Below, piece after piece: positions 1 through 64,000 of a DNA stretch of 64,000 nt (position 1 is its first letter; every line of letters starts with the position of its first letter). The notes under the pieces were generated by a model. That model was not told where the DNA came from and ran no database searches. It was given only the letters and a program-made list of their open reading frames with translations. Origin of the DNA: Listeria ivanovii subsp. londoniensis (GTDB taxonomy: Bacteria > Bacillota > Bacilli > Lactobacillales > Listeriaceae); assembly GCF_000763495.1 (NCBI RefSeq), contig NZ_CP009576.1, positions 568,001 through 632,000 on the forward strand, in the 5' to 3' direction. The position numbers were made by a program, and so were the translations under genes.

Positions 1-1
1 T

Positions 2-88
2 TTTCAAGAGGAATTAATTCAAGCAGCACAATCGATACGAGAGAAAGATATTTCTTTAGGAGATTGGATAGCTCATAATCAGCCATAG
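2..88 (+). CDS. C-terminal end of an unidentified gene (partial)
   Basis: A reading frame enters the window at its left edge and stops with TAG at 86-88. The visible 28 residues are polar and probably helical, ending DWIAHNQP. There is too little to recognise a family. Its stop lies just before the AGGAGGT ribosome site of the gene at 100, so the two are probably co-transcribed. Confidence 0.55.
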   Translation, partial: FQEELIQAAQSIREKDISLGDWIAHNQP

Positions 89-99
89 GAGGTTTATGT

Positions 100-510
100 A
101 TGTATCAAAGTACGTATCAACGAGGCATGGAAATGGCAACAGGCAGTCGTTCTGGTGAATTACTGTATCAAGCAAAACAATTAAGAGAACGGCTCGATAA
201 AGGCGATTTAAGTGACAAAGAACGAAGCAATTTAGTGATGGCAGAAAGAGAGCTTATCCAGCAAGCGCAAAAAATTGATTTAAAGAAAGCCGTCAAAAAA
301 GGCGCTACAAAAATAGAGGATGTACTTGATGAAGAAATGGACCGTGTACAAAAAAATTATCCGACGGTACAAGAAGACCTCCAAGCAGTGCAAGTGACGT
401 TAAAAGACGCCTTTGAATCAGCGACAGGAGATGCGGTATTTACGTGGCTACAAACGACTCGAACAGAAGCGATACAAGCGAGTAGGGAAGCGTTAGAAGC
501 TTCGTGGTAA
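100..510 (+). CDS. Uncharacterised small helical protein
   Basis: 136 residues. The ATG follows a good AGGAGGT site at 88-94 and lies 11 bases after the upstream stop, suggesting an operon. The protein is rich in Glu, Lys, Gln and Ala with no signal peptide, no membrane segment and no cysteine. Most of it should form long amphipathic helices or coiled coil (about residues 15-95), ending in a short Trp-containing tail. I do not recognise the family and assign no function. It is the last intact gene before the rearranged stretch that leads into the CRISPR-Cas locus. Confidence 0.6.
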   Translation: MYQSTYQRGMEMATGSRSGELLYQAKQLRERLDKGDLSDKERSNLVMAERELIQQAQKIDLKKAVKKGATKIEDVLDEEMDRVQKNYPTVQEDLQAVQVTLKDAFESATGDAVFTWLQTTRTEAIQASREALEASW

Positions 511-567
511 GCCAGCACAAGAGATAGAAACGAATTAAATAGGAAGTGTTCACGGTAAAATGGCTGA

Positions 568-648
568 CAGGACGGAGAAGAGGGATTTAAGGAATGGATA
601 CGAGCATACGCTTTACACGCTAATGTTGAACCTTTGATCGAGTTTTAG
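568..648 (+). pseudogene. Possible gene debris
   Basis: The 171-base stretch between the gene ending at 510 and the repeat at 682 has no intact gene. One frame (568-648, ending in TAG) reads as plausible protein containing FKEWIRAYALHANVEPLIEF, but it lacks a start codon and ribosome site and is closed upstream by a stop. It may be the tail of a decayed gene. This is a weak call made from codon and residue composition only. Confidence 0.25.
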
Positions 649-681
649 ACGGCGAGGGGGTTATGTTTTTGCTTGCCAAAT

Positions 682-807
682 AGGCACTGCCACTAAAAAT
701 GAGAATAAAAGAAAAACACTTTCGTTGGATTCATGTAAAATGAAATTAACGAAAGTGTTTTTCCCATCATATCCCACATTTCTGAGCAGACAGTTTATTT
801 TAAAAAA
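682..807. repeat. Left copy (A) of a ~126-bp direct repeat flanking the CRISPR-Cas locus
   Basis: Begins AGGCACTGCCACTAAAAA and ends in a TTATTTTAAAAAA run. The same sequence recurs at 11030-11156. By eye the first ~67 bases differ only by one A in a homopolymer; the right part carries several substitutions. Inside is a perfect 15-bp inverted repeat (712-726 with 748-762, arms AAAAACACTTTCGTT) around a 21-nt loop. That is a terminator-like or transposon-end-like hairpin; copy B has mismatches in the right arm. No transposase gene is attached. It could be a remnant of an insertion sequence or a MITE; the family is not recognised. Confidence 0.85.
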
Positions 808-875
808 GGGCGTGAGGTAAGATGGGAGTTACGATGAAAAGTGGCGGGTTTTAATTTAAATATTGGAATTAATGA
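808..875 (+). other. Leader-like relic upstream of cas6
   Basis: Bases 810-829 (GCGTGAGGTAAGATGGGAGT) are identical to the leader of the functional array at 9424-9443. In the leader this motif is followed after 18 bases by the first repeat (GGTTTTTAAC). Here, 17 bases on, the sequence is GGGTTTTAA followed by AT-rich sequence that no longer matches the repeat. It looks like the decayed leader end of another array or a partial duplication. The rest of the gap up to 1147 is AT-rich with stop-broken frames. One short frame (838 to the TAG at 934-936) reads GINDFGGRDVNILTTTYK but has no start codon. I see no convincing cas promoter. Confidence 0.55.
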
Positions 876-1147
876 TTTTGGTGGTAGAGATGTGAATATT
901 TTGACTACGACTTATAAAACAGCCTTTGAATTCTAGATATTTGTAATAATATTCATGCTTATTTAATATATTTTAAAAAGTAGTAACTAATCAAGCTCTG
1001 AATCACCTTGAGAATAAAAGTGAATTATTTCAATAATATAAATGAGAAATGCCAAGAAATACACTGCTTTTTTAAGGGTTTTATTTTCACTGGATTTAGT
1101 AGTTATTTTATGTTAAATTAAACACAAATAGCGGAGGAGGTGACACG

Positions 1148-1870
1148 ATGAGACTACGAATCAATTGTGATTTTGAATCAAATATAATTCCAAAAGATTA
1201 TCGAAGTAAAATAATCAGTTTATTCAAAACAGGAATTGAGAAAACTGTCCCAGAAAAATATCAAGCTTTTTTTGGAAGTAATCAAAGGAAAAATTATACT
1301 TTTTCAGTATATCTTCCTAAACCTCAAAATAAAAAAATGGAAATTTATTTAGAAGAGAAGAATTGTATCATTAATTTTTCTACTGGAAATGCAGAAACAG
1401 GTGTGATTTTTTATAACGCTTTTATGCAATTAAAGAATAATAAAATACCATTTTCATCTCAAAATAATATCACTATTAAAAGTGTTATCATGGATACGGA
1501 GAAAAAAATCATCGGAGAAAAAACAGTTTTGAAAACGCTTTCTCCTATTATTAGTCGAAATCACCATAAAGATACGTATAAAAATTGGTTTTATAGTTTT
1601 GAAAATGAAGCGTTTGAATCAACTTTAAAAAGAAATATGTCTCCTTTTTTAGAAGAGGAGTTTGGGGTACAAGCTCGTTATGATTTAGAGAAAATGAAAA
1701 TAACGCCAATTTCAATGAAAAAAGTAGTTGTTTATTGCCATGATATACATATTGAAAGTTCGGTAGGCGTATTTGAATTAACAGCAGAACCTTATTTACA
1801 AAAATATTTTCTTCAAAACGGACTCGGTACAATGACGGGATCTGGTTTTGGGATGATAGAGCAGCTTTAG
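1148..1870 (+). CDS. cas6: CRISPR pre-crRNA endoribonuclease Cas6 (type I-B)
   Basis: 240 residues, first gene of the cas operon, with a strong GGAGGAGGTG site six bases before the ATG. The C-terminus carries the glycine-rich loop typical of Cas6 (GLGTMTGSGFGM, residues ~224-235) after a ferredoxin-like fold with the usual SPI(I) segment near 132. Known role of the family: it cuts the repeat in the long CRISPR transcript to release crRNAs and stays with Cascade in type I-B. Many I-B Cas6 proteins use a histidine near residues 38-45. None is present before His139-His140 here, and Tyr38 lies near that spot. Catalysis may therefore use other residues. Confidence 0.93.
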   Translation: MRLRINCDFESNIIPKDYRSKIISLFKTGIEKTVPEKYQAFFGSNQRKNYTFSVYLPKPQNKKMEIYLEEKNCIINFSTGNAETGVIFYNAFMQLKNNKIPFSSQNNITIKSVIMDTEKKIIGEKTVLKTLSPIISRNHHKDTYKNWFYSFENEAFESTLKRNMSPFLEEEFGVQARYDLEKMKITPISMKKVVVYCHDIHIESSVGVFELTAEPYLQKYFLQNGLGTMTGSGFGMIEQL

Positions 1871-1887
1871 AACGGAGGTGGATTTTT

Positions 1888-3562
1888 ATGCAAACAGAGA
1901 TTGAATTAAAAGCGAGTGATTGGCTTGTAAACGCTGGTATAGTTGGTTTTCTTAATATTGTTGGAAAAGAAAACGTGCGGATAGATGGACAGACAATGTA
2001 TTTTTCAACAGATGTTTTGGCAGATTTTGAAACCAACTATTTCAATTATTTTATCAGAGAATACAAAGAAACTTTAGCTTGGCATAAAATTGTTTCATAT
2101 AAAGAGAAGATGGAGTATTACAGGGCGGAAAATTTTGCCTCTTTTGATGAAAAGGCTTTAGAAGATTTGAATAAGTATGTAAAAGATGTAGTGAAATTTT
2201 ATTTAAAAAAATCCAATTATATTAAAGTTTTTCCACTAATAGATCCTAAAGCTAATGTGGAAGAGTGGCTTGGTAATTTATCTCTTATTAAACTATCAAA
2301 AAAACAAATATTGGACGATGGAAAAGTGGAATTGCTTGAGGAAGTAAAAGAAACATACGACCAATTAGACGTTATTATCGATTTTTGTGCTAGCGAGAAA
2401 GGGCTCAAGTATTTAGGCGCAAAAAACCTGATTTATTCTGTGATTAATAATGGTTGGTCAGGTGTATCATTTCTTTATAGACAAACTAAATTTATTGATC
2501 CGTATGAAGACTATAAAACCACATTTTTAGATCCAGTATTCGAATATTTAGAAACAGACTTGTCAAAAGCCAAGTATAATTGTTTCATTTGTAACCAACC
2601 TATTAAAACATTGAAACTAGACCTTAGTTTTATGAATGACGTTGGCTTTGATACTGCAAGAAAAACATCACATGTCTGGGATTTTAATAATGATGTTGTG
2701 ACCTGCCCAATATGTCGTTTAATTTATTCATGTGTTCCAGCAGGATTTACATATGTATACGGGGAAGGCATGTTTGTTAACGATTCTGTTAGTATAGATG
2801 AATTATATGATGTGAATGAACATATGCGTGAATCCATTTTACACTTTAATAATGATGGGATTAATTCGGTTAATCCATATAGGGCGCTAGTGGAATCTAT
2901 TACAATGGAAAAAGAGAAGCAAAGAAGGTTCGATTTAGCAGATATTCAATTAGTTAGATACGAAAATGAACATTACCGGTTTAATTTACTTTCCAAAAAA
3001 ATGCTGCATATTTTAATTGATTCTAAAACAATTTTACAGAGTTTAATAAAATGTGGTTATAAAGAAGGCAATCTGAATATCAATTTATACAAAGAAGTCA
3101 TTCAACATTTAATGAATAATGAAAATTTATTTACACTTATTCATAAGCTGATTTTTTATAAGCAAACAAATGTAAGTGGCTTGTACTACCAAACAGGGCA
3201 TGTTGCAGGAATATTAGAGATAAACACAAAATTTTTGAAGGAGGTAAACGTGCTAATGAGTGAAAAAATTGATTTGGGGAAAATTCAGTTTTTCGGAAAG
3301 TTATTTAAAGAAGGTTATTATAATAAAAAATCAGAAAATAAAATACCGGGAATCACATATAAATTGTTAAATGCTTTAAAAGTAAATGATAAGGATGGGT
3401 TTATGGATACTTTATTAAATAGTTATTCTTATTTAGCTAAACCAATTCCTCGTGATTTTATCGAAGTCTTTTCAAATAAAGAAACTTTTAAGACAATCGG
3501 TTATGCATTCATGTTAGGGGTGAGTGGAAATAGATTAAAACAAGAAGATGGAGGGAATTCAG

Positions 3563-3573
<11 letters not shown>
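1888..3573 (+). CDS. cas8b: Type I-B Cascade large subunit Cas8b1 (Cst1-like)
   Basis: 561 residues; ATG after CGGAGGTGG, 17 bases downstream of cas6. Two zinc-finger-like pairs, CFIC at 232-235 and CPIC at 273-276, are the hallmark of the CXXC-CXXC Cas8b1/Cst1 family. The rest is poorly conserved and mostly helical, as usual for large subunits. Inferred role: recognise the protospacer-adjacent motif, hold the target strand and recruit Cas3. The gene overlaps cas7 by 11 bases, so translation is coupled. The Cst1/Cst2/Cas5t set assigns the system to the Tneap flavour of type I-B. Confidence 0.93.
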
Positions 3574-5198
<1,625 letters not shown>

Positions 5199-5214
5199 TA
5201 AATAAGAAAAGTTA

Positions 5215-5249
5215 CCCCTTGAATTAATTTTTCAAGGGGATTTTTTTTC
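5215..5249 (+). terminator. Terminator-like hairpin between cas5 and cas3
   Basis: Nine-base perfect stem (CCCCTTGAA at 5215-5223, TTCAAGGGG at 5231-5239) with a 7-nt loop, followed by eight T residues. This fits a Rho-independent terminator, yet it lies inside the cas operon, 17 bases after the cas5 stop and 18 before the cas3 ATG. Confidence 0.8.
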
Positions 5250-5267
5250 TAACTAGGAGGTTTCATC

Positions 5268-7478
5268 ATGCAAAAATACTTAGCAAAATCAAATCCCCCC
5301 GAAACAATTCAAGAGCACACCGATAATTTACTAAAAAACTATCAAACCCTTAAAGAACTTTATCCGGAAATCAATGTAGATTGGTACTTATTAGAATTAG
5401 TTTGTTTACTTCATGATTTAGGAAAGATGAATCGGCTTTTTCAAAAGAAGGTGGGGAATGGTTCTGGAGTTGGAAAAGAGATTCCCCACGGCTATTTGTC
5501 AGTTGCGTTTGTTCCTTATAGTAAATTAGAAGATTTAGGGTATTCGGAAGATGAAATAGAAGTAGTTTATCAAGCGATAGCGCGCCATCATGAAAGAAAA
5601 AAAGATTTTACAGAACAAGAATGGGAAAATGAAATTGAAAAATTAGCAGAACAATGGGAAACGTTTTCCTATAAAAGACTAGCTGATAATGCAGATTATA
5701 GTAGCGAAGTAGACCCAATCTATTTTTACCCTGGAGCCCGTATCTTTGAAGATGATGATACTGTTGAAACAGAAAACTTCAAAAATTATGTCCAACTAAA
5801 AGGTCTACTAAACCGAATTGATTTCGCGGCAAGTGCTGGTATTGATGTAGAGCTCGAAAATGATTTCCTGCAAGAATCCATGGAGCACCAATTAGCGAAT
5901 TTTCGAAAAAAGAACGCGGCTGCTGATTGGAATCTATTACAAAAATATATGTTACAACACCAAAATGAAAACGTTATCGTAATTGCTGAAACTGGAATGG
6001 GGAAAACAGAGGCGGGACTACTTTGGCTTGGAAACAATAAAGGCTTTTTTACACTACCTCTACGGACAGCTATTAATGCCATATATACCAGAATTATTGA
6101 TGAGATTGTTACTGACCGACAAGCACAAAGAGTTGGGTTACTTCATTCAGAAACTTATAGCCAATACCTACTACATGAAGAAAACGCAGACATGGAGATT
6201 GATGAATACTATACAAGAACAAGGCAAATGTCTCTACCACTCACTATTTGCACGCTCGATCAGTTGTTTGATTTTGTATTCCGTTATGCTGGATTTGAAC
6301 ATAAATTAGCAACGTTATCATACTCCAAAGTAATTATTGATGAAATTCAAATGTATTCACCAGACTTACTTGCATATTTAATTATTGGGTTATCTTATAT
6401 TGATAAATTTGGCGGTAAATTTTGTATTATGACAGCTACTTTGCCAGGAATTGTATTGGATTTGCTCCATGATAATGAAGTGGATTTTATTCAACCAGAA
6501 GAAAAATTTGTTTCAAAGCGAGTTAGACATAGTGTGGAGATAGTTCATACTGAAATTGATAGTGCTTTTATCGAACCATTTTTTAATGGAAATCGAATTT
6601 TGGTTATTTGTAATACAATAAGTAAAGCGAAAAAAATGTATGCGGAACTAACAAGTAGGTTTCCAAATAAAAAAATCCGTCTAATTCACAGTCAATTTAT
6701 TAAAAAAGATCGCTCCAAAAAGGAAGAAGAAATTTTTGAAGATGGGCAGAAAGCTAATCCAGGAGAATGTATCTGGGTTGCAACACAAGTCGTGGAAGCT
6801 TCTCTTGATATAGATTTTGACTTGCTATTCACAGAGCTATCTGACATTAATGGGCTTTTTCAAAGAATGGGCAGATGTTACAGAAATCGTGCACTTGATG
6901 TGGCTACGAATGTGTATGTGTTTGATGGGGGAGAAAAAGTTTGTTCTGGAGTAGGGCAATTTATTGATAAAACAATTTTTGTGAATTCAAAAGAAGCAAT
7001 AAAGGATTGTAGTGGTATTTTGACTGAGACGAAAAAGATGGCGATAGTTGAACAAATATATTCTACAGAAGCATTAAAAGGAACTGAATTTTATAAAGAA
7101 CTTACTAAAACTTTAAAATATGTCCAGGGTTTTAAGAGTTATGAATTAGATAAAAAAGAAGTTCGTAGCCAATTTAGAAATATAAATTCTGTATCAGCTA
7201 TTCCAGAAAAAGTGTGGCAAGAGAATGAAGATGAAATTGTTAGATGTATGAATATCTTAGGCAAATCATCCGAAGAAGTATCAAAAAAAGAAAAAATGAT
7301 GGCAAGGACTAATCTGGCTGAATTTATGCTAAACATTCCAGATTATCTATATAACAAAAGTGAAGGAAAACCATATAAAATCAACCGTTATGAAAATGTG
7401 GTTGAGTTTAAATGCGACTATTCAGATGAAATAGGGATCAGCATGCTTGAAAAACAAAAAGAAAGTCTGTTCTTTTAG
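5268..7478 (+). CDS. cas3: CRISPR nuclease-helicase Cas3
   Basis: 736 residues with HD nuclease and superfamily-2 helicase in one chain. HD part: His-Asp at 49-50 in LLHDLGKMN, and an HH pair near 109. Helicase part: Walker A TGMGKTE with Lys246, DEIQ box at 358-361, TATLP motif III, and QRMGRCYR motif VI near 530. Known role: it is recruited by target-bound Cascade, nicks the displaced strand and degrades it processively. The ATG has an AGGAGG site. The stop overlaps the ribosome site for cas4. All key motifs are intact, so interference looks functional. Confidence 0.95.
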   Translation: MQKYLAKSNPPETIQEHTDNLLKNYQTLKELYPEINVDWYLLELVCLLHDLGKMNRLFQKKVGNGSGVGKEIPHGYLSVAFVPYSKLEDLGYSEDEIEVVYQAIARHHERKKDFTEQEWENEIEKLAEQWETFSYKRLADNADYSSEVDPIYFYPGARIFEDDDTVETENFKNYVQLKGLLNRIDFAASAGIDVELENDFLQESMEHQLANFRKKNAAADWNLLQKYMLQHQNENVIVIAETGMGKTEAGLLWLGNNKGFFTLPLRTAINAIYTRIIDEIVTDRQAQRVGLLHSETYSQYLLHEENADMEIDEYYTRTRQMSLPLTICTLDQLFDFVFRYAGFEHKLATLSYSKVIIDEIQMYSPDLLAYLIIGLSYIDKFGGKFCIMTATLPGIVLDLLHDNEVDFIQPEEKFVSKRVRHSVEIVHTEIDSAFIEPFFNGNRILVICNTISKAKKMYAELTSRFPNKKIRLIHSQFIKKDRSKKEEEIFEDGQKANPGECIWVATQVVEASLDIDFDLLFTELSDINGLFQRMGRCYRNRALDVATNVYVFDGGEKVCSGVGQFIDKTIFVNSKEAIKDCSGILTETKKMAIVEQIYSTEALKGTEFYKELTKTLKYVQGFKSYELDKKEVRSQFRNINSVSAIPEKVWQENEDEIVRCMNILGKSSEEVSKKEKMMARTNLAEFMLNIPDYLYNKSEGKPYKINRYENVVEFKCDYSDEIGISMLEKQKESLFF

Positions 7479-7495
7479 GAGGTAAGCACGCGAGG

Positions 7496-7978
7496 ATTAG
7501 TGGGACACATGTGTATTATTACTTTGTCTGTAAACGAAAACTTTGGTGTTTTTCTAACGAGATACGAATGGAGCATTTGGATGAAAATGTTCAACTTGGA
7601 AAGCTATTAGACGAAACTAGCTATTCTCGAGAAAATGGCCAAGTAATGATTGATGAAACGGTTAATATTGATTTTATTAAAGATTGGAAAGTTCTGCATG
7701 AGGTGAAAAAAAGCCGAGCAATTGAAGAAGCTGGGATTTGGCAATTGAAGTATTATATGTATTTTTTGAAACAAAAAGGGATTTTTATTGAAAAAGGAGT
7801 GGTTGACTATCCAAAAATAAGACAAAGAGAGACCATTTTCTTGTCAGAGGAAGATGAATTGGAAATAGAAAATGTACTAACAGAAATAGAAAGTATAACA
7901 AAAGATACTAAACCACCAAAAGTAATTGATAAGCCACTTTGCAAAAAATGTGCCTACTATGAGTATTGCTATATTTGA
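7496..7978 (+). CDS. cas4: CRISPR adaptation nuclease Cas4 (non-standard start)
   Basis: RecB-like Fe-S nuclease that trims prespacers. Visible motifs: N-terminal YYYFVCKRKLWC, GKLLDETSY, the acidic/HEVKKS active-site segment, QLKYYMYFLK, and a C-terminal CKKCAYYEYC, giving the usual four cysteines for an iron-sulphur cluster. The conserved N-terminus (RISGTHVYYYF) begins upstream of the GTG at 7511. In that frame there is no ATG, GTG or TTG back to the stop at 7448-7450. The AGGAGGT site at 7477-7483 sits properly for a start near 7490-7496, where the codons are GCG, AGG, ATT. I put the start at ATT 7496; GTG 7511 is the alternative. The length (~155-160 aa) is normal for the family. Confidence 0.8.
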   Translation: MSGTHVYYYFVCKRKLWCFSNEIRMEHLDENVQLGKLLDETSYSRENGQVMIDETVNIDFIKDWKVLHEVKKSRAIEEAGIWQLKYYMYFLKQKGIFIEKGVVDYPKIRQRETIFLSEEDELEIENVLTEIESITKDTKPPKVIDKPLCKKCAYYEYCYI

Positions 7979-7981
7979 GGG

Positions 7982-8980
7982 GTGAGGAAAATAGAAAGCT
8001 ATTATTTATTTTCAGATGGAGAGCTGAAACGTAAAGATAATGTTATTAGGTTAACAGCACCAGATGGAAGGTTTAAGGATTTAAAAGTGGAGATGACTCG
8101 TGAAATTTTCCTTTTTGGAGAGGTAAACATGAATACGAAAGGTTTAAATTATATTGGTCAATTAGGAATTCCTGTTCATATTTTTAATTATTATGGTTTT
8201 TATTCTGGGAGTTATTATCCTAGAGAAACAAATGTGTCAGGACAACTTTTGATAGCTCAAGTTGAGCATTACACCGATGAAAAAAGACGTCTATATATTG
8301 CAAGTGAATTCATAGAAGCAGCTAGTTTTAATTTACTTAGAAACTTAAGATATTACAAACAACGAGGAAAAGATGTATTAGCAGAAATGGATGAAATAAA
8401 ATTTTTACGAAAGTCTATTGGGAAAATGGAAGATATTCAAGCTTTAATGGGAATTGAAGGTAATATTAGAAAAGTTTATTACTCGGCTTGGGAAAAAATT
8501 ATCAATCAAGAAATAGATTTTGAAAAAAGAATAAAACGACCGCCGGATAACATGATTAATACATTAATTTCCTATGTTAATTCTTTGGTTTATTCAAGTT
8601 GCTTAACGGAAATTTATAAAACACAATTAAATCCGGTAATTAGTTATTTGCACAGTGCGGGAGAACGGCGCTTTTCACTATGTCTTGATATTGCGGAGAT
8701 ATTCAAACCATTAATTGCTGATCGAATAATTTTTAGTTTGCTAAATAAAAATGTAATTACGGAAGATGATTTTGAAAAAGAGGCTAATTTTTGTTATATG
8801 AATAAAGCCGCCCGTCAAAAAGTATTACAAGCATATGATTTAAGAATGAAAGAAACAATAAAACATCGTGATTTAGGTCGTAATGTTTCGTACCGACATT
8901 TAATTCGCTTGGAATGTTACAAACTAGTAAAACATTTAATGAACGATAAAGAATATGAAGGATTTAAAATTTGGTGGTGA
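7982..8980 (+). CDS. cas1: CRISPR integrase Cas1
   Basis: 332 residues, GTG start three bases after the cas4 stop with GAGGGG just upstream. The N-terminus, MRKIESYYLFSDGELKRKDN, is a standard Cas1 beta-domain opening. The three metal ligands of the alpha-helical integrase domain are visible: Glu159 in GIEGNIRKVYY, His224 in YLHSAGERRFS and Asp236 in LCLDIAE. With Cas2 it forms the complex that inserts new spacers at the leader end of the array. Placement between cas4 and cas2 is the usual adaptation cassette order. Confidence 0.95.
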   Translation: MRKIESYYLFSDGELKRKDNVIRLTAPDGRFKDLKVEMTREIFLFGEVNMNTKGLNYIGQLGIPVHIFNYYGFYSGSYYPRETNVSGQLLIAQVEHYTDEKRRLYIASEFIEAASFNLLRNLRYYKQRGKDVLAEMDEIKFLRKSIGKMEDIQALMGIEGNIRKVYYSAWEKIINQEIDFEKRIKRPPDNMINTLISYVNSLVYSSCLTEIYKTQLNPVISYLHSAGERRFSLCLDIAEIFKPLIADRIIFSLLNKNVITEDDFEKEANFCYMNKAARQKVLQAYDLRMKETIKHRDLGRNVSYRHLIRLECYKLVKHLMNDKEYEGFKIWW

Positions 8981-8984
8981 GTAT

Positions 8985-9263
8985 ATGTATGTAATTCTAA
9001 TTTATGACATTTCTGTTGAATCTGGTGGTGCTAAAGTTTGGCGCAATGTCTTTAAAATTTGCAAAAGATATTTAACACATGTTCAAAAATCAGTATTTGA
9101 AGGAGAAATAACTCCAGCACTTTTGGTGAAATTACGAATGGAGCTAGATAATTATATTCGTCAGGATGTTGATTCTGTGATTTTATTTTCTAGCAGACAA
9201 CAAAAATGGCTAGAAAAAGAATTTTGGGGATTAGCAGATGAAAAAACATCGAATTTCTTTTAG
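8985..9263 (+). CDS. cas2: CRISPR adaptation protein Cas2
   Basis: 92 residues starting MYVILIYDIS, the standard first beta strand with the conserved Asp. An in-frame upstream TTG at 8955 would give an N-terminal extension inside cas1, so I use the ATG at 8985, which has GGTGGTGAG upstream and lies four bases after the cas1 stop. The ferredoxin-like core has RNVFKICKRYLTHVQKSVFEG; the C-terminal tail should contact Cas1. It is the last gene before the leader. Confidence 0.94.
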   Translation: MYVILIYDISVESGGAKVWRNVFKICKRYLTHVQKSVFEGEITPALLVKLRMELDNYIRQDVDSVILFSSRQQKWLEKEFWGLADEKTSNFF

Positions 9264-9461
9264 CTGGTTTTTTCTGTCGCCCCCTAGTAGTGTGAAAAAC
9301 ACTGGAGGTCGACAGAAACATGAAATGCGTTGGTGGAGAAGCTTTCTCGTATATCTTACTTAGTTAAAATAGGAAAACAAAACTAAATTTCACCTATTTT
9401 TGTATCGGTCGACAAAAATAGGTGCGTGAGGTAAGATGGGAGTAAGGAAAGATTTTGACGG
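9264..9461 (+). promoter_or_regulatory. CRISPR leader with two long inverted repeats
   Basis: The 198 bases between cas2 and the first repeat. Two inverted repeats stand out. One has arms TTTCTGTCG 9271-9279 and CGACAGAAA 9310-9318, enclosing AGTGTGAAAAACACT, itself a small hairpin. The other has perfect 13-bp arms CACCTATTTTTGT 9391-9403 and ACAAAAATAGGTG 9412-9424 with an 8-nt loop. Both right arms share GGTCGACARAAA. The 3' end, from 9424 to the repeat at 9462, includes the 20-mer also found at 810. By position it should hold the array promoter and the Cas1-Cas2 docking site. Confidence 0.8.
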
Positions 9462-11002
9462 GTTTTTAACTACTTATTGTGAAATGTAAATGTTGTTGTT
9501 GCATTCTTTTTAGTTTCATACTCTACTAGGTTTTTAACTACTTATTGTGAAATGTAAATAATTTATCCGCTATCTTGCGGGCTAGGGGCTGATACGTTTT
9601 TAACTACTTATTGTGAAATGTAAATGTTTTTTTGAATGACGAAGTTGAATATAAGCATATGTTTTTAACTACTTATTGTGAAATGTAAATATATTATCAA
9701 TTAACGCCATCACGATGGCAATTATCGTTTTTAACTACTTATTGTGAAATGTAAATAGATGTTTCCTTATTCTTCCACGCTTTTTCTTTCCGTTTTTAAC
9801 TACTTATTGTGAAATGTAAATGAGGCTGAGAGCTTGGCATGACTATTTGGTGACATCGTTTTTAACTACTTATTGTGAAATGTAAATATCATATGCTGGG
9901 TATGGTAGACTTCTCATCAGAGTTTTTAACTACTTATTGTGAAATGTAAATTTCTAACAGCGAACTGCTTAATTGCTTCCTGTTCGTTTTTAACTACTTA
10001 TTGTGAAATGTAAATACATTAGTACTCAGCTTCACTTATTTGAGTTACTTGGTTTTTAACTACTTATTGTGAAATGTAAATGGTATCAACGTTCGATAGA
10101 ATGATTAGATACATTGCGTTTTTAACTACTTATTGTGAAATGTAAATAAGGTATGTCGGATGCCGCACAAGTGATTAACAGTAAGTTTTTAACTACTTAT
10201 TGTGAAATGTAAATCGAGAAATGGGCTAGGTTCATGGAATATTGTAGACAAGGTTTTTAACTACTTATTGTGAAATGTAAATTTTCCTACTGCGCCGCTG
10301 TCACTTCCGCCATGCCCGGTTTTTAACTACTTATTGTGAAATGTAAATACAGCTAATGCTTTTGTAAGCAAGTCTGCATTCCCTGTTTTTAACTACTTAT
10401 TGTGAAATGTAAATTGCTTCTTTTGCGAACTTTCTGATGTATTTTTTTCGTTTTTAACTACTTATTGTGAAATGTAAATCCAATTGGCCTTCTTGTTCAT
10501 TAATTGGAGAATACGGTTTTTAACTACTTATTGTGAAATGTAAATAGCTAATTTGGTACCGGGTTTGTACCATTTAATTTTGTTTTTAACTACTTATTGT
10601 GAAATGTAAATGCCAACCACGTACTTACTCCGGTTTCCATTTTCGGTTTTTAACTACTTATTGTGAAATGTAAATACGAAACCAGCAAGTAAAACAAAAG
10701 AAAAAACAAGTTTTTAACTACTTATTGTGAAATGTAAATTCAGATGAGGAATTAAAACGTGCAGAAAACAGTAGCGTTTTTAACTACTTATTGTGAAATG
10801 TAAATGGAGATTGGTTCCGCAAGTATCGCATTTAGCTTTTGTTTTTAACTACTTATTGTGAAATGTAAATCGCAAAAGCGAGGGCATCAGAATTATTTAA
10901 TTCGAGTTTTTAACTACTTATTGTGAAATGTAAATCAAGGATAATTTGCTATCTATATTCTGTGTATTTTTTGTTTTTAACTACTTATTGTGAAATGTAA
11001 AT
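9462..11002 (+). CRISPR. Type I-B CRISPR array: 24 identical repeats, 23 complete spacers
   Basis: The repeat is 30 nt, GTTTTTAACTACTTATTGTG plus AAATGTAAAT, starting at 9462, 9530, 9596, 9661, 9727, 9792, 9858, 9922, 9986, 10052, 10118, 10185, 10253, 10319, 10385, 10450, 10516, 10582, 10646, 10710, 10776, 10841, 10906 and 10973. Spacers are 34-38 nt. All 24 copies look identical, including the last, which normally would be degenerate. After the last repeat a 27-nt spacer stub (11003-11029) runs straight into repeat copy B. The leader is at the 5' end, next to cas2. The repeat ends with a form of the GAAA(T/N)-type tail common to type I-B. Confidence 0.98.
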
Positions 11003-11029
11003 TCTTACAAGAAAAGGATGAGCGAGAAG

Positions 11030-11156
11030 AGGCACTGCCACTAAAAAATGAGAATAAAAGAAAAACACTTTCGTTGGATTCATGTAAAATGAAATTAACG
11101 GAGGTGTTTTTTCATCATGTCCCACTTTTCTGAGCAGACTGATTTTATTTAAAAAA
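11030..11156. repeat. Right copy (B) of the ~126-bp repeat, truncating the array
   Basis: Partner of the copy at 682-807, in the same orientation. It starts sharply at AGGCACTGCC after 27 nt of an interrupted spacer and ends with the same TTATTTAAAAAA tail. The hairpin arms (AAAAACACTTTCGTT and AACGGAGGTGTTTTT) have drifted relative to copy A. It holds ATGTCCCACTTTTCTGAGCAG, which could be the start of a lost reading frame, but it stops soon after. Confidence 0.85.
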
Positions 11157-11220
11157 TCAGTTTCTCAATAATTAGTGTATTCTCTTTTTTTCGTCCAGCG
11201 AAAACCATTTTCGCAATCTT

Positions 11221-11258
11221 TGAAACCGCTTGCAGTAATGGTTAGCTATACTTATAAT
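11221..11258 (+). promoter_or_regulatory. Promoter with overlapping CcpA (cre) site for the mannoside operon
   Basis: -35 TTGCAG (11230-11235), 17-bp spacer, -10 TATAAT (11253-11258). TGAAACCGCTTGCA at 11221-11234 matches the cre consensus TGWAANCGNTNWCA at 13 of 14 positions and covers the -35. That predicts carbon catabolite repression by blocking polymerase. The ATG of the binding protein lies about 125 bases downstream. No other structure is clear in the leader. Confidence 0.75.
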
Positions 11259-11384
11259 GAACGTAGCAAATCGGCCAAAAAGGAATAAATTTTCAAAATT
11301 AGCTAACTGGAGTAGTAGAAAACGGAAAAGTGGAAATATTTCGTTCTATTTTCATTGAAAACGAACAAAAAGGAGAGCTTAAGA

Positions 11385-12629
11385 ATGAAAAAAATCGTAC
11401 CAATCAGTTGTATTGTTGCAGTTTTAATGCTTCTAGCGAGTTGTGGTAGTGGAGATGCATCCAGTTCAAAAGTGGAGTTTTATACGGATAAGGGCGGAGA
11501 AAATGTAGGTATCTTGAACTCCATGTCAGACCAGATTGAAAAAGATGGGGGCGTTGGTTATAAAACCGTGGGATACACGGAGGTGACATCTTATGAAACA
11601 ACCGTACAACAATCACTTGATAGCGACAAAGCACCAGGATTGTTCACTTGGTGGAGTGGGGATAAATTGAAAAAGCTGGTAGATAACGATTTGGCTGTGG
11701 ACTTAACGAAAGAATGGAAAGATTATTATGAAAAAGAAGGGGTCAACCCAGGGCTCGCGGATGCTTTTACAATAGATGGAAAAGTGTATGCTGCACCGTT
11801 TAGCGTATTATACAACGGGATTATATACAATAAGCATTTATTTGATAAGTATAATTTAGAAGTTCCAAAAACTTGGGATGAATTTATAAAAGTATGCGAT
11901 ACGCTTAAGGCAAATAAAATAGACCCAATTGGGTTAAAAAATGATCCTTGGGCAAGTTTTCTATGGTTTCAAACGCTAATTGCAAGTTATGATCCGGATT
12001 TATATGTGGGACTCACGAATGGTGACATTAAATATACCGACCCTGAAATGAAAAAAGTGATGAAAATCTGGCAAAAAATGATTAAAAAAGGGTACTTTGG
12101 TGATCCAGTAGATCCAGCATCGCAAGCAAAAATGTTTTCAACAGATAAAAGTGCGATGATCTATGAGCCAAGTGTGACATCTGCTACATTGAAAAAAGAA
12201 TACAACATGGAACCAGGCAAAGATTTCGATGTATTTGTTGCTCCATCGATGAAAGCTGATCAAAAACAAGTTATTTTCTTTGAAGCATCTCCAATTGTTG
12301 TTTCTAAGAAGAGTCAACAAAGTACCGATGCAAAAAAAGTACTCCGCAGTTTCTATAAGAAAGATGTACAACAAATTTTCGTTGATGAGGCAGGTATTAT
12401 AAACACAGATAAAACTAAGTCAGATGATCCTGTAAATGGAAGTTTTGTCAAAGAAGCTGGAAATACAGATAAATATCAAGTAATGGTGCGTTACTATGAG
12501 GCTACACCAAGTGAGGTTGTCACAGTTGCAACCGATGAACTATGGAAATTTTTCTACAAACCAACCGATGCAGTGCTGGATGATACCTTGAATACGATTC
12601 AAAAAACTGCGGACAGTGCATTTAACTAA
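11385..12629 (+). CDS. Sugar ABC transporter substrate-binding lipoprotein
   Basis: 414 residues. ATG 11385 follows AAGGAGAG; an upstream in-frame TTG at 11355 has no ribosome site. A short signal peptide ends in the lipobox LLASC, so the cysteine is lipid-anchored on the outer face of the membrane. The body is a family-1-type extracellular solute-binding fold (AAPFSVLYNGIIYNKHLFDKY region near 130 and PKTWDEFIKVCDTL), as in oligosaccharide binders. It is the first gene of the operon and precedes two permeases and alpha-mannosidases, so I infer that it binds an alpha-mannose-containing oligosaccharide. The exact ligand cannot be read from sequence. Confidence 0.88.
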   Translation: MKKIVPISCIVAVLMLLASCGSGDASSSKVEFYTDKGGENVGILNSMSDQIEKDGGVGYKTVGYTEVTSYETTVQQSLDSDKAPGLFTWWSGDKLKKLVDNDLAVDLTKEWKDYYEKEGVNPGLADAFTIDGKVYAAPFSVLYNGIIYNKHLFDKYNLEVPKTWDEFIKVCDTLKANKIDPIGLKNDPWASFLWFQTLIASYDPDLYVGLTNGDIKYTDPEMKKVMKIWQKMIKKGYFGDPVDPASQAKMFSTDKSAMIYEPSVTSATLKKEYNMEPGKDFDVFVAPSMKADQKQVIFFEASPIVVSKKSQQSTDAKKVLRSFYKKDVQQIFVDEAGIINTDKTKSDDPVNGSFVKEAGNTDKYQVMVRYYEATPSEVVTVATDELWKFFYKPTDAVLDDTLNTIQKTADSAFN

Positions 12630-12696
12630 GATAAGGAGTAAGAGGGAGTGACAACATTGCTCGCCTCTTGCTTTTAAAAAGAAAGGTGTGTCTGAT

Positions 12697-13587
12697 ATGA
12701 GTTTACAGGCGAAAGCAAACCTGAAAAGGGGCGGGGGATTAAAACCTTATTTATATATTGCACCAGCAGTACTTTTTGTGTTCTGCTTTTGTATTTTATC
12801 TATTATTTTTACATTATTTATTAGTTTTACGGACTGGAGTGGTTTGGGGAGTTTTAAGTTTGTTGGTTTTGATAACTATATTGCTGTTTTCCAAGACAAG
12901 AACTTTTTGTTATCTTCTATTAATACGCTAGTCTGGGTGGCTGCGGGACTTATCATCCCAGTTGTTCTTCCGTTACTTTTTGCCATTGCGATTATTAAAA
13001 GTTCTTTTGCGACTATCTTCAAAAATTTGTTTTACTTTCCAAATGCTGTTTCAGGTGTAATTGTTGGATTGATTATGACTAGTCTTTTATCGATGTATGG
13101 TTTGCCACAGTTATTAGGAATGCTTGGTTTTGAAAATTTGGATAAAAACTGGCTTAATATTCCTTATGTTAATACAGGTGTAATGATTGTAGCTGGGATT
13201 TGGCAAGGGATTGGCTTGAATATGTTACTTTTTATTATTGGTTTAGTGAACATGCCATCAGAACCAATCGAGGCAGCAAAGTTAGAAGGTGCTTCAGGGC
13301 TTACTTTATATACAAAAATTATTTTACCACTACTTAAGCCGACGATTGTTGTAGTAGTGCTTATGTCACTCGTGAACAGCTTCAAAACATTTGATAGTAT
13401 CTGGGTTATGACTGGCGGGGGACCGTATCGTACGTCAGAAACGTTAGCCGTTACGATGTATAAGGAATCCTTTTCGAATAATCATTTGGGGATGGGGTCG
13501 GCAATTGCCGTAATGCTATCCGTGATTATACTAGTTATCTCCATCTTTTATTTACGAAAGACATTTACGAAAGAAGGGAGTAATTAA
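12697..13587 (+). CDS. Sugar ABC transporter permease (MalF/UgpA type)
   Basis: 296 residues. I prefer ATG 12697, eight bases after AAAGGTG, over the GTG at 12688. Six transmembrane segments are predicted. The cytoplasmic EAA loop, EAAKLEGASGLTLYTKIILP (near residue 190), docks the ATPase. It pairs with the next permease, starting three bases after its stop, to form the channel. A 67-base gap separates it from the binding-protein gene. Confidence 0.9.
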   Translation: MSLQAKANLKRGGGLKPYLYIAPAVLFVFCFCILSIIFTLFISFTDWSGLGSFKFVGFDNYIAVFQDKNFLLSSINTLVWVAAGLIIPVVLPLLFAIAIIKSSFATIFKNLFYFPNAVSGVIVGLIMTSLLSMYGLPQLLGMLGFENLDKNWLNIPYVNTGVMIVAGIWQGIGLNMLLFIIGLVNMPSEPIEAAKLEGASGLTLYTKIILPLLKPTIVVVVLMSLVNSFKTFDSIWVMTGGGPYRTSETLAVTMYKESFSNNHLGMGSAIAVMLSVIILVISIFYLRKTFTKEGSN

Positions 13588-13589
13588 TT

Positions 13590-14426
13590 ATGATACAAGA
13601 AAAGCACGCTGGAGTCGGAAAATGGACAGTAAACATTATTCTGATTATACTGGCTATTATCTGGGTCTTTCCATTTCTTTACGTGATTGTCAATGCCGTA
13701 AAAAGCTCGGCAGAATATAGTACTGGGAATTTTTGGGATTTACCAAAATCATTTTCGATTGCGGAAAACTGGGAGTACTTAACACAGCAAATTCAGTTAG
13801 GTTCTGGTTTTATTAATAGTATAATTTACGGAGCATTAGGTGGCGGTCTTGGTATTATTATGGCGGCACTGGCAGCATATGCGATTGAAACACTCAAAAT
13901 CAAGCACGGTTTACTATGGTTTTTCGTCATTTATAGTGGGACTATTTTTCCGTTTCAAGTATATTTGATTCCGATTTTTAAAGCATACAATAAGGTCGGG
14001 TTATATGATACACGCGTTGGGATGATACTTATTTATGCGGCGCTGATTATTCCGTTTAGTGTATTTGTCTTGCGGAATTTCTTGATGGGTATTTCTAAAG
14101 AGATGCTTGAAAGCGCAAGAATGGACGGGGCATCTGATTTTTATATTTTTAGGAAGATTTACATGCCAATGGCTCGGGCTCCGCTTGCGGCAGTATTTTT
14201 ATTCCAATTCACTTGGATTTGGAGTGATTTGCTATTCGGAATGACATTGACGAAATCAGAATCTGCACGACCTGTAATGGCGGCGGTGTCCTTGCTCGGC
14301 GGGTCGACGATACAAAAAGTACCACCGATTTTGTTAGCAGCAATTATTGTCTCCATTCCGACAATTGTGCTATTTATTTTGTCACATAGAAACTTAGAAA
14401 AAGGATTTATTATGACTACTAAATAA
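13590..14426 (+). CDS. Sugar ABC transporter permease (MalG/UgpE type)
   Basis: 278 residues, six predicted membrane segments. The EAA-like loop is present as ESARMDGASDFYIFRKIYMP near residue 172. It ends with the KGFIMTTK tail typical of this half of the transporter. There is no ATPase gene in the operon, as is common where Firmicutes share one MsmK/UgpC-like ATPase among several importers. The next gene follows after 15 bases. Confidence 0.9.
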   Translation: MIQEKHAGVGKWTVNIILIILAIIWVFPFLYVIVNAVKSSAEYSTGNFWDLPKSFSIAENWEYLTQQIQLGSGFINSIIYGALGGGLGIIMAALAAYAIETLKIKHGLLWFFVIYSGTIFPFQVYLIPIFKAYNKVGLYDTRVGMILIYAALIIPFSVFVLRNFLMGISKEMLESARMDGASDFYIFRKIYMPMARAPLAAVFLFQFTWIWSDLLFGMTLTKSESARPVMAAVSLLGGSTIQKVPPILLAAIIVSIPTIVLFILSHRNLEKGFIMTTK

Positions 14427-14441
14427 GGAGTGTTGTCCAAA

Positions 14442-16871
14442 ATGGCATTATCAAAAAAATGGAAATTATACGTATTGCATCATTCTCATACTGATATAGG
14501 ATATACGGAGCGCCAAGAAAAATTAAAGCGGTATCATGTTGACTTTATCCAGCAAGCGATTAATATTTTAACAGAAATTGAAAATGGAAACCGTCCGGAA
14601 TGGGAAGGATTTCGCTGGGTATGTGAAAACTATTGGCAAGTAGAAAATTTTCTTAAAAATAGTAATGAAGAAAATATTGCTTGTTTTGAACGTTATGTGC
14701 AGGCAGGACTGATTGATATCTCACTTAATTATTTAAATATGACAGAATTAGTAGATGACGATGTTTTGAATCATAAATTGGCGCAAGGTCGGAGTTATGC
14801 TGACCATTTAGCAGTTCCGCTTGATTCGGCGATGACTGCAGATATTAATGGCTACTCTTGGGGATATGCTGATGCGTTAGCGAATAATGGGATTGAGAAC
14901 TTATTTAGTTGTATTCATACACATCATGGCATGTTTCCGCTGGGGAAAAAACATCAAGGATTTTGGTGGGAAGGCCCAAGTGGCGAGCGTGTCTTAACGT
15001 GGGTATCTGACCACTATCATATCGGAAACGAACTATGTTTAGTACCGGATCACGGTATTACCTATTTGCTGGAGGAGCGCTTTAATGCAAATGCAGAGGT
15101 AGCAGATTTTAAAGTAGCAGAAGAAAGGATTTTCAGCTATATAGAGAAGTTGGACGAGGACGAGGAATATGATTATCATTTTGTACCGGTTATGGTTTCT
15201 GGAATGAGTACGGATAACGGTGCTCCGAATGGTCAGATTTTAGAGCGAGTAAGAGCTTGGAATGACTTGCACGGTGAGCAAATTGAGATTGAAATGATAA
15301 CGCTTAACCACTTTTTTGAAATTCTGCGGGAGGAAATGAACGAATTGCCAGTCTATCGTGGTGATTGGAATGATTGGTGGGCGGATGGTGTTGGTTCAAC
15401 GCCGGCTGTTGTAAAACATTATAAAGATGCACAGCGAAAATACCACATTGGCAAGCAGTTAGCACCTGAATTTGTTGCAGCAGACAAGCAGTATCTGGAT
15501 GAGGTGGAGTACGAGCTGACACTATACGCAGAACATACATGGGGTTACTCATCTTCAGTGACAGAACCTTGGGAAACACTCGTCAATGATCTGGATTTTA
15601 GGAAGTCGGCCTATGCTATTCGTGCAAATCAATTGGCATCACTGAAATTAGACCAAATTTTAGCAGCCAAAGGGGAAGTAACGATTCGACCTGACCGAGA
15701 AAAACTGTTCAAGGTAATTAATCCACAAGCAGTGGCACGGACGGATAGTGTTTGCTTATATATTGAGCACTGGGAGGATGTTGAAGGTGCTGGTGTAGAC
15801 ATTTTATTGCAAAATATCGAGGTGGTAGATGAAGCAACTGGGGAAATACTGCCATCACAAGTTAGGGAAATAGCCCGAGCAAAAGAAGTGGAAGTAGTTC
15901 TTGAACTAGCAGGTTTGGAGGAGCGGATTTTACGTGTACGCTTAAAGAAAAAACTGCAAAAAGAAGCTTATCGTTATTTAGCGGCGGATAAAGTAAAAGA
16001 TATCATGTATGATGGCTGGCAAGAAGGGTTACGTATGAATGCGCATCAAATTGAAACAAAATATTACTCGATAACATTAGATGAAACAAAAGGAATTGTT
16101 GCGATGAAAGATAAGTTGGATGGGAAATCCTTACTTAGAGATAATCTCGAACATGCGCCGTTTGCAGGGATTTATGAGCGAACAACAACGGAACCAAATG
16201 CGTGGGAAGTTCGTCATACAATGGGAAGAAACCGCAAGAAAATGAATACAAATCGTTACGTATCAAAATTACGAGATATTCAGGTAGGCGGATCCGGTGA
16301 TGTTAGTGGAACCATTATATTTAGCTATGATTTAGAAGGAACACAAATGTATGAAGTTCACATGAAAGTATATCGTGACACGCCAAAAATAGATGTTACG
16401 CTTCGGTTGCATAAAGACAGCATTTGGGATCCTGAAAATCTATATATTTCATTCCCATTCACAACTGGCACAACAGAAGAACTTTATTTTGATAAAACAG
16501 GGTGTCTTGTACGTCCTGGAATAGACCAGTTACCTGGGACAAATCAAGAGTTTTATTTAGTGCAAGAGGGGGCAGCTTATGTTGGAACTGAAAAATCGAT
16601 TATTCTAGCGCTAAAAGATACGCCGTTATTAGTGCTCGGTGATTTAAAACACCACCTTATCGAACTAACTGGACAAGGAAAGACCGAAAAAAATAAAGAA
16701 CCACTTTATGTTTGGCTAATGAATAATTTCTGGGAAACGAATTTCAAAGTAGATTTGGCAGGTTTTTATGAGTTCCGTTATACACTAGCGACATTACAAA
16801 CAAACCAGGCGGATGTTGCGGTTGCTGCTTGTAAATCATATAATCAAGGCTTTTTATCGATGTATATCTAG
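14442..16871 (+). CDS. GH38-type alpha-mannosidase-like glycoside hydrolase
   Basis: 809 residues, no signal peptide, so cytosolic. The N-terminal catalytic region opens with YVLHHSHTDIGYTERQEK, carrying the paired metal ligands (H, D) of the GH38 fold. ADINGYSWG supplies the probable nucleophile, Asp134. The C-terminal half is the beta-rich galactose-mutarotase-like domain of GH38 enzymes. The start is ATG 14442 after AAGGAG; GTG 14430 is possible. Position between a sugar importer and a GH125 mannosidase supports alpha-mannosidase activity on imported glycans. The sequence is not the HSHWDREW subtype, so linkage specificity is unknown. Confidence 0.8.
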   Translation: MALSKKWKLYVLHHSHTDIGYTERQEKLKRYHVDFIQQAINILTEIENGNRPEWEGFRWVCENYWQVENFLKNSNEENIACFERYVQAGLIDISLNYLNMTELVDDDVLNHKLAQGRSYADHLAVPLDSAMTADINGYSWGYADALANNGIENLFSCIHTHHGMFPLGKKHQGFWWEGPSGERVLTWVSDHYHIGNELCLVPDHGITYLLEERFNANAEVADFKVAEERIFSYIEKLDEDEEYDYHFVPVMVSGMSTDNGAPNGQILERVRAWNDLHGEQIEIEMITLNHFFEILREEMNELPVYRGDWNDWWADGVGSTPAVVKHYKDAQRKYHIGKQLAPEFVAADKQYLDEVEYELTLYAEHTWGYSSSVTEPWETLVNDLDFRKSAYAIRANQLASLKLDQILAAKGEVTIRPDREKLFKVINPQAVARTDSVCLYIEHWEDVEGAGVDILLQNIEVVDEATGEILPSQVREIARAKEVEVVLELAGLEERILRVRLKKKLQKEAYRYLAADKVKDIMYDGWQEGLRMNAHQIETKYYSITLDETKGIVAMKDKLDGKSLLRDNLEHAPFAGIYERTTTEPNAWEVRHTMGRNRKKMNTNRYVSKLRDIQVGGSGDVSGTIIFSYDLEGTQMYEVHMKVYRDTPKIDVTLRLHKDSIWDPENLYISFPFTTGTTEELYFDKTGCLVRPGIDQLPGTNQEFYLVQEGAAYVGTEKSIILALKDTPLLVLGDLKHHLIELTGQGKTEKNKEPLYVWLMNNFWETNFKVDLAGFYEFRYTLATLQTNQADVAVAACKSYNQGFLSMYI

Positions 16872-16884
16872 GGAGTGGGGAGTA

Positions 16885-17754
16885 ATGTATCGTATCGGAA
16901 TAGATGTTGGCGCAACGAACATGCGAGTGGCATTGTTTGATTCGAATAATCAGTTGGTGGCACGGGAACAAGTGAAAACAGAAGCGGTATTGGGACCCGC
17001 TCAAGCACTGGAAAAGTTGGTGGGGATGATTGGGCAAGTTGATCCAAAAGGCTTAGCAATTGGAGTTGGTATTGGCGCTCCTGGACCGCTTGACATTACG
17101 AATGGCATGGTTCTTGATGCTCCAAATTTACCCGGGTGGCATGGATTTCGCATTCGTGATGAGCTTGCGAATCGTATAGGTACACCAGTTTCTCTGATAA
17201 ATGATGCCAAAGCAGCAGCTCTTGCTGAGGCGAGAATGGGTGCGGGAATTGGCTTCTCCACTGTTCAATATATAACTATAAGTACTGGTATTGGCGGAGG
17301 CTTTGTTTGTGACGGAGAAATATTTTCTGGTAGTCATGGACATGCTTCTGAAGTTGGGAACATGGTAGTTAATGCGAGTTTGTTAAATGGTACGTTAGAG
17401 AATATATGCAGTGGGAGTGCCTTGTTGCGTGTAAGTAAACAACTATTCGGTGAAGACAAGACAGCAACTGAGTTATTTGTGCAATATGAAGCTAATCAAG
17501 AAGAAGCATGCCAAGTAGTGGAAGATTGGCTATATCATTTTAGTGCTGGACTAACATCGATTATCCAAGTAATTGATCCAGAAGTTTTCGTTCTCGGAGG
17601 AGCGGTCGTTCTAAATCATCCTTGGTTAGTAGAAAAATTATATCCAATTATAACAAAGCAAGTGTATAGCACAATGAGAGAAAATATTCAGTTGAAAATC
17701 GCAAGTCTAGGTGATGATGCAGGACTTTACGGGGCTGCGTTACTTGTTAAGTGA
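16885..17754 (+). CDS. ROK-family sugar kinase
   Basis: 289 residues; ATG 16885 after GGGAGTGGGG. The N-terminal phosphate loop is DVGATNMRVA, NDAKAAALAEARMGAG holds the catalytic Asp of the ROK fold, and TISTGIGGGF follows. The zinc-binding cysteine cluster common in ROK glucokinases is absent (the matching stretch reads NGTLENICSGSALL). There is no DNA-binding domain, so it is a kinase and not a repressor. By context it would phosphorylate mannose released by the two mannosidases to mannose-6-phosphate, feeding the isomerase at 20245. Glucose or fructose cannot be excluded. Confidence 0.85.
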   Translation: MYRIGIDVGATNMRVALFDSNNQLVAREQVKTEAVLGPAQALEKLVGMIGQVDPKGLAIGVGIGAPGPLDITNGMVLDAPNLPGWHGFRIRDELANRIGTPVSLINDAKAAALAEARMGAGIGFSTVQYITISTGIGGGFVCDGEIFSGSHGHASEVGNMVVNASLLNGTLENICSGSALLRVSKQLFGEDKTATELFVQYEANQEEACQVVEDWLYHFSAGLTSIIQVIDPEVFVLGGAVVLNHPWLVEKLYPIITKQVYSTMRENIQLKIASLGDDAGLYGAALLVK

Positions 17755-17770
17755 AAGGAATGGTGGGATT

Positions 17771-19162
17771 TTGGAAAATAATACAAGTCTAGATAAGGAA
17801 CTGATGGGAGACGATACGTATATACGGTTACAGCAAATTACAGCAGAAATTGTAAAAGAAGCTGCAAGTGATAATACTGAACTTGCAACATTAATTGATG
17901 GAGCGATAGATCAAATTTTGCAGCAGGGAAATTTATCCGAGAAGTTGCAAAGAATGTTTCGAAAATGCATGCTAAATACGATTACAACCACACTTGTGCA
18001 AAAACAAGATGATTCGGCCTTTTTAATTACAGGCGATATACCAGCGATGTGGTTGCGTGACTCGGGAGGTCAATTGCGTGTATTTCTAAATTTAGATGAT
18101 CCAAGTGGGAAGCTATATGATGTGATTCGAGCGGTAATTAGGCAACAGTTTCGTTATGTCCAGCTTGATCCATATACAAATGCATTTAATTTTACTGGAA
18201 ATGGCAACAGTTGGAGCGATATAGACCGAAGTGAACGAAAGAATCCTTGGAGCTGGGAACGGAAATATGAACTTGATTCCCTTTGTTTCCCAGTAGAGCT
18301 TGCTTATTTTTATTGGAAGCGGACAAAACGAGTAGATTTATTTGATGAGGATTTTCTGACAGCTGTTAAAGTATTAATAGATGTATTTCGCGTGGAACAG
18401 CATCATGAAGAAAAGTCCGAGTACTTCTTTATTCGAGATAATGGTATTGAACAAGACAGTTTGCCAAATCAGGGGCGAGGAACTAAAGTTGGTTATACTG
18501 GCATGATTTGGTCAGGTTTTCGTCCTAGTGATGATGCTTGTGAATATGGTTATTTGTTACCAGCAAACATGTTTGCCGTCGTAATCCTTGGCTATTTGGA
18601 AGAAATAATGACAACTTTTTATCCAGAGGAAAGAGTGTTATTAACCACGATAACAAAAATCAAAGAAGAGGTACAACAAGGCATTGAAAAATTTGGTATT
18701 ATTGACCACCCCACACATGGAAAAATATATGCCTATGAGGTGGATGGTTTAGGGAATAGCAATCTTATGGATGATACAGGTGTTCCAAGCCTGCTTTCCT
18801 TACCATATATAAAATATTGCGATACAGATGAAGCTATTTATCAAAATACACGTCGTTTCTCTCTATCAAAGGATAATCAATATTATTTTGAAGGTGCAGC
18901 CGCAAAAGGATTAGGAAGTCCTCACACGCCTCCCGAGTACGTTTGGCATATGGGATTAGCGATTCAAGGGTTGACTTCAACGGATCAAACTGAATGTCAG
19001 GAGTTGCTATGTTTATTTGAAACAACAGATGCTGGAACAGATCTTACACACGAAGGTTTTCTGGCAGATGATCCAACTATCTATACGAGAGATTGGTTTT
19101 CTTGGTCCAACTCGATATTTTGTGAATTTATTTTAAAAGAAATGGGAAAATTAAAGCTATAA
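17771..19162 (+). CDS. GH125 exo-alpha-1,6-mannosidase
   Basis: 463 residues if it starts at TTG 17771, after GGTGGG; upstream in-frame starts lie inside the ROK gene. Conserved blocks of GH125 (formerly DUF1237): DIPAMWLRDSGGQ (near residue 92), NPWSWERKYELDSLCFP, TGMIWSGFRPSDDACEYGYL, and WHMGLAIQGLTS. Characterised members are metal-independent, inverting enzymes that remove alpha-1,6-mannose from N-glycan-type mannosides. There is no signal peptide, so it works in the cytosol after import. Pairing with a GH38 enzyme and a ROK kinase resembles the pneumococcal N-glycan gene set. Confidence 0.9.
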   Translation: MENNTSLDKELMGDDTYIRLQQITAEIVKEAASDNTELATLIDGAIDQILQQGNLSEKLQRMFRKCMLNTITTTLVQKQDDSAFLITGDIPAMWLRDSGGQLRVFLNLDDPSGKLYDVIRAVIRQQFRYVQLDPYTNAFNFTGNGNSWSDIDRSERKNPWSWERKYELDSLCFPVELAYFYWKRTKRVDLFDEDFLTAVKVLIDVFRVEQHHEEKSEYFFIRDNGIEQDSLPNQGRGTKVGYTGMIWSGFRPSDDACEYGYLLPANMFAVVILGYLEEIMTTFYPEERVLLTTITKIKEEVQQGIEKFGIIDHPTHGKIYAYEVDGLGNSNLMDDTGVPSLLSLPYIKYCDTDEAIYQNTRRFSLSKDNQYYFEGAAAKGLGSPHTPPEYVWHMGLAIQGLTSTDQTECQELLCLFETTDAGTDLTHEGFLADDPTIYTRDWFSWSNSIFCEFILKEMGKLKL

Positions 19163-19179
19163 CTTATTTTCGATGTGCA

Positions 19180-19219
19180 GGATATCCCTGATATTATTTG
19201 GGGGTATCCATTGTATAAT
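19180..19219 (+). promoter_or_regulatory. Inverted repeat and -10 box before the RpiR gene
   Basis: GGATATCCC (19180-19188) and GGGGTATCC (19201-19209) form an inverted repeat with one mismatch, just upstream of TATAAT (19214-19219). No good -35 is present. It is a candidate auto-operator for the RpiR regulator that follows. Confidence 0.4.
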
Positions 19220-19250
19220 GGTTCTATTAAGAAGAAAAGAGGTTTTAGCG

Positions 19251-20123
19251 ATGAAGTCAGGAATTGTGCAATTGCAAGCAATGGCCAAGCAATCTATGGG
19301 GTCCTATCAAGATATTGCAAAATACATCATAGCAAATGCAGAAACAGTGAAAACGATGCATATTACACGATTAGCTGAAGCGTGTTTTACAAGTCCGGCA
19401 ACCATTGTGCGAATGTGTAAAAAGCTTGGTTATAAAGGCTTCACCGATTTTAAACAAGACCTTGTGTTGAATTTACATAAATGGTTTTTTGAGAAGCAGG
19501 AAGTATATAATCGAGGTTATATTTATCCAAATAAGGCCGCAATTGAAATTGGAGAAGTTATTACAAACTTAACAATAAATGGCATGATTAAAAGTGTGCA
19601 ATTTCTGGATTCAGAGCTGGTAACTGATTTGGCAAAAATACTATATGAAGCAGAACAGATTGATTTTTATGGTTGCGGAATTTCCAATCTTGTCGCACAA
19701 GATTTTTCCTATCGTTTTTTACGTTCAGGAAAAAGTACGAGTGCATTTGCAGATTCGCATATTCAAATTTCACAAGCGCAACAATCTGGCGCGGGATGTG
19801 TCGCTGTTGGAATTTCGTATAGTGGAGAAACTCAAGAGGTGATAACAGCATTGGAGATTGCCAAACAGCTGGGTGCATACACGATTTCATTTACATCGGA
19901 GGAAGATAATAGTTTGGCACAAGTAGCTGCTTGTAATATTACTGTTGCTCAGATTGAACACCCAGAAGGCTATGTTGCAGCAGCTTCACGTATCGAAATG
20001 TTGCACGTAATGGATATTATTTATTCCGTTTATATTAGTACATACGACGAAACCATCGCAGCGAAAATAGCACGAACAAGACCTTATTTCAAAAAGAAAA
20101 ATGAGGATATGGAGCAAGATTAG
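19251..20123 (+). CDS. RpiR-family transcriptional regulator of the mannoside operon
   Basis: 290 residues from ATG 19251, eight bases after AAGAAAAGAGG. The N-terminal RpiR helix-turn-helix (about 15-75) includes TSPATIVRMCKKLGYKGFTDFK. The C-terminal SIS domain (about 120-260, YGCGISNLVAQDF and GISYSGETQEV) binds phosphosugars. By position it probably senses mannose-6-phosphate or a related sugar phosphate and controls the surrounding genes. It has its own candidate promoter and sits between the hydrolase genes and the isomerase. Confidence 0.88.
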   Translation: MKSGIVQLQAMAKQSMGSYQDIAKYIIANAETVKTMHITRLAEACFTSPATIVRMCKKLGYKGFTDFKQDLVLNLHKWFFEKQEVYNRGYIYPNKAAIEIGEVITNLTINGMIKSVQFLDSELVTDLAKILYEAEQIDFYGCGISNLVAQDFSYRFLRSGKSTSAFADSHIQISQAQQSGAGCVAVGISYSGETQEVITALEIAKQLGAYTISFTSEEDNSLAQVAACNITVAQIEHPEGYVAAASRIEMLHVMDIIYSVYISTYDETIAAKIARTRPYFKKKNEDMEQD

Positions 20124-20186
20124 AACATGACATTTAAGACTCCTTTTTCGTACGGCGGAAATGGTTTTCGCTATTAGCTAAAAGTA

Positions 20187-20215
20187 TTGTAGAAAGCGCT
20201 TTAAGTTCTTATACT
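20187..20215 (+). promoter_or_regulatory. Promoter with cre-like site for the isomerase gene
   Basis: -35 TTGTAG (20187-20192), 17-bp spacer, -10 TATACT (20210-20215). AGAAAGCGCTTTAA at 20191-20204 matches the cre consensus at 12 of 14 positions and fills the spacer. The gene's ATG follows 30 bases after the -10. Confidence 0.6.
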
Positions 20216-20244
20216 GAAAGCATGAAGAGAAGGAGGCATTGGAA

Positions 20245-21993
20245 ATGAGAAATAATGAAATGAGATATAATCACTCTCCAACTACAACAGTGAAAGGTGA
20301 TTTTAAAACTTGGACGGGATTTCAAACTATCTGTTTAGAACTTTCAACTGTGCTAGCTAAGTATTCTAAAAAAAATACTGTATTAGTAATAGAGACTTAT
20401 CCAGGAGTTCGTATTGAAACGCTGAGAGCTGCCTTGGATAAATATTTTGAAGGAGCAACCATTTTCTGTGCGGATGATTTTGCGATGAATGGTCAGGAAA
20501 TTCAGGAAAAATTTGCTATGTTGATAACAGAAGACCGTGTTTTCGGACGAATGGCAGCAATTAAGGTGGAGGATTACTATGAAAAATCAAAGTTAGAGCT
20601 GTTGCGGAATAAGCTAACTGTTACAGAGGGTTTGACAATTGTTTTTGGAACAGGAGCAAGTTTGGCAGTAGAGGCAGATTTGACGGTTTATGTGGATGTT
20701 GCGCGCTGGGAGATTCAGCAACGAATGCGTTCAGGTGAAATTGGTAATTGGAATGATACAAACTTAGATGAGGATATTTTGCGGAAATATAAACGAGGTT
20801 TTTTCTTGGATTGGCGAGCAGCAGATCGATTAAAAGTAGAGTTATTTGACAAAATTGATTATTATGTGGACGATAATGAGCTGAATAATCCCAAAATGGT
20901 ACACTGGTCGGCATACTGTTCAGCACTAGAACAGATGCTGCAAGGACCATTTCGCTTTGTACCGTATTTTGACCCAGGAGTATGGGGCGGACAATGGATG
21001 AAGAAAAACTTGGGCTTGGACGCAAAGGCTAGTAATTTTGCTTGGGCATTTGATGGGGTTGCAGAGGAGAATAGCTTGTATTTGCAGTTTGGAGAGGTTC
21101 GTGTGGAGACTCCAGCAATCAACGCAGTATTGAAATATCCAATGGAACTACTAGGCGAACTAGTATACAGCAGATTTGGTGCGGAATTACCGATTCGGTT
21201 TGATTTTCTGGATACGATGGATGGACAGAACCTTAGCTTGCAAGTACATCCCAATAAGGAATATATTAAAAAGCAGTTTGGAATGGATTATACGCAGGAG
21301 GAGAGCTATTATTTATTAGATGCGAAGAATGATGCAGTTGTTTACTTGGGTATGAAAGACGGTGTTAAACCAACTGAGTTTATAGGTGCACTGGAAGAAG
21401 CGCAAACAGGAGAAGTTTCGCTGGATGCAGCGCGCTATATCAATACAATTCCAGCTAAAAAACATGACCATTTTTTAATACCATCGGGAACAGTTCATTG
21501 TTCGGGTGCTGATTCGATGATTTTAGAAATAAGCTTGTGTGCGTACATTTTTACTTTTAAACTGTGGGATTGGGGACGATTAGGACTAGATGCGAAACCA
21601 CGACCAGTGCATATTGACCACGGCGAAAAAGTGATTAACTGGAATCGTCCTGAAAAATGGGTGGCAGAAAATTTAGTGAATCAGTTGGAACCTTTAATTA
21701 AGACGAAGACCCATACAAAGGAACGTACAGGATTGTACAAAACAGAACAAATTTATACTGAGCGAGACTGGTTTACGGATTTTGTCGATTACGATAATTC
21801 AGAACAAACCGTGAATATGTTGAATTTGGTTGAAGGAGATAAAGTTGTGGTAGAAAGTTTGGATGACAGCTTTGAAGCCTTTGAAGTTCATTATGTGGAA
21901 ACATTCGTAATCCCAGCGCAGATAAAAAGATTTAGGATTAGTAATGTTGGAGAAAGCGAGCGAGTTGCTATTTTAAGAGCTCGAATTATGTGA
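20245..21993 (+). CDS. manA: Class I mannose-6-phosphate isomerase with an N-terminal kinase-like domain
   Basis: 582 residues from ATG 20245 (AAGGAGG eight bases upstream). The C-terminal ~350 residues are a type I phosphomannose isomerase: LSLQVHPNKEY contains the zinc-binding Gln and His, and IPSGTVHCSG the later metal/substrate site. The first ~230 residues are extra. They resemble a uridine-kinase/NMP-kinase fold (VFGTGASLAVEADLTVYVDV, RYK-like KYKRGFFLDWRAADR) but lack a clear P-loop GxxxxGK[ST]. The protein converts mannose-6-phosphate to fructose-6-phosphate. The role of the N-terminal domain is unknown. A mannose-specific context makes the isomerase call firm. Confidence 0.88.
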   Translation: MRNNEMRYNHSPTTTVKGDFKTWTGFQTICLELSTVLAKYSKKNTVLVIETYPGVRIETLRAALDKYFEGATIFCADDFAMNGQEIQEKFAMLITEDRVFGRMAAIKVEDYYEKSKLELLRNKLTVTEGLTIVFGTGASLAVEADLTVYVDVARWEIQQRMRSGEIGNWNDTNLDEDILRKYKRGFFLDWRAADRLKVELFDKIDYYVDDNELNNPKMVHWSAYCSALEQMLQGPFRFVPYFDPGVWGGQWMKKNLGLDAKASNFAWAFDGVAEENSLYLQFGEVRVETPAINAVLKYPMELLGELVYSRFGAELPIRFDFLDTMDGQNLSLQVHPNKEYIKKQFGMDYTQEESYYLLDAKNDAVVYLGMKDGVKPTEFIGALEEAQTGEVSLDAARYINTIPAKKHDHFLIPSGTVHCSGADSMILEISLCAYIFTFKLWDWGRLGLDAKPRPVHIDHGEKVINWNRPEKWVAENLVNQLEPLIKTKTHTKERTGLYKTEQIYTERDWFTDFVDYDNSEQTVNMLNLVEGDKVVVESLDDSFEAFEVHYVETFVIPAQIKRFRISNVGESERVAILRARIM

Positions 21994-21995
21994 GA

Positions 21996-22037
21996 AATAG
22001 GCGCAATCAGGTGAGTCTGGTTGCACCTATTTTTTTG
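21996..22037 (+). terminator. Terminator after the isomerase gene
   Basis: AATAGG-C-GCAA (21996-22006) pairs with TTGC-A-CCTATT (22021-22031) with one mismatch, followed by a T run. It closes the mannoside operon. Confidence 0.75.
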
Positions 22038-22121
22038 CGAGAAGCTTTGAAAAGAAAAATTATTATCAAAATGAAGCTACGAAAATTGACTTCTTACCCA
22101 AATCTCCGTAATATCAAACAT

Positions 22122-22141
22122 AGACTACTATATTTTAGTCT
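22122..22141. promoter_or_regulatory. Inverted repeat upstream of the MFS exporter
   Basis: AGACTA (22122-22127) and TAGTCT (22136-22141) with an 8-bp AT-rich gap that includes a TATATT-like -10. It ends 17 bases before the ATG, a position suited to a repressor operator. Confidence 0.45.
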
Positions 22142-22158
22142 GAAAAGGGGGAAATTAT

Positions 22159-23574
22159 ATGCAGCAAGAAAGAGCAATGGAGCGGAAGATTCGGCCGATT
22201 CCAATTATTGCCTCATTTTTGATGGCAGGATTTATTGGGTTATTTAGTGAAACGGCATTAAATATGGCGCTTAGTGATTTGATACAGGTGTTTGATATTA
22301 GTTCAGCAACAGTGCAGTGGCTTACAACTGGTTACTTATTAACGCTTGGAATATTAGTACCGATTTCCGGATTACTTTTACAATGGTTTACAACTCGTGG
22401 ATTATTTTTTACAGCAGTAAGCTTTTCGATTGCTGGGACACTAATTGCAGCAATCTCACCAACGTTTGCAATGTTAATGGTAGGGCGTGTAGTACAAGCA
22501 GTAGGTACAGCACTATTATTACCATTAATGTTTAATACCATTTTATTAATCTTCCCAGAGCATAAACGTGGCTCTGCGATGGGAATGATTGGGCTAGTTA
22601 TTATGTTTGCGCCGGCTGTTGGTCCGACCATTTCTGGACTGATTTTGGAAAACCTAACATGGAATTGGATTTTCTGGATTTCTTTACCATTCTTAATTAT
22701 CGCATTATTATTTGGAATTAAATATATGCAAAATGTTTCGGTTGTAACAAAGCCGAAAATTGATATTTTATCGATTATTCTTTCTACACTAGGATTTGGT
22801 GGGGTTGTATTTGCCTTTAGTAGTGCAGGAGAAAATGGCTGGGGTAGCGCAACAGTTCTAACAGCAATTATTGTTGGTGGAATTTCACTTGCTTTATTTG
22901 TATGGCGCCAACTGACAATGGAAAAACCGTTAATGGACTTAAAAGTTTTTAAATATCCGATGTTCACACTAGGACTTATTTTGGTATTTATTAGTTTCAT
23001 GATGATCCTTTCGACGATGATTCTACTTCCGCTTTACTTGCAAAATAGTTTAGCACTCGCAGCATTTTCGGCGGGACTTGTTTTGCTTCCGGGTGGAGTA
23101 TTAAATGGTTTGATGTCGCCATTTACTGGTCGGTTGTTTGATGCGTATGGCCCGCGCGCACTTGTTATTCCAGGGTTTGTAGTCGCTGTTATTGCGTTAT
23201 TCTTTTTAACGAGAATTGAAACAGATACGACGGCATTGACAATTATCATACTTCATTCGGTGTTGATGATTGGGATTTCGATGGTCATGATGCCTGCGCA
23301 AACCAATGGATTAAATCAACTGCCTCGTAAGTTATATCCAGATGGCACAGCGATTATGAATACGTTGCAGCAAGTTTCTGGAGCAATTGGAACGGCTGTC
23401 GCAATCACGATTATGACAGCTGGACAAAAGGCTTACATGGAAACCGCGCAAGGAGCTGGACCGGAAGAAATGGTTGCATCACTTACAGCCGGAATCCAAA
23501 ACGCCTTTGTTTTCGGATTAATTATGGCGTGTATTGGCCTTGTTTGCTCGTTATTTATTCGAAAAGCAAAATAA
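22159..23574 (+). CDS. MFS drug exporter, DHA2 family (EmrB/QacA type)
   Basis: 471 residues, about 14 predicted membrane segments. The motif A region and motif C (GPTISGLILENLTWNWIFWISLPF, near 150-175) identify the proton-driven DHA2 drug:H+ antiporters. ATG 22159 follows a GGGGG-containing site. It has its own operator-like repeat and a terminator after it, so it is probably monocistronic. I recall its core-genome counterpart as lmo0519. The substrate is unknown. Confidence 0.9.
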   Translation: MQQERAMERKIRPIPIIASFLMAGFIGLFSETALNMALSDLIQVFDISSATVQWLTTGYLLTLGILVPISGLLLQWFTTRGLFFTAVSFSIAGTLIAAISPTFAMLMVGRVVQAVGTALLLPLMFNTILLIFPEHKRGSAMGMIGLVIMFAPAVGPTISGLILENLTWNWIFWISLPFLIIALLFGIKYMQNVSVVTKPKIDILSIILSTLGFGGVVFAFSSAGENGWGSATVLTAIIVGGISLALFVWRQLTMEKPLMDLKVFKYPMFTLGLILVFISFMMILSTMILLPLYLQNSLALAAFSAGLVLLPGGVLNGLMSPFTGRLFDAYGPRALVIPGFVVAVIALFFLTRIETDTTALTIIILHSVLMIGISMVMMPAQTNGLNQLPRKLYPDGTAIMNTLQQVSGAIGTAVAITIMTAGQKAYMETAQGAGPEEMVASLTAGIQNAFVFGLIMACIGLVCSLFIRKAK

Positions 23575-23587
23575 TGATAGGTCAGGA

Positions 23588-23618
23588 GCTTCTCTTAATT
23601 GAGAAGTTCTTTTTTTGA
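23588..23618 (+). terminator. Terminator after the MFS gene
   Basis: AGCTTCTC / GAGAAGTT stem around TTAATT followed by a seven-T run. Confidence 0.75.
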
Positions 23619-23701
23619 CAAAAATTAGGCGAACAGTTAAAATAATATTAAATATAGTTTATAAAGTTTGTTTATTAACTTTTTGGAAAGGAGCGGTTTG
23701 G

Positions 23702-24706
23702 ATGGCACTTCCACGTGATTTGAAAGAATTGAATAAGCGACATATCAAATCGATTTTACGTCAGCGGGGCGCGATGACGAAAGCAGAAATTGCAGAAATA
23801 ACAGACCTAAGTGTGGTTACAGTGAACAAGTTAATACGCGCTTTAGAAGAAGATGACGAAATTATCGAGCAAGATAGTTCAGTTGTAACTGGCGGAAGAA
23901 GGGCAATTTCATACAAAATTAATCCGAATTTCCAACAAATTTTGGTCGTTAGTTTACAAGAAAAATGGAAGAAAATCACTTATTCTTTTTCTGTATATAA
24001 TTTGTTAGGCGAAGTAGAGTTTGTGGAAGATATGTCGGGGGAAGATTTAGATATACATGCGCTGAAAAGAAATATTAAAGACCATGTTTGTGCTTTCCCT
24101 AAGATTTCTTGTATTGTAATCGGTGTTCCTGGAATTGAAATTGGTGGGAGACTGCGGGCGATGGATTTTCCGCTACTTTTGAATGTACATTTGCGAGAAA
24201 CATTGGAATCAGAAGTGAATTTACCGGTGCTTGTGGAGACTGATACGAATGCAGCAATTTTAGGTTATAAAAATCGACCTGTCACAGAAAATAACATTGT
24301 TGGGCTTTATTACCCAGAACGCTTTCCTCCAGGTGCTGGCTTACTCATGAATGGGGAGATTTTAAAAGGAAAGAATGGACTTGCGGGTGAAATTAAGTAT
24401 ATACCATTGCAAATTGATTGGGATAACTTTGATTTTTCAGTGGACAAGATTAAAGAACATATACGCAAAATGGTTCTACTCACAATGAGTTTTTATGATC
24501 CAGAAACGATTGTTATCTATACGAACTTTTATTTCGGGCAAAAAGATTTTATGGAGGAATTGACACTTAGTTTAGCGGAGATATACCCATATGCAAGACT
24601 ACCTAAAATTCTATTATCGCGAAAATTTACGACAGACTATCGAATAGGCTTATTTGCTTTTGGGATTGATTATCTAGAGAATAATTTGACGGACTGGAGA
24701 ATATAA
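23702..24706 (+). CDS. ROK-family transcriptional regulator (NagC/XylR type)
   Basis: 334 residues from ATG 23702 (AAAGGAG upstream); the longer frame from 23615 has no ribosome site. The N-terminal winged helix (about 10-70: QRGAMTKAEIAEITDLSVVTVNKLI) is followed by a ROK domain with VVIGVPGIEIGG and LVETDTNAAILGYKNR. The glycine-rich ATP loop is weak, so it probably binds a sugar without phosphorylating it. It converges on the 6-phospho-beta-glucosidase gene across a shared terminator. Its target is not evident from sequence. Confidence 0.85.
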   Translation: MALPRDLKELNKRHIKSILRQRGAMTKAEIAEITDLSVVTVNKLIRALEEDDEIIEQDSSVVTGGRRAISYKINPNFQQILVVSLQEKWKKITYSFSVYNLLGEVEFVEDMSGEDLDIHALKRNIKDHVCAFPKISCIVIGVPGIEIGGRLRAMDFPLLLNVHLRETLESEVNLPVLVETDTNAAILGYKNRPVTENNIVGLYYPERFPPGAGLLMNGEILKGKNGLAGEIKYIPLQIDWDNFDFSVDKIKEHIRKMVLLTMSFYDPETIVIYTNFYFGQKDFMEELTLSLAEIYPYARLPKILLSRKFTTDYRIGLFAFGIDYLENNLTDWRI

Positions 24707-24737
24707 AAAGATGAACCTTGAAAAAGGCTCATCTTTT
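24706..24737. terminator. Bidirectional terminator
   Basis: AAAAGATGAACC (24706-24717) pairs with GGCTCATCTTTT (24726-24737), with an A-run on one side and a T-run on the other. It serves the convergent genes ending at 24706 and 24742. Confidence 0.8.
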
Positions 24738-24741
24738 TTGT

Positions 24742-26058
24742 TTATTTAAAGAAATTTGGCAAGTATTCTTTGTGGGCTTCTAAAAGTTCATCCAGCATTT
24801 CGCGGGCAACGGATTCGCTCGGAGTTAACGGGTTGATTGTCATCGCAAGTAGTGCTTTGTCATAATCCCCAGTTACTGCTGCTTCTGCTGTTAAACGTTC
24901 AAAAGTCTTGATTTCTTGAATGATTCCGTTGATAGCGATTGGAAGGCGTCCGCTTGCTAGTGGAATTGGTCCTTGGCGAGTGATAACACAGTTTGTTTCT
25001 ACTGCGGAATCAGGGTCGATATCAAGGATTGCTCCGTTATTACGAGTATTAACGATTTGAATATCGCGTTTGTCGTTGTAAATCGAGTTGATTAAGTTAC
25101 ATGCAGCTTCACTATAATAAGCACCGCCACGTTGTTCTAGTTGTTTTGGTTTTTCAGCAAGTTCTTCTTGTTTATAAAGTTCGAATAGTTCTGCTTCTAC
25201 TTTTTTAACAACTTCTGCACGAGTACCATGTTCCGCATATGCACGAGCTTGGTCTTCCAGTTGTTGTTTTGTTTGCCAGTAGTAGCGCAAGTAGTCGATT
25301 GGAATCATGTTAAGTGTACGTAAGAACGTTTTGTCCCAACCAGTTGCGTTAATATTTTTCAGGCTTGAGCCAGCTTCATCTTCTGTCATTTTGAAAACAA
25401 CATCTTTTGTTACATCTTTGCCATTATGATAAACGGTTTTTGCGAATACCATGTGGTTTAAACCAACGAATTCAACGTAAATTTCGGAAACATCTACACC
25501 GAGCGTGTCAGCGATATTACGTTCGATGCCGATTGGTCCGTTACATAAGCCAACTACTTTCTTTTGGTTACTATAACGAAGAACTGCTTCTGTTACCATT
25601 CCAGCTGGGTTAGCAAAGTTAATTAACCAAGCATCTGGGCAAAGGCGTTCCATATCTTTACAAATATCCAAAATTACTGGAATTGTACGAAGACCTTTGA
25701 ACATGCCGCCTGGTCCGTTTGTTTCTTGACCAACAACGCCATAAGAATTCGGAATACGTTCATCTTTTACACGTGCATCTAATAAACCGACACGTAATTG
25801 AGTTGTAACGAAATCAGCATCTTTTAAAGCTTCTTCACGATCAAGTGTTAAATGTATTTCCATGTTAACGCCAGCTTTTTTCACCATACGTTTTGCAAGA
25901 TTACCAACGATTTCTAGTTTTTCACGGCCAGCTTCTACGTCTACTAACCATAATTCGCGAACTGGTAATTCATCTTGACGTTTAATAAATCCTTCAATTA
26001 ATTCGGGTGTATAACTTGAGCCGCCACCAATAGTTGCGATTTTAATACCTTTAGTCAT
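24742..26058 (-). CDS. 6-phospho-beta-glucosidase, GH4 family
   Basis: 438 residues. The N-terminal Rossmann fold (KIATIGGGSSYTPELIEGF) binds NAD. GH4 metal and catalytic signatures follow: GQETNGPGGMFKGLR (~110), NPAGMVTEAVLRY (~150), and GLCNGPIG (~172), whose Cys holds Mn2+. Members cleave phosphorylated beta-glucosides delivered by a PTS through an oxidation-elimination mechanism. It is divergent from an RpiR regulator. A paralogue lies at 34463-35785. No PTS gene is adjacent, so the phosphorylated substrate must come from a permease encoded elsewhere. Confidence 0.92.
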   Translation of the reverse strand: MTKGIKIATIGGGSSYTPELIEGFIKRQDELPVRELWLVDVEAGREKLEIVGNLAKRMVKKAGVNMEIHLTLDREEALKDADFVTTQLRVGLLDARVKDERIPNSYGVVGQETNGPGGMFKGLRTIPVILDICKDMERLCPDAWLINFANPAGMVTEAVLRYSNQKKVVGLCNGPIGIERNIADTLGVDVSEIYVEFVGLNHMVFAKTVYHNGKDVTKDVVFKMTEDEAGSSLKNINATGWDKTFLRTLNMIPIDYLRYYWQTKQQLEDQARAYAEHGTRAEVVKKVEAELFELYKQEELAEKPKQLEQRGGAYYSEAACNLINSIYNDKRDIQIVNTRNNGAILDIDPDSAVETNCVITRQGPIPLASGRLPIAINGIIQEIKTFERLTAEAAVTGDYDKALLAMTINPLTPSESVAREMLDELLEAHKEYLPNFFK

Positions 26059-26202
26059 TATTCATACCTCCAAGGATATTTTTTTGAAAAGGCTTACTTC
26101 TTTGTAACTAGCCTTTTCTTCTCACAGTTATAGTATAGAAATATTATGAAAAAATAGCTAGTATTTGGCGAACAATAGGTAAGGATTTCCTAAGTAGGAA
26201 CT

Positions 26203-26239
26203 TGTTACATTTGAGTAACGAGGTGTTACATGGTAAAAT
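26203..26239 (+). promoter_or_regulatory. Promoter and TGTTACAT repeats before the RpiR gene
   Basis: -35 TTGAGT (26211-26216), 17-bp spacer, -10 TAAAAT (26234-26239). TGTTACAT occurs twice (26203-26210 less one base, and 26224-26231), and GTTAC/GTAAC forms a short inverted repeat (26204-26219). It lies between divergent genes and is a candidate RpiR operator. Confidence 0.45.
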
Positions 26240-26260
26240 AAAGCGAAAAGAGGTGTGGAA

Positions 26261-27013
26261 ATGCTTTTTTTAGATAAAAATTTAGAATTAAATGATACGG
26301 AATTAGATATTTATAATTATATTGTGGCGAATTTAGATAAAGTGGTTTACATGCGGATTCGTGATTTAGCGACCGAGGCACACGTTAGTACGACAACGAT
26401 TCTGCGGTTTTGTCGAAAATTCGGTTGTAACGGCTTTTCAGAATTCCGTGTGAAGTTACAACTTTACTTGGAGGAACAAAAATTGGCGCAAATTGATATG
26501 GCAGACGAGACAACCTATATTGATTTTTTGAAGCGAACCGCACAACCGGAATTTAAAGCACAAATTCAAAATGCTGTTCGAATTCTTCGCGACCGGGAAT
26601 TGGTGTTATTTGCAGGCGTCGGTTCTTCGGGTGTAATTGCGGAATATGGTGCAATTTATTTTTCATCGTTATTTACATTAGCGCTACATATTGAAGATCC
26701 GCTTAATCATCCGTTTTATCATTTATCAAGCAAATTATCAGCTAAAATTTGTATGATTGCGATATCGGTTGAAGGAGAGAATAAAGATATTATTCGTTAT
26801 ATTCACCAATTAAAAGCGCAAAATTGCAAAGTTATTTCAATCACAAATAGCGCAAAATCAACCATTGCCCGGCTTTCTGATGCGAACATTGCTTACTATA
26901 TTAATAAAGAAATGTACCAAGAAGCGAATATTACTTCTCAATTACCTGCGCTTTACACAATTGAAAATATTGCCCGGGAAATAAGGACACAAATTGATCA
27001 AGAAAAACGCTAA
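26261..27013 (+). CDS. RpiR-family transcriptional regulator
   Basis: 250 residues from ATG 26261, seven bases after AAAAGAGG (a GTG at 26255 is less well placed). The N-terminal helix-turn-helix (about 15-70, HVSTTTILRFCRKFGCNGFSEF) is followed by a SIS phosphosugar-binding domain (FAGVGSSGVIAEYGA near 120). Divergent from the GH4 phospho-glucosidase, so it is most likely that gene's regulator, sensing a phosphorylated glucoside. Confidence 0.87.
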   Translation: MLFLDKNLELNDTELDIYNYIVANLDKVVYMRIRDLATEAHVSTTTILRFCRKFGCNGFSEFRVKLQLYLEEQKLAQIDMADETTYIDFLKRTAQPEFKAQIQNAVRILRDRELVLFAGVGSSGVIAEYGAIYFSSLFTLALHIEDPLNHPFYHLSSKLSAKICMIAISVEGENKDIIRYIHQLKAQNCKVISITNSAKSTIARLSDANIAYYINKEMYQEANITSQLPALYTIENIAREIRTQIDQEKR

Positions 27014-27018
27014 ATAGC

Positions 27019-27052
27019 AAGTTTTGCTTAGATTTCTGAGCAAAACTTTTTT
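27019..27052 (+). terminator. Terminator after the RpiR gene
   Basis: AAGTTTTGCT (27019-27028) pairs with AGCAAAACTT (27039-27048), then a T-run. Confidence 0.8.
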
Positions 27053-27119
27053 TGTAACAAAATTGTCACTTACGAAGAATTTTTTTATTTGCTACGATTG
27101 TTCTTTGGGAGGTGAAAGT

Positions 27120-27563
27120 ATGTACAGTAATCGGAAAGAAAAGGTCGTTTTTACATTTATTATGTGTTCTTTAATGATTTTATGTATGAGTTCTTATAAT
27201 ATATTTCTAGAAAATGGAGTTAATTCAGGAGCTTTTGTGATTGTTTTAAAAGCATTTATACCGTTTGTTTTCATTGGGTTTTTATTAGATTTTTTTATTG
27301 TAGGGAAGATTGCTAGTCGTATACACAGCATGATAGTAAGCGAGAAAGCTTCGACATTAAAAAAAATCATAATGATGCAATTGTTGATGGTTACGTTTAT
27401 GTGTGTGTTAATGTCAACGCTAAGTCTCCTTGTTAATCAACAGGACTGGAGCCATTTAGGAGTTCTCATTTTACGAAATTATTTTGTAGCTTTATTTTTA
27501 CAAATTTTTATCGTGTCTCCTTTTGTTCGGTTTATTAGTCCGCGGATTTTTGGACTTTTATAA
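27120..27563 (+). CDS. DUF2798-like small membrane protein
   Basis: 147 residues from ATG 27120 (GGGAGGTGAAAG upstream). Four predicted membrane segments in two similar halves (VVFTFIMCSLMILCMSSYN and the second around LLMVTFMCVLMSTLSLLV), with IV-conserved phenylalanine/proline residues. The two-repeat layout and size fit the DUF2798 family, whose function is not known. It stands alone between terminators. Confidence 0.65.
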   Translation: MYSNRKEKVVFTFIMCSLMILCMSSYNIFLENGVNSGAFVIVLKAFIPFVFIGFLLDFFIVGKIASRIHSMIVSEKASTLKKIIMMQLLMVTFMCVLMSTLSLLVNQQDWSHLGVLILRNYFVALFLQIFIVSPFVRFISPRIFGLL

Positions 27564-27569
27564 AGACGA

Positions 27570-27614
27570 AAAAAATGCTTAGCTTGAGTTTGATACTTAA
27601 GCTAAGCATTTTTT
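27570..27614. terminator. Strong bidirectional terminator
   Basis: Perfect 16-bp stem: AAAAAATGCTTAGCTT (27570-27585) with AAGCTAAGCATTTTTT (27599-27614). It separates the convergent DUF2798 and SulP genes. Confidence 0.9.
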
Positions 27615-27616
27615 AA

Positions 27617-29275
27617 TTATTTTTTATTATAAAAAGCATCAAGTGCATCTTCTACGGTTTTCTTCGTATAGCCATTATCAATAATATAACCAAGCTCATG
27701 TTTTCTAAAGCTCGTTTTTAAATGATCAATTAAGTCAGCGAAGTAATATTCAATGTCTTTATCGTCGAGCCATTTAAGTAAGTCTTTTAACTCTTCGGTA
27801 GCTGTGGTATCAATATTAATAATCGCACTAGACTCAAAAATTACTAGTTTTGTATCATCTTGGACAGCATTCTTTAAGCCGTCAGCGAATTTATTAAAAT
27901 TTCCGAAGAAAAGGGAAGCGCTATAACGATAAATAACCACATTTGGAATTGGTTTCGCTTCTGGTTTGCGTTTTAAATCGAAGTAACCATGTCGGCCTTC
28001 GATGACACCTAAAATAGCAATAGGAGATTTCATCGAACGACTTATTACATTAATGAATGATAACACGATTCCAAGTAATACACCGAAAATAACACCAACT
28101 AGGAGTGTTCCAACTGCTGCAACAATCCAAACAGTTGCTTCACGATGAGAGACTTTGAATAACCCTTTTAGAACATCGATATCAATAATACCAACTAGTG
28201 CTGCAAAAACAATACCAGACAAGACTGGTTGTGGCATATAGTAAAGTAAGCCACTTAAAAAGGCAACAATAAGTGCAATAATTGTGGCTGCAACAATCGA
28301 AACCATTTGTGTCTTCCCGTGGAATTGTTCGTTAGCAGCAGTTCTTGACACACTTGCACTTGTCGGCGGACAACCGGAAATGGATGCGACGAAATTTGAA
28401 ATACCGTAAGAAAATAGTTCTCGATTATCGTCAATCGTATATTTATTCCGTAGTGCAAAGCTTTCACTGGGTAGAAGCGAACCAGCAAATGTGGCAATTG
28501 CACAAATTAACCCGCCACCAATTGCTAAAGCCCAAGAACTTGCGCCAAAATCTGGAAGTCCAAGTGAAGGGAAGCCTACTGGTATTTTACCAACAATATC
28601 AACGCCTGACTGATCAAGTTTAAAGTAATAAGCTGCTAGTGTTCCAATGATTAAAACAATTAATGACATAGGAATTTTGGGGATTAATTTTTTACTAGTG
28701 ATGACAATGATAATTGTAACAAGACCCATTGTTAGTGAAAGCCAATTCGATTGGAAAAATTGACCAAAAATAATGCTTAAACTAGAGAAAAAACTATCTC
28801 CACTCTCTTTTAGGCCCATTATCTTAGGAATCTGGCCCATAATAATGGAAACGCTAAGTCCTGAAATGAATCCACTAAGAACTGGTGCTGAAATATATTT
28901 TGCAAATCGGCCGAGTCTTAATATAGAAAAAAGCACTAAAAATATTGCACAAAAGAAAGCAAGTATAGGCGCAAGTGCAATGGCCTCTTTTGAACCAGCA
29001 GCAAGACCAGCCGTCCCTAAAATGATTGAACCGGTAATGGCACTAGCGGTAGCGTCAATTCCAAATACTAATTGTGGCGAACTTGCAAAAATAACATACG
29101 CAATAACTGGTAGGAAAGATGCGTATAACCCATAAATCGGTGGCATGCCTGCGACTTGTGCATAACCCATGGCTACGGGAATAGTAAGAGCCGCAACACC
29201 AACACCTGAAATAACATCATTTCGTAAATAGGATGCTTTATACCCATTTAGTGATAGTAAGATGTATTTAAACAT
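27617..29275 (-). CDS. SulP-family anion transporter with STAS domain
   Basis: 552 residues. The membrane domain of roughly 12-14 segments (residues 1-400) opens with GVAALTIPVAMGYAQVAGMPPIYGLYASFLP, the SulP signature. The C-terminal STAS domain (about 430-545: VVIYRYSASLFFGNFNKF, LVIFESSAIINIDTTA) is the regulatory module. Bacterial members carry sulphate, bicarbonate or dicarboxylates; the ion here cannot be told. Monocistronic, between a bidirectional terminator and the MerR gene. Confidence 0.92.
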   Translation of the reverse strand: MFKYILLSLNGYKASYLRNDVISGVGVAALTIPVAMGYAQVAGMPPIYGLYASFLPVIAYVIFASSPQLVFGIDATASAITGSIILGTAGLAAGSKEAIALAPILAFFCAIFLVLFSILRLGRFAKYISAPVLSGFISGLSVSIIMGQIPKIMGLKESGDSFFSSLSIIFGQFFQSNWLSLTMGLVTIIIVITSKKLIPKIPMSLIVLIIGTLAAYYFKLDQSGVDIVGKIPVGFPSLGLPDFGASSWALAIGGGLICAIATFAGSLLPSESFALRNKYTIDDNRELFSYGISNFVASISGCPPTSASVSRTAANEQFHGKTQMVSIVAATIIALIVAFLSGLLYYMPQPVLSGIVFAALVGIIDIDVLKGLFKVSHREATVWIVAAVGTLLVGVIFGVLLGIVLSFINVISRSMKSPIAILGVIEGRHGYFDLKRKPEAKPIPNVVIYRYSASLFFGNFNKFADGLKNAVQDDTKLVIFESSAIINIDTTATEELKDLLKWLDDKDIEYYFADLIDHLKTSFRKHELGYIIDNGYTKKTVEDALDAFYNKK

Positions 29276-29376
29276 AAGTACCTCCCTTTAAATTCATAAT
29301 AATGTTTATTCTACACTATTATGCAAATTAATGAAATCTATAATATGATACCCTTTTCTAATATACGCCAATCATT

Positions 29377-30117
29377 TTAGTTGTTTTCTGCATATATTTT
29401 CATTGCTTTTTTAAGAAATAAAGCTAGACCATCACCGAATTGATCAATATTTTTAGTAAAGCGGTTATCTGTTATATACATTTCTCCAAGGTTACGGAAA
29501 ATTTCTAATGTATAAATATCGCCATGAGTATCATTCAAGTATTGGAAGAAGTGATGTATGGCAAGTTGTGCTTCTTCTGAGGACGGATCTAAATCTCTGA
29601 CGGCAGCTAGATTACGAAATTCTGTCTCAAAGATTTCTTTTAGTGCCAATTTCTCGTGCTTATCCATATTATTAATAGCTTCGTTGGCTTGCTCAAGCAC
29701 TTTACCGCCCCAATTTTTTTTCGCTTCTTCTTCATATAGATTAGTAGAAAAGTCAAATCCAGTGAATTTTTCTTTGTTTGACATCGTAATTTCTCCTTTT
29801 TCGTTCTTGAGAGTTTGGTCTAATGTTTCAATCATTGTTCTGATATGCTGTTTTTTGTCTTCGAGTAGTCGGCGTTGTAAAGCGAACGCAACAGACCTAT
29901 CAAAAGACGGGTCATCAAGAATCTGCTTAATTTTGATCAAAGGAAAATCAAGTGCTTTAAAAAAAAGAATTTGCTGTAATTTGTTGATATCTAGCTCTGA
30001 ATAGATACGATAACCATTTGAGTTGTCTTTTTGTGGAACAAGAAGGCCGATTTTGTCGTAATGGTGGAGTGTGCGCACACTTACACCTGTTAATTCAGCT
30101 AATTCTTTTGTTTGCAT
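29377..30117 (-). CDS. MerR-family regulator with TipAS-like ligand domain
   Basis: 246 residues. The N-terminal MerR winged helix ([22 protein letters not shown]) is followed by a dimerisation helix to about residue 105. A C-terminal TipAS-like helical domain (about 125-240, [13 protein letters not shown]...) binds hydrophobic or thiopeptide-like drugs in studied members. It probably activates a multidrug exporter gene or its own promoter. No partner gene is adjacent in the same operon; the region upstream is a decayed locus. Confidence 0.87.
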
Positions 30118-30244
30118 GAGTGATTCCTCCTTCTGTATTTACTATAAAGTATGACGCAGCGTTAGAGTCAAGAGGGATTTTTATTTATTATACCCTGTTT
30201 AGCAGAAAAGTGTTTAAACATATTTAGACCATGTTCCTTTATTA

Positions 30245-30681
30245 AATAATGCAGCTATTGTAGAAAATGACAATACGGTTCATTCTTATCGATTCAAAAA
30301 AGGAGCCGGCACAAAAGAGGAAAGTTTTGAGACGAAAAATAGTAATAATAAAAAGTAACTGTCTTTGGAGCATTTGTGCTTTTAACGATTATTATACTTG
30401 GAGTGACTGTCCTATTCATCTTACGTAAATATCGCCGGATGAATATCTTCTTAAAATATTATCTTTTTAAATATCCACTACATTTTCGGTTATTTGAGAT
30501 AGCTCTAAAATATAGGAAGAAAATTAAGTAGCAAAACTTATATTTAGGTACAATCGATCAAGAAATTTTACTCAAGAACATAATTTCTTTCCAAAAAGAC
30601 GAATGTATTTTTTCTAGTATTTCTCATCGTTATGATTTGCTACTTGATTTAGCGACAAAAAAATTAGAATATGACGTGTAA
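30245..30681 (+). pseudogene. Decayed gene remnants
   Basis: The gap 30118-30739 has no intact gene but does have protein-like pieces. Frame A (to TAA near 30357) reads VENDNTVHSYRFKKGAG and then continues in a shifted frame as VTVFGAFVLLTIIILGV, a membrane segment followed by a basic tail ending at the TAG 30529-30531. This suggests a C-terminal membrane anchor broken by a frameshift in an A-run. A second piece (30538-30681) reads TIDQEILLKNIISFQKDE to TAA. As I recall, L. monocytogenes EGD-e has an exopolysaccharide (pss) operon in this interval, so this could be a deletion scar. Confidence 0.5.
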
Positions 30682-30739
30682 AAACAAGAGTTACCTTCTA
30701 TAATAGGAGGGGACTCTTATTTTTGATTGGAGGAAAGAT

Positions 30740-31564
30740 ATGAATTTAGATGAAATAGTTGATTGCATGTTACTAACTAATCAAGAAATCCAGCAAACGC
30801 AAACCGACCATCGTATGAAATTAGTCGATTTTTGGGAAATAAAGTCAGGTGATCGTGTTCTTGAAGTTGGGTGTGGGCAAGGAGATACAACAGCAGTACT
30901 AGCAAATGCAGTTGGTTCAAATGGTTTTGTTCAAGGAATTGATATTGCTCCAAAATCATACGGAGCACCGTTTACACTCGGAGATGCCACTGACCATTTG
31001 AAGAAGTCTCCTCTTGGTAATAGAATGGATTTTAAGCTGGCTACAAATATTTTACAAGGAGATATTACTTTTAGTGACCTGGAATTTGATGTAGCCGTTT
31101 TATCTCATGCTTCTTGGTATTTTAGTTCAAAAGAAGAACTTACTAGAATGCTCATTTTACTTAGTAAGTGGGCGAACCGCGTTTGTTATGCCGAATGGGA
31201 CCCGCAAATAACGGATGTCAAACAATCTTCCCATCTGCTTGCTGTTCTAACTCAAGCTTCTTATGAGGCTTTTAAAAAAGAAACGCAGTCGAATATTCGC
31301 ACATTTATCAGCCCTTTTGATTTAAAAGAAATAATCGCTGAACATCACTGGAAAATTGGGGAAGAAGCAAGTATTTATTCGGAAAAGATGCAAGATAGTC
31401 GCTGGGAAATCGAATATACAAAGAATTTTATCGCAAAAGAACTGGAAGCTGACTTAGGCGTGCCAGATAAATTCAAATCATTTTTGCTAAGCCAAACAAA
31501 GCTTATTCATCTGGAAAATAGCTTGCCAATGGCTTCATACTGTACTTCGTGGCAAGTGGGATAA
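30740..31564 (+). CDS. SAM-dependent methyltransferase (class I)
   Basis: 274 residues. Motif I is VLEVGCGQGDTTAVLA (about residues 40-55), with the Asp-containing GIDIAPK as the acidic loop and FDVAVLSHASWYF as motif IV. The rest is the usual Rossmann-like fold plus a C-terminal helical region. ATG 30740 follows TTGGAGGAAAG. The substrate is unknown. Downstream is a separate ACT/UPF0210 operon. Confidence 0.85.
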   Translation: MNLDEIVDCMLLTNQEIQQTQTDHRMKLVDFWEIKSGDRVLEVGCGQGDTTAVLANAVGSNGFVQGIDIAPKSYGAPFTLGDATDHLKKSPLGNRMDFKLATNILQGDITFSDLEFDVAVLSHASWYFSSKEELTRMLILLSKWANRVCYAEWDPQITDVKQSSHLLAVLTQASYEAFKKETQSNIRTFISPFDLKEIIAEHHWKIGEEASIYSEKMQDSRWEIEYTKNFIAKELEADLGVPDKFKSFLLSQTKLIHLENSLPMASYCTSWQVG

Positions 31565-31640
31565 ATTTGTTTCCTTTTTCACAAGATTTAGATTTTTATG
31601 CTATAATGGAACGTATTAACGAACTAAAGGAGTGTTGACA

Positions 31641-31910
31641 GTGAGAGCAGTTTTAACAGTAATTGGTAAAGATAATGTAGGAATTATTGCCGGTGTCAGT
31701 AATAAATTAGCAGAACTTAACATAAATATAGCGGATGTATCGCAAACAATTATGGATGGATATTTTACGATGATGATGATGTGCGATATTAGCCAAATCA
31801 CCAAAGAATTTGATGAAGTAAAATCAGAACTAGCTGGAAAAGGGGAGGACCTCCAAGTAAAAATACATATTCAGCGTGAAGAGATATTTAACGCAATGCA
31901 TAAACTATAG
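31641..31910 (+). CDS. ACT-domain protein (UPF0237)
   Basis: 89 residues from GTG 31641, eight bases after AAAGGAG; the frame also has GTG 31632 and TTG 31635, but these overlap the ribosome site. The single ACT domain MRAVLTVIGKDNVGIIAGVS is typical of the UPF0237 group. Such proteins are small ligand-binding subunits, often for amino acids. The next gene, UPF0210, starts 18 bases on, and the two are a conserved pair in many Firmicutes, suggesting a common process that is not yet defined. Confidence 0.88.
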   Translation: MRAVLTVIGKDNVGIIAGVSNKLAELNINIADVSQTIMDGYFTMMMMCDISQITKEFDEVKSELAGKGEDLQVKIHIQREEIFNAMHKL

Positions 31911-31928
31911 AATGGAGGCAATTCTAGC

Positions 31929-33284
31929 ATGGAAACAAATCAAATTTTAGAAACGATACGAATGATTGAAGAAGAAAAATTAGATATTCGAACCATTACT
32001 ATGGGTATTTCTTTACTTGATTGTATGGATGGCGACGGGGAAGTTGCTAGAAAGAAAATTTATCACAAAATAGTAACGAAAGCGCAAAATTTAGTTTCTG
32101 TTGGAGAAGCGATTGAGTCTGAGTTTGGAATACCAATTATTAATAAACGAATTTCAGTAACTCCAATCGCGATTATTGCTGGTTCAAGCGCAGATTCAGA
32201 TTATGTAGAATTCGCGAAGACACTTGATGCAGCAGCGAAAGCAGTTGGTGTTAACTTTATTGGAGGTTTTTCTGCGCTTGTTCAAAAAGGATATACAAAA
32301 GGCGATGAGATCTTGATTCGCTCCATTCCGCAAGCACTGGCAGAGACAGAACGAGTTTGTTCTTCTGTTAATGTCGGTTCAACCCGAACAGGAATTAACA
32401 TGGACGCGGTTCGGCAAATGGGTGAGGTTATTAAAGAAACAGCAAATTTAACCGCGGATACACAAGGCTTAGGTTGTGCGAAGTTGGTTGTCTTTGCAAA
32501 TGCGGTGGAAGATAACCCATTTATGGCGGGAGCTTTCCACGGTGTTGGTGAAGCAGATTGTGTTATCAACGTTGGCGTAAGCGGCCCCGGAGTTGTGAAG
32601 CGTGCCATCGAAAAAGTAAAAGGTGAACCATTTGATATTGTCGCCGAAACAGTAAAACAAACAGCTTTCAAAATTACCCGAATGGGACAACTTGTTGGGC
32701 AAGTCGCTTCCGAAAAACTTGGTATTCCATTTGGAATTGTCGATTTATCCCTTGCGCCAACCCCTGCTATCGGTGATTCAGTTGCGCATATTTTAGAAGA
32801 AATGGGCTTAGAGATGGTCGGAACACACGGAACTACTGCTGCACTTGCTCTTTTAAATGACGCTGTGAAAAAAGGTGGCGTAATGGCTTGTGGTCATGTT
32901 GGTGGATTATCTGGCGCGTTCATTCCAGTTTCAGAAGATGCAGGGATGATTGAAGCAGTTCAGCAAGGTGCCCTCAATTTAGAAAAACTTGAAGCAATGA
33001 CGGCGATTTGTTCCGTTGGGCTTGATATGATTGCTGTTCCAGGTGATACAACGGCCGAAACACTTGCCGCGATGATTGCAGATGAGGCAGCGATTGGCGT
33101 CATCAATAATAAAACAACTGCTGTACGCGTTATTCCGGCAAGCGGAACCAAAGTTGGCGACATGGTCGAATTTGGTGGATTACTCGGAACCGCCCCAGTT
33201 ATGCCGGTAAATGGGAAATCATCAGCTGATTTCATTGCTCGTGGTGGACGTATACCAGCCCCAATTCACTCCTTTAAAAACTAG
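31929..33284 (+). CDS. UPF0210 (DUF711/PFL-family) protein
   Basis: 451 residues, full family length, starting [27 protein letters not shown], the standard UPF0210 N-terminus. Glycine-rich conserved stretches are [25 protein letters not shown] and [20 protein letters not shown]. Homologues are related in fold to glycyl-radical-type enzymes but lack a proven reaction. It forms an operon with the ACT protein and ends at a bidirectional terminator shared with the LacI gene. Confidence 0.88.
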
Positions 33285-33285
33285 A

Positions 33286-33323
33286 AAAAAGGTTTCCTCT
33301 CAAAATAAAGAGGAAACCTTTTT
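33286..33323. terminator. Bidirectional terminator
   Basis: Perfect 15-bp stem AAAAAGGTTTCCTCT (33286-33300) with AGAGGAAACCTTTTT (33309-33323). It overlaps the last two bases of the LacI gene. Confidence 0.88.
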
Positions 33324-34296
33324 AAGTCGTCTTTCTTTCTACTAAATGGAAATCCAAATCAATCAGCGGTAAATCACTTCCGAATAATTGATTCATAATA
33401 AGCATAAAAGCATTTTCCGCTTGTAAATTCACTGGATAATGAATCGTCGTCATATCAAGCAAATGAGCAATTTCCATATTATCAAAACCACAAATCGCAA
33501 AATCTTCCGGGATGCGGTGTCCAGAACGTCTTGCCTCCGTCAGCAATCCCGCAGCGAAATAATCATTCGGTGTCAAGAAAGCATCAGGTTTATGCTCCGT
33601 CTTTTCCCACCAATGCGCAATTTTTTCCCCGTCTTGCCTGCTACCAAGCCCATAAAATTGTCTAAACTCATGCGGATCAAGGTCATAACGCTCACAAAAA
33701 TCTTTGAAAGCAAGCATTCGACTTTGAGTATTGAGACCAGTAGTATTCCCATAAACATTCACAAATTTCCGGTAACCTTTTTCGTATAAATGCTCCAAAG
33801 CTAACGTATACCCATCATATTGGTTCATAAAAACAGAAGGGATTTTTTCGCTTTCTACACGTTGCCAAGTCACAATTGGTCCGTACTTGGTATAATGTTC
33901 AATCGTTTTCCAGTCGTTAGAACGAATCACCAGAACAAGTGCGTCAATTTTCTTTTGGCGTAACATTTCTAGTGCTTCTAGTTCCTTATCTTGGTCGATT
34001 CTTGTCATAAACAAAGTGACATTATAGCCATGCTCTTGTGCAATCATCGTAAAACTTTTTAAAAAAACATTCAGCGAGTCAGTGAAACTCGGAATTACCA
34101 TACCGATTAGCTTTGTTGTGCCTTTTTTTAATGAAACTGCATTTAGGTTTGGCACATAATCTAGTTGATCAATGATTGTCTGGACACGTTTTCTAGTTTC
34201 TTCGCTGACATAATCACGTTTATTAATCACTCGTGAAACAGTTGCCGATGAAACACCCGCAAGTTTCGCGATTTCTTGAATATTTGCCACTTCCAA
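33322..34296 (-). CDS. LacI-family transcriptional repressor
   Basis: 324 residues. N-terminal LacI helix-turn-helix NIQEIAKLAGVSSATVSRVI and hinge helix, then a periplasmic-binding-like sensor domain. The start is TTG at 34296 on the reverse strand, just after GAGGTG. It is divergent from the second GH4 gene; the intergenic region holds a 14-bp perfect palindrome in the promoter, the likely operator. The sensor should bind the phosphorylated glucoside or a product. Confidence 0.88.
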   Translation of the reverse strand: MEVANIQEIAKLAGVSSATVSRVINKRDYVSEETRKRVQTIIDQLDYVPNLNAVSLKKGTTKLIGMVIPSFTDSLNVFLKSFTMIAQEHGYNVTLFMTRIDQDKELEALEMLRQKKIDALVLVIRSNDWKTIEHYTKYGPIVTWQRVESEKIPSVFMNQYDGYTLALEHLYEKGYRKFVNVYGNTTGLNTQSRMLAFKDFCERYDLDPHEFRQFYGLGSRQDGEKIAHWWEKTEHKPDAFLTPNDYFAAGLLTEARRSGHRIPEDFAICGFDNMEIAHLLDMTTIHYPVNLQAENAFMLIMNQLFGSDLPLIDLDFHLVERKTT

Positions 34297-34381
34297 AACA
34301 CCTCGATTTCTCGTAGCTCTTTATTCAGTATACCAAAAAACCGCACTAAATAGCCAGTTTAGATAAATTAAAAATTAATCC

Positions 34382-34439
34382 TTGACCTGTAATGCATTAC
34401 ATGAATTATGATGAGTTAGAAGAAAAGAAACCGCTTTAA
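34382..34439 (+). promoter_or_regulatory. Promoter, palindromic operator and cre-like site for the second GH4 gene
   Basis: -35 TTGACC (34382-34387), -10 TATGAT (34407-34412), 19-bp spacer. The perfect palindrome TGTAATGCATTACA (34388-34401) fills the spacer, as expected for a LacI-type operator. AGAAACCGCTTTAA at 34426-34439 matches the cre consensus at 12 of 14 positions, downstream of the -10. Confidence 0.65.
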
Positions 34440-34462
34440 AACTACTAGGAGGTAAGTAAATT

Positions 34463-35785
34463 ATGAAAAAAGGTGTAAAAATCGTTACAATTGGTGGAGG
34501 ATCAAGCTACACACCAGAACTTGTTGAAGGATTTATTAAACGCTATCATGAACTTCCAATCAGAGAACTTTGGCTAGTTGATATTGAAGCAGGACGTGAA
34601 AAACTAGAAATCGTTGGTAATATGGCAAAACGGATGGTTAAAGCAGCAAATATTGACTGCGAAGTACATTTAACACTCGATCGCCGTGAAGCTTTAAAAG
34701 ATGCAGATTTTGTTACAACACAATTTCGTGTTGGTTTACTCGAAGCTCGTATTAAAGATGAAAGAATTCCACTTAGTCACGGAATTATCGGTCAAGAAAC
34801 AAACGGCGCAGGTGGGATGTTTAAAGCATTCCGGACAATTCCCGTCATTCTTGGTATCGTAGAAGATATGCGCGAATTATGCCCAGATGCGTGGCTAATT
34901 AACTTCACAAACCCAGCAGGAATGGTAACCGAAGCTGTCCTTAGATACGGTAAATGGGACAAAGTTATTGGCCTTTGTAATGTACCAATTGGCGCAATTA
35001 AGAGCGCATCTGATGTCCTTGGAAAACCAGAAGAAGATCTATTTTTCAAATTTGCAGGGATTAACCATCTACATTGGCACCGTATTTTTGATAAAGATGG
35101 CACAGAGCTCACAGAAACAGTGATTGATGGACTTTACGGACCAAATGCAAACCCTGGAAAAGTCGTTGAAAACATCAAAAACATGCGCTTCTTATACGAA
35201 CAAGTAAAACACTTAAAAATGCTTCCTTGTCCGTACCACCGTTATTACTACATGACAGATGCAATGCTTGAAGAAGAACTGGCATCATTCAAAAACGAAG
35301 GTACTCGCGGAGAAGTTGTGAAAAAATTAGAAGATAGTTTGTTCGAACTTTACAAAGATCCAAATCTTGATCATAAACCAGAAGAATTATCCAAACGTGG
35401 AGGCGCGCATTATAGTGACGCTGCCTGCGAAATTATTAACTCGATATACAATAACAAAGGAACATTAATGGTCGTATCAACACGTAATAATGGCGCAATT
35501 GATGACGTTCCTTACGATAGCGCAGTAGAAATTACCAGTGTTATTCGTGCACACGGAGCAGAACCAGTAAACTTCGGTAAATTCCCACCAGCACAACGCG
35601 GCTTACTACAAGTAATGAAATCAATGGAAGAGTTAACTATCGAAGCAGCTGTAACAGGTGACTATGCAACAGCGCTTCAAGCTTTCACATCGAATCCACT
35701 CGTTCCAAGCGGTGACTTAGCTAAAACTATTCTCGATGAAATGTTAGAAGCACATAAAGAATTCTTACCACAATTTGCCAAATAA
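34463..35785 (+). CDS. 6-phospho-beta-glucosidase, GH4 family (second copy)
   Basis: 440 residues, closely similar to the product of 24742-26058: KIVTIGGGSSYTPELVEGF, GQETNGAGGMFKAFR, FTNPAGMVTEAVLRY and GLCNVPIG, with NAD and Mn2+ ligands intact. ATG 34463 after AGGAGG. Differences cluster in the middle (about 195-260), where substrate choice is set, so the two enzymes probably handle different phospho-glucosides. Regulated by the adjacent LacI protein and probably by CcpA. Confidence 0.92.
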   Translation: MKKGVKIVTIGGGSSYTPELVEGFIKRYHELPIRELWLVDIEAGREKLEIVGNMAKRMVKAANIDCEVHLTLDRREALKDADFVTTQFRVGLLEARIKDERIPLSHGIIGQETNGAGGMFKAFRTIPVILGIVEDMRELCPDAWLINFTNPAGMVTEAVLRYGKWDKVIGLCNVPIGAIKSASDVLGKPEEDLFFKFAGINHLHWHRIFDKDGTELTETVIDGLYGPNANPGKVVENIKNMRFLYEQVKHLKMLPCPYHRYYYMTDAMLEEELASFKNEGTRGEVVKKLEDSLFELYKDPNLDHKPEELSKRGGAHYSDAACEIINSIYNNKGTLMVVSTRNNGAIDDVPYDSAVEITSVIRAHGAEPVNFGKFPPAQRGLLQVMKSMEELTIEAAVTGDYATALQAFTSNPLVPSGDLAKTILDEMLEAHKEFLPQFAK

Positions 35786-35795
35786 AAATAAGAAA

Positions 35796-35832
35796 AGTGA
35801 TTCCGATTTTATTGGAGTCACTTTTTTTATGG
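35796..35832 (+). terminator. Terminator after the second GH4 gene
   Basis: AAAAGTGATTCC pairs with GGAGTCACTTTT around an AT-rich loop, followed by a T-run. Confidence 0.75.
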
Positions 35833-35942
35833 AAAATGGATAAAATTTTTAAAATCAAGTTGACTGACAATTTTATTTGTAGTAATATTTTAAAAGTATA
35901 GCATAATTCTAAAAAGTCAAAAAATTAAAAAGGGGTTTTTAC

Positions 35943-37133
35943 ATGTCACAGATGTTAGCTTTTGTCATCGTTGTACTTATTTTATTTATTGGGGATGTTG
36001 TTGCTACGCGAACGAAAGCATGGGTCCCTTCCGTTTTTGTATGTGGAATATTATTTTTATTCGGATATTGGACATTTTTCCCAAGTAATATCGTGGAAAT
36101 TGCGGGTATACCACCGATTGTTGCAACACTTTTAATGTATTTACTAATTACGAACATGGGGACTTTGCTTTCTGTTCGCGAGCTAATGAATCAATGGAAA
36201 ACCATTTTAATTGCGATTTCCGGGATTTTAGGAATTCTCGCTTTACTATTTACTATTGGAACACTACTTTTCGACTTTAAGACAGTTGTTGTAGTTGCGC
36301 CACCGCTTGTTGGTGGAGTTGTGTCATCTCTTATTATGTCAGAAGCGGCACAAGCAGCTGGACTCGTGAGCTTATCTGTACTAGCGATTCTGATCTATGT
36401 TATGCAAGGCTTTGCAGGCTACCCATTAACTTCTATCATGCTAAAAAAAGAAGGAACTCGGATGTTATCTAAATATCGTTCAGGAGAATGGAAGCCAACT
36501 AGTGAAGTAGCTCAAATAGAAGGTCATGATACATACGAAACACCACGCCTGTTCCGAAAAATTCCAGATAAATATAATACCAATTATTTTAAATTTTTAC
36601 GACTTGGCATCGTTGGATTTTTAGCATATGGATGTTCGGTGTTGATTGATCCGATTTTAACTGTTAGCCCATTTGTTTTGTGTTTATTATTCGGTGTTAT
36701 TGCAACATCTATCGGCTTTTTGGAACGCCAACCACTACAAAAAGCAAATGGTTTTGGTTTTGCAATTATGGGGCTAATGTTGTTCATTTTTGACGGGCTT
36801 AAAAATGCAACACCAGAAATGTTACTTGATTTATTATGGCCGATGTTTGGAACGATTGTTATTGGGATTATCGGAATGTATATTTTTTCCTTTATTGTCG
36901 GGAAAATTCTCGGTGTTAGTAAAGAACTTGCATTTGCAGTTTCGTTAACTGCTTTATATGGTTTTCCAGCCGATTATATTATTACCAATGAAGTAATCAA
37001 TTCATTAACAACCGATCAAAAAGAACGAGATGCTTTGACTAGTCATATGTTACCGCCAATGCTTGTTGCCGGATTTGTCACTGTAACCATCGTTTCAGTT
37101 GTTTTAGCGGGCATTTTTGTAGGATTCCTGTAA
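35943..37133 (+). CDS. Polytopic membrane protein, probable transporter
   Basis: 396 residues with about 10-11 predicted membrane helices and a charged central cytoplasmic loop (about 165-205: MLKKEGTRMLSKYRSGEWKP). Helices near 115-150 carry APPLVGGVVSSLIMS and GLVSLSVLAILIYVMQGFAGYP, small-residue stretches seen in secondary carriers. I do not recognise a family. It starts a three-gene operon with two M20 amidohydrolases, so it may import or export the N-substituted amino acid they cleave. ATG 35943 lies after AAAAAGGGG. Confidence 0.7.
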   Translation: MSQMLAFVIVVLILFIGDVVATRTKAWVPSVFVCGILFLFGYWTFFPSNIVEIAGIPPIVATLLMYLLITNMGTLLSVRELMNQWKTILIAISGILGILALLFTIGTLLFDFKTVVVVAPPLVGGVVSSLIMSEAAQAAGLVSLSVLAILIYVMQGFAGYPLTSIMLKKEGTRMLSKYRSGEWKPTSEVAQIEGHDTYETPRLFRKIPDKYNTNYFKFLRLGIVGFLAYGCSVLIDPILTVSPFVLCLLFGVIATSIGFLERQPLQKANGFGFAIMGLMLFIFDGLKNATPEMLLDLLWPMFGTIVIGIIGMYIFSFIVGKILGVSKELAFAVSLTALYGFPADYIITNEVINSLTTDQKERDALTSHMLPPMLVAGFVTVTIVSVVLAGIFVGFL

Positions 37134-37157
37134 AATGAGAAATGGGAGGAATGCCAG

Positions 37158-38402
37158 ATGAAAACAAATTTAGAACGAATTAAGCAGCATTTAGAAAAAT
37201 TAGATACATATACCGCGACGCCAGGAGAGGGTACGACGCGCCTTAGTTATAGTAAGGAAGATTTAGGTGCGCGTAATTATTTAAAAAGCGAAATGATCAA
37301 AGTAGGTCTGATGGTCACGGAAGATGCGATTGGAAATATTTACGGAAGACTTGAAGGTGTGAGATCAGACTTACCAGCAGTTATTGTTGGTTCACACTTT
37401 GATTCTGTCCCAAATGGCGGGGCTTTTGATGGACCGGCTGGAGTTATTACTGGATTGGAAGTAGCAACAGTCTTTTATGAGCAAAAGTATAAACCCTATT
37501 ACCCACTTGAAATCATTGCAATGGTGGAAGAAGAAGGTTCACGTTTTGGTGCTGGGCTACTTGCTTCACGAACCATTACAGGAAAAGTAACGAAAGAAAT
37601 GCTTAATGAGATGGAAGATAGCGATGGAATTAGCGCAGCAGAAGCGATGGCGAGCCTAGGTTTTGATGCAAACAAAGTAACGGATGCTATTCGCGAAAAA
37701 GAATCTATTAAAGCTTTTATCGAATTACACATCGAACAAGGACCTATTTTAGAGAATGCAGGTGAAGATGTCGCCATAGTTGATGCGATTGTTGGTTTGA
37801 CCGAAATAAAAGTAACAATTAATGGTCAAGCAGGTCATGCTGGAACAACACCGATGAATAATCGGAAAGACGCTCTGACAGCGGCTGTCCACATTCTCAC
37901 ACAGCTTCCTGAACTCGCAGTCCAAGAAGGAAATGGGACTGTTTTAACGATTGGGAAATTAAATGTCTATCCAAATGGTGCTAACGTGATCCCGAATAAA
38001 GTTGTCTTCACTGTTGATGTTCGAGCAAAAGAGGAGAAACACGTCCAAAATACATTAGAAAAAGTGAAAATAGTTGTTAACAAAGCTCAAAAAAACAGCA
38101 TTACTTGTGAGATAGAAGAAATGCTTTATGAAAAACCTACTCAATTATCCAAAGAAATCCACCAAGCCCTATCCGCGAGTGCTGAGAAATTAGATTTCAA
38201 ATACCGAACAATGGTTAGTGGCGCTGGACATGATGCGATGATCTTTGCGAATTTGACTGAAGTGGGTCTTGTCTTTGTACCGAGTCATAATGGGATAAGC
38301 CATGCACCGGAAGAATGGACTGATTACGACAAACTCCAAAAAGGCATAGAAGTCGTGCTAGATACAGTTAAGAAATGGACGGAGGAAAACACAAATGAAT
38401 GA
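37158..38402 (+). CDS. M20-family N-carbamoyl-amino-acid/ureidoglycolate-type amidohydrolase
   Basis: 414 residues. Metal-binding motifs of the AllC/HyuC/AmaB branch: GSHFDSVPNGGAFDGPAGV (His, Asp bridging), MVEEEGSRFGAG (Glu-Glu), and IELHIEQGP (His). The dimerisation domain is inserted at about 210-325 (GQAGHAGTTPM). The family hydrolyses N-carbamoyl-L-amino acids, ureidoglycolate or related ureido compounds to the amino acid. GGGAGG before ATG 37158. It overlaps the next gene by eight bases. Confidence 0.9.
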   Translation: MKTNLERIKQHLEKLDTYTATPGEGTTRLSYSKEDLGARNYLKSEMIKVGLMVTEDAIGNIYGRLEGVRSDLPAVIVGSHFDSVPNGGAFDGPAGVITGLEVATVFYEQKYKPYYPLEIIAMVEEEGSRFGAGLLASRTITGKVTKEMLNEMEDSDGISAAEAMASLGFDANKVTDAIREKESIKAFIELHIEQGPILENAGEDVAIVDAIVGLTEIKVTINGQAGHAGTTPMNNRKDALTAAVHILTQLPELAVQEGNGTVLTIGKLNVYPNGANVIPNKVVFTVDVRAKEEKHVQNTLEKVKIVVNKAQKNSITCEIEEMLYEKPTQLSKEIHQALSASAEKLDFKYRTMVSGAGHDAMIFANLTEVGLVFVPSHNGISHAPEEWTDYDKLQKGIEVVLDTVKKWTEENTNE

Positions 38403-39576
38403 CAAAATAAAACAACATATTTTAAAAAAAGAAGATGAGATGATTGCATTTCGTCGTGATTTACATCAGCATCCAGAGCTACAGTGGCAGGAGTTCCGAA
38501 CAACGGACCAAGTTGCCAGAGAACTCGACAATGTAGGAATTCCCTATCGACGAACCGAACCAACTGGATTAATTGCTGATTTAGTAGGTGGGAAACCTGG
38601 GAAAACGGTTGCATTAAGAGGGGACATGGATGCGCTTCCGGTTCAAGAATTAAACCTGTCACTTGCATATAAATCTACAGAAGATGGCAAAATGCATGCT
38701 TGTGGACACGATTCCCATACATCCATGTTATTAACCGCAGCTAAAGCCCTTAAAGAAGTTCAATCGGGGCTAAGAGGAACTGTTCGATTTATTTTTCAGC
38801 CTTCAGAAGAAAATGCAGAAGGCGCAAAAGAAATGGTTGCGCAAGGAGCGATGGAGGGCGTCGACCACGTGTTTGGAATTCATATCTGGTCCCAAACTCC
38901 AAGTGGGAAAGTTTCTTGTGTAGTTGGCTCGTCCTTCGCCTCAGCAGATATCATCCAAATTGATTTCACAGGTCAAGGTGGACATGGTGCAATGCCTCAT
39001 GACACCATTGATGCGACGGTGATGGCTTCTTCTTTCGTAATGAATCTACAAGCAATCGTAGCCCGCGAAACTGACCCACTTGACCCAGTTGTAGTTACAA
39101 TTGGTAAAATGGAAGTCGGCACAAGATTTAACGTCATCGCTGAAAATGCCCATTTAGAAGGCACTGTTCGTTGTTTCAATAACACGACTCGCGCCAAAGT
39201 AGCAAAATCAATCGAACACTATGCTAAGCAAACAGCAGCTATTTACGGGGGAACAGCAGAAATGATTTATACTGAAGGAACCCAACCAGTTATCAATGAC
39301 GAAAAAAGCGCTTTGCTCGTTCAAAAAACAATTGTCGAATCTTTTGGAGAAGATGCGTTATACTTTGAAAAGCCAACAACTGGCGGCGAAGACTTTAGTT
39401 ACTTTATGGATGAAGCGCCAGGAAGTTTTGCATTAATTGGATGTGGGAATCCAGAAAAAGAAACAGAATGGGCACATCACCACGGTCGTTTTAATATTGA
39501 TGAAAGTGTCATGAAAAACGGAGCAGAACTTTATGCACAGTTCGCGAATAATTATTTGAACCAAGATGAGTTTTAA
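38395..39576 (+). CDS. M20-family amidohydrolase (N-acyl-amino-acid type)
   Basis: 393 residues. Aminoacylase-1/HipO-like: RRDLHQHPELQWQEF, RGDMDALPVQE, MHACGHDSHTSML (Cys/His/Asp metal site), QPSEENAEGAKEM (catalytic Glu), and a late His in GGEDFSYF. Members remove acyl groups from amino acids or from peptides. Translated with its upstream neighbour through an overlap, so the two probably act on the same pathway, for example salvage of carbamoyl- or acyl-amino acids. Confidence 0.9.
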   Translation: MNDKIKQHILKKEDEMIAFRRDLHQHPELQWQEFRTTDQVARELDNVGIPYRRTEPTGLIADLVGGKPGKTVALRGDMDALPVQELNLSLAYKSTEDGKMHACGHDSHTSMLLTAAKALKEVQSGLRGTVRFIFQPSEENAEGAKEMVAQGAMEGVDHVFGIHIWSQTPSGKVSCVVGSSFASADIIQIDFTGQGGHGAMPHDTIDATVMASSFVMNLQAIVARETDPLDPVVVTIGKMEVGTRFNVIAENAHLEGTVRCFNNTTRAKVAKSIEHYAKQTAAIYGGTAEMIYTEGTQPVINDEKSALLVQKTIVESFGEDALYFEKPTTGGEDFSYFMDEAPGSFALIGCGNPEKETEWAHHHGRFNIDESVMKNGAELYAQFANNYLNQDEF

Positions 39577-39579
39577 ATT

Positions 39580-39615
39580 AAAAAGCTTCCACTAAATTTC
39601 TAGTGGAGGCTTTTT
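39580..39615. terminator. Bidirectional terminator
   Basis: AAAAAGCTTCCACTA (39580-39594) pairs with TAGTGGAGGCTTTTT (39601-39615), one G-T pair. It separates the M20 operon from the convergent aldolase gene. Confidence 0.88.
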
Positions 39616-39623
39616 AATTACTA

Positions 39624-40640
39624 CTATTGTTTCTCAACTACATGTATATCTTCAAACGAACCATATTTAGTCCACCAAGGAACGGCACCTTCATCAAGTA
39701 ATGTATCAAGTGAAGTAATATTTTCTTTCCCTTGGGTACGAAGCCATTCACGAAGCGCATCGTCACCTTGTTTACCATAAACTTCAATTCCATCTGCCCA
39801 AGTTGCTCGGCCACAAAGTACACCGCTATATTGTACGTTATGTTGGTTAGCGAATTGAATTGTTTTATGGAACATTTCCGAAGTTACACCAGCACTTAGA
39901 TAAATAAATGGAAGTGGGCTTAAATCAGAACACTCTTCGAAATGACGAGCTGCTTCGTCTTGCGTATAAGCTACTTCCCCTTCCGCAAAACCTTCCACAT
40001 ATTTAAAGTTAACTGGAACTTCAAGTTTAAGAACGTCTACCCCGTAACGCGGTTTAGCGAATTCTTTAATAGAAGCTTTAACTTTTGCTGGTTTTAATTT
40101 AGCATATTCAAGTGATCCTGAATCTGTTACTTTAGCATCATAAGTAATTGGCTCTAAGAAAAATGGAATATCAACAGCGCGACATTCGGCACCAATTCTT
40201 TCTAAAAAAGCATATTTAATTTCGTTGATTTCAGCTGGTTCGTCTGGATCATAATAAACAAGAATTTTCACTGCATCTCCGCCATTTTCTTTAATGCGAA
40301 GAGCGGATAAATCTTCAATTAAATCCGGTAGTTTACCAGGAGTAGTTGCGTCATAACCTGTTTTTTCATAAGAAGTTAATAGACCGCTACCTTCATGACG
40401 AGCTTTAATTGCTGGAGTACCATATTCTAAATCAAGCAAAATCGCAGACGCATATGGAGTAAGTTCTTCAGATACAAGTTGTTTGAAGTCTTCTACATCC
40501 TTCTTGTTTTCTGTGCCTTTTGCTTGGTGAATCATCTTCTTCAGTGAACCACGTTGGTCAATCGCAAGCGCTGCGATGACGCCTTTATCGTTGGAGAGTC
40601 TTTGTAAACCATCAAATTTACCTTTTGTTATTTGTACCAT
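39624..40640 (-). CDS. lacD: Tagatose-1,6-bisphosphate aldolase (LacD type)
   Basis: 338 residues with the class I LacD signature: KGVIAALAIDQRGSLKKMI, ILLDLEYGTPAI, DAVKILVYYDPDEP, and PFIYLSAGVTSEMF. It splits tagatose-1,6-bisphosphate into dihydroxyacetone phosphate and glyceraldehyde-3-phosphate; many LacD proteins also accept the fructose form and the sulpho-analogue. No other tagatose-pathway gene is nearby, so its physiological route here is uncertain. It is a single-gene unit. Confidence 0.9.
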   Translation of the reverse strand: MVQITKGKFDGLQRLSNDKGVIAALAIDQRGSLKKMIHQAKGTENKKDVEDFKQLVSEELTPYASAILLDLEYGTPAIKARHEGSGLLTSYEKTGYDATTPGKLPDLIEDLSALRIKENGGDAVKILVYYDPDEPAEINEIKYAFLERIGAECRAVDIPFFLEPITYDAKVTDSGSLEYAKLKPAKVKASIKEFAKPRYGVDVLKLEVPVNFKYVEGFAEGEVAYTQDEAARHFEECSDLSPLPFIYLSAGVTSEMFHKTIQFANQHNVQYSGVLCGRATWADGIEVYGKQGDDALREWLRTQGKENITSLDTLLDEGAVPWWTKYGSFEDIHVVEKQ

Positions 40641-40872
40641 TTTTATCTAGTCTCCTTTATAGCAATTTTATTGTTGCTTTATCGAATTGTCCATCCATAG
40701 TATACCACTAAAAACTTTCTGCTAAACATAGGTACATTTTCACATTGCTTTATGAAAGAGAATAAATTACTATATACTTGGGGTGTTAGGCACTAGTGGG
40801 GATTTGGGATAATTCCCGCAAGGCATATATCTTTTGGGAAAATCATTGAATGATTAGACCAGGAGTGATGGA

Positions 40873-42039
40873 ATGAATCGACGCGAAAGACATAGAAGGA
40901 AAAGAAGAAAAAACATACTAATCGTGTTGTGTACTGTGTTTATACTTTTTGTAACTACGAGTTGGATTGTAGTTGAGTTCAAAAGTAGGGACCAACAAGC
41001 AGTTTCTAAGGAAAAACCAGTACAAAAAAAGGAAACGCCTAAACCGTCAAAACCAGCTAAACCCAAGCCTGTCAAAGAAGAACCGACAGAAACAATTGTC
41101 AATAATCAGGAAATTGATGACTATTTACAACAAATCGGATTTAGTGGTTCGGTACTCGTTGTCCGTGATGGGAAAACCATTGTGCAAAAAGCTTACCTGG
41201 ATGCTAATCGTGAAACAAATAAGCCGAATACGCCAGATACACTTTACTACATCGGTTCCTCGCAAAAAGCAATTATTGCAACAGCTATTTTACAATTAGA
41301 AGAACAAGGGAAAATAAGTACTGAAGATCCAATTTCTAAATATCTCCCCAATTTTCCGAATGGTAACAACATTTACATTAAAAATTTCTTGAATCATACA
41401 TCTGGAATTGTTGGCCATACTGAAACGGGTGGTAAAATTACACCGAAAGAGCTAATTGAAGATATCGAAAATCAGGGGATAAAAGCACAGCCTGGGAAGT
41501 GGTACTATTTAGACTCCAACTACACTGTTTTGGCCTATTTGGTTGAGATACTTAGCGGAGAGCCATTGCAAAGTTATCTGGGAGAACACATATTTAAACC
41601 TGCTAGAATGGAACATACTGGATTTAACCAAAAAACGGTTGATGGGGGAAAGAATGAATCAATCGGTTACTATATAAAAAAAGATGGCACATATAAAACT
41701 CCATCGTTAATAGATTTATCGCAATTGTATGGCTGTGGAGATATATGTATGACAGCAAAAGATTTATACTTGTTTGACAAAGCATTAATGGGGGAAAAAT
41801 TAATCTCTGAAAGAAGTTTGAAGAAAATGTTTACACCAGGAAGTAAATCTGGTTATGGAATGGGATTTTACGTTGACCCAGGAAGTTATAATAGTCACGG
41901 GGTTTTAAGTGGCTGGAATGTTTCCAATAGCATGAGTCATACAGGTCGAACGTATGTTGTTCTATTATCTAACATTCAAAATAATATTTCTTCCTTTGGC
42001 AAAGTGAATAATCATATTTACGAGTTACTAAATAAATAA
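40873..42039 (+). CDS. Membrane-anchored serine hydrolase (class C beta-lactamase/PBP fold)
   Basis: 388 residues. An N-terminal basic stretch and one membrane segment (about 12-38, ILIVLCTVFILFVTTSWIVV) act as an uncleaved anchor, followed by a Lys-Pro-rich linker (45-75). The catalytic domain has SSQK (Ser-x-x-Lys) near 136-139, the YxN-type element in WYYLDSNYTVLAYL, and HTGRT near 356 as the KTG equivalent. It is probably a D,D-peptidase or esterase on the cell surface. ATG 40873 follows CAGGAGTG. Confidence 0.88.
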   Translation: MNRRERHRRKRRKNILIVLCTVFILFVTTSWIVVEFKSRDQQAVSKEKPVQKKETPKPSKPAKPKPVKEEPTETIVNNQEIDDYLQQIGFSGSVLVVRDGKTIVQKAYLDANRETNKPNTPDTLYYIGSSQKAIIATAILQLEEQGKISTEDPISKYLPNFPNGNNIYIKNFLNHTSGIVGHTETGGKITPKELIEDIENQGIKAQPGKWYYLDSNYTVLAYLVEILSGEPLQSYLGEHIFKPARMEHTGFNQKTVDGGKNESIGYYIKKDGTYKTPSLIDLSQLYGCGDICMTAKDLYLFDKALMGEKLISERSLKKMFTPGSKSGYGMGFYVDPGSYNSHGVLSGWNVSNSMSHTGRTYVVLLSNIQNNISSFGKVNNHIYELLNK

Positions 42040-42041
42040 AA

Positions 42042-42076
42042 GAAACCTCGATTCTGCTTTCAGAATCGAGGTTTTC
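42042..42076. terminator. Bidirectional terminator
   Basis: GAAACCTCGATTCTG (42042-42056) with CAGAATCGAGGTTTTC (42061-42076): an almost perfect stem around a four-base loop. Confidence 0.9.
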
Positions 42077-42078
42077 TG

Positions 42079-42999
42079 TTATTTTCCTGTAATTTGTTTT
42101 ACTGTATCTTCCACTTGATAAAGCTGAGCAGCAGCACTATAGTCACTCCATTTTGTATTATCTACTTTATACACTTGTTTTTTTTGTACGGCAGGAATAT
42201 CTTTCCAAACACCTTTTAGCATTTCATTAATAGAATCGTCATTACCATCCGTAGGCATTAAGATGAATAAACGATCGGCATCTTTTGCGTACTCGGGAAT
42301 TGCTTCATTAGAAATTGCTTTGGTTTCATGATTTGCTTTTGCTGCATCGGTTGGTGTAAAGCCAGCTCCTGAGAAAAGTCCGTCGAACACTTTTGCATCG
42401 TGAATATAGATTTCTTTTCCATAAAATTGAATCACAGCTGCTTTTTCATTTTCCACACCAGCATCTTTTAAAGTTGCTTTTGCTTCTTTGGACGCTGCTG
42501 CATAGTCTTTGTCCCATTTTTCTTTTTCAGGCTTTTTGTTTAAAAGGTTGGCCATATTGCTAAGTTGTTTGTCTGGAGTATCACCAAAATGCGTGATATA
42601 TACGGGAGCAATTTTTTCTAGGTTTTCTAAAAGATCTTTTTGGTAATCACTAATAATAATTAAGTCTGGTTTTAAGTTGGCGACTTTTTCGATATTTGGT
42701 TTATCATTACCAACACTTTCTGTTCCTTTTGTAGCTTCTGGATATGTAGTGATGTAATAATCTAGTGTACCAACTGGTTTTACGCCTAAGATCTCCATTT
42801 CACTCACGTTTTGAAGTGCGACGATGTTTTTGGGTGTTGTTGGTGCCTCCACTTTACGGTCAAGTGCATCAGTTACTGTTTTTGTTGCGTCTTCCTTTTC
42901 TTTGCTTGAATCTTTATCTGAAGAACTGCCACAAGCGGTTAATACTACTGCTAAAAGTAAAGTCATGATGATAGCAGCCCATTTATGCTTTTGATACAT
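42079..42999 (-). CDS. Iron-siderophore ABC transporter substrate-binding lipoprotein
   Basis: 306 residues. Signal peptide with lipobox VVLTAC, then a linker rich in Ser, Asp and Lys, then a type III (FhuD/CeuE-like) binding fold: PKNIVALQNVSEMEILGVKPVG, KPDLIIISDYQK and a long connecting helix. A near-perfect Fur box upstream supports iron regulation and an Fe3+-siderophore or haem ligand. There are no permease or ATPase genes beside it, so the protein must use a transporter encoded elsewhere. Confidence 0.9.
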   Translation of the reverse strand: MYQKHKWAAIIMTLLLAVVLTACGSSSDKDSSKEKEDATKTVTDALDRKVEAPTTPKNIVALQNVSEMEILGVKPVGTLDYYITTYPEATKGTESVGNDKPNIEKVANLKPDLIIISDYQKDLLENLEKIAPVYITHFGDTPDKQLSNMANLLNKKPEKEKWDKDYAAASKEAKATLKDAGVENEKAAVIQFYGKEIYIHDAKVFDGLFSGAGFTPTDAAKANHETKAISNEAIPEYAKDADRLFILMPTDGNDDSINEMLKGVWKDIPAVQKKQVYKVDNTKWSDYSAAAQLYQVEDTVKQITGK

Positions 43000-43017
43000 T
43001 GTATTTCCTCCCTAATT

Positions 43018-43036
43018 GAAAATGATTTTCATTATC
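43018..43036 (-). promoter_or_regulatory. Fur box
   Basis: On the reverse strand GATAATGAAAATCATTTTC matches the 19-bp Fur consensus GATAATGATAATCATTATC at 17 positions. It lies 19-37 bases upstream of the lipoprotein start codon. Confidence 0.9.
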
Positions 43037-43106
43037 GTTATAAAAGTAATTATATCGAAAACAGGGAGGAATGACAAGGTGAAAATGAGCACAAATAGTT
43101 TTTATT

Positions 43107-43457
43107 TTAAAAATGGACAGTATCCCCGACTGCAAGTGTTGGAAAAATTTCTGGGGAGACAACGATTGCACCTGGTAACACTTCATTTTCGCCAGAGCGG
43201 AAGTAGATGGAGATATGCCCGAGTTCTTCTAAGTTTTTGTTTGCTTCTGTACCAACTTCTTCTATTATATATTCTTGCTGTCCAATAGTTAATTTGTTTC
43301 CTTTTTGAATAGCGTTATTTGGTAACTCTTCCAATTCATGAATAACAGAGATTTCACGTAGCTCATTCGTGGCTGTTGGGCCGAATAATATCACAATTTT
43401 TTCTTCTTCAAAAGCGGGAACAAGTGGGCCGATTTCGATTATTTTACTTTTCGTCAT
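43107..43457 (-). CDS. srlB: PTS sorbitol-type transporter subunit IIA
   Basis: 116 residues; the ATG at 43457 follows GAGGAG (an upstream GTG-type start at 43526 would extend into the IIBC gene). GutA/SrlB family: SKIIEIGPLVPAFEEEKIVILFGP and VIHELEELPNNAIQKG, with the histidine expected to take phosphate from HPr. Last gene of the sorbitol-type PTS operon; translation probably follows that of IIBC 20 bases upstream. The actual sugar alcohol is unknown. Confidence 0.88.
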   Translation of the reverse strand: MTKSKIIEIGPLVPAFEEEKIVILFGPTATNELREISVIHELEELPNNAIQKGNKLTIGQQEYIIEEVGTEANKNLEELGHISIYFRSGENEVLPGAIVVSPEIFPTLAVGDTVHF

Positions 43458-43476
43458 AGAGAACTCCTCCTCAAAA

Positions 43477-44463
43477 TTAATACATTCCAATACTGAATAC
43501 CCATGCAATAACAACTGCGAGCACACCAGTAATCATTCGACTATAGAGAATAGCTGGGACACCAAATTGGACTGTTTTTGGTTTCGCTTCTGCAAGAGAT
43601 AGACCAACTGGAATAAAATCACAGCCAGCTTGTGCATTGATTGCGAATAATGCCGGAAGCGCGTAAGTAACTGGAATAGCGCCAATCGCGATTTGAGATC
43701 CAATTAATACACCAATTACCTGGGCAATAACAGCTCCTGGTCCGAGAATAGGCGAAAGGAAAGGCAAGCTACAAATAAAGGCGATAAGTAACATTCCCCA
43801 AATAGATCCAGCAAGCGGAGAAAGCGTATTGGCAATCAATTTTCCGATTCCTGTATAATTAATAATACCAATAATCATACTAATGAAAGCCATAAAAGGG
43901 ATGATATTTTTGATCAGCATGTCGACAGAATCGCGACCAGCTTGATAAAAAATTCCCATTGCTTTACCAATACCTCGAGAAAATTTGACTAGATAGCCTT
44001 CTTTTAATTCGCTTGCTTCCTGCTGATCTTCTTTGATTTTTGCGTAGTCTTCTTTAAACTTTTCTCGGTCAAAAGGTTTTCCGGGATTGTTGTCAGTAAT
44101 TGTTACTTCAATATTTTCTGGTTTAACACCGGAAACGAAAATATCTTCAGTGATATGTTTGGCAAGTGGGCCTGATGGAGATGATGGAAGAACATCCACC
44201 GTTGGAATACGTTTCATTGGATAGACACCGATTCGTGCAGTTCCGCCACAATCAATTACAACACACATCATTTCTTCTTCGGGAATGGAATTTTTAAAAC
44301 CATCCACTGCTTCTGCGCCAGACAATTCTGCTATTTTTTTAGCAACTGGGTGAATGCCGCCACCAGTGATAGAAACTACTTTTGTTCTTGGTTCGCTAGG
44401 GGCTAAATCGAACCCGGTCCCCCAACCACCTTGGCCTTTGTTTACATGAATGGATTGATACAT
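43477..44463 (-). CDS. srlE: PTS sorbitol-type transporter subunit IIBC
   Basis: 328 residues. The N-terminal IIB domain (1-130) has the phosphorylated cysteine, Cys72, in [15 protein letters not shown]. The C-terminal part (about 185-328) has five to six membrane helices of the Gut IIC half. It works with the separate IIC protein encoded just upstream in the operon to import and phosphorylate a sugar alcohol. Confidence 0.92.
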
Positions 44464-44484
44464 TTTATTTGCCTCCTATCTATC

Positions 44485-45006
44485 TCAGACTTTTTCTTTT
44501 CGCATGAGAAATTTCGTAATGGTTTCAGTAATAACACCACGCATTAAGATAACAACGATACCAGCTAAAAAGTAACGTACAGCAAGGCTTGACATACTAT
44601 AACCGGCTTCAACAACCCCATTAGCGATACCTAAGTAAACAAATAGTTCGCCAGCATTGGCATAAGGAAAAAGTCCTGTTACTGGGTGTAAAAACGAAAC
44701 TACAGAGTCATAAAAGGCAGGTTTTTGATGTTCCTTTACAAAACGACCAAACGTATAAGCCATTGGATTGGTTAACATCAAAACAGATAAAACTGGCATA
44801 AGCGTATAACGCAAAATCATATTTTTAGCAGAAAATTGGATTGCTCGGTTGACTCGCTCTTCCCCGATAAAAGCAATAATCGAGTAAGTAAAGGTTAAAA
44901 GGACAATTAAAAGAGGGACAATTCCCGTCATAAAACTTATAAACTGTTTACCACCGGCTTCGAAAAGACCGATAAAGTTCGTTCCAAACCATTCGATATA
45001 ATCCAT
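44485..45006 (-). CDS. srlA: PTS sorbitol-type transporter subunit IIC
   Basis: 173 residues, about four to five membrane segments. The GutC/SrlA opening IEWFGTNFIGLFEAGGKQFI is conserved, as is RFVKEHQKPAFYDSVVSF. Third gene of the operon, between gutM and the IIBC gene. It completes the membrane channel with IIBC. Confidence 0.92.
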   Translation of the reverse strand: MDYIEWFGTNFIGLFEAGGKQFISFMTGIVPLLIVLLTFTYSIIAFIGEERVNRAIQFSAKNMILRYTLMPVLSVLMLTNPMAYTFGRFVKEHQKPAFYDSVVSFLHPVTGLFPYANAGELFVYLGIANGVVEAGYSMSSLAVRYFLAGIVVILMRGVITETITKFLMRKEKV

Positions 45007-45030
45007 TCGGAAACACTCCTTTTCGATTTA

Positions 45031-45411
45031 TTAAAGCGCTTTCAAACAACTGTTAACTGTTTTGATAACTGCTTTTTCTTGGATAGAATTTTTTTGTTTA
45101 TTTGTTAATTCAGTGAGAATTTCAGATAATTCTTTTTGCTGATAGTCGGTAAAGGTTTTGAATTTTGCAAAAACCGTTTTTCCAGTTAAAATCTGACATT
45201 CATGAACAACTTGTTTTTCATTTACAACCAGTATTGCAACGGCACTTGAGCGGAATTTCAAGCGTTCCATTTCGGAATAAAGGTGAAAGCCGATTTTTCC
45301 AGCATATTTTGTCGCGACTTTATTCATATGGTGTTGATAATACCGCACTTGGAAAAAAGCTAAGAATGTCTGAGCGATAAAAATAAGGGAAGCAATTAGA
45401 ACGATATTCAT
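45031..45411 (-). CDS. gutM: Glucitol operon activator GutM homologue
   Basis: 126 residues. One N-terminal membrane segment (about 1-20, IVLIASLIFIAQTFLAFFQV) and a cytoplasmic domain typical of GutM: QVRYYQHHMNKVATKYAGKIGFH. In enteric bacteria GutM modulates expression of the sorbitol operon. Here it lies between the oxidoreductase and the PTS genes, in the same operon. Confidence 0.85.
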   Translation of the reverse strand: MNIVLIASLIFIAQTFLAFFQVRYYQHHMNKVATKYAGKIGFHLYSEMERLKFRSSAVAILVVNEKQVVHECQILTGKTVFAKFKTFTDYQQKELSEILTELTNKQKNSIQEKAVIKTVNSCLKAL

Positions 45412-45471
45412 CTATTTTCCTCCTTATAATTGGCGGGAAAAGTAGGAAATAACCATTCCCGCCATGTTAAA

Positions 45472-46722
45472 TTAATTACTAAAAGTTTCATCTTGTAGTT
45501 TTCTAAGTTTCCAAACGGTAGTAGACTCATCAAGTGTGACATCTTCGTCTGTAATGAAAGTACCAGCTTTAATATTTCGACGGGCTATAACCTCGCCACT
45601 AATTAAGCCGATTGGAATATGCCCATTTGTTGCCATATCAACATGTGTTTCTAAGACGCCACGAACACAGAAACCACCGATTCCATCAAGTTTTTCACCT
45701 GCTTGAATATCTTTTTTCGCGACAGCAACGGTTTCTGAAACTGGCGCGCCTTTTGGTACAATAGCATGATCATGATTAAGAACAGCTTTGGCAATTGTGA
45801 GTGGTGTTTCAAGACTTGCTAAGTGATAAGGACGGTAAAGGATGTGATGATCGCGTTCACCTTTTTTCATTAAATAGCTTAACTCATGACTAACTCCTTC
45901 ATTTTGTCCTTTAACAATAACGAAAACTCCTGGTGCTAAACCGTCGACATATTCAACAACACCAAACTTATTTAAAATTCCACCTTGTTCTTTTAAGTCT
46001 AAATCTTTAATAATAGAATCAACATCACCAGAGATACCGTGCATTCCAACTACATCAGGAACATAACCAATCGCATTGGAAAGTAGATTCATTTCAGCCA
46101 TTGTTTTAGTACCATCTTGGAAAGCAGCTAACATATGAGAAGCCATATTTTTTCCATCTGCTTCGGCTTGGCAACTATCTGGATTAGCATTGATTTTTAA
46201 TTTATTGTTTTTTCCTTTTCCGGCAACAAGCACTTCCATCCCCATGGATTTGGAAAATTCGTAAAGTTCAGTTATTGCGGCAGGCTCATCGCCATCTGAA
46301 CCGGTATAAACTAAACCAGCACTATCATATAATTTTTTCATCAATGGTCCGATTGTAATATCAATTTCAACATTAAGTAATACGAGTTGTTTTTTAGCAA
46401 GTAAGGTTTCTAGGGAAATTTTTGCTCCGACTTCTGGGACACCTGTAGCATCGACAATCACTTCTACCAGATCAGAATGAATAATTTCTTTAAAGTTATT
46501 TGATAATAGAATTTTTTCTTTTTTTATAGCAGTAGCATTGTAAGCATCAGCAGCTTTTTTTGCAGCTTCCACATGAATATCACTAATACCAACTACACTC
46601 ATTCCTGGAATAGCAGCGATTTGTGAAATCATCCCGAATCCCATTTGACCGGCACCGATAACTCCGACACGAATAGGATTATTTTCTTGTTCACGAGCAA
46701 GTAACTGTCTGTATAAAGTCAT
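45472..46722 (-). CDS. NAD(P)-dependent oxidoreductase with SAF domain
   Basis: 416 residues. The N-terminal Rossmann fold (VGVIGAGQMGFGMISQIA) resembles homoserine-dehydrogenase-like oxidoreductases, with a catalytic middle domain and a C-terminal SAF domain (about 335-410: VAVAKKDIQAGEKLDGIGG and IARRNIKAGTFITDEDV). It is the first gene of the PTS operon downstream of the SorC gene. It replaces the sorbitol-6-phosphate dehydrogenase usually found with this PTS, which suggests a different sugar alcohol or acid. Confidence 0.85.
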   Translation of the reverse strand: MTLYRQLLAREQENNPIRVGVIGAGQMGFGMISQIAAIPGMSVVGISDIHVEAAKKAADAYNATAIKKEKILLSNNFKEIIHSDLVEVIVDATGVPEVGAKISLETLLAKKQLVLLNVEIDITIGPLMKKLYDSAGLVYTGSDGDEPAAITELYEFSKSMGMEVLVAGKGKNNKLKINANPDSCQAEADGKNMASHMLAAFQDGTKTMAEMNLLSNAIGYVPDVVGMHGISGDVDSIIKDLDLKEQGGILNKFGVVEYVDGLAPGVFVIVKGQNEGVSHELSYLMKKGERDHHILYRPYHLASLETPLTIAKAVLNHDHAIVPKGAPVSETVAVAKKDIQAGEKLDGIGGFCVRGVLETHVDMATNGHIPIGLISGEVIARRNIKAGTFITDEDVTLDESTTVWKLRKLQDETFSN

Positions 46723-46804
46723 TTCAAGTTCCTCCTAGTAATCGTTTTCATTTATTAAAATAAAATTCCGGATAAAGCTGTTTTATTCTAATTAATGATA
46801 ATTT

Positions 46805-46833
46805 GACATTTGTCACCCATAGTGACAAATGTC
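46805..46833. promoter_or_regulatory. 12-bp perfect inverted repeat, candidate SorC operator
   Basis: GACATTTGTCAC (46805-46816) and GTGACAAATGTC (46822-46833) with a 5-bp centre. It lies about 85 bases upstream of the oxidoreductase start, between it and the SorC gene, and far exceeds what an ordinary hairpin needs; there is no T-run. Best read as a regulator site. Confidence 0.75.
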
Positions 46834-46912
46834 GTATTTCACAAATTAAATATAACATTTAAACATTTTTCCGTCAATGAAATATTGTACATTTTTATTT
46901 TTAAATAAATAA

Positions 46913-46947
46913 AAAAAGCTCAAACTGATTGGGACAGAGAGCTTTTT
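46913..46947 (-). terminator. Terminator after the SorC gene
   Basis: AAAAAGCTC (46913-46921) pairs with GAGCTTTTT (46939-46947); on the reverse strand a T-run follows. It isolates the regulator gene from the PTS operon. Confidence 0.7.
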
Positions 46948-46979
46948 ACCAGCTTAACTTTTTTGGATTAACAGATTAA

Positions 46980-47927
46980 TTAATCTTTGTTTTGAAGAAT
47001 GTATTCAGCCATTCTATCAGTTATCACAATCACATCTATTAATCCAGCAGTGAGTGCGGTTTCGAGGGCGTCTTTTTTATGTAGTCCATTTGCAAGTGCA
47101 ACAACAGTAGGGATATTTTTTAATTCTTCCAAGCTTAAGCCGATTACGTGCGTATTAATTTTTGTTTTAGCTTCTTTGCCGTTTGCTGTGTAGAAACGAG
47201 AATTAATGTCGCCAATGACATCTTTGTAACGTAATTCTTCTATAATTTCTGGGGTAATATAGCCAATTTCTTCCATTGTGCTGTGGTTATAAGGGCTAGA
47301 AATCCCAACTATCGCCATATCTACTTTTTTTCCTTCTTCCAAGACTTCATTAATATATTTATTTTTGGATAAATCGTTTTTCATTTCGGTATCTTCTACA
47401 AGTGCGGGTGCATAAAGATACTTAGAATGGCACTGCATTTTCTTTTTTAAGTCATAACAGATTTGGTTGGAGTGAAGATCAATATCACTGGATCCCATTC
47501 CGCCAATAAGGGGAATAATTGATAAATTTTTATGAGGGATATATGGAAATTCATTGGCAAATTTGCGAATCGTTTTCCCCCAAGAAATCCCAAGAGTATT
47601 AACTTTAGCAATACGTTTACTGAGCGTATAAGCGGCTTCTTTGGCTAGAAAATTCAATGCCTCATCTTCGGACATATCATGTGTTGCGACTACAATTGCT
47701 TCTTCTAGTCCAAATTTTTCTTCTAATTTTTGTTCTAAGTCAACTGTGTAATAAGTTTCATCCTTAATAAAGATCTCCACAATCCCTAAATCTTTGGCAC
47801 GTTGTAGTGTTTTGGAGATGATGGATCTAGATATCCCGACTTTTTTTGCAATTTGTGCTTGGGTCCAACCGTAATGGTAATACCAGGTAGCGATTTTCAC
47901 CATATCTCTTTTTTCTTCCCATTTCAT
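46980..47927 (-). CDS. SorC/DeoR-family transcriptional regulator
   Basis: 315 residues; the ATG at 47927 has GGAGGT seven bases upstream, while the ATG at 47942 overlaps that site. The N-terminal helix-turn-helix is YGWTQAQIAKKVGISRSIIS. The C-terminal sugar-binding domain (about 60-310) has the SorC signature LGISWGKTIRKFANEFPY and ALETALTAGLIDVIVITD. It most likely controls the PTS operon through the inverted repeat at 46805. Confidence 0.88.
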   Translation of the reverse strand: MKWEEKRDMVKIATWYYHYGWTQAQIAKKVGISRSIISKTLQRAKDLGIVEIFIKDETYYTVDLEQKLEEKFGLEEAIVVATHDMSEDEALNFLAKEAAYTLSKRIAKVNTLGISWGKTIRKFANEFPYIPHKNLSIIPLIGGMGSSDIDLHSNQICYDLKKKMQCHSKYLYAPALVEDTEMKNDLSKNKYINEVLEEGKKVDMAIVGISSPYNHSTMEEIGYITPEIIEELRYKDVIGDINSRFYTANGKEAKTKINTHVIGLSLEELKNIPTVVALANGLHKKDALETALTAGLIDVIVITDRMAEYILQNKD

Positions 47928-48237
47928 CTTTGTTACCTCCATTCTACATCATAACGGAACAAAAGTTATATGCAGTCACAAATGTTTTATGCTAATAGTA
48001 TCATATAAAACGGTTTATGCAAAGTTGATGAGGGGAGATTATTATATGAAATAACAAAATTTAATCTACTTGTTGGAGAGCTTATTTCCTGGAAAGTCTT
48101 TTATTTGTGGACAAAGTAGTATTCATTATTCTCTCCAGAAGGGATTCCAGACATAAAGTTGGGTATACCGAAATCAATGAAGCAATATCTATTGTCCAAG
48201 TATGAGCAGAAGGTGATAAAGTACTATTTTAGTAATC

Positions 48238-48447
48238 ATGCCTGCACATGATAATCAAACAGCGACACCAACAAACTTTGGTGGTGATGAAGGAATGGGA
48301 ACTTGGTCTGATAGCTTTGGTTCTGCCGAAGTATCCGCAACAGAAACTTCTAAACCAGAAGTAACTATTCCGCAAAATGTAGTTGTCGCTGATGGAACTT
48401 ACGAAAGTACTTTACCTTGGACTTTAAGTGACAAACCAGCAATTTAA
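48238..48447 (+). pseudogene. C-terminal stub of a WxL-domain surface protein
   Basis: 69 codons ending TYESTLPWTLSDKPAI, the hallmark WxL motif near the C-terminus, preceded by GMGTWSDSFGSAEVSA. No signal peptide or ribosome site precedes it, and a normal WxL domain is about 150-200 residues. The stretch from 47943 has only stop-broken frames (for example VGYTEINEAISIVQV near 48165), so the N-terminal part has been lost. In EGD-e, as I recall, internalin and WxL genes occupy this position. The rest of the gap 47928-48573 holds nothing else that I can read. Confidence 0.65.
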
Positions 48448-48521
48448 ATTGGGTTAAACAGAAAAATTTATATTGAAAAAATCTATTATATATAGTTGAA
48501 CTAACAATATATATATGCATA

Positions 48522-48572
48522 AAAAAACAGCTTGAAACTAGAGAATAATCTCTTGCTTTCAAGCTGTTTTTT
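48522..48572. terminator. Bidirectional terminator
   Basis: AAAAAACAGCTTGAAA (48522-48537) pairs with TTTCAAGCTGTTTTTT (48557-48572), a perfect 16-bp stem with an AGAGA/TCTCT inner pair. Confidence 0.88.
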
Positions 48573-48573
48573 A

Positions 48574-49209
48574 TTATTTTTGAATTTTTTCTGTTTCGAC
48601 GACTCGCAAACCTTTACGTTCTAAGTGTGCCACAATCTCATTTTTCTTATCTTCTGTTACACCAGTTGGTAAGGATACAAGCACGCGGCGAATGAAGTCT
48701 TCGGATTGATTGTCGAGTGTGATAAGGCTGGCAATACTTGAATAACGGTCGATGATTTTGGTGATTTTTGTTAAGGCACCTTTTACTTCACCAGTTGCAA
48801 TCGTAAGTACATAACTTGTTGTTTTTACATTCCAACCATCTTGGAGTAGTCCAAGTAATTTTCCATGCGTTAAAATACCATAAAAATGACCTTGCTCATT
48901 TAAAACAGTGATATACGGTAACTCTTTAATAGTAAAGAATACTTCAAAGAAAGAAGCATTCACACAAATATGTTTCGAGGCATTTTTGATTAAGCTCATT
49001 ACTGGATCGCTTAAGCTACCACCATTTGCAGCATGTTTGTAAATGTGCATTTTATAAATATTACCTAAGAATTTTTCGCCTTTTTTGTCTAATACAGGAA
49101 CACAGCGATAACCAGATTCTTCCAATAAATTGATAGCCTCTTGTAATGTAGCGTCTCCAGGTACCGTTGTTAAATTTATTTTAGGGATACAAAGGTTTTT
49201 TATCAACAT
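48574..49209 (-). CDS. cbpA: CBS-domain protein, c-di-AMP-binding CbpA homologue
   Basis: 211 residues from the ATG at 49209 (GGAG upstream); the longer frame to 49275 lacks a ribosome site. Two CBS motifs (about 8-60 and 70-130: TTVPGDATLQEAINLLEESG, FYGILTHGKLLGLLQDG) are followed by an ACT-like domain (about 135-205). In L. monocytogenes, Lmo0553 (CbpA) was found to bind cyclic di-AMP. The same neighbours (butanol dehydrogenase, DtpT) support orthology. It is a signal-sensing protein with no enzyme motif. Confidence 0.82.
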   Translation of the reverse strand: MLIKNLCIPKINLTTVPGDATLQEAINLLEESGYRCVPVLDKKGEKFLGNIYKMHIYKHAANGGSLSDPVMSLIKNASKHICVNASFFEVFFTIKELPYITVLNEQGHFYGILTHGKLLGLLQDGWNVKTTSYVLTIATGEVKGALTKITKIIDRYSSIASLITLDNQSEDFIRRVLVSLPTGVTEDKKNEIVAHLERKGLRVVETEKIQK

Positions 49210-49419
49210 GTTATTCACTCCATTCTTCTTCCCTTTTATTCTAACGTAAAGTAGGTCTTTTGTATAGAAAATCACTATGGGTTGTTGCGATAATTCGAAA
49301 AAAACGTGATTAATTACTTATATCCGCCTTAACTTTTGGTTAAAGGTTTAAATTTTCCAAAAAAAGTGTATTATTAACTATGCTATGTAAATCTTTAATA
49401 GGAAGAAGGAAGTAGAAAA

Positions 49420-50601
49420 ATGGGACAAGAAATGTTGAATTTCGATTATTATAACCCTACGCATATTATTTTTGGTAAAAATCGTTTGGAAGAATTAAAT
49501 CAGGTTATTCCTGCAGATAAAAAAGTTCTACTATTATATGGTGGTGGAAGTGTTAAAAAATTTGGTACGCTAGATAAAGTGAAAGCAGTTCTGAAAAACA
49601 GAGAAATCGGTGAATTTGGCGGAATTGAAGCGAATCCTACATACGAAACTTTAATAAAAGCAATTAAACTTGTGAAAGAAGAAAACTATGATTTCTTGCT
49701 TGCTGTTGGTGGTGGTTCTGTTATTGATGGTACAAAATTTGTTGCTGCAGGAGCTTTGTTTGACGGGGATCCAATCCATATTTTTGGTAGTGGAATTGGA
49801 GAAAACCGTCCTATTACAGAAGCGCTTCCATTTGGGACAGTTTTAACTTTACCAGCAACGGGTTCTGAAATGAATAGCGGTGGCGTGGTAACTTTTGTTG
49901 AAAAGAAAGCTAAACTTGGATTCGGAAGTCCATTTACTTATCCAGTGTTTTCTTTACTTGACCCAGAACTTACATATACACTACCTACGCGCCAACTTGC
50001 GAATGGAATTATGGATGCGTATGTGCATGTTATGGAACAGTATATGACTTATCCAGTGGGGGCTTTACTTCAAGATCGTTATGCAGAAAGCTTGTTACAA
50101 ACATTGATTGAAATTGGACCAGATGTAATCGACGAAAATAATCACGACTATAATACTCGCGCGACTTTTATGTGGTCGGCTACAAACGCATTAAATGGTA
50201 CACTATCTCGAGGTGTTCCGCAAGATTGGGCGAGCCATGGTTTGGGTCATGAAATTACCGCGCTTTACGGAATTGACCACGCTCGAACATTAGCCATTGT
50301 ACTTCCATCACTTTTAAATGTACGTCGAAATGAAAAACGAGAAAAATTAGTGCAATATGCTGAACGAGTATGGGGCATAACTAACGGTGATGAGGATGCA
50401 AAAATAGATGCAGCAATTGCTAAAACACGTGAGTTCTTTGAAAGTCTAGGTGCGGGGACTAGATTTAACGATTATGGTCTCGGCGAAGAAGTAGTGGAAC
50501 AACTTGTGAATCAATTAGAACGACATGGTTTAACAAGTATTTCAGAACGTGGCGATCAAACTCTAGAAGTATCTCGTCAAATATACACAAATGCATTATA
50601 A
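49420..50601 (+). CDS. Iron-containing alcohol dehydrogenase (butanol dehydrogenase type)
   Basis: 393 residues. The N-terminal dinucleotide fold opens MLNFDYYNPTHIIFGKNRL; GGGSVIDGTKF (about 96-106) binds NAD(P)H. Metal ligands are in the DAYVHVMEQY and HGLGHEITALYGIDHARTLAIVLP segments, typical of the group III YqhD/BdhA branch. It reduces aldehydes to alcohols with NADPH in the cytosol. AGGAAG site before ATG 49420. Monocistronic by spacing. Confidence 0.92.
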   Translation: MGQEMLNFDYYNPTHIIFGKNRLEELNQVIPADKKVLLLYGGGSVKKFGTLDKVKAVLKNREIGEFGGIEANPTYETLIKAIKLVKEENYDFLLAVGGGSVIDGTKFVAAGALFDGDPIHIFGSGIGENRPITEALPFGTVLTLPATGSEMNSGGVVTFVEKKAKLGFGSPFTYPVFSLLDPELTYTLPTRQLANGIMDAYVHVMEQYMTYPVGALLQDRYAESLLQTLIEIGPDVIDENNHDYNTRATFMWSATNALNGTLSRGVPQDWASHGLGHEITALYGIDHARTLAIVLPSLLNVRRNEKREKLVQYAERVWGITNGDEDAKIDAAIAKTREFFESLGAGTRFNDYGLGEEVVEQLVNQLERHGLTSISERGDQTLEVSRQIYTNAL

Positions 50602-50679
50602 TAGTTAATGAACTTTTCGTAAACACCAAAAAAATGGTAGCTTATTTAATATGAGAAGAAAGGAAAGAGGTGATTTTTC

Positions 50680-52167
50680 TTGAGTACAGATAGTCCTGCA
50701 AAGGAAAAAACATTTTTTGGGCATCCGCGTGGACTCGCAACCTTATTCAATACTGAATTTTGGGAGCGATTTTCCTACTATGGGATGCGCGCAATACTTA
50801 TTTATTATATGTATGATACCGTTGCGAATGGCGGACTCGGTTTCAGCCAAGCAACAGCAACAGCCATTATGTCTATTTACGGTTCACTTGTCTTCATGTC
50901 AGGAGTTATCGGTGGTTGGTTTGCTGACCGCGTTTTAGGACCTAGACAGACAATCTTTTATGGTGGCGTACTCATCATGTTCGGTCACATCGTACTAGCA
51001 CTACCAAATGGTGGAGCAACAGCCTTATTTATCTCGATGGCATTTATTATTCTTGGAACTGGGCTACTTAAACCTAATGTTTCTAATGTGGTCGGGGATT
51101 TATATCCTGCTGAGGACAATCGCCGTGATGCTGGTTTCAGTATTTTCTACATGGGAATTAATTTAGGTGCATTCATTGCTCCTTTCATCGTTTCAGCTGT
51201 TTCGGATAAAGCAAATAGTTTTCATGCAGGTTTTAGTGTAGCAGCAGTTGGTATGGCGGTAGCACTAATTGTTTATGTGCTAACGGGTAAACGATATTTA
51301 AAAGAAGCAGGCCAAAAAGTTCCAAATCCGCTTCAAAAATCAGAAACCAAAAGCCTGATTGTTAAGATTATCGGAATTGTTTTGGGGATTGGCTTACTGA
51401 TTGCTATTTTAACATTGATTACAGGTAGTTTAACCATCAACACAATTATTCTTGCTGTAACCGTAATGGGGGTAGGCGTTCCACTAGCTTACTTCATTAT
51501 GATGATGACAAGTAAGAAAACAGAACCAGATGAAAAATCCAGATTAACTGCTTACATACCATTATTTTTAATCGCCGTGTTATTTTGGATGATAGAAGAA
51601 CAAGGATCTAGCACATTAGCGATATTTGCTGCTGAGAGAACAGATTTATCAATTGGTAGTTTTAATTTAAATCCTGCTAATTTCCAGTCACTTAATCCAG
51701 TATTTGTTATCATTCTATCCCCAATATTTGCTTGGATTTGGACTCGACTTGGGGACAGACAACCATCTACTCCGCGCAAATTTGCTTTAGGATTATTCTT
51801 CGCCGGATTGTCTTTTGTTATCATGATGCTTCCAGGGATTTTGCACGGAAATACAACAACACTTGTAAGCCCACTTTGGTTAGTGCTTAGTTTCTTCATT
51901 TGTATTTTTGGGGAAATGTTTATTTCACCGGTTGGATTATCAGCAACGACGAAATTAGCACCAAAAGCATTCGCATCTCAAACAATGAGTTTATGGTTTT
52001 TATCAGACTCGATGGGACAAGCTTTCAACGCACAAGCAACACAATTCTTTAGTGCCGATACAGAAGTGGCGTATTTCGGAATTACTGGATTTGTTGCAAT
52101 TGCCTTTGCGATTGCACTATTCATCTTAGCACCATTCTTGAAAAAGTATATGAAGGGTGTTCATTAA
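50680..52167 (+). CDS. dtpT: Proton-dependent di-/tripeptide transporter (POT family)
   Basis: 495 residues, TTG start after AGAGGTG. Fourteen predicted membrane helices. The POT signature FWERFSYYGMRAILIYYM (ExxERFxYY, near 27-45) couples protons, and GVIGGWFADRVLGPRQTIFYGG and GTGLLKPNVSNVVGDLY follow. Imports short peptides; in Listeria DtpT supplies peptides for growth. It ends at a hairpin with a T-run. Confidence 0.94.
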   Translation: MSTDSPAKEKTFFGHPRGLATLFNTEFWERFSYYGMRAILIYYMYDTVANGGLGFSQATATAIMSIYGSLVFMSGVIGGWFADRVLGPRQTIFYGGVLIMFGHIVLALPNGGATALFISMAFIILGTGLLKPNVSNVVGDLYPAEDNRRDAGFSIFYMGINLGAFIAPFIVSAVSDKANSFHAGFSVAAVGMAVALIVYVLTGKRYLKEAGQKVPNPLQKSETKSLIVKIIGIVLGIGLLIAILTLITGSLTINTIILAVTVMGVGVPLAYFIMMMTSKKTEPDEKSRLTAYIPLFLIAVLFWMIEEQGSSTLAIFAAERTDLSIGSFNLNPANFQSLNPVFVIILSPIFAWIWTRLGDRQPSTPRKFALGLFFAGLSFVIMMLPGILHGNTTTLVSPLWLVLSFFICIFGEMFISPVGLSATTKLAPKAFASQTMSLWFLSDSMGQAFNAQATQFFSADTEVAYFGITGFVAIAFAIALFILAPFLKKYMKGVH

Positions 52168-52181
52168 GACGTTTAGAAGTA

Positions 52182-52216
52182 CTTTCTCTTTTATTAGAGG
52201 AAGTGCTTTTTTTATA
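52182..52216 (+). terminator. Terminator after dtpT
   Basis: AAGTACTTTCTC pairs imperfectly with GAGGAAGTGCTT, followed by seven T residues. Confidence 0.7.
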
Positions 52217-52296
52217 TGGAAAATAAATTAGTTTGCCATTAACAGCTAGTATTGCTAATATTAAAAGGAGAAGTGCTAATTTAAAGGAGTGTATAC

Positions 52297-53016
52297 ATGG
52301 AATCATCAGACAAGGTAGTTATTTATTTGACGCGACATGGTAAGACGATTTTAAACACACTTGATAGGGTACAGGGCTGGGCAGATTCACCACTTACAGA
52401 AGAAGGAGCACTTGTGGCGCATGATTTAGGTCGTGGGTTAAAAGGAACAAATTTTGTAGCCGCATACGCAAGTGACCGGGGGCGCGCAATCGAAACAGCG
52501 CGGATAGTTATGAAAGAAAGCGATAATCATCATTTGAATTTAGCAAAATTACCAGAAATGCGCGAATTTGGTTTTGGCAAGTTTGAGGGAGAATATAATC
52601 AAACGGTGCTACAAATGGTGGCAAATGAGCATGGTTTTGATTCCATTGAAAGCTATTATGATAAGACGAGTGAAAATAATTCCAATATTGTTATTGACAC
52701 GGTCCACCAATTAGATGAAACGGGTATGACAGAGAATTCTACTATTTTTGAAGCAAGGTTAACAGCTGGACTAGAAAAAATTCTTGTAGATGCAACAAAA
52801 CTTGGTAGTGGGGATGTACTAGTAGTAGCCCATGGTATGGTTATTCACCGGATTATCGAAATGATCGATCCAAGTCAAAATATACGCATTATCGAAAATG
52901 CTAGTGTGACCAAAGTTATCTTTGAAAATGGTGCATATTCTATTGAAGAGCCTGGGAATATGTTTTATGTAGAAGCTGGTAAACAAGCGCAAGGGGGGAG
53001 TTTAAGTGACCGCTAG
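52297..53016 (+). CDS. Histidine-phosphatase (phosphoglycerate-mutase-like) protein
   Basis: 239 residues. Catalytic TRHGKT near residues 9-14, second histidine in VVAHGMVIHRI, and ASDRGRAIETARI carrying the phosphate-binding arginine. The family covers cofactor-dependent phosphoglycerate mutases and broad phosphatases; the sequence favours a phosphatase. It overlaps a paralogue by 11 bases (tandem duplicate). ATG after AAAGGAG. Confidence 0.88.
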   Translation: MESSDKVVIYLTRHGKTILNTLDRVQGWADSPLTEEGALVAHDLGRGLKGTNFVAAYASDRGRAIETARIVMKESDNHHLNLAKLPEMREFGFGKFEGEYNQTVLQMVANEHGFDSIESYYDKTSENNSNIVIDTVHQLDETGMTENSTIFEARLTAGLEKILVDATKLGSGDVLVVAHGMVIHRIIEMIDPSQNIRIIENASVTKVIFENGAYSIEEPGNMFYVEAGKQAQGGSLSDR

Positions 53017-53701
53017 AAAATTAAATGTCTATTTAGTGAGACATGGGAAGACGATGTTTAATACTAGTCGTCGTGTGCAAGGTTGGTCGGATACACCGTT
53101 AACAAATGAAGGAATCGAAGTGGCACAATTTTTGGGTCGTGGACTTCGTGAAATTCCTTTTGAAGCGATTTATACAAGTGACCGAGGACGTACAATTGAA
53201 ACGGCTGAAATTGTTTTAAGTGAAAGCAATCAAACGCATTTAGAAATCAATGAAGTACCCGGTTTTCGTGAATTTGGGTTTGGAAAATTTGAAGGTGAAC
53301 TAGAGGATGTTATGTTTGGTAAAGTGATGGAGCATCTAGGATTTGAAACATTAGAAGAAGCTTTTGATAGTTTTGGCGATGATGGTTACCGGATTGTTTG
53401 TGAAACAGTGGAAAAAATGGATGAAACAGGTATGTCAGAAACTTATGATGCGATGGAGCTTCGATTGAAAGCGGCTTTGCAAAAAGTTTGCACAGAAACG
53501 AAAGTAGCTGATGCCAATGTCTTAGTCATTTCACATGGTATGGCGATAAATGCGATGGTTTCCTTCTTTAATCCGGAATTAGTCGACCCAGAACTTGCCA
53601 ATGCGAGTGTAACGAAGCTTGTATTTGAAAATGGAGAATGGGCAATTGAAGTAGTAAACGATCTAAGCTATGTAGAAGCTGGAAAAACAATTTTAGTATG
53701 A
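53006..53701 (+). CDS. Histidine-phosphatase (phosphoglycerate-mutase-like) protein, tandem copy
   Basis: 231 residues from GTG 53006, inside the end of the upstream gene, with GGGGGGAG just before. Same architecture: VRHGKTMFNTSRRVQGWSDT, TSDRGRTIETAE, and VISHGMAINAM. It aligns along its whole length with its neighbour, so the pair arose by duplication. The substrate of either is not evident. Followed by a strong bidirectional terminator. Confidence 0.88.
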   Translation: MTARKLNVYLVRHGKTMFNTSRRVQGWSDTPLTNEGIEVAQFLGRGLREIPFEAIYTSDRGRTIETAEIVLSESNQTHLEINEVPGFREFGFGKFEGELEDVMFGKVMEHLGFETLEEAFDSFGDDGYRIVCETVEKMDETGMSETYDAMELRLKAALQKVCTETKVADANVLVISHGMAINAMVSFFNPELVDPELANASVTKLVFENGEWAIEVVNDLSYVEAGKTILV

Positions 53702-53702
53702 G

Positions 53703-53742
53703 AAAAGGCAGAAGAACCTGAAAAAAGTTCTTCTGCCTTTTT
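53703..53742. terminator. Bidirectional terminator
   Basis: AAAAGGCAGAAGAAC (53703-53717) pairs with GTTCTTCTGCCTTTTT (53727-53742). Confidence 0.9.
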
Positions 53743-53745
53743 AAG

Positions 53746-54786
53746 TTATTTTACAAATTTGATACAAACTGGTTCTGGAACTTTTACATCTTTTTGGAGT
53801 AATGTAAGGGCTCCAGATTCTTTATTAACGCTGAAAACAGTTACGTTGTTGCTGTTTTCGTTTGTTGCGACTAGAATTTCACCAGTATAGTTAAGGTCGA
53901 AGTCACGAGGTCCTACTCCTTCTACAGGTGTTGTTGTTGCAAGCGTTAACGTGCCATCTTCGGCAACAGCAAAGCCTACAATAGCATCTTGGCCACGGTT
54001 AGAGACATATAAGAAACGGCCGTCTGGAGAAATATGGATAGCACTGCCTTTATTCTCTTTGTCAAAGTCAGCTGGAAGAGATTCAATTGTTTGGATAACT
54101 TTGAGTTCGCCAGTTGCTTTGTCATATTCAGCAAAGATAACTTCTGAAGTTAATTCTGTCATGATATAAACAAATTTATTATTTGGATGGAACACGAGGT
54201 TGCGTGGGCCGCTTCCTGGTTTTACATCTAATTCAGTTACTTTTTCTAATTTACCAGCAATAGCAGAATAAGTAGTTACTTTATCTGTACCAAGATCACA
54301 TGTAATTACATAATTTTGGTCTGGTGTGAATCCAGCAAAGTGAGCATGAGGCTTTTCTTGGCGTTCATGGATACTTTTACCAACATGTTGAATCGTTGAA
54401 ACAGAAGGCTTTAATTCGCCATTTTCAGTTGGGTAGCTAACGATTGTTCCTAAATGATAGTTAGCGGATACAACAATTGAACCATCACGAGACGCATCAA
54501 CGTAACAAGGTGGGTTCCCAGTTGCTAAATCTTGATTGATGAAAGCAAGTGAACCATCAGATTCAATGGAAAAAGCTGCAATTCCGCCTTTATCGCCATC
54601 TTTCGCTACAGAGTAAACAAATTTTTCATCATCTGAAATTTTAAGATATGTTGGGTTGTCCATCTTTCCTGCTAGAGTGTTTTCTTTGATTTCACCAGTT
54701 GTTTTGTCGATTACAAGGCGGTAAATTCCTTGACTTTCGACTTTGGTATATGTACCAATATAAGCTGTTGCTTCATTATTTGACAT
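53746..54786 (-). CDS. pgl: 6-phosphogluconolactonase (beta-propeller, YbhE type)
   Basis: 346 residues forming a seven-bladed propeller of repeated YVSNRGQDAIVGF-like strands. Conserved KPHAHFAGFTPDQNYVITCDLG and GSGPRNLVFHPNNKFVYIMTE are typical. It hydrolyses 6-phosphogluconolactone in the pentose phosphate pathway; the cytosolic location fits the lack of a signal peptide. AGGAGG site before the ATG. Confidence 0.9.
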   Translation of the reverse strand: MSNNEATAYIGTYTKVESQGIYRLVIDKTTGEIKENTLAGKMDNPTYLKISDDEKFVYSVAKDGDKGGIAAFSIESDGSLAFINQDLATGNPPCYVDASRDGSIVVSANYHLGTIVSYPTENGELKPSVSTIQHVGKSIHERQEKPHAHFAGFTPDQNYVITCDLGTDKVTTYSAIAGKLEKVTELDVKPGSGPRNLVFHPNNKFVYIMTELTSEVIFAEYDKATGELKVIQTIESLPADFDKENKGSAIHISPDGRFLYVSNRGQDAIVGFAVAEDGTLTLATTTPVEGVGPRDFDLNYTGEILVATNENSNNVTVFSVNKESGALTLLQKDVKVPEPVCIKFVK

Positions 54787-54935
54787 GCCTACTCCTCCTA
54801 TAAAAGATATTTCCTACTTAATTATAGCATAGTGATGAACCGATATAAAAATATCACGTTTATTGCAATAATGTTACTCAAACTATGTAAAATCTCATTT
54901 TAGATATGTAATGAAATATTTTTGTAACAAAAGAC

Positions 54936-54964
54936 TTGACTAAGAAATAAAAGTCATGTAAGAT
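54936..54964 (+). promoter_or_regulatory. Promoter of the corA transcript
   Basis: -35 TTGACT (54936-54941), 17-bp spacer, -10 TAAGAT (54959-54964). It lies about 220 bases upstream of the corA ATG, giving a long untranslated leader. The rest of the gap 54787-55180 includes the pgl 5' region and the structures listed next. Confidence 0.65.
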
Positions 54965-55080
54965 GTAATTATCCCATAGAGATTGTTGTTTGAAATAATT
55001 TAATTAAAGATAAATCACTTCCCCCGTAGAAATGTTTTTAATTATTTTATGACAAATAAACACTCCTTAAAAGATAATTG

Positions 55081-55163
55081 TAGCACAGAATTTCCCAGGT
55101 TCTGTGCTATAATTATGTATAGAATAATGAGAAGAGAGCTTATTTCTAAATAGCTTTTTTTTA
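55081..55163 (+). promoter_or_regulatory. Structured corA 5' leader (candidate attenuator)
   Basis: A perfect 10-bp hairpin (TAGCACAGAA 55081-55090, TTCTGTGCTA 55100-55109) is followed by an imperfect stem around AGCTTATTTCTAAATAGCT ending in a T-run at about 55155-55163, right before the ribosome site. The second stem has the form of a terminator. Together they could regulate corA by transcription attenuation. No known magnesium riboswitch pattern is recognisable by eye. Confidence 0.4.
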
Positions 55164-55180
55164 TGCGAGAGGATGATTAC

Positions 55181-56086
55181 ATGCTTTTTCAGACACACTT
55201 TGGAAATAAGCAGTATAGCTGGGTTAACATTGATATGGACGAAACCAATAAACCGGAAGAGTCTTATGCGAATTATGGAGTGGATGAGGAAGTCATTGCG
55301 TACTCTCTGGATAGAAATGAAAGAGCTCATTTTGAATACGATCAAAAAACAAATACTTTTGTGTTGGTTTTTAATGTTCCTGATCAAAGAAAAATAGATA
55401 ATCATCATGAGACAATACCAATGGTGTTTATTATTAAAGGCTCGCAAATAGTAACACTTACTAATAAAAACAATCAATATATTAGTGAAAAAATGAAAAG
55501 ACATTTAAAAGATAATACGAATAAGACATTGTATCAATTTTTATTTAGTAGTTTATATATTATTATGGATTCTTTTTTTCCTTATGTAGAAGAAATGGAT
55601 GTGGAAAGAAAGACAATCAATGATAAGCTGAAAATTAAAACGACTAAAAAGAATTTACTTTCTTTATCGGATTTGGAGACGGGGATTGTTTACTTTGTAT
55701 CTGCCTCCAAACAAAATGCAGCATTACTTGAACAAATGAAAGCGCACATGGTGTATCGTGGTTTAAATGAAGTGGAAAAAGAACAGTTTGAAGATGCTTT
55801 AATCGAAGCTAGACAATTGGTGGAAATGACAGATTTAAGCTCACAGATTTTGCAACAGTTATCTGGAACCTATAATAATATCTTGAACAATAATTTAAAT
55901 GATACGATGAAAATACTTACAGCGTTGTCGATTTTGTTGACGGTACCGACAATTATTACTGGATTCTTCGGTATGAACATGCCACTTCCACTTGAACATA
56001 ATACATTTGGATGGGTAGTGACGATTTTTATTAGTGTTATTTTGTGGTTTGGACTTTCCTATGTTTTGCGGAGATTGATGAAATAA
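55181..56086 (+). CDS. corA: CorA-family magnesium/divalent cation transporter
   Basis: 301 residues from ATG 55181 (GAGAGGA upstream); the ATG at 55163 lies in the T-run region and has no site. A large cytoplasmic N-terminal domain (1-235) is followed by two membrane helices. The first ends in the selectivity motif GMNMPLPLEHN (GMN, about 272-282). CorA pentamers carry Mg2+, and sometimes Co2+ or Zn2+, across the membrane. Confidence 0.93.
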   Translation: MLFQTHFGNKQYSWVNIDMDETNKPEESYANYGVDEEVIAYSLDRNERAHFEYDQKTNTFVLVFNVPDQRKIDNHHETIPMVFIIKGSQIVTLTNKNNQYISEKMKRHLKDNTNKTLYQFLFSSLYIIMDSFFPYVEEMDVERKTINDKLKIKTTKKNLLSLSDLETGIVYFVSASKQNAALLEQMKAHMVYRGLNEVEKEQFEDALIEARQLVEMTDLSSQILQQLSGTYNNILNNNLNDTMKILTALSILLTVPTIITGFFGMNMPLPLEHNTFGWVVTIFISVILWFGLSYVLRRLMK

Positions 56087-56221
56087 CGATGAAAAGGAAG
56101 AAAACGTTTCTCAAGAATACTTTCTATTAGTTCATCTATGGTAAAAGTAATATTATTTTTTCCTGACTGAAAGCTAAAATCTAGAGGAAGAATGACTTGA
56201 TTTGAGGTATAATTTTTAAAC

Positions 56222-56337
56222 ATAAGAACACTTTGCTAGTTTATTGATTTAATTACTTTTTTCAGCAAAGGTGTTCTTATTTTTGCGCAAAAATAAGTCC
56301 AGATGCCAATCTATTTGATTGGTATCTGGATTTTTTT
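56222..56337. terminator. Two consecutive strong hairpins after corA
   Basis: First: ATAAGAACACTTTGCT (56222-56237) with AGCAAAGGTGTTCTTAT (56264-56280), one bulge. Second: CCAGATGCCAATC (56299-56311) with GATTGGTATCTGG (56317-56329), one G-T pair, followed by seven T residues. The second is a clear terminator for the plus strand; the first may serve the opposite strand or belong to a small RNA. Confidence 0.7.
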
Positions 56338-56368
56338 AAAGCTCTTTTTCCTTCGTTTCAAAATGAAT

Positions 56369-57259
56369 TTAACTATAAAAAAATTTCAGCTTAATATCTT
56401 GATCATAATTTCCAAATCCGCGACCAAAAAGTGTACAACCACCAGCATTTTTGGCATCATCTTTTACTTCAATACGTAAATGCCAAGTATCTTCATTGTT
56501 TGGAATATCGGCAATAGTAATATCGGATAAAGCGACACCATCCATATTCGTTAAATGTTTTGTAATACGGATTGTTTTAAGTAAACCATATTGATTCAAA
56601 TTATCTGGATACCAATCCGGTGTATATTTTCCTCGTATGTCTGCAAAATCTCCTGGACTCGTCCATGTACCTAATGTTACACCATTTAAAGTAAAAGTAA
56701 TATCTGAAGGCCAATTATCATTGGCAAAAGGAAATTCAGATGAAATTTCCATTGAAATTTCCAGCATTTCTAATTTTTCATTTTTAGAAAGAAAATTAGG
56801 CGTTTGATATTCCACAAATCCCTTTGTAAACCAAAGGATACGGGCATCCATTCGACGAGTATCTATAAAGTATTTTGGTTCATCTACTTCGCCAATAAAT
56901 TCATTCATCGTTGCTAAACCACAAGTGGGTTCTACTGAATAATTGGTGTAATGACCAACTGGAATAAACGTTTCTTTGGAGTCGAAAGCATTGAATATTT
57001 TTTCGGGAAAATTGATGTCGATTTTATCTACACGTAAACTAGAAATTTTCTTTTGACCTACTTTTTCTGTTTTTATAATATTTGCATCTTCCAATTTTTT
57101 AATATGCATCGTGATGATTGCGCTACTAAGTCCTAAAGCATTGGCTAATTCTTTGACGCTCATTTTATTTCTTGAAAGCAACTGAATAATCTTGATTCTC
57201 ACCTTACTGGCTAACGATTCGTACACAGGTAAAGCTTCTTCATTGACTTCTAATTGCAT
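56369..57259 (-). CDS. ArsR-type winged-helix regulator with large C-terminal domain
   Basis: 296 residues from the ATG at 57259, seven bases after GAGGTG. The N-terminal ArsR winged helix (about 10-85: LASKVRIKIIQLLSRNKMSVKE, LSSAIITMHIKKLEDANII) lacks the metal-binding cysteine box. The C-terminal ~200 residues are beta-rich and contain WPSDITFTLNGVTLGTWTSP, reminiscent of a carbohydrate-binding or jelly-roll module; I do not recognise the family. Divergent from the arabinofuranosidase operon, so it probably senses an arabinoside or arabinose there. Confidence 0.78.
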   Translation of the reverse strand: MQLEVNEEALPVYESLASKVRIKIIQLLSRNKMSVKELANALGLSSAIITMHIKKLEDANIIKTEKVGQKKISSLRVDKIDINFPEKIFNAFDSKETFIPVGHYTNYSVEPTCGLATMNEFIGEVDEPKYFIDTRRMDARILWFTKGFVEYQTPNFLSKNEKLEMLEISMEISSEFPFANDNWPSDITFTLNGVTLGTWTSPGDFADIRGKYTPDWYPDNLNQYGLLKTIRITKHLTNMDGVALSDITIADIPNNEDTWHLRIEVKDDAKNAGGCTLFGRGFGNYDQDIKLKFFYS

Positions 57260-57409
57260 GTGTTTCACCTCACTGTTTTTTATGTCCCTTATCTATATAT
57301 CTTAGCATTTATGTTAATTATATCAAAAAAAATTCTATATGTCAAAATATAGTTAATATAAATGTTTACGTTATATTTGTTGATAAAATATTATTTAATA
57401 TAATTATTA

Positions 57410-58960
<1,551 letters not shown>

Positions 58961-58990
58961 TAAAAACAAAAAATGAAGGAGGATTTCTCA

Positions 58991-60265
58991 ATGAAATTCA
59001 AAAAATTTTTACTTGGTTCAATGGTCGTTTTAGCAACATGTCTTTTGGTAGCATGCGGTAGTGGGAAAAGTGCTTCTAAGGAAGATGCAGGAGATGGAGT
59101 GACTCTTACTTTTTGGAATGGATTTACCGCTTCAGATGGAGAAATTTTACAAAAGATTGTCGATGAATTTAACAAAACTAACGACAAAAATATCAAAGTG
59201 GAAATGGATGTAATGACGTGGGCTAATTTAAACGAAAAATTGCCACCAGCCATTTCATCAAATACAGCGCCAGACTTTTTTGCCTTGAATTATGTTGATT
59301 ATGCGCAATATGTTGAAAATGGAGCGGTTCAACCGTTAGATGATTTTTGGAAATATGATGGCGTCGACAAATCAGATTTTACCAAAACTGCTATAGACCT
59401 TGGCATTGTTAACAAAGAGCAATATTTTATCCCGATGCAAGTGCAAGGTATGTATATGTATTGGAACAAAGATTTATTTAAAAAAGCAGGTATAGATGCA
59501 ACGAAACCCCCGAAAACATGGGATCAGCTAACAGAAATGGCACCTAAATTAGCAGACAAAGGAAGTAATGTTTCTGGATTTGTTTTTAACAAAGACGGCA
59601 ATGCTCCACTATATAACTGGATGTTAGCAAACGGAGGAAAATTAGTGAATGATGATTACACAAAATCAGAATTTGCTTCTCCTGAAAATTTAGCCACATT
59701 AAAAGCTATTCAAAAAATGATTTACGAAGAAAAAGCAGGTCCGGAATCTATTTCAGGAGCGGAAATGGATAATTTAATGAATGCAGGCCAATTAGCGTTG
59801 GAATTGAATGGTCCTTGGTTGAATAATGGTTTGAAAGCCAATGAAATTAATTATGGTGTAACGACCTTACCACAAGCAACTGAAAATGGTGAAAAAACCG
59901 CTATTCTAGATGGTGTAGGCTATGCCATTCCAGCAAGCACAAGTAGTGACAAAAAAGAAGCGATTTATGAATTCCTGAAATATTGGAATACAACAGAAGT
60001 AGGGGAAAAATGGAGCATCGAAAATGGATTTCCAGCTTATTTGAATTCTGTAGCGAATGACGATGAAGTGAAAAATAATGAAATCGTTTCCGAATTATCG
60101 AAGCAAATGGACTATGCAGAGCCTTTCTTACCTGGATTTACTAAAATCTCTGCTATTAATAATGATATCATCAATCCGCTAATTGAAAAATTATTGGCTG
60201 GCGATGATCCGGAAAAACTAATGAACGATGCTGATAAAGCCATCAATCAATTGTTAAGTCAATAA
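58991..60265 (+). CDS. Sugar ABC transporter substrate-binding lipoprotein (arabinoside operon)
   Basis: 424 residues from ATG 58991 after AAGGAGG. Signal peptide with lipobox LLVAC and a short Ser/Lys/Glu linker. Family-1 solute-binding fold: TLTFWNGFTASDGEILQKIVDEFNKT, PMQVQGMYMYWNKDLFKKAG. It lies between an arabinofuranosidase and the permeases, so the likely ligands are arabino- or arabinoxylo-oligosaccharides. Confidence 0.9.
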   Translation: MKFKKFLLGSMVVLATCLLVACGSGKSASKEDAGDGVTLTFWNGFTASDGEILQKIVDEFNKTNDKNIKVEMDVMTWANLNEKLPPAISSNTAPDFFALNYVDYAQYVENGAVQPLDDFWKYDGVDKSDFTKTAIDLGIVNKEQYFIPMQVQGMYMYWNKDLFKKAGIDATKPPKTWDQLTEMAPKLADKGSNVSGFVFNKDGNAPLYNWMLANGGKLVNDDYTKSEFASPENLATLKAIQKMIYEEKAGPESISGAEMDNLMNAGQLALELNGPWLNNGLKANEINYGVTTLPQATENGEKTAILDGVGYAIPASTSSDKKEAIYEFLKYWNTTEVGEKWSIENGFPAYLNSVANDDEVKNNEIVSELSKQMDYAEPFLPGFTKISAINNDIINPLIEKLLAGDDPEKLMNDADKAINQLLSQ

Positions 60266-60368
60266 ATGCCAGTCATTGGCTAACAAAAAAATTACGGCAG
60301 GTGATTGTGACAGAAATCCCTTTAGTCACAATCACCATTTCAAAATCTTTTAAAGAGAGGTGTATCGA

Positions 60369-61265
60369 TTGAAAACATTTGCCAGATACTGGAATAAACC
60401 GAATCATGCTGCATATTTATTTTTAGCTCCATCTTTTTTGATTTTGTTACTGTTTACGGTGGTTCCGTTATTAGGAACGTTTGCCATTAGTTTTACTGAT
60501 TTAAATATTTTCTTTACCAATAAGAATTTCGTCGGTTTTGATAATTTCAGTCGAATCTTCAGTGATAGTCGTGCAATTAATTCACTGTTCCACACGTTGT
60601 ATTTTACCTTATTAGAAGTGCCATTGCAGATTATAGTTGGCTTACTAGCAGCAGTGGTTCTTGCAAAAAATACAAAGTTTAATCGTTTTTGTCGCTCGAC
60701 TTTTTATATTCCAGTTATTTGTTCCCTGACATCCATTGCAATTATTTTCTCGATGTTATTGGATCCTAATATAGGTGCGATTCCATACTTATTTACGCAA
60801 ATAGGGTTGCCAACTCCTCAGTTTTTTAGAGATCCAACTCTAGCAATGCCAACGGTTGCAGTGATGACGGTTTGGAAAAATTTTGGGGTCACTATGACGA
60901 TTTTATTAACGGCTATTCAAGGGATTTCTCCTTCATTATATGAATCAGCAGAAATGGATGGCGCAACGAACCGTCAACAATTTTTCAATATTACTTTGCC
61001 GCAAATTGTTCCATCGCTTGGTTTTTGTATTTTGACTAATTTAATTGGTTCGATGCAAGTCTTTGACCAAGTGTATGTAGCGACAGGAGGGGGTCCACAA
61101 TTTAAAACAGAAACAGCCGTCCAATATATTTATAGTCGTGGGTTTACCGCGCCATATGAACTTGGCTATGCTTCGTCATTATCTTCCATTCTGTTTATCA
61201 TTGTGGCAGTTATTGCTATTTCTACCAATATATATATGTCCAATAAAGAAAAACAAATGAAATAG
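60369..61265 (+). CDS. Sugar ABC transporter permease (MalF/UgpA type)
   Basis: 298 residues; TTG 60369, six bases after GAGAGGTG, preferred over GTG 60360 within that site. Six membrane helices. The EAA loop is YESAEMDGATNRQQFFNITLP near 200. A 103-base gap separates it from the binding protein; it contains a hairpin of TGATTGTGACAGAAATC with its complement, possibly an mRNA stability element that limits permease expression. Confidence 0.9.
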   Translation: MKTFARYWNKPNHAAYLFLAPSFLILLLFTVVPLLGTFAISFTDLNIFFTNKNFVGFDNFSRIFSDSRAINSLFHTLYFTLLEVPLQIIVGLLAAVVLAKNTKFNRFCRSTFYIPVICSLTSIAIIFSMLLDPNIGAIPYLFTQIGLPTPQFFRDPTLAMPTVAVMTVWKNFGVTMTILLTAIQGISPSLYESAEMDGATNRQQFFNITLPQIVPSLGFCILTNLIGSMQVFDQVYVATGGGPQFKTETAVQYIYSRGFTAPYELGYASSLSSILFIIVAVIAISTNIYMSNKEKQMK

Positions 61266-61276
61266 GAGGGAAAACA

Positions 61277-62140
61277 ATGGTCACTGAACAAACGATTTTA
61301 ATCGCTGAAAATAAACGAAAAAAATTTAGTCGAAAAAAGATTTTCACAACTATTGGTATGGTGCTAGTATTATTTATCATTGCTTTTCCTTTTCTATGGT
61401 TATTACTTTCATCATTTAAATTTGAAAAGGACATTATTTCATTTCCGCCAAAGATTTTTGCGGATAATTATACGTTCGATAATTATATTAAGGTTTGGTC
61501 TACCATTCCGTTGCTAGATTACATCAAAAATACCATCATTTTTGCTGGAGGAACAGTTATCACTTCTGTTTTCTTTGATTCTTTGGCAGGTTATGCGTTT
61601 GCACGAATGAACTTTAAAGGAAAATCGGTCTTGTTCTACTTTGTTTTATTAACCATGATGATTCCATTTCAAGTATTTATGATTCCGTTATTTCTTGAAG
61701 TGAACTTGTTAGGCTTATTGGATACATATTCTGGATTAATTATTCCAAGAATGACTACCGCTTTTGGAATTTTCATGATGCGTTCATTTTTCATTACATT
61801 GCCATCATCATTAGAAGAAGCTGCTCGAATTGATGGTTTAAACGAATTTAGGATTTTTTGGAAAATTATGTTGCCATTAAGTAAACCAACAGTCTTGTCT
61901 TTAGCTATTTTTACATTAATGAATAGTTGGAATGATTTATTGTATCCGTTGATTTTAACGAGCAGCTCAGAAATGCGGACATTGCCAGCTGGATTAGCAT
62001 TATTCACAGGTCAAAATATTTCCTTTTACGGACCGGTGATGGCAGGAACAGTTATTTCTATGTTGCCGTTATTAATTGTGTATATGTTTGCTCAAAAATA
62101 CTTTGTACAAGGAACGGCAATGACTGGAATGAAAGAGTAG
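61277..62140 (+). CDS. Sugar ABC transporter permease (MalG/UgpE type)
   Basis: 287 residues, six predicted membrane helices, EAA loop EEAARIDGLNEFRIFWKIMLP near 180, C-terminal YFVQGTAMTGMKE. ATG after AGGAGG, 12 bases from the previous stop. No ATPase gene follows, as with the mannoside importer. Confidence 0.9.
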   Translation: MVTEQTILIAENKRKKFSRKKIFTTIGMVLVLFIIAFPFLWLLLSSFKFEKDIISFPPKIFADNYTFDNYIKVWSTIPLLDYIKNTIIFAGGTVITSVFFDSLAGYAFARMNFKGKSVLFYFVLLTMMIPFQVFMIPLFLEVNLLGLLDTYSGLIIPRMTTAFGIFMMRSFFITLPSSLEEAARIDGLNEFRIFWKIMLPLSKPTVLSLAIFTLMNSWNDLLYPLILTSSSEMRTLPAGLALFTGQNISFYGPVMAGTVISMLPLLIVYMFAQKYFVQGTAMTGMKE

Positions 62141-62149
62141 GTTGGTCAA

Positions 62150-62722
62150 ATGAAATTAGTAGAAACCCAATTTTATACAAAACTAATTGTACTCTCTGAT
62201 TATCTTTTATTAGGTTTATTGTGGGTCGTGATTTCTTTACCTGTGATTACTGTAGTGCCTGCTTCTGTGGCAGTGTTGTATGTGTTGCGTCAATGGAAAG
62301 GAGGGGCAACGGGACATATTTTGAATTACTTTTTTACAGGGATCCGTAAACATTTTTTTATCAACGTATTGTGGAGTTGCTTGACGGTGGGGATCTTTAC
62401 AATAACGAATTTGTTGCTACAAGAAAACAATTTGTTCTTACTGATTAGTGGTTTTGTCGTATCGATCATGTATTTAATGCTTTTAATTTCGTGGACAAAT
62501 AACTGTAGTCAAATGGAACAAGCGTCTTTCATCAGGATTTTTGAAGAAAGTGCTTTGGATTTGGTGGTTTCCTTTTTAAGAAATCTTAGTTGTAGTATGT
62601 TGATTCTTTTGTTTACATTATTGGTCTTTTTATTTCCGCCGTTTATTTTCTTATTTGTCGGGGGATTGTGGAATTTAATGTTTTTAATATTATCAAGGAA
62701 AGGGAGGTTGGAACATGAATGA
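62150..62722 (+). CDS. YesL-like DUF624 membrane protein
   Basis: 190 residues with four to five membrane helices. LLLGLLWVVISLPVITVVPASVAVLYVLRQW is the family opening. YesL proteins are found beside sugar ABC importers and glycan-degrading enzymes in Firmicutes, but their function is unknown. Overlaps the next gene by eight bases. Confidence 0.85.
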   Translation: MKLVETQFYTKLIVLSDYLLLGLLWVVISLPVITVVPASVAVLYVLRQWKGGATGHILNYFFTGIRKHFFINVLWSCLTVGIFTITNLLLQENNLFLLISGFVVSIMYLMLLISWTNNCSQMEQASFIRIFEESALDLVVSFLRNLSCSMLILLFTLLVFLFPPFIFLFVGGLWNLMFLILSRKGRLEHE

Positions 62723-64000
62723 AACAAAGATAAGCGTCAGACAAGCATTTGCAGTAGGAGAAATTAGTCCTCGTCTTTTTGGGTCTTTTGTGGAGCATAT
62801 GGGAAGTGTAGTTTATACAGGTATTTATGAACCAGGGCATCCTACAGCAGATGAAAATGGTTTTCGCCAAGATGTATTGGAACTCGTCAAATCTTTAAAC
62901 TTAGGTGTGATTCGTTATCCGGGAGGGAATTTTACTTCTGGTTATGATTGGCTGGATACCATTGGCCCAATCGATAAGCGACCGAAAAAAATTGATTTAG
63001 CTTGGCGCGGAATTGAACCAAATACATTTGGCATTCATGAATTTTTTCAATGGATACAACCAACAAATGCTGAACCTATTTTCACAGTTAATCTTGGAAC
63101 CAAAGGCATTGACGATGCTCGAAATTTAGTAGAATATTGCAACTTTGCAAAAGGCACTTATTGGAGTGATTTACGTCGGGAAAATGGTCAAGAAACTCCT
63201 TTTAATATCAAACTTTGGTGCCTCGGAAACGAACTTGATGGTCCGTGGCAAATTGGTGCTAAAAGTGCATATGAATACGGCCGTTTGGCAAATGAAGCAT
63301 CAAAAGTCATGAAGCTAGTAGACGATTCCATTGAAACCATTTTAGTAGGAAGTTCAACCCCGCGGCTAGCTAGTTATCCAAAATGGGATCGTGTTGCACT
63401 AGAACAAGCATACGAGCAGGTGGATTATTTAGCATTACACAACTATATCGATAAGTACGATGCAGATGATTTAACGCGACCACCTAAAAATGAACGGGAT
63501 GACACACCTACTTATTTAGCTAAAGCGTATCGTTTTGATCGGCAAATTGAAGAAATTATCGCGACTTGCGACTATGTAAAGGGTCTTTTACGGAGCGAGA
63601 AAACGATGTACTTAGCATTTGATGAATGGAACGTACATGCGCAACCTGAAAAAGAACATGAAGATTTTCAAATTGGGAGTCCTATTGATTGGTGTTATTT
63701 TACTATGGAAGATGCCTTGTTATTTGGTTCGCTAGGCTTAGCAATTTTGCGTCATGCAGATCGAGTGAAAATCGGTTGTCAATCTTTATTAGTAAATACG
63801 ATTCCGTTAATTTTGACAGATGCAGGAGGCCAAGCGTGGTGCAATCCAACCTATTATATTTTGGAACATCTATCCAATTATGCAACAGGAAAAGTATTAA
63901 AACAGGTAGCCACTGGGCCGACATATGATTCTGAAAAAGCACAAAATGTTCCGTTTGTAGACAGTGTCATTGTAGAAAATGAAGAAGACTTAGTTTTATT
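62715..64000 (+). CDS. Second alpha-L-arabinofuranosidase, GH51 (partial, runs off the window)
   Basis: 428 codons visible, no stop before the window ends. ATG 62715 after GGGAGG. Same landmarks as the first enzyme: [52 protein letters not shown] (acid/base Glu) and LAFDEWNVH (nucleophile Glu). The segment around 255-275, between them, differs and is longer (DDLTRPPKNERDDTPTYLA). The two are paralogues and probably differ in linkage or chain preference. Confidence 0.92.
   Translation, partial: MNETKISVRQAFAVGEISPRLFGSFVEHMGSVVYTGIYEPGHPTADENGFRQDVLELVKSLNLGVIRYPGGNFTSGYDWLDTIGPIDKRPKKIDLAWRGIEPNTFGIHEFFQWIQPTNAEPIFTVNLGTKGIDDARNLVEYCNFAKGTYWSDLRRENGQETPFNIKLWCLGNELDGPWQIGAKSAYEYGRLANEASKVMKLVDDSIETILVGSSTPRLASYPKWDRVALEQAYEQVDYLALHNYIDKYDADDLTRPPKNERDDTPTYLAKAYRFDRQIEEIIATCDYVKGLLRSEKTMYLAFDEWNVHAQPEKEHEDFQIGSPIDWCYFTMEDALLFGSLGLAILRHADRVKIGCQSLLVNTIPLILTDAGGQAWCNPTYYILEHLSNYATGKVLKQVATGPTYDSEKAQNVPFVDSVIVENEEDLVL

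Follow-up and report, generated by a model that had tools for sequence, protein, structure and literature searches.

Direct repeats around a Listeria ivanovii type I-B CRISPR-Cas locus are probably scars of a plasmid-derived element

Two copies of a 126-bp sequence enclose the cas genes of Listeria ivanovii subsp. londoniensis, and the question that they raise is whether they are the ends of a mobile immunity package or have some other origin. We analysed a window of 64,000 nucleotides (the whole stretch from 568,001 to 632,000 of contig NZ_CP009576.1), in which repeat finding recovered the pair (families D3 and D5) much as a preliminary description had reported it: near-identical, on the same strand, with one copy 340 bp upstream of the cas6 ORF and the other 28 bp after the last repeat of the array, here called array2. 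Across 125 of the 128 bases of the query, the second copy is 91% identical to it (E 6.5e-44). The genes cas6, cas8b, cas7, cas5, cas3, cas4, cas1 and cas2 are clustered beside this array, a gene content that we take to define type I-B; the numbering of cas8b and cas7 is likewise our presumed naming of the matched Pfam families. The features are as follows.

682..807, + strand: 5′ bracket copy, 126 bp (repeat finding, genome search, pairwise alignment)
1148..9263, + strand: type I-B cas operon (Pfam matches above cut-off for all eight genes)
1148-1870, + strand: cas6 (Pfam match)
1888-3573, + strand: cas8b, Cas_CXXC_CXXC (Pfam match)
3548-4432, + strand: cas7, DevR/Csa2 family (Pfam match)
4389-5198, + strand: cas5 (Pfam match)
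5268-7478, + strand: cas3 (Pfam match)
7511-7978, + strand: cas4 (Pfam match)
7982-8980, + strand: cas1 (Pfam match)
8955-9263, + strand: cas2 ORF (Pfam match)
9270..9461, + strand: leader of array2 (sequence comparison)
9462..11002, + strand: CRISPR array2, 24 identical 30-nt repeats and 23 complete spacers
11031..11156, + strand: 3′ bracket copy, with an IS left terminus (11031-11111) and outer leader segment D (11112-11156)
11186..12629, + strand: right flank, a promoter region and a sugar-binding-protein-like gene (named by reading), conserved in relatives G021, G009 and G020, and over 50 bp in G003

Among the best-ranked candidates scored in this genome (G000) and 24 other Listeria genomes, one per species, full-length matches occur only at the two bracket places. 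The bracket's 3′ tail (11108-11190) likewise finds these two places alone below E 0.001 in the 25 genomes, the next match having E 0.009. The copies do not form a generic dispersed terminator family, the case that the preliminary description had named as its refutation, but are linked to the cas locus; by simple arithmetic, two copies placed at random in 3.045 Mb would lie no more than 10.35 kb apart with a chance of about 0.7%. The first ~80 bp of the bracket recur at no fewer than four further places in G000, a lower bound since 14 of the 37 first-look candidates were scored.

One possibility raised in the preliminary description was that recombination between the copies brought in, or can remove, the type I-B module. 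Their common orientation, their 57-nt identical core (the longest identical run between them) and the enclosure of the cas genes and array2 would accord with this. However, the closest relative, G003, carries array1, the cas operon and array2 at this site and lacks both copies, with identities of 97% for cas1, 95% for cas5, 94% for cas4, 93% for cas7 and mostly 91-100% in the flanks. The bracket therefore did not bring the cas genes, and the copies are younger than the operon that they enclose. In nine other Listeria genomes where cas8b gave an extended match, no full-length match to the bracket was obtained, and no bracket copy is present in G021 and G009, which lack a cas8b match and keep the flanking sugar-transport gene (a between-species comparison), or in G020, whose cas8b lies on another contig. 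A perfect identity of 57 nt is, moreover, short as a RecA substrate. Mobility of the module through its repeats is thus very unlikely, with occasional deletion of the cas genes through the copies being possible.

About 80 bp of each copy is instead the left terminus of an ISLmo1-like element of the IS3 family.

683..762, + strand: left terminus, with hairpin, of an ISLmo1-like IS3-family element (alignment to the element, folding; right end not found)

Window positions 680-760 match element positions 1-82 and positions 11031-11109 match 4-82, so that the sharp left edges noted earlier are explained as the exact IS terminus. The copies differ in the IS part by two mismatches and a one-base gap, the remaining differences lying in the last ~45 bp. 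Folding confirmed the inner hairpin in both (-27.2 kcal/mol, z -7.6; -24.5 kcal/mol, z -6.2), which in the intact element directly precedes the transposase start. Copies on Listeria plasmids share about 89-98% identity with this terminus and hairpin; on plasmid pGMI16-004 the terminus is followed by a transposase with an ISLmo1-family annotation, and G007 holds a 1264-bp match to that plasmid's element. Unlike ISLmo1, the bracket is fused to leader-like DNA, and alignment found neither transposase ORFs nor a right terminus at either copy.

The earlier interpretation of the hairpin as a MITE or IS remnant therefore holds for the IS and is not supported for the MITE. A MITE-like ISLmo1 derivative, transposed to each side independently, would account for the exact IS terminus at both left edges, and internally deleted copies that retain both ends do exist in G000 (L021, L022, L024). 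Nevertheless, a MITE consists of a short non-coding core between two terminal repeats, and the right one is missing here: alignments to the IS right end and to the inverted left end were no better than shuffles, being reached by 786 and 225 of 2000 for the 3′ copy and by 174 and 491 of 2000 for the 5′ copy, and a hidden right end was rejected. With no third full-length copy among the best-ranked candidates scored in the 25 genomes, and with the right part standing without an adjoining IS end in a sister genome (G024), we consider this origin unlikely. Neither the outer leader segment nor the IS terminus was hit when viral contigs were scanned for the exact patterns (0 matches each), and phage records yielded nothing beyond short IS-terminus matches in 5 records.

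The right ~45 bp of the bracket, whose nature had escaped the preliminary description, is not IS DNA and resembles the outer part of a CRISPR leader.

763..807, + strand: outer leader segment D, of which 772-804 is similar to the DNA that precedes the solitary leader-repeat in G024 (locus M)
805..856, + strand: inner CRISPR leader P, then the first 9-10 nt of a T-type CRISPR repeat (GTTTTAATT) (sequence comparison)
857..1015, + strand: unassigned remnant DNA

The outer-leader similarity between G024 and each copy was reached by none of 2000 mononucleotide shuffles. After the 5′ copy come the inner leader and then a repeat start that is recognisable for 9-10 nt only; a continuation of the repeat past its initial 8-9 nt is not supported (1272 of 2000 shuffles), and the score of the whole 34-nt stretch including these nucleotides was reached by 96 of 2000. 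A 27-codon reading frame at 853-933 had no match in the 24 Listeria genomes.

To the left of the 5′ copy lies a decayed plasmid module, putatively of the rolling-circle type.

1..681, + strand: right end of the decayed module (3′ end of a lipase-like gene, a 136-aa gene at 100-510, plasmid non-coding DNA)
G000:563867-568000, just left of the window: remaining module and CRISPR array1, 33 repeats (sequence comparison)

The order in G000 is the last conserved left gene, array1, the plasmid module and the 5′ copy; array2 is followed by the 3′ copy, so each copy stands at the tail of an array. A gene left of array1 encodes a histidine phosphatase (Pfam match), presumably the same kind of gene as lmo0517. 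In the accessible part of PMC3886909, lmo0517 is given as the left border of the Listeria CRISPR locus. DNA directly after array1 aligns, at a score that none of 500 shuffles attained, with an intact rep gene, of which G000 keeps only a remnant (E 2.6e-4), and this junction is identical over 47 nt in G000 and G024. The intact Rep, from G024, matches PF23343 and has distant relatives, each under 60% identity, among the Reps of 86 plasmid records. Module genes also occur in G016 on a contig with matching ends; L129 and L131 have matching ends of 77 and 127 bp, with none for L130. The three plasmid-like contigs examined show no CRISPR repeat, leader or IS end under the mismatch limits used. The lipase-like protein found no match among PDB sequences.

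Could the rep remnant be a captured spacer? By eye, the matching place in intact rep is not preceded by CCA, the motif reported for Listeria CRISPR in the accessible part of PMC3886909, and we rejected this candidate. None of 126 spacers from nine array stretches matches the module, plasmids or IS at full length, the best being 19 of 20 nt for one array2 spacer of G003.

In G024 the bracket pieces occur at another place, locus M, with a leader and one intact CRISPR repeat at one end, the IS end at the other and no cas genes. The flanking contigs C4 and C1 border one site, which is without the module in G000, G003 and G021. The order there is outer leader, inner leader, repeat, rep remnant and, further on, module and IS end, and it differs from that of G000, where the IS end abuts the leader; since this draft assembly has contig breaks within the module, the middle of locus M is unseen. 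Of the 14 nt that immediately follow the solitary repeat, 12 are shared with the post-array1 junction, a level equalled at 1 of 251,254 control positions. We also rejected the outer leader segment as native locus M sequence, as by eye the corresponding sites of G000, G003 and G021 have none.

These observations also bear on another history, in which local duplication or gene conversion within the locus produced one copy from the other, without any plasmid unit, and the hairpins were kept as terminators flanking the cas genes. The strong hairpins of both copies would suit such a role, as would a second, terminator-like one in the 3′ copy.

11131..11167, + strand: palindrome, a terminator-like hairpin (folding, -15.3 kcal/mol, z -5.6)

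The right arm of this palindrome is missing from the 5′ copy, where inner leader DNA starts instead. A terminator scan of 1-11400, however, listed none of the bracket hairpins under its loop and stem limits, and duplication leaves both the leader DNA in the repeat and the permuted order in G024 unexplained. It is thus a rather improbable alternative.

The bracket copies are instead probably scars of a plasmid-derived element that joined a transposon end to a piece of CRISPR leader, rather than the ends of a mobile immunity package. We consider it moderately likely that a plasmid-derived unit with a leader-repeat stub entered the arrays, probably via recombination between CRISPR repeats, and then decayed. 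An ISLmo1-like element would have inserted in a small rolling-circle plasmid with lipase-like and DUF1433 genes, and this plasmid would have become fused to a leader-repeat stub. The resulting unit U of ~2.9 kb, present as a circle or tandem array, may have comprised a CRISPR repeat, truncated rep, the DUF1433, lipase-like and 136-aa genes, the IS left end, outer leader, inner leader and a repeat. Entry into array1, most likely by homologous recombination of its own repeat with an array repeat, would have left beside cas an array1 repeat joined to rep remnant, module and IS end, and these to a leader and repeat start. A crossover inside the repeat predicts a split in repeat type, and position 8 is C in the array1 repeats (33/33 in G000, 2/2 in G024) and T in the solitary G024 repeat as well as in the repeat start that follows the 5′ copy, an argument of one informative base. 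The 3′ copy may derive from a second entry of U at the array2 tail or, alternatively, from the array1 copy moved to array2 through shared repeats, with the module deleted afterwards in either case.

Several observations weigh against entry of unit U. The rest of array1 expected past the right-hand repeat was not found when 867-1015 was compared with the array1 tail of G003 (412 of 1000 shuffles reach the score), and that repeat is recognisable over its first 9-10 nt only. No free circle with a leader-repeat stub was seen, and G002 carries the module with no CRISPR repeat adjoining it. At the 3′ copy nothing was recognisable as module DNA, and the 28 nt that precede this copy match neither module nor plasmids significantly. 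The array2 tail of G003 was also rejected as the sequence just right of this copy (830 of 1000 shuffles).

The locus has the repeat family, leader motif and presumably left-border gene type of the Listeria CRISPR-I (type I-B) and RliB-CRISPR loci, but differs in its extra array1 with a plasmid insertion and in the IS-end scars at both array tails (as far as these loci are covered in the accessible part of PMC3886909). Locus M, a mobile-looking unit of one leader and one repeat without cas, recalls the solitary repeat units known as RNA anti-CRISPRs (accessible part of PMC10651486); unlike these, it is plasmid-derived rather than viral and known from sequence alone, and the corresponding G000 repeat is broken. 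Virus-borne mini-CRISPR arrays also place a CRISPR repeat on a mobile element, although here there is a single repeat and no spacer. Narrow literature searches found no cas operon bracketed by direct repeats, which is weak evidence of absence. There is a small chance that the leader and solitary repeat carried by the element serve it for docking or as an RNA decoy, so that it enters arrays by repeat recombination, severs their tails and perhaps acts as an RNA anti-CRISPR against type I-B.

Our findings indicate that apparent borders of a mobile immunity module can be insertion scars instead, and that CRISPR repeats are possible homology landing sites for small plasmids with a leader-repeat stub. 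If general, this would be one way for arrays to be stripped of their old tails and for orphan arrays and solitary repeats to arise.

The repeat pair that the preliminary description reported around the cas locus is real, yet its meaning differs from the one given there. Both copies lie on one strand, and aligning them gives 91% identity for the second, with 125 of 128 query bases covered; repeat finding recovers the pair as two adjacent families. The locus extends left beyond the window edge, and its parts follow one another in this order:

G000:563867-565964 (L025:3868-5965), just left of the window: array1, a CRISPR array of 33 repeats
Right after array1, left of the window: remnant of a plasmid rep gene, the start of the module
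After the rep remnant, left of the 5′ copy: DUF1433 gene
After the DUF1433 gene: lipase-like gene (Pfam Lipase_3, 20.6 bits, under the cut-off of 22)
Between the lipase-like gene and the 5′ copy: gene for 136 amino acids, without a Pfam match
Window 682-807: 5′ copy
Between 5′ copy and array2: type I-B cas operon
Window 9462-11002: array2
Window 11031-11156: 3′ copy

Each copy thus lies on the tail side of an array. Judged by eye, array1 and array2 of the window's own genome (G000) each end in a perfect repeat, and degenerate repeats follow the arrays of a relative, G003; it looks as if the old array tails had been lost in G000. Only 28 nt separate the last array2 repeat from the 3′ copy, the other array2 spacers measuring 34-38 nt. 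All 24 array2 repeats are 30 nt long with one extra T, and all 33 of array1 are 29 nt. The Rfam rliB family matches three stretches of array2, and the Listeria sRNA rli31 is matched at window 54977-55093.

The copies are composite. Their left edges, described earlier as sharp, are so because the first ~80 bp are a transposon terminus: in plasmid pGMI16-004 a transposase annotated as ISLmo1 family follows the same terminus, and a stretch of G007 matches this element over 1264 bp. The hairpin noted earlier also exists (-27.2 and -24.5 kcal/mol in the two copies) and lies directly 5′ of the transposase start in the pGMI16-004 element. These ~80 bp occur in at least four other places in G000, three of which (L021, L022, L024) have deleted interiors between two surviving IS ends, the fourth (L023) matching the IS left part only. 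Among the matches listed, they recur, whole or partial, in G007, G010 and G024, and more weakly in G015, G028, G049, G051 and G055. Some match to the bracket was found in at least 9 of the 60 genomes searched, with at most 14 first-look candidates scored per genome, so that more partial copies may exist than were counted; among the matches listed for G000, 24 congeneric genomes and 35 other relatives, the bracket pair alone is full-length.

The other ~45 bp of each copy do not belong to the IS. In G024, similar DNA stands immediately before a CRISPR leader with one repeat, and none of 2000 mononucleotide shuffles, run for each copy, reached the score of this similarity. To the right of the 5′ copy stand an inner leader and the opening 9-10 nt of a CRISPR repeat, and to the right of the 3′ copy a second palindrome arm takes the place of the inner leader. 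According to the accessible text of PMC3886909, fixed core genes border both RliB-CRISPR and CRISPR-I, the leaders are homologous, and there is a CCA motif; that of PMC3556495 describes the loci in L. monocytogenes; neither text, as accessible, mentions a repeat bracket there. The RliB-type array of G000 (L073:12651) retains a leader and a single recognisable repeat; this locus has 5, 6 and 11 repeats in G021, G003 and G024.

Excision of the cas genes through the copies, as first proposed, is possible though unsupported. At this site G003 also has array1, cas and array2, and it lacks both copies. When its proteins are compared with those of G000, identity is 97% for cas1, 95% for cas5, 94% for cas4, 93% for cas7, 88% for cas3, 84% for cas8b and 78% for cas6, and 91-100% for matched neighbouring genes, save three at 71, 80 and 82%. 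Matches to cas8b occur in 11 of 25 genomes (G000, nine with extended matches, and a short fragment in G024), and in none of those nine do the matches listed include a full-length bracket; G015 has one weak 47-bp match, remote from its cas8b. On the evidence of the G003 site and these nine genomes, the cas operon is older than the bracket. The flanking sugar-transport gene is kept, with no bracket copy, in G021 and G009, which have no cas8b match (the G009 contig starts 1.3 kb before the gene), and in G020, whose cas8b is on another contig. Beside the sugar-transport operon of G021, a genome in which no cas8b was found, lies a ten-repeat array with no recognisable leader (L051:10502-11116). On contig C13 of G024, which has no full cas8b match, an 86-aa ORF among small genes (L104:4246-4506) shows similarity to residues 482-548, near the C-terminus, of Cas8b (40%, E 1.2e-5), and could be a Cas fragment carried by a mobile element.

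A permuted order in G024 bears on how the bracket arose. The junction between array1 repeat and rep remnant is identical over 47 nt in G024 and G000, and G024 has further module copies. Its contigs C4 and C1 end either side of one site, next to MMPL-like and TetR-like genes (names by reading), that lacks the module in G000, G003 and G021. In one direction C1 carries outer leader, inner leader, one intact repeat, the rep-remnant start (12 of 14 nt agree, equalled at 1 of 251,254 control positions) and module copies, among them one open Rep gene; in the same direction C4 carries the module end, 63 nt of the IS left end and the flank. The two contigs do not overlap, leaving the middle of the site unseen. 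IS end and outer leader are apart in G024 but directly joined in G000, as a circle or tandem array opened at different points would leave them; in G000 the opening falls at a CRISPR repeat. Position 8 of the repeat is C in array1 (33/33 in G000, 2/2 in G024) and T both in the G024 solitary repeat and in the repeat start that trails the 5′ copy; a unit that carried a T-type repeat and recombined within a C-type one would leave this pattern. Identity of the G024 stub to its counterpart at the 5′ copy is 85%, much the same as to the leaders of RliB type in G003, G021 and G000 (84-85%). Solitary repeats are often downstream of predicted promoters and act as RNA anti-CRISPRs, according to the accessible part of PMC10651486.

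The module has plasmid relatives. The intact Rep matches PF23343, with relatives on 86 plasmid records, all below 60% identity; in eight of these records the match spans 80% or more of the query. Two G016 contigs, L129 of 5979 bp (77-bp end overlap) and L130 of 5598 bp (no end overlap found), carry Rep, DUF1433-like, lipase-like and 136-aa genes, and a 5142-bp G020 contig, L131 (127-bp end overlap), has Rep beside different cargo (likenesses by reading). The Rep of these three plasmid-like contigs is of the same type, and CRISPR repeat, leader and IS end are absent from all three under the limits used. One spacer in array2 of G003 (L050) agrees at 19 of 20 nt with the DUF1433-gene region of the module, a possible partial match to the plasmid. 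PMC10730906 describes a lipase that acts as a toxin and is paired with an immunity lipoprotein, also present in Listeria; because the immunity family in its accessible text is DUF576, not DUF1433, we claim no membership for the module genes.

Several observations count against a plasmid-derived unit. The remainder of array1, expected past the right-hand repeat at the 5′ copy, was not found; no free circle with a leader-repeat stub was seen; the G002 module has no CRISPR repeat within the 10 kb examined; and no recognisable module adjoins the 3′ copy, which may have come from a second entry followed by decay, from exchange between the arrays or by transposition from the left copy. Nevertheless, the bracket most likely consists of scars that a single plasmid-derived unit left at the tails of two arrays.
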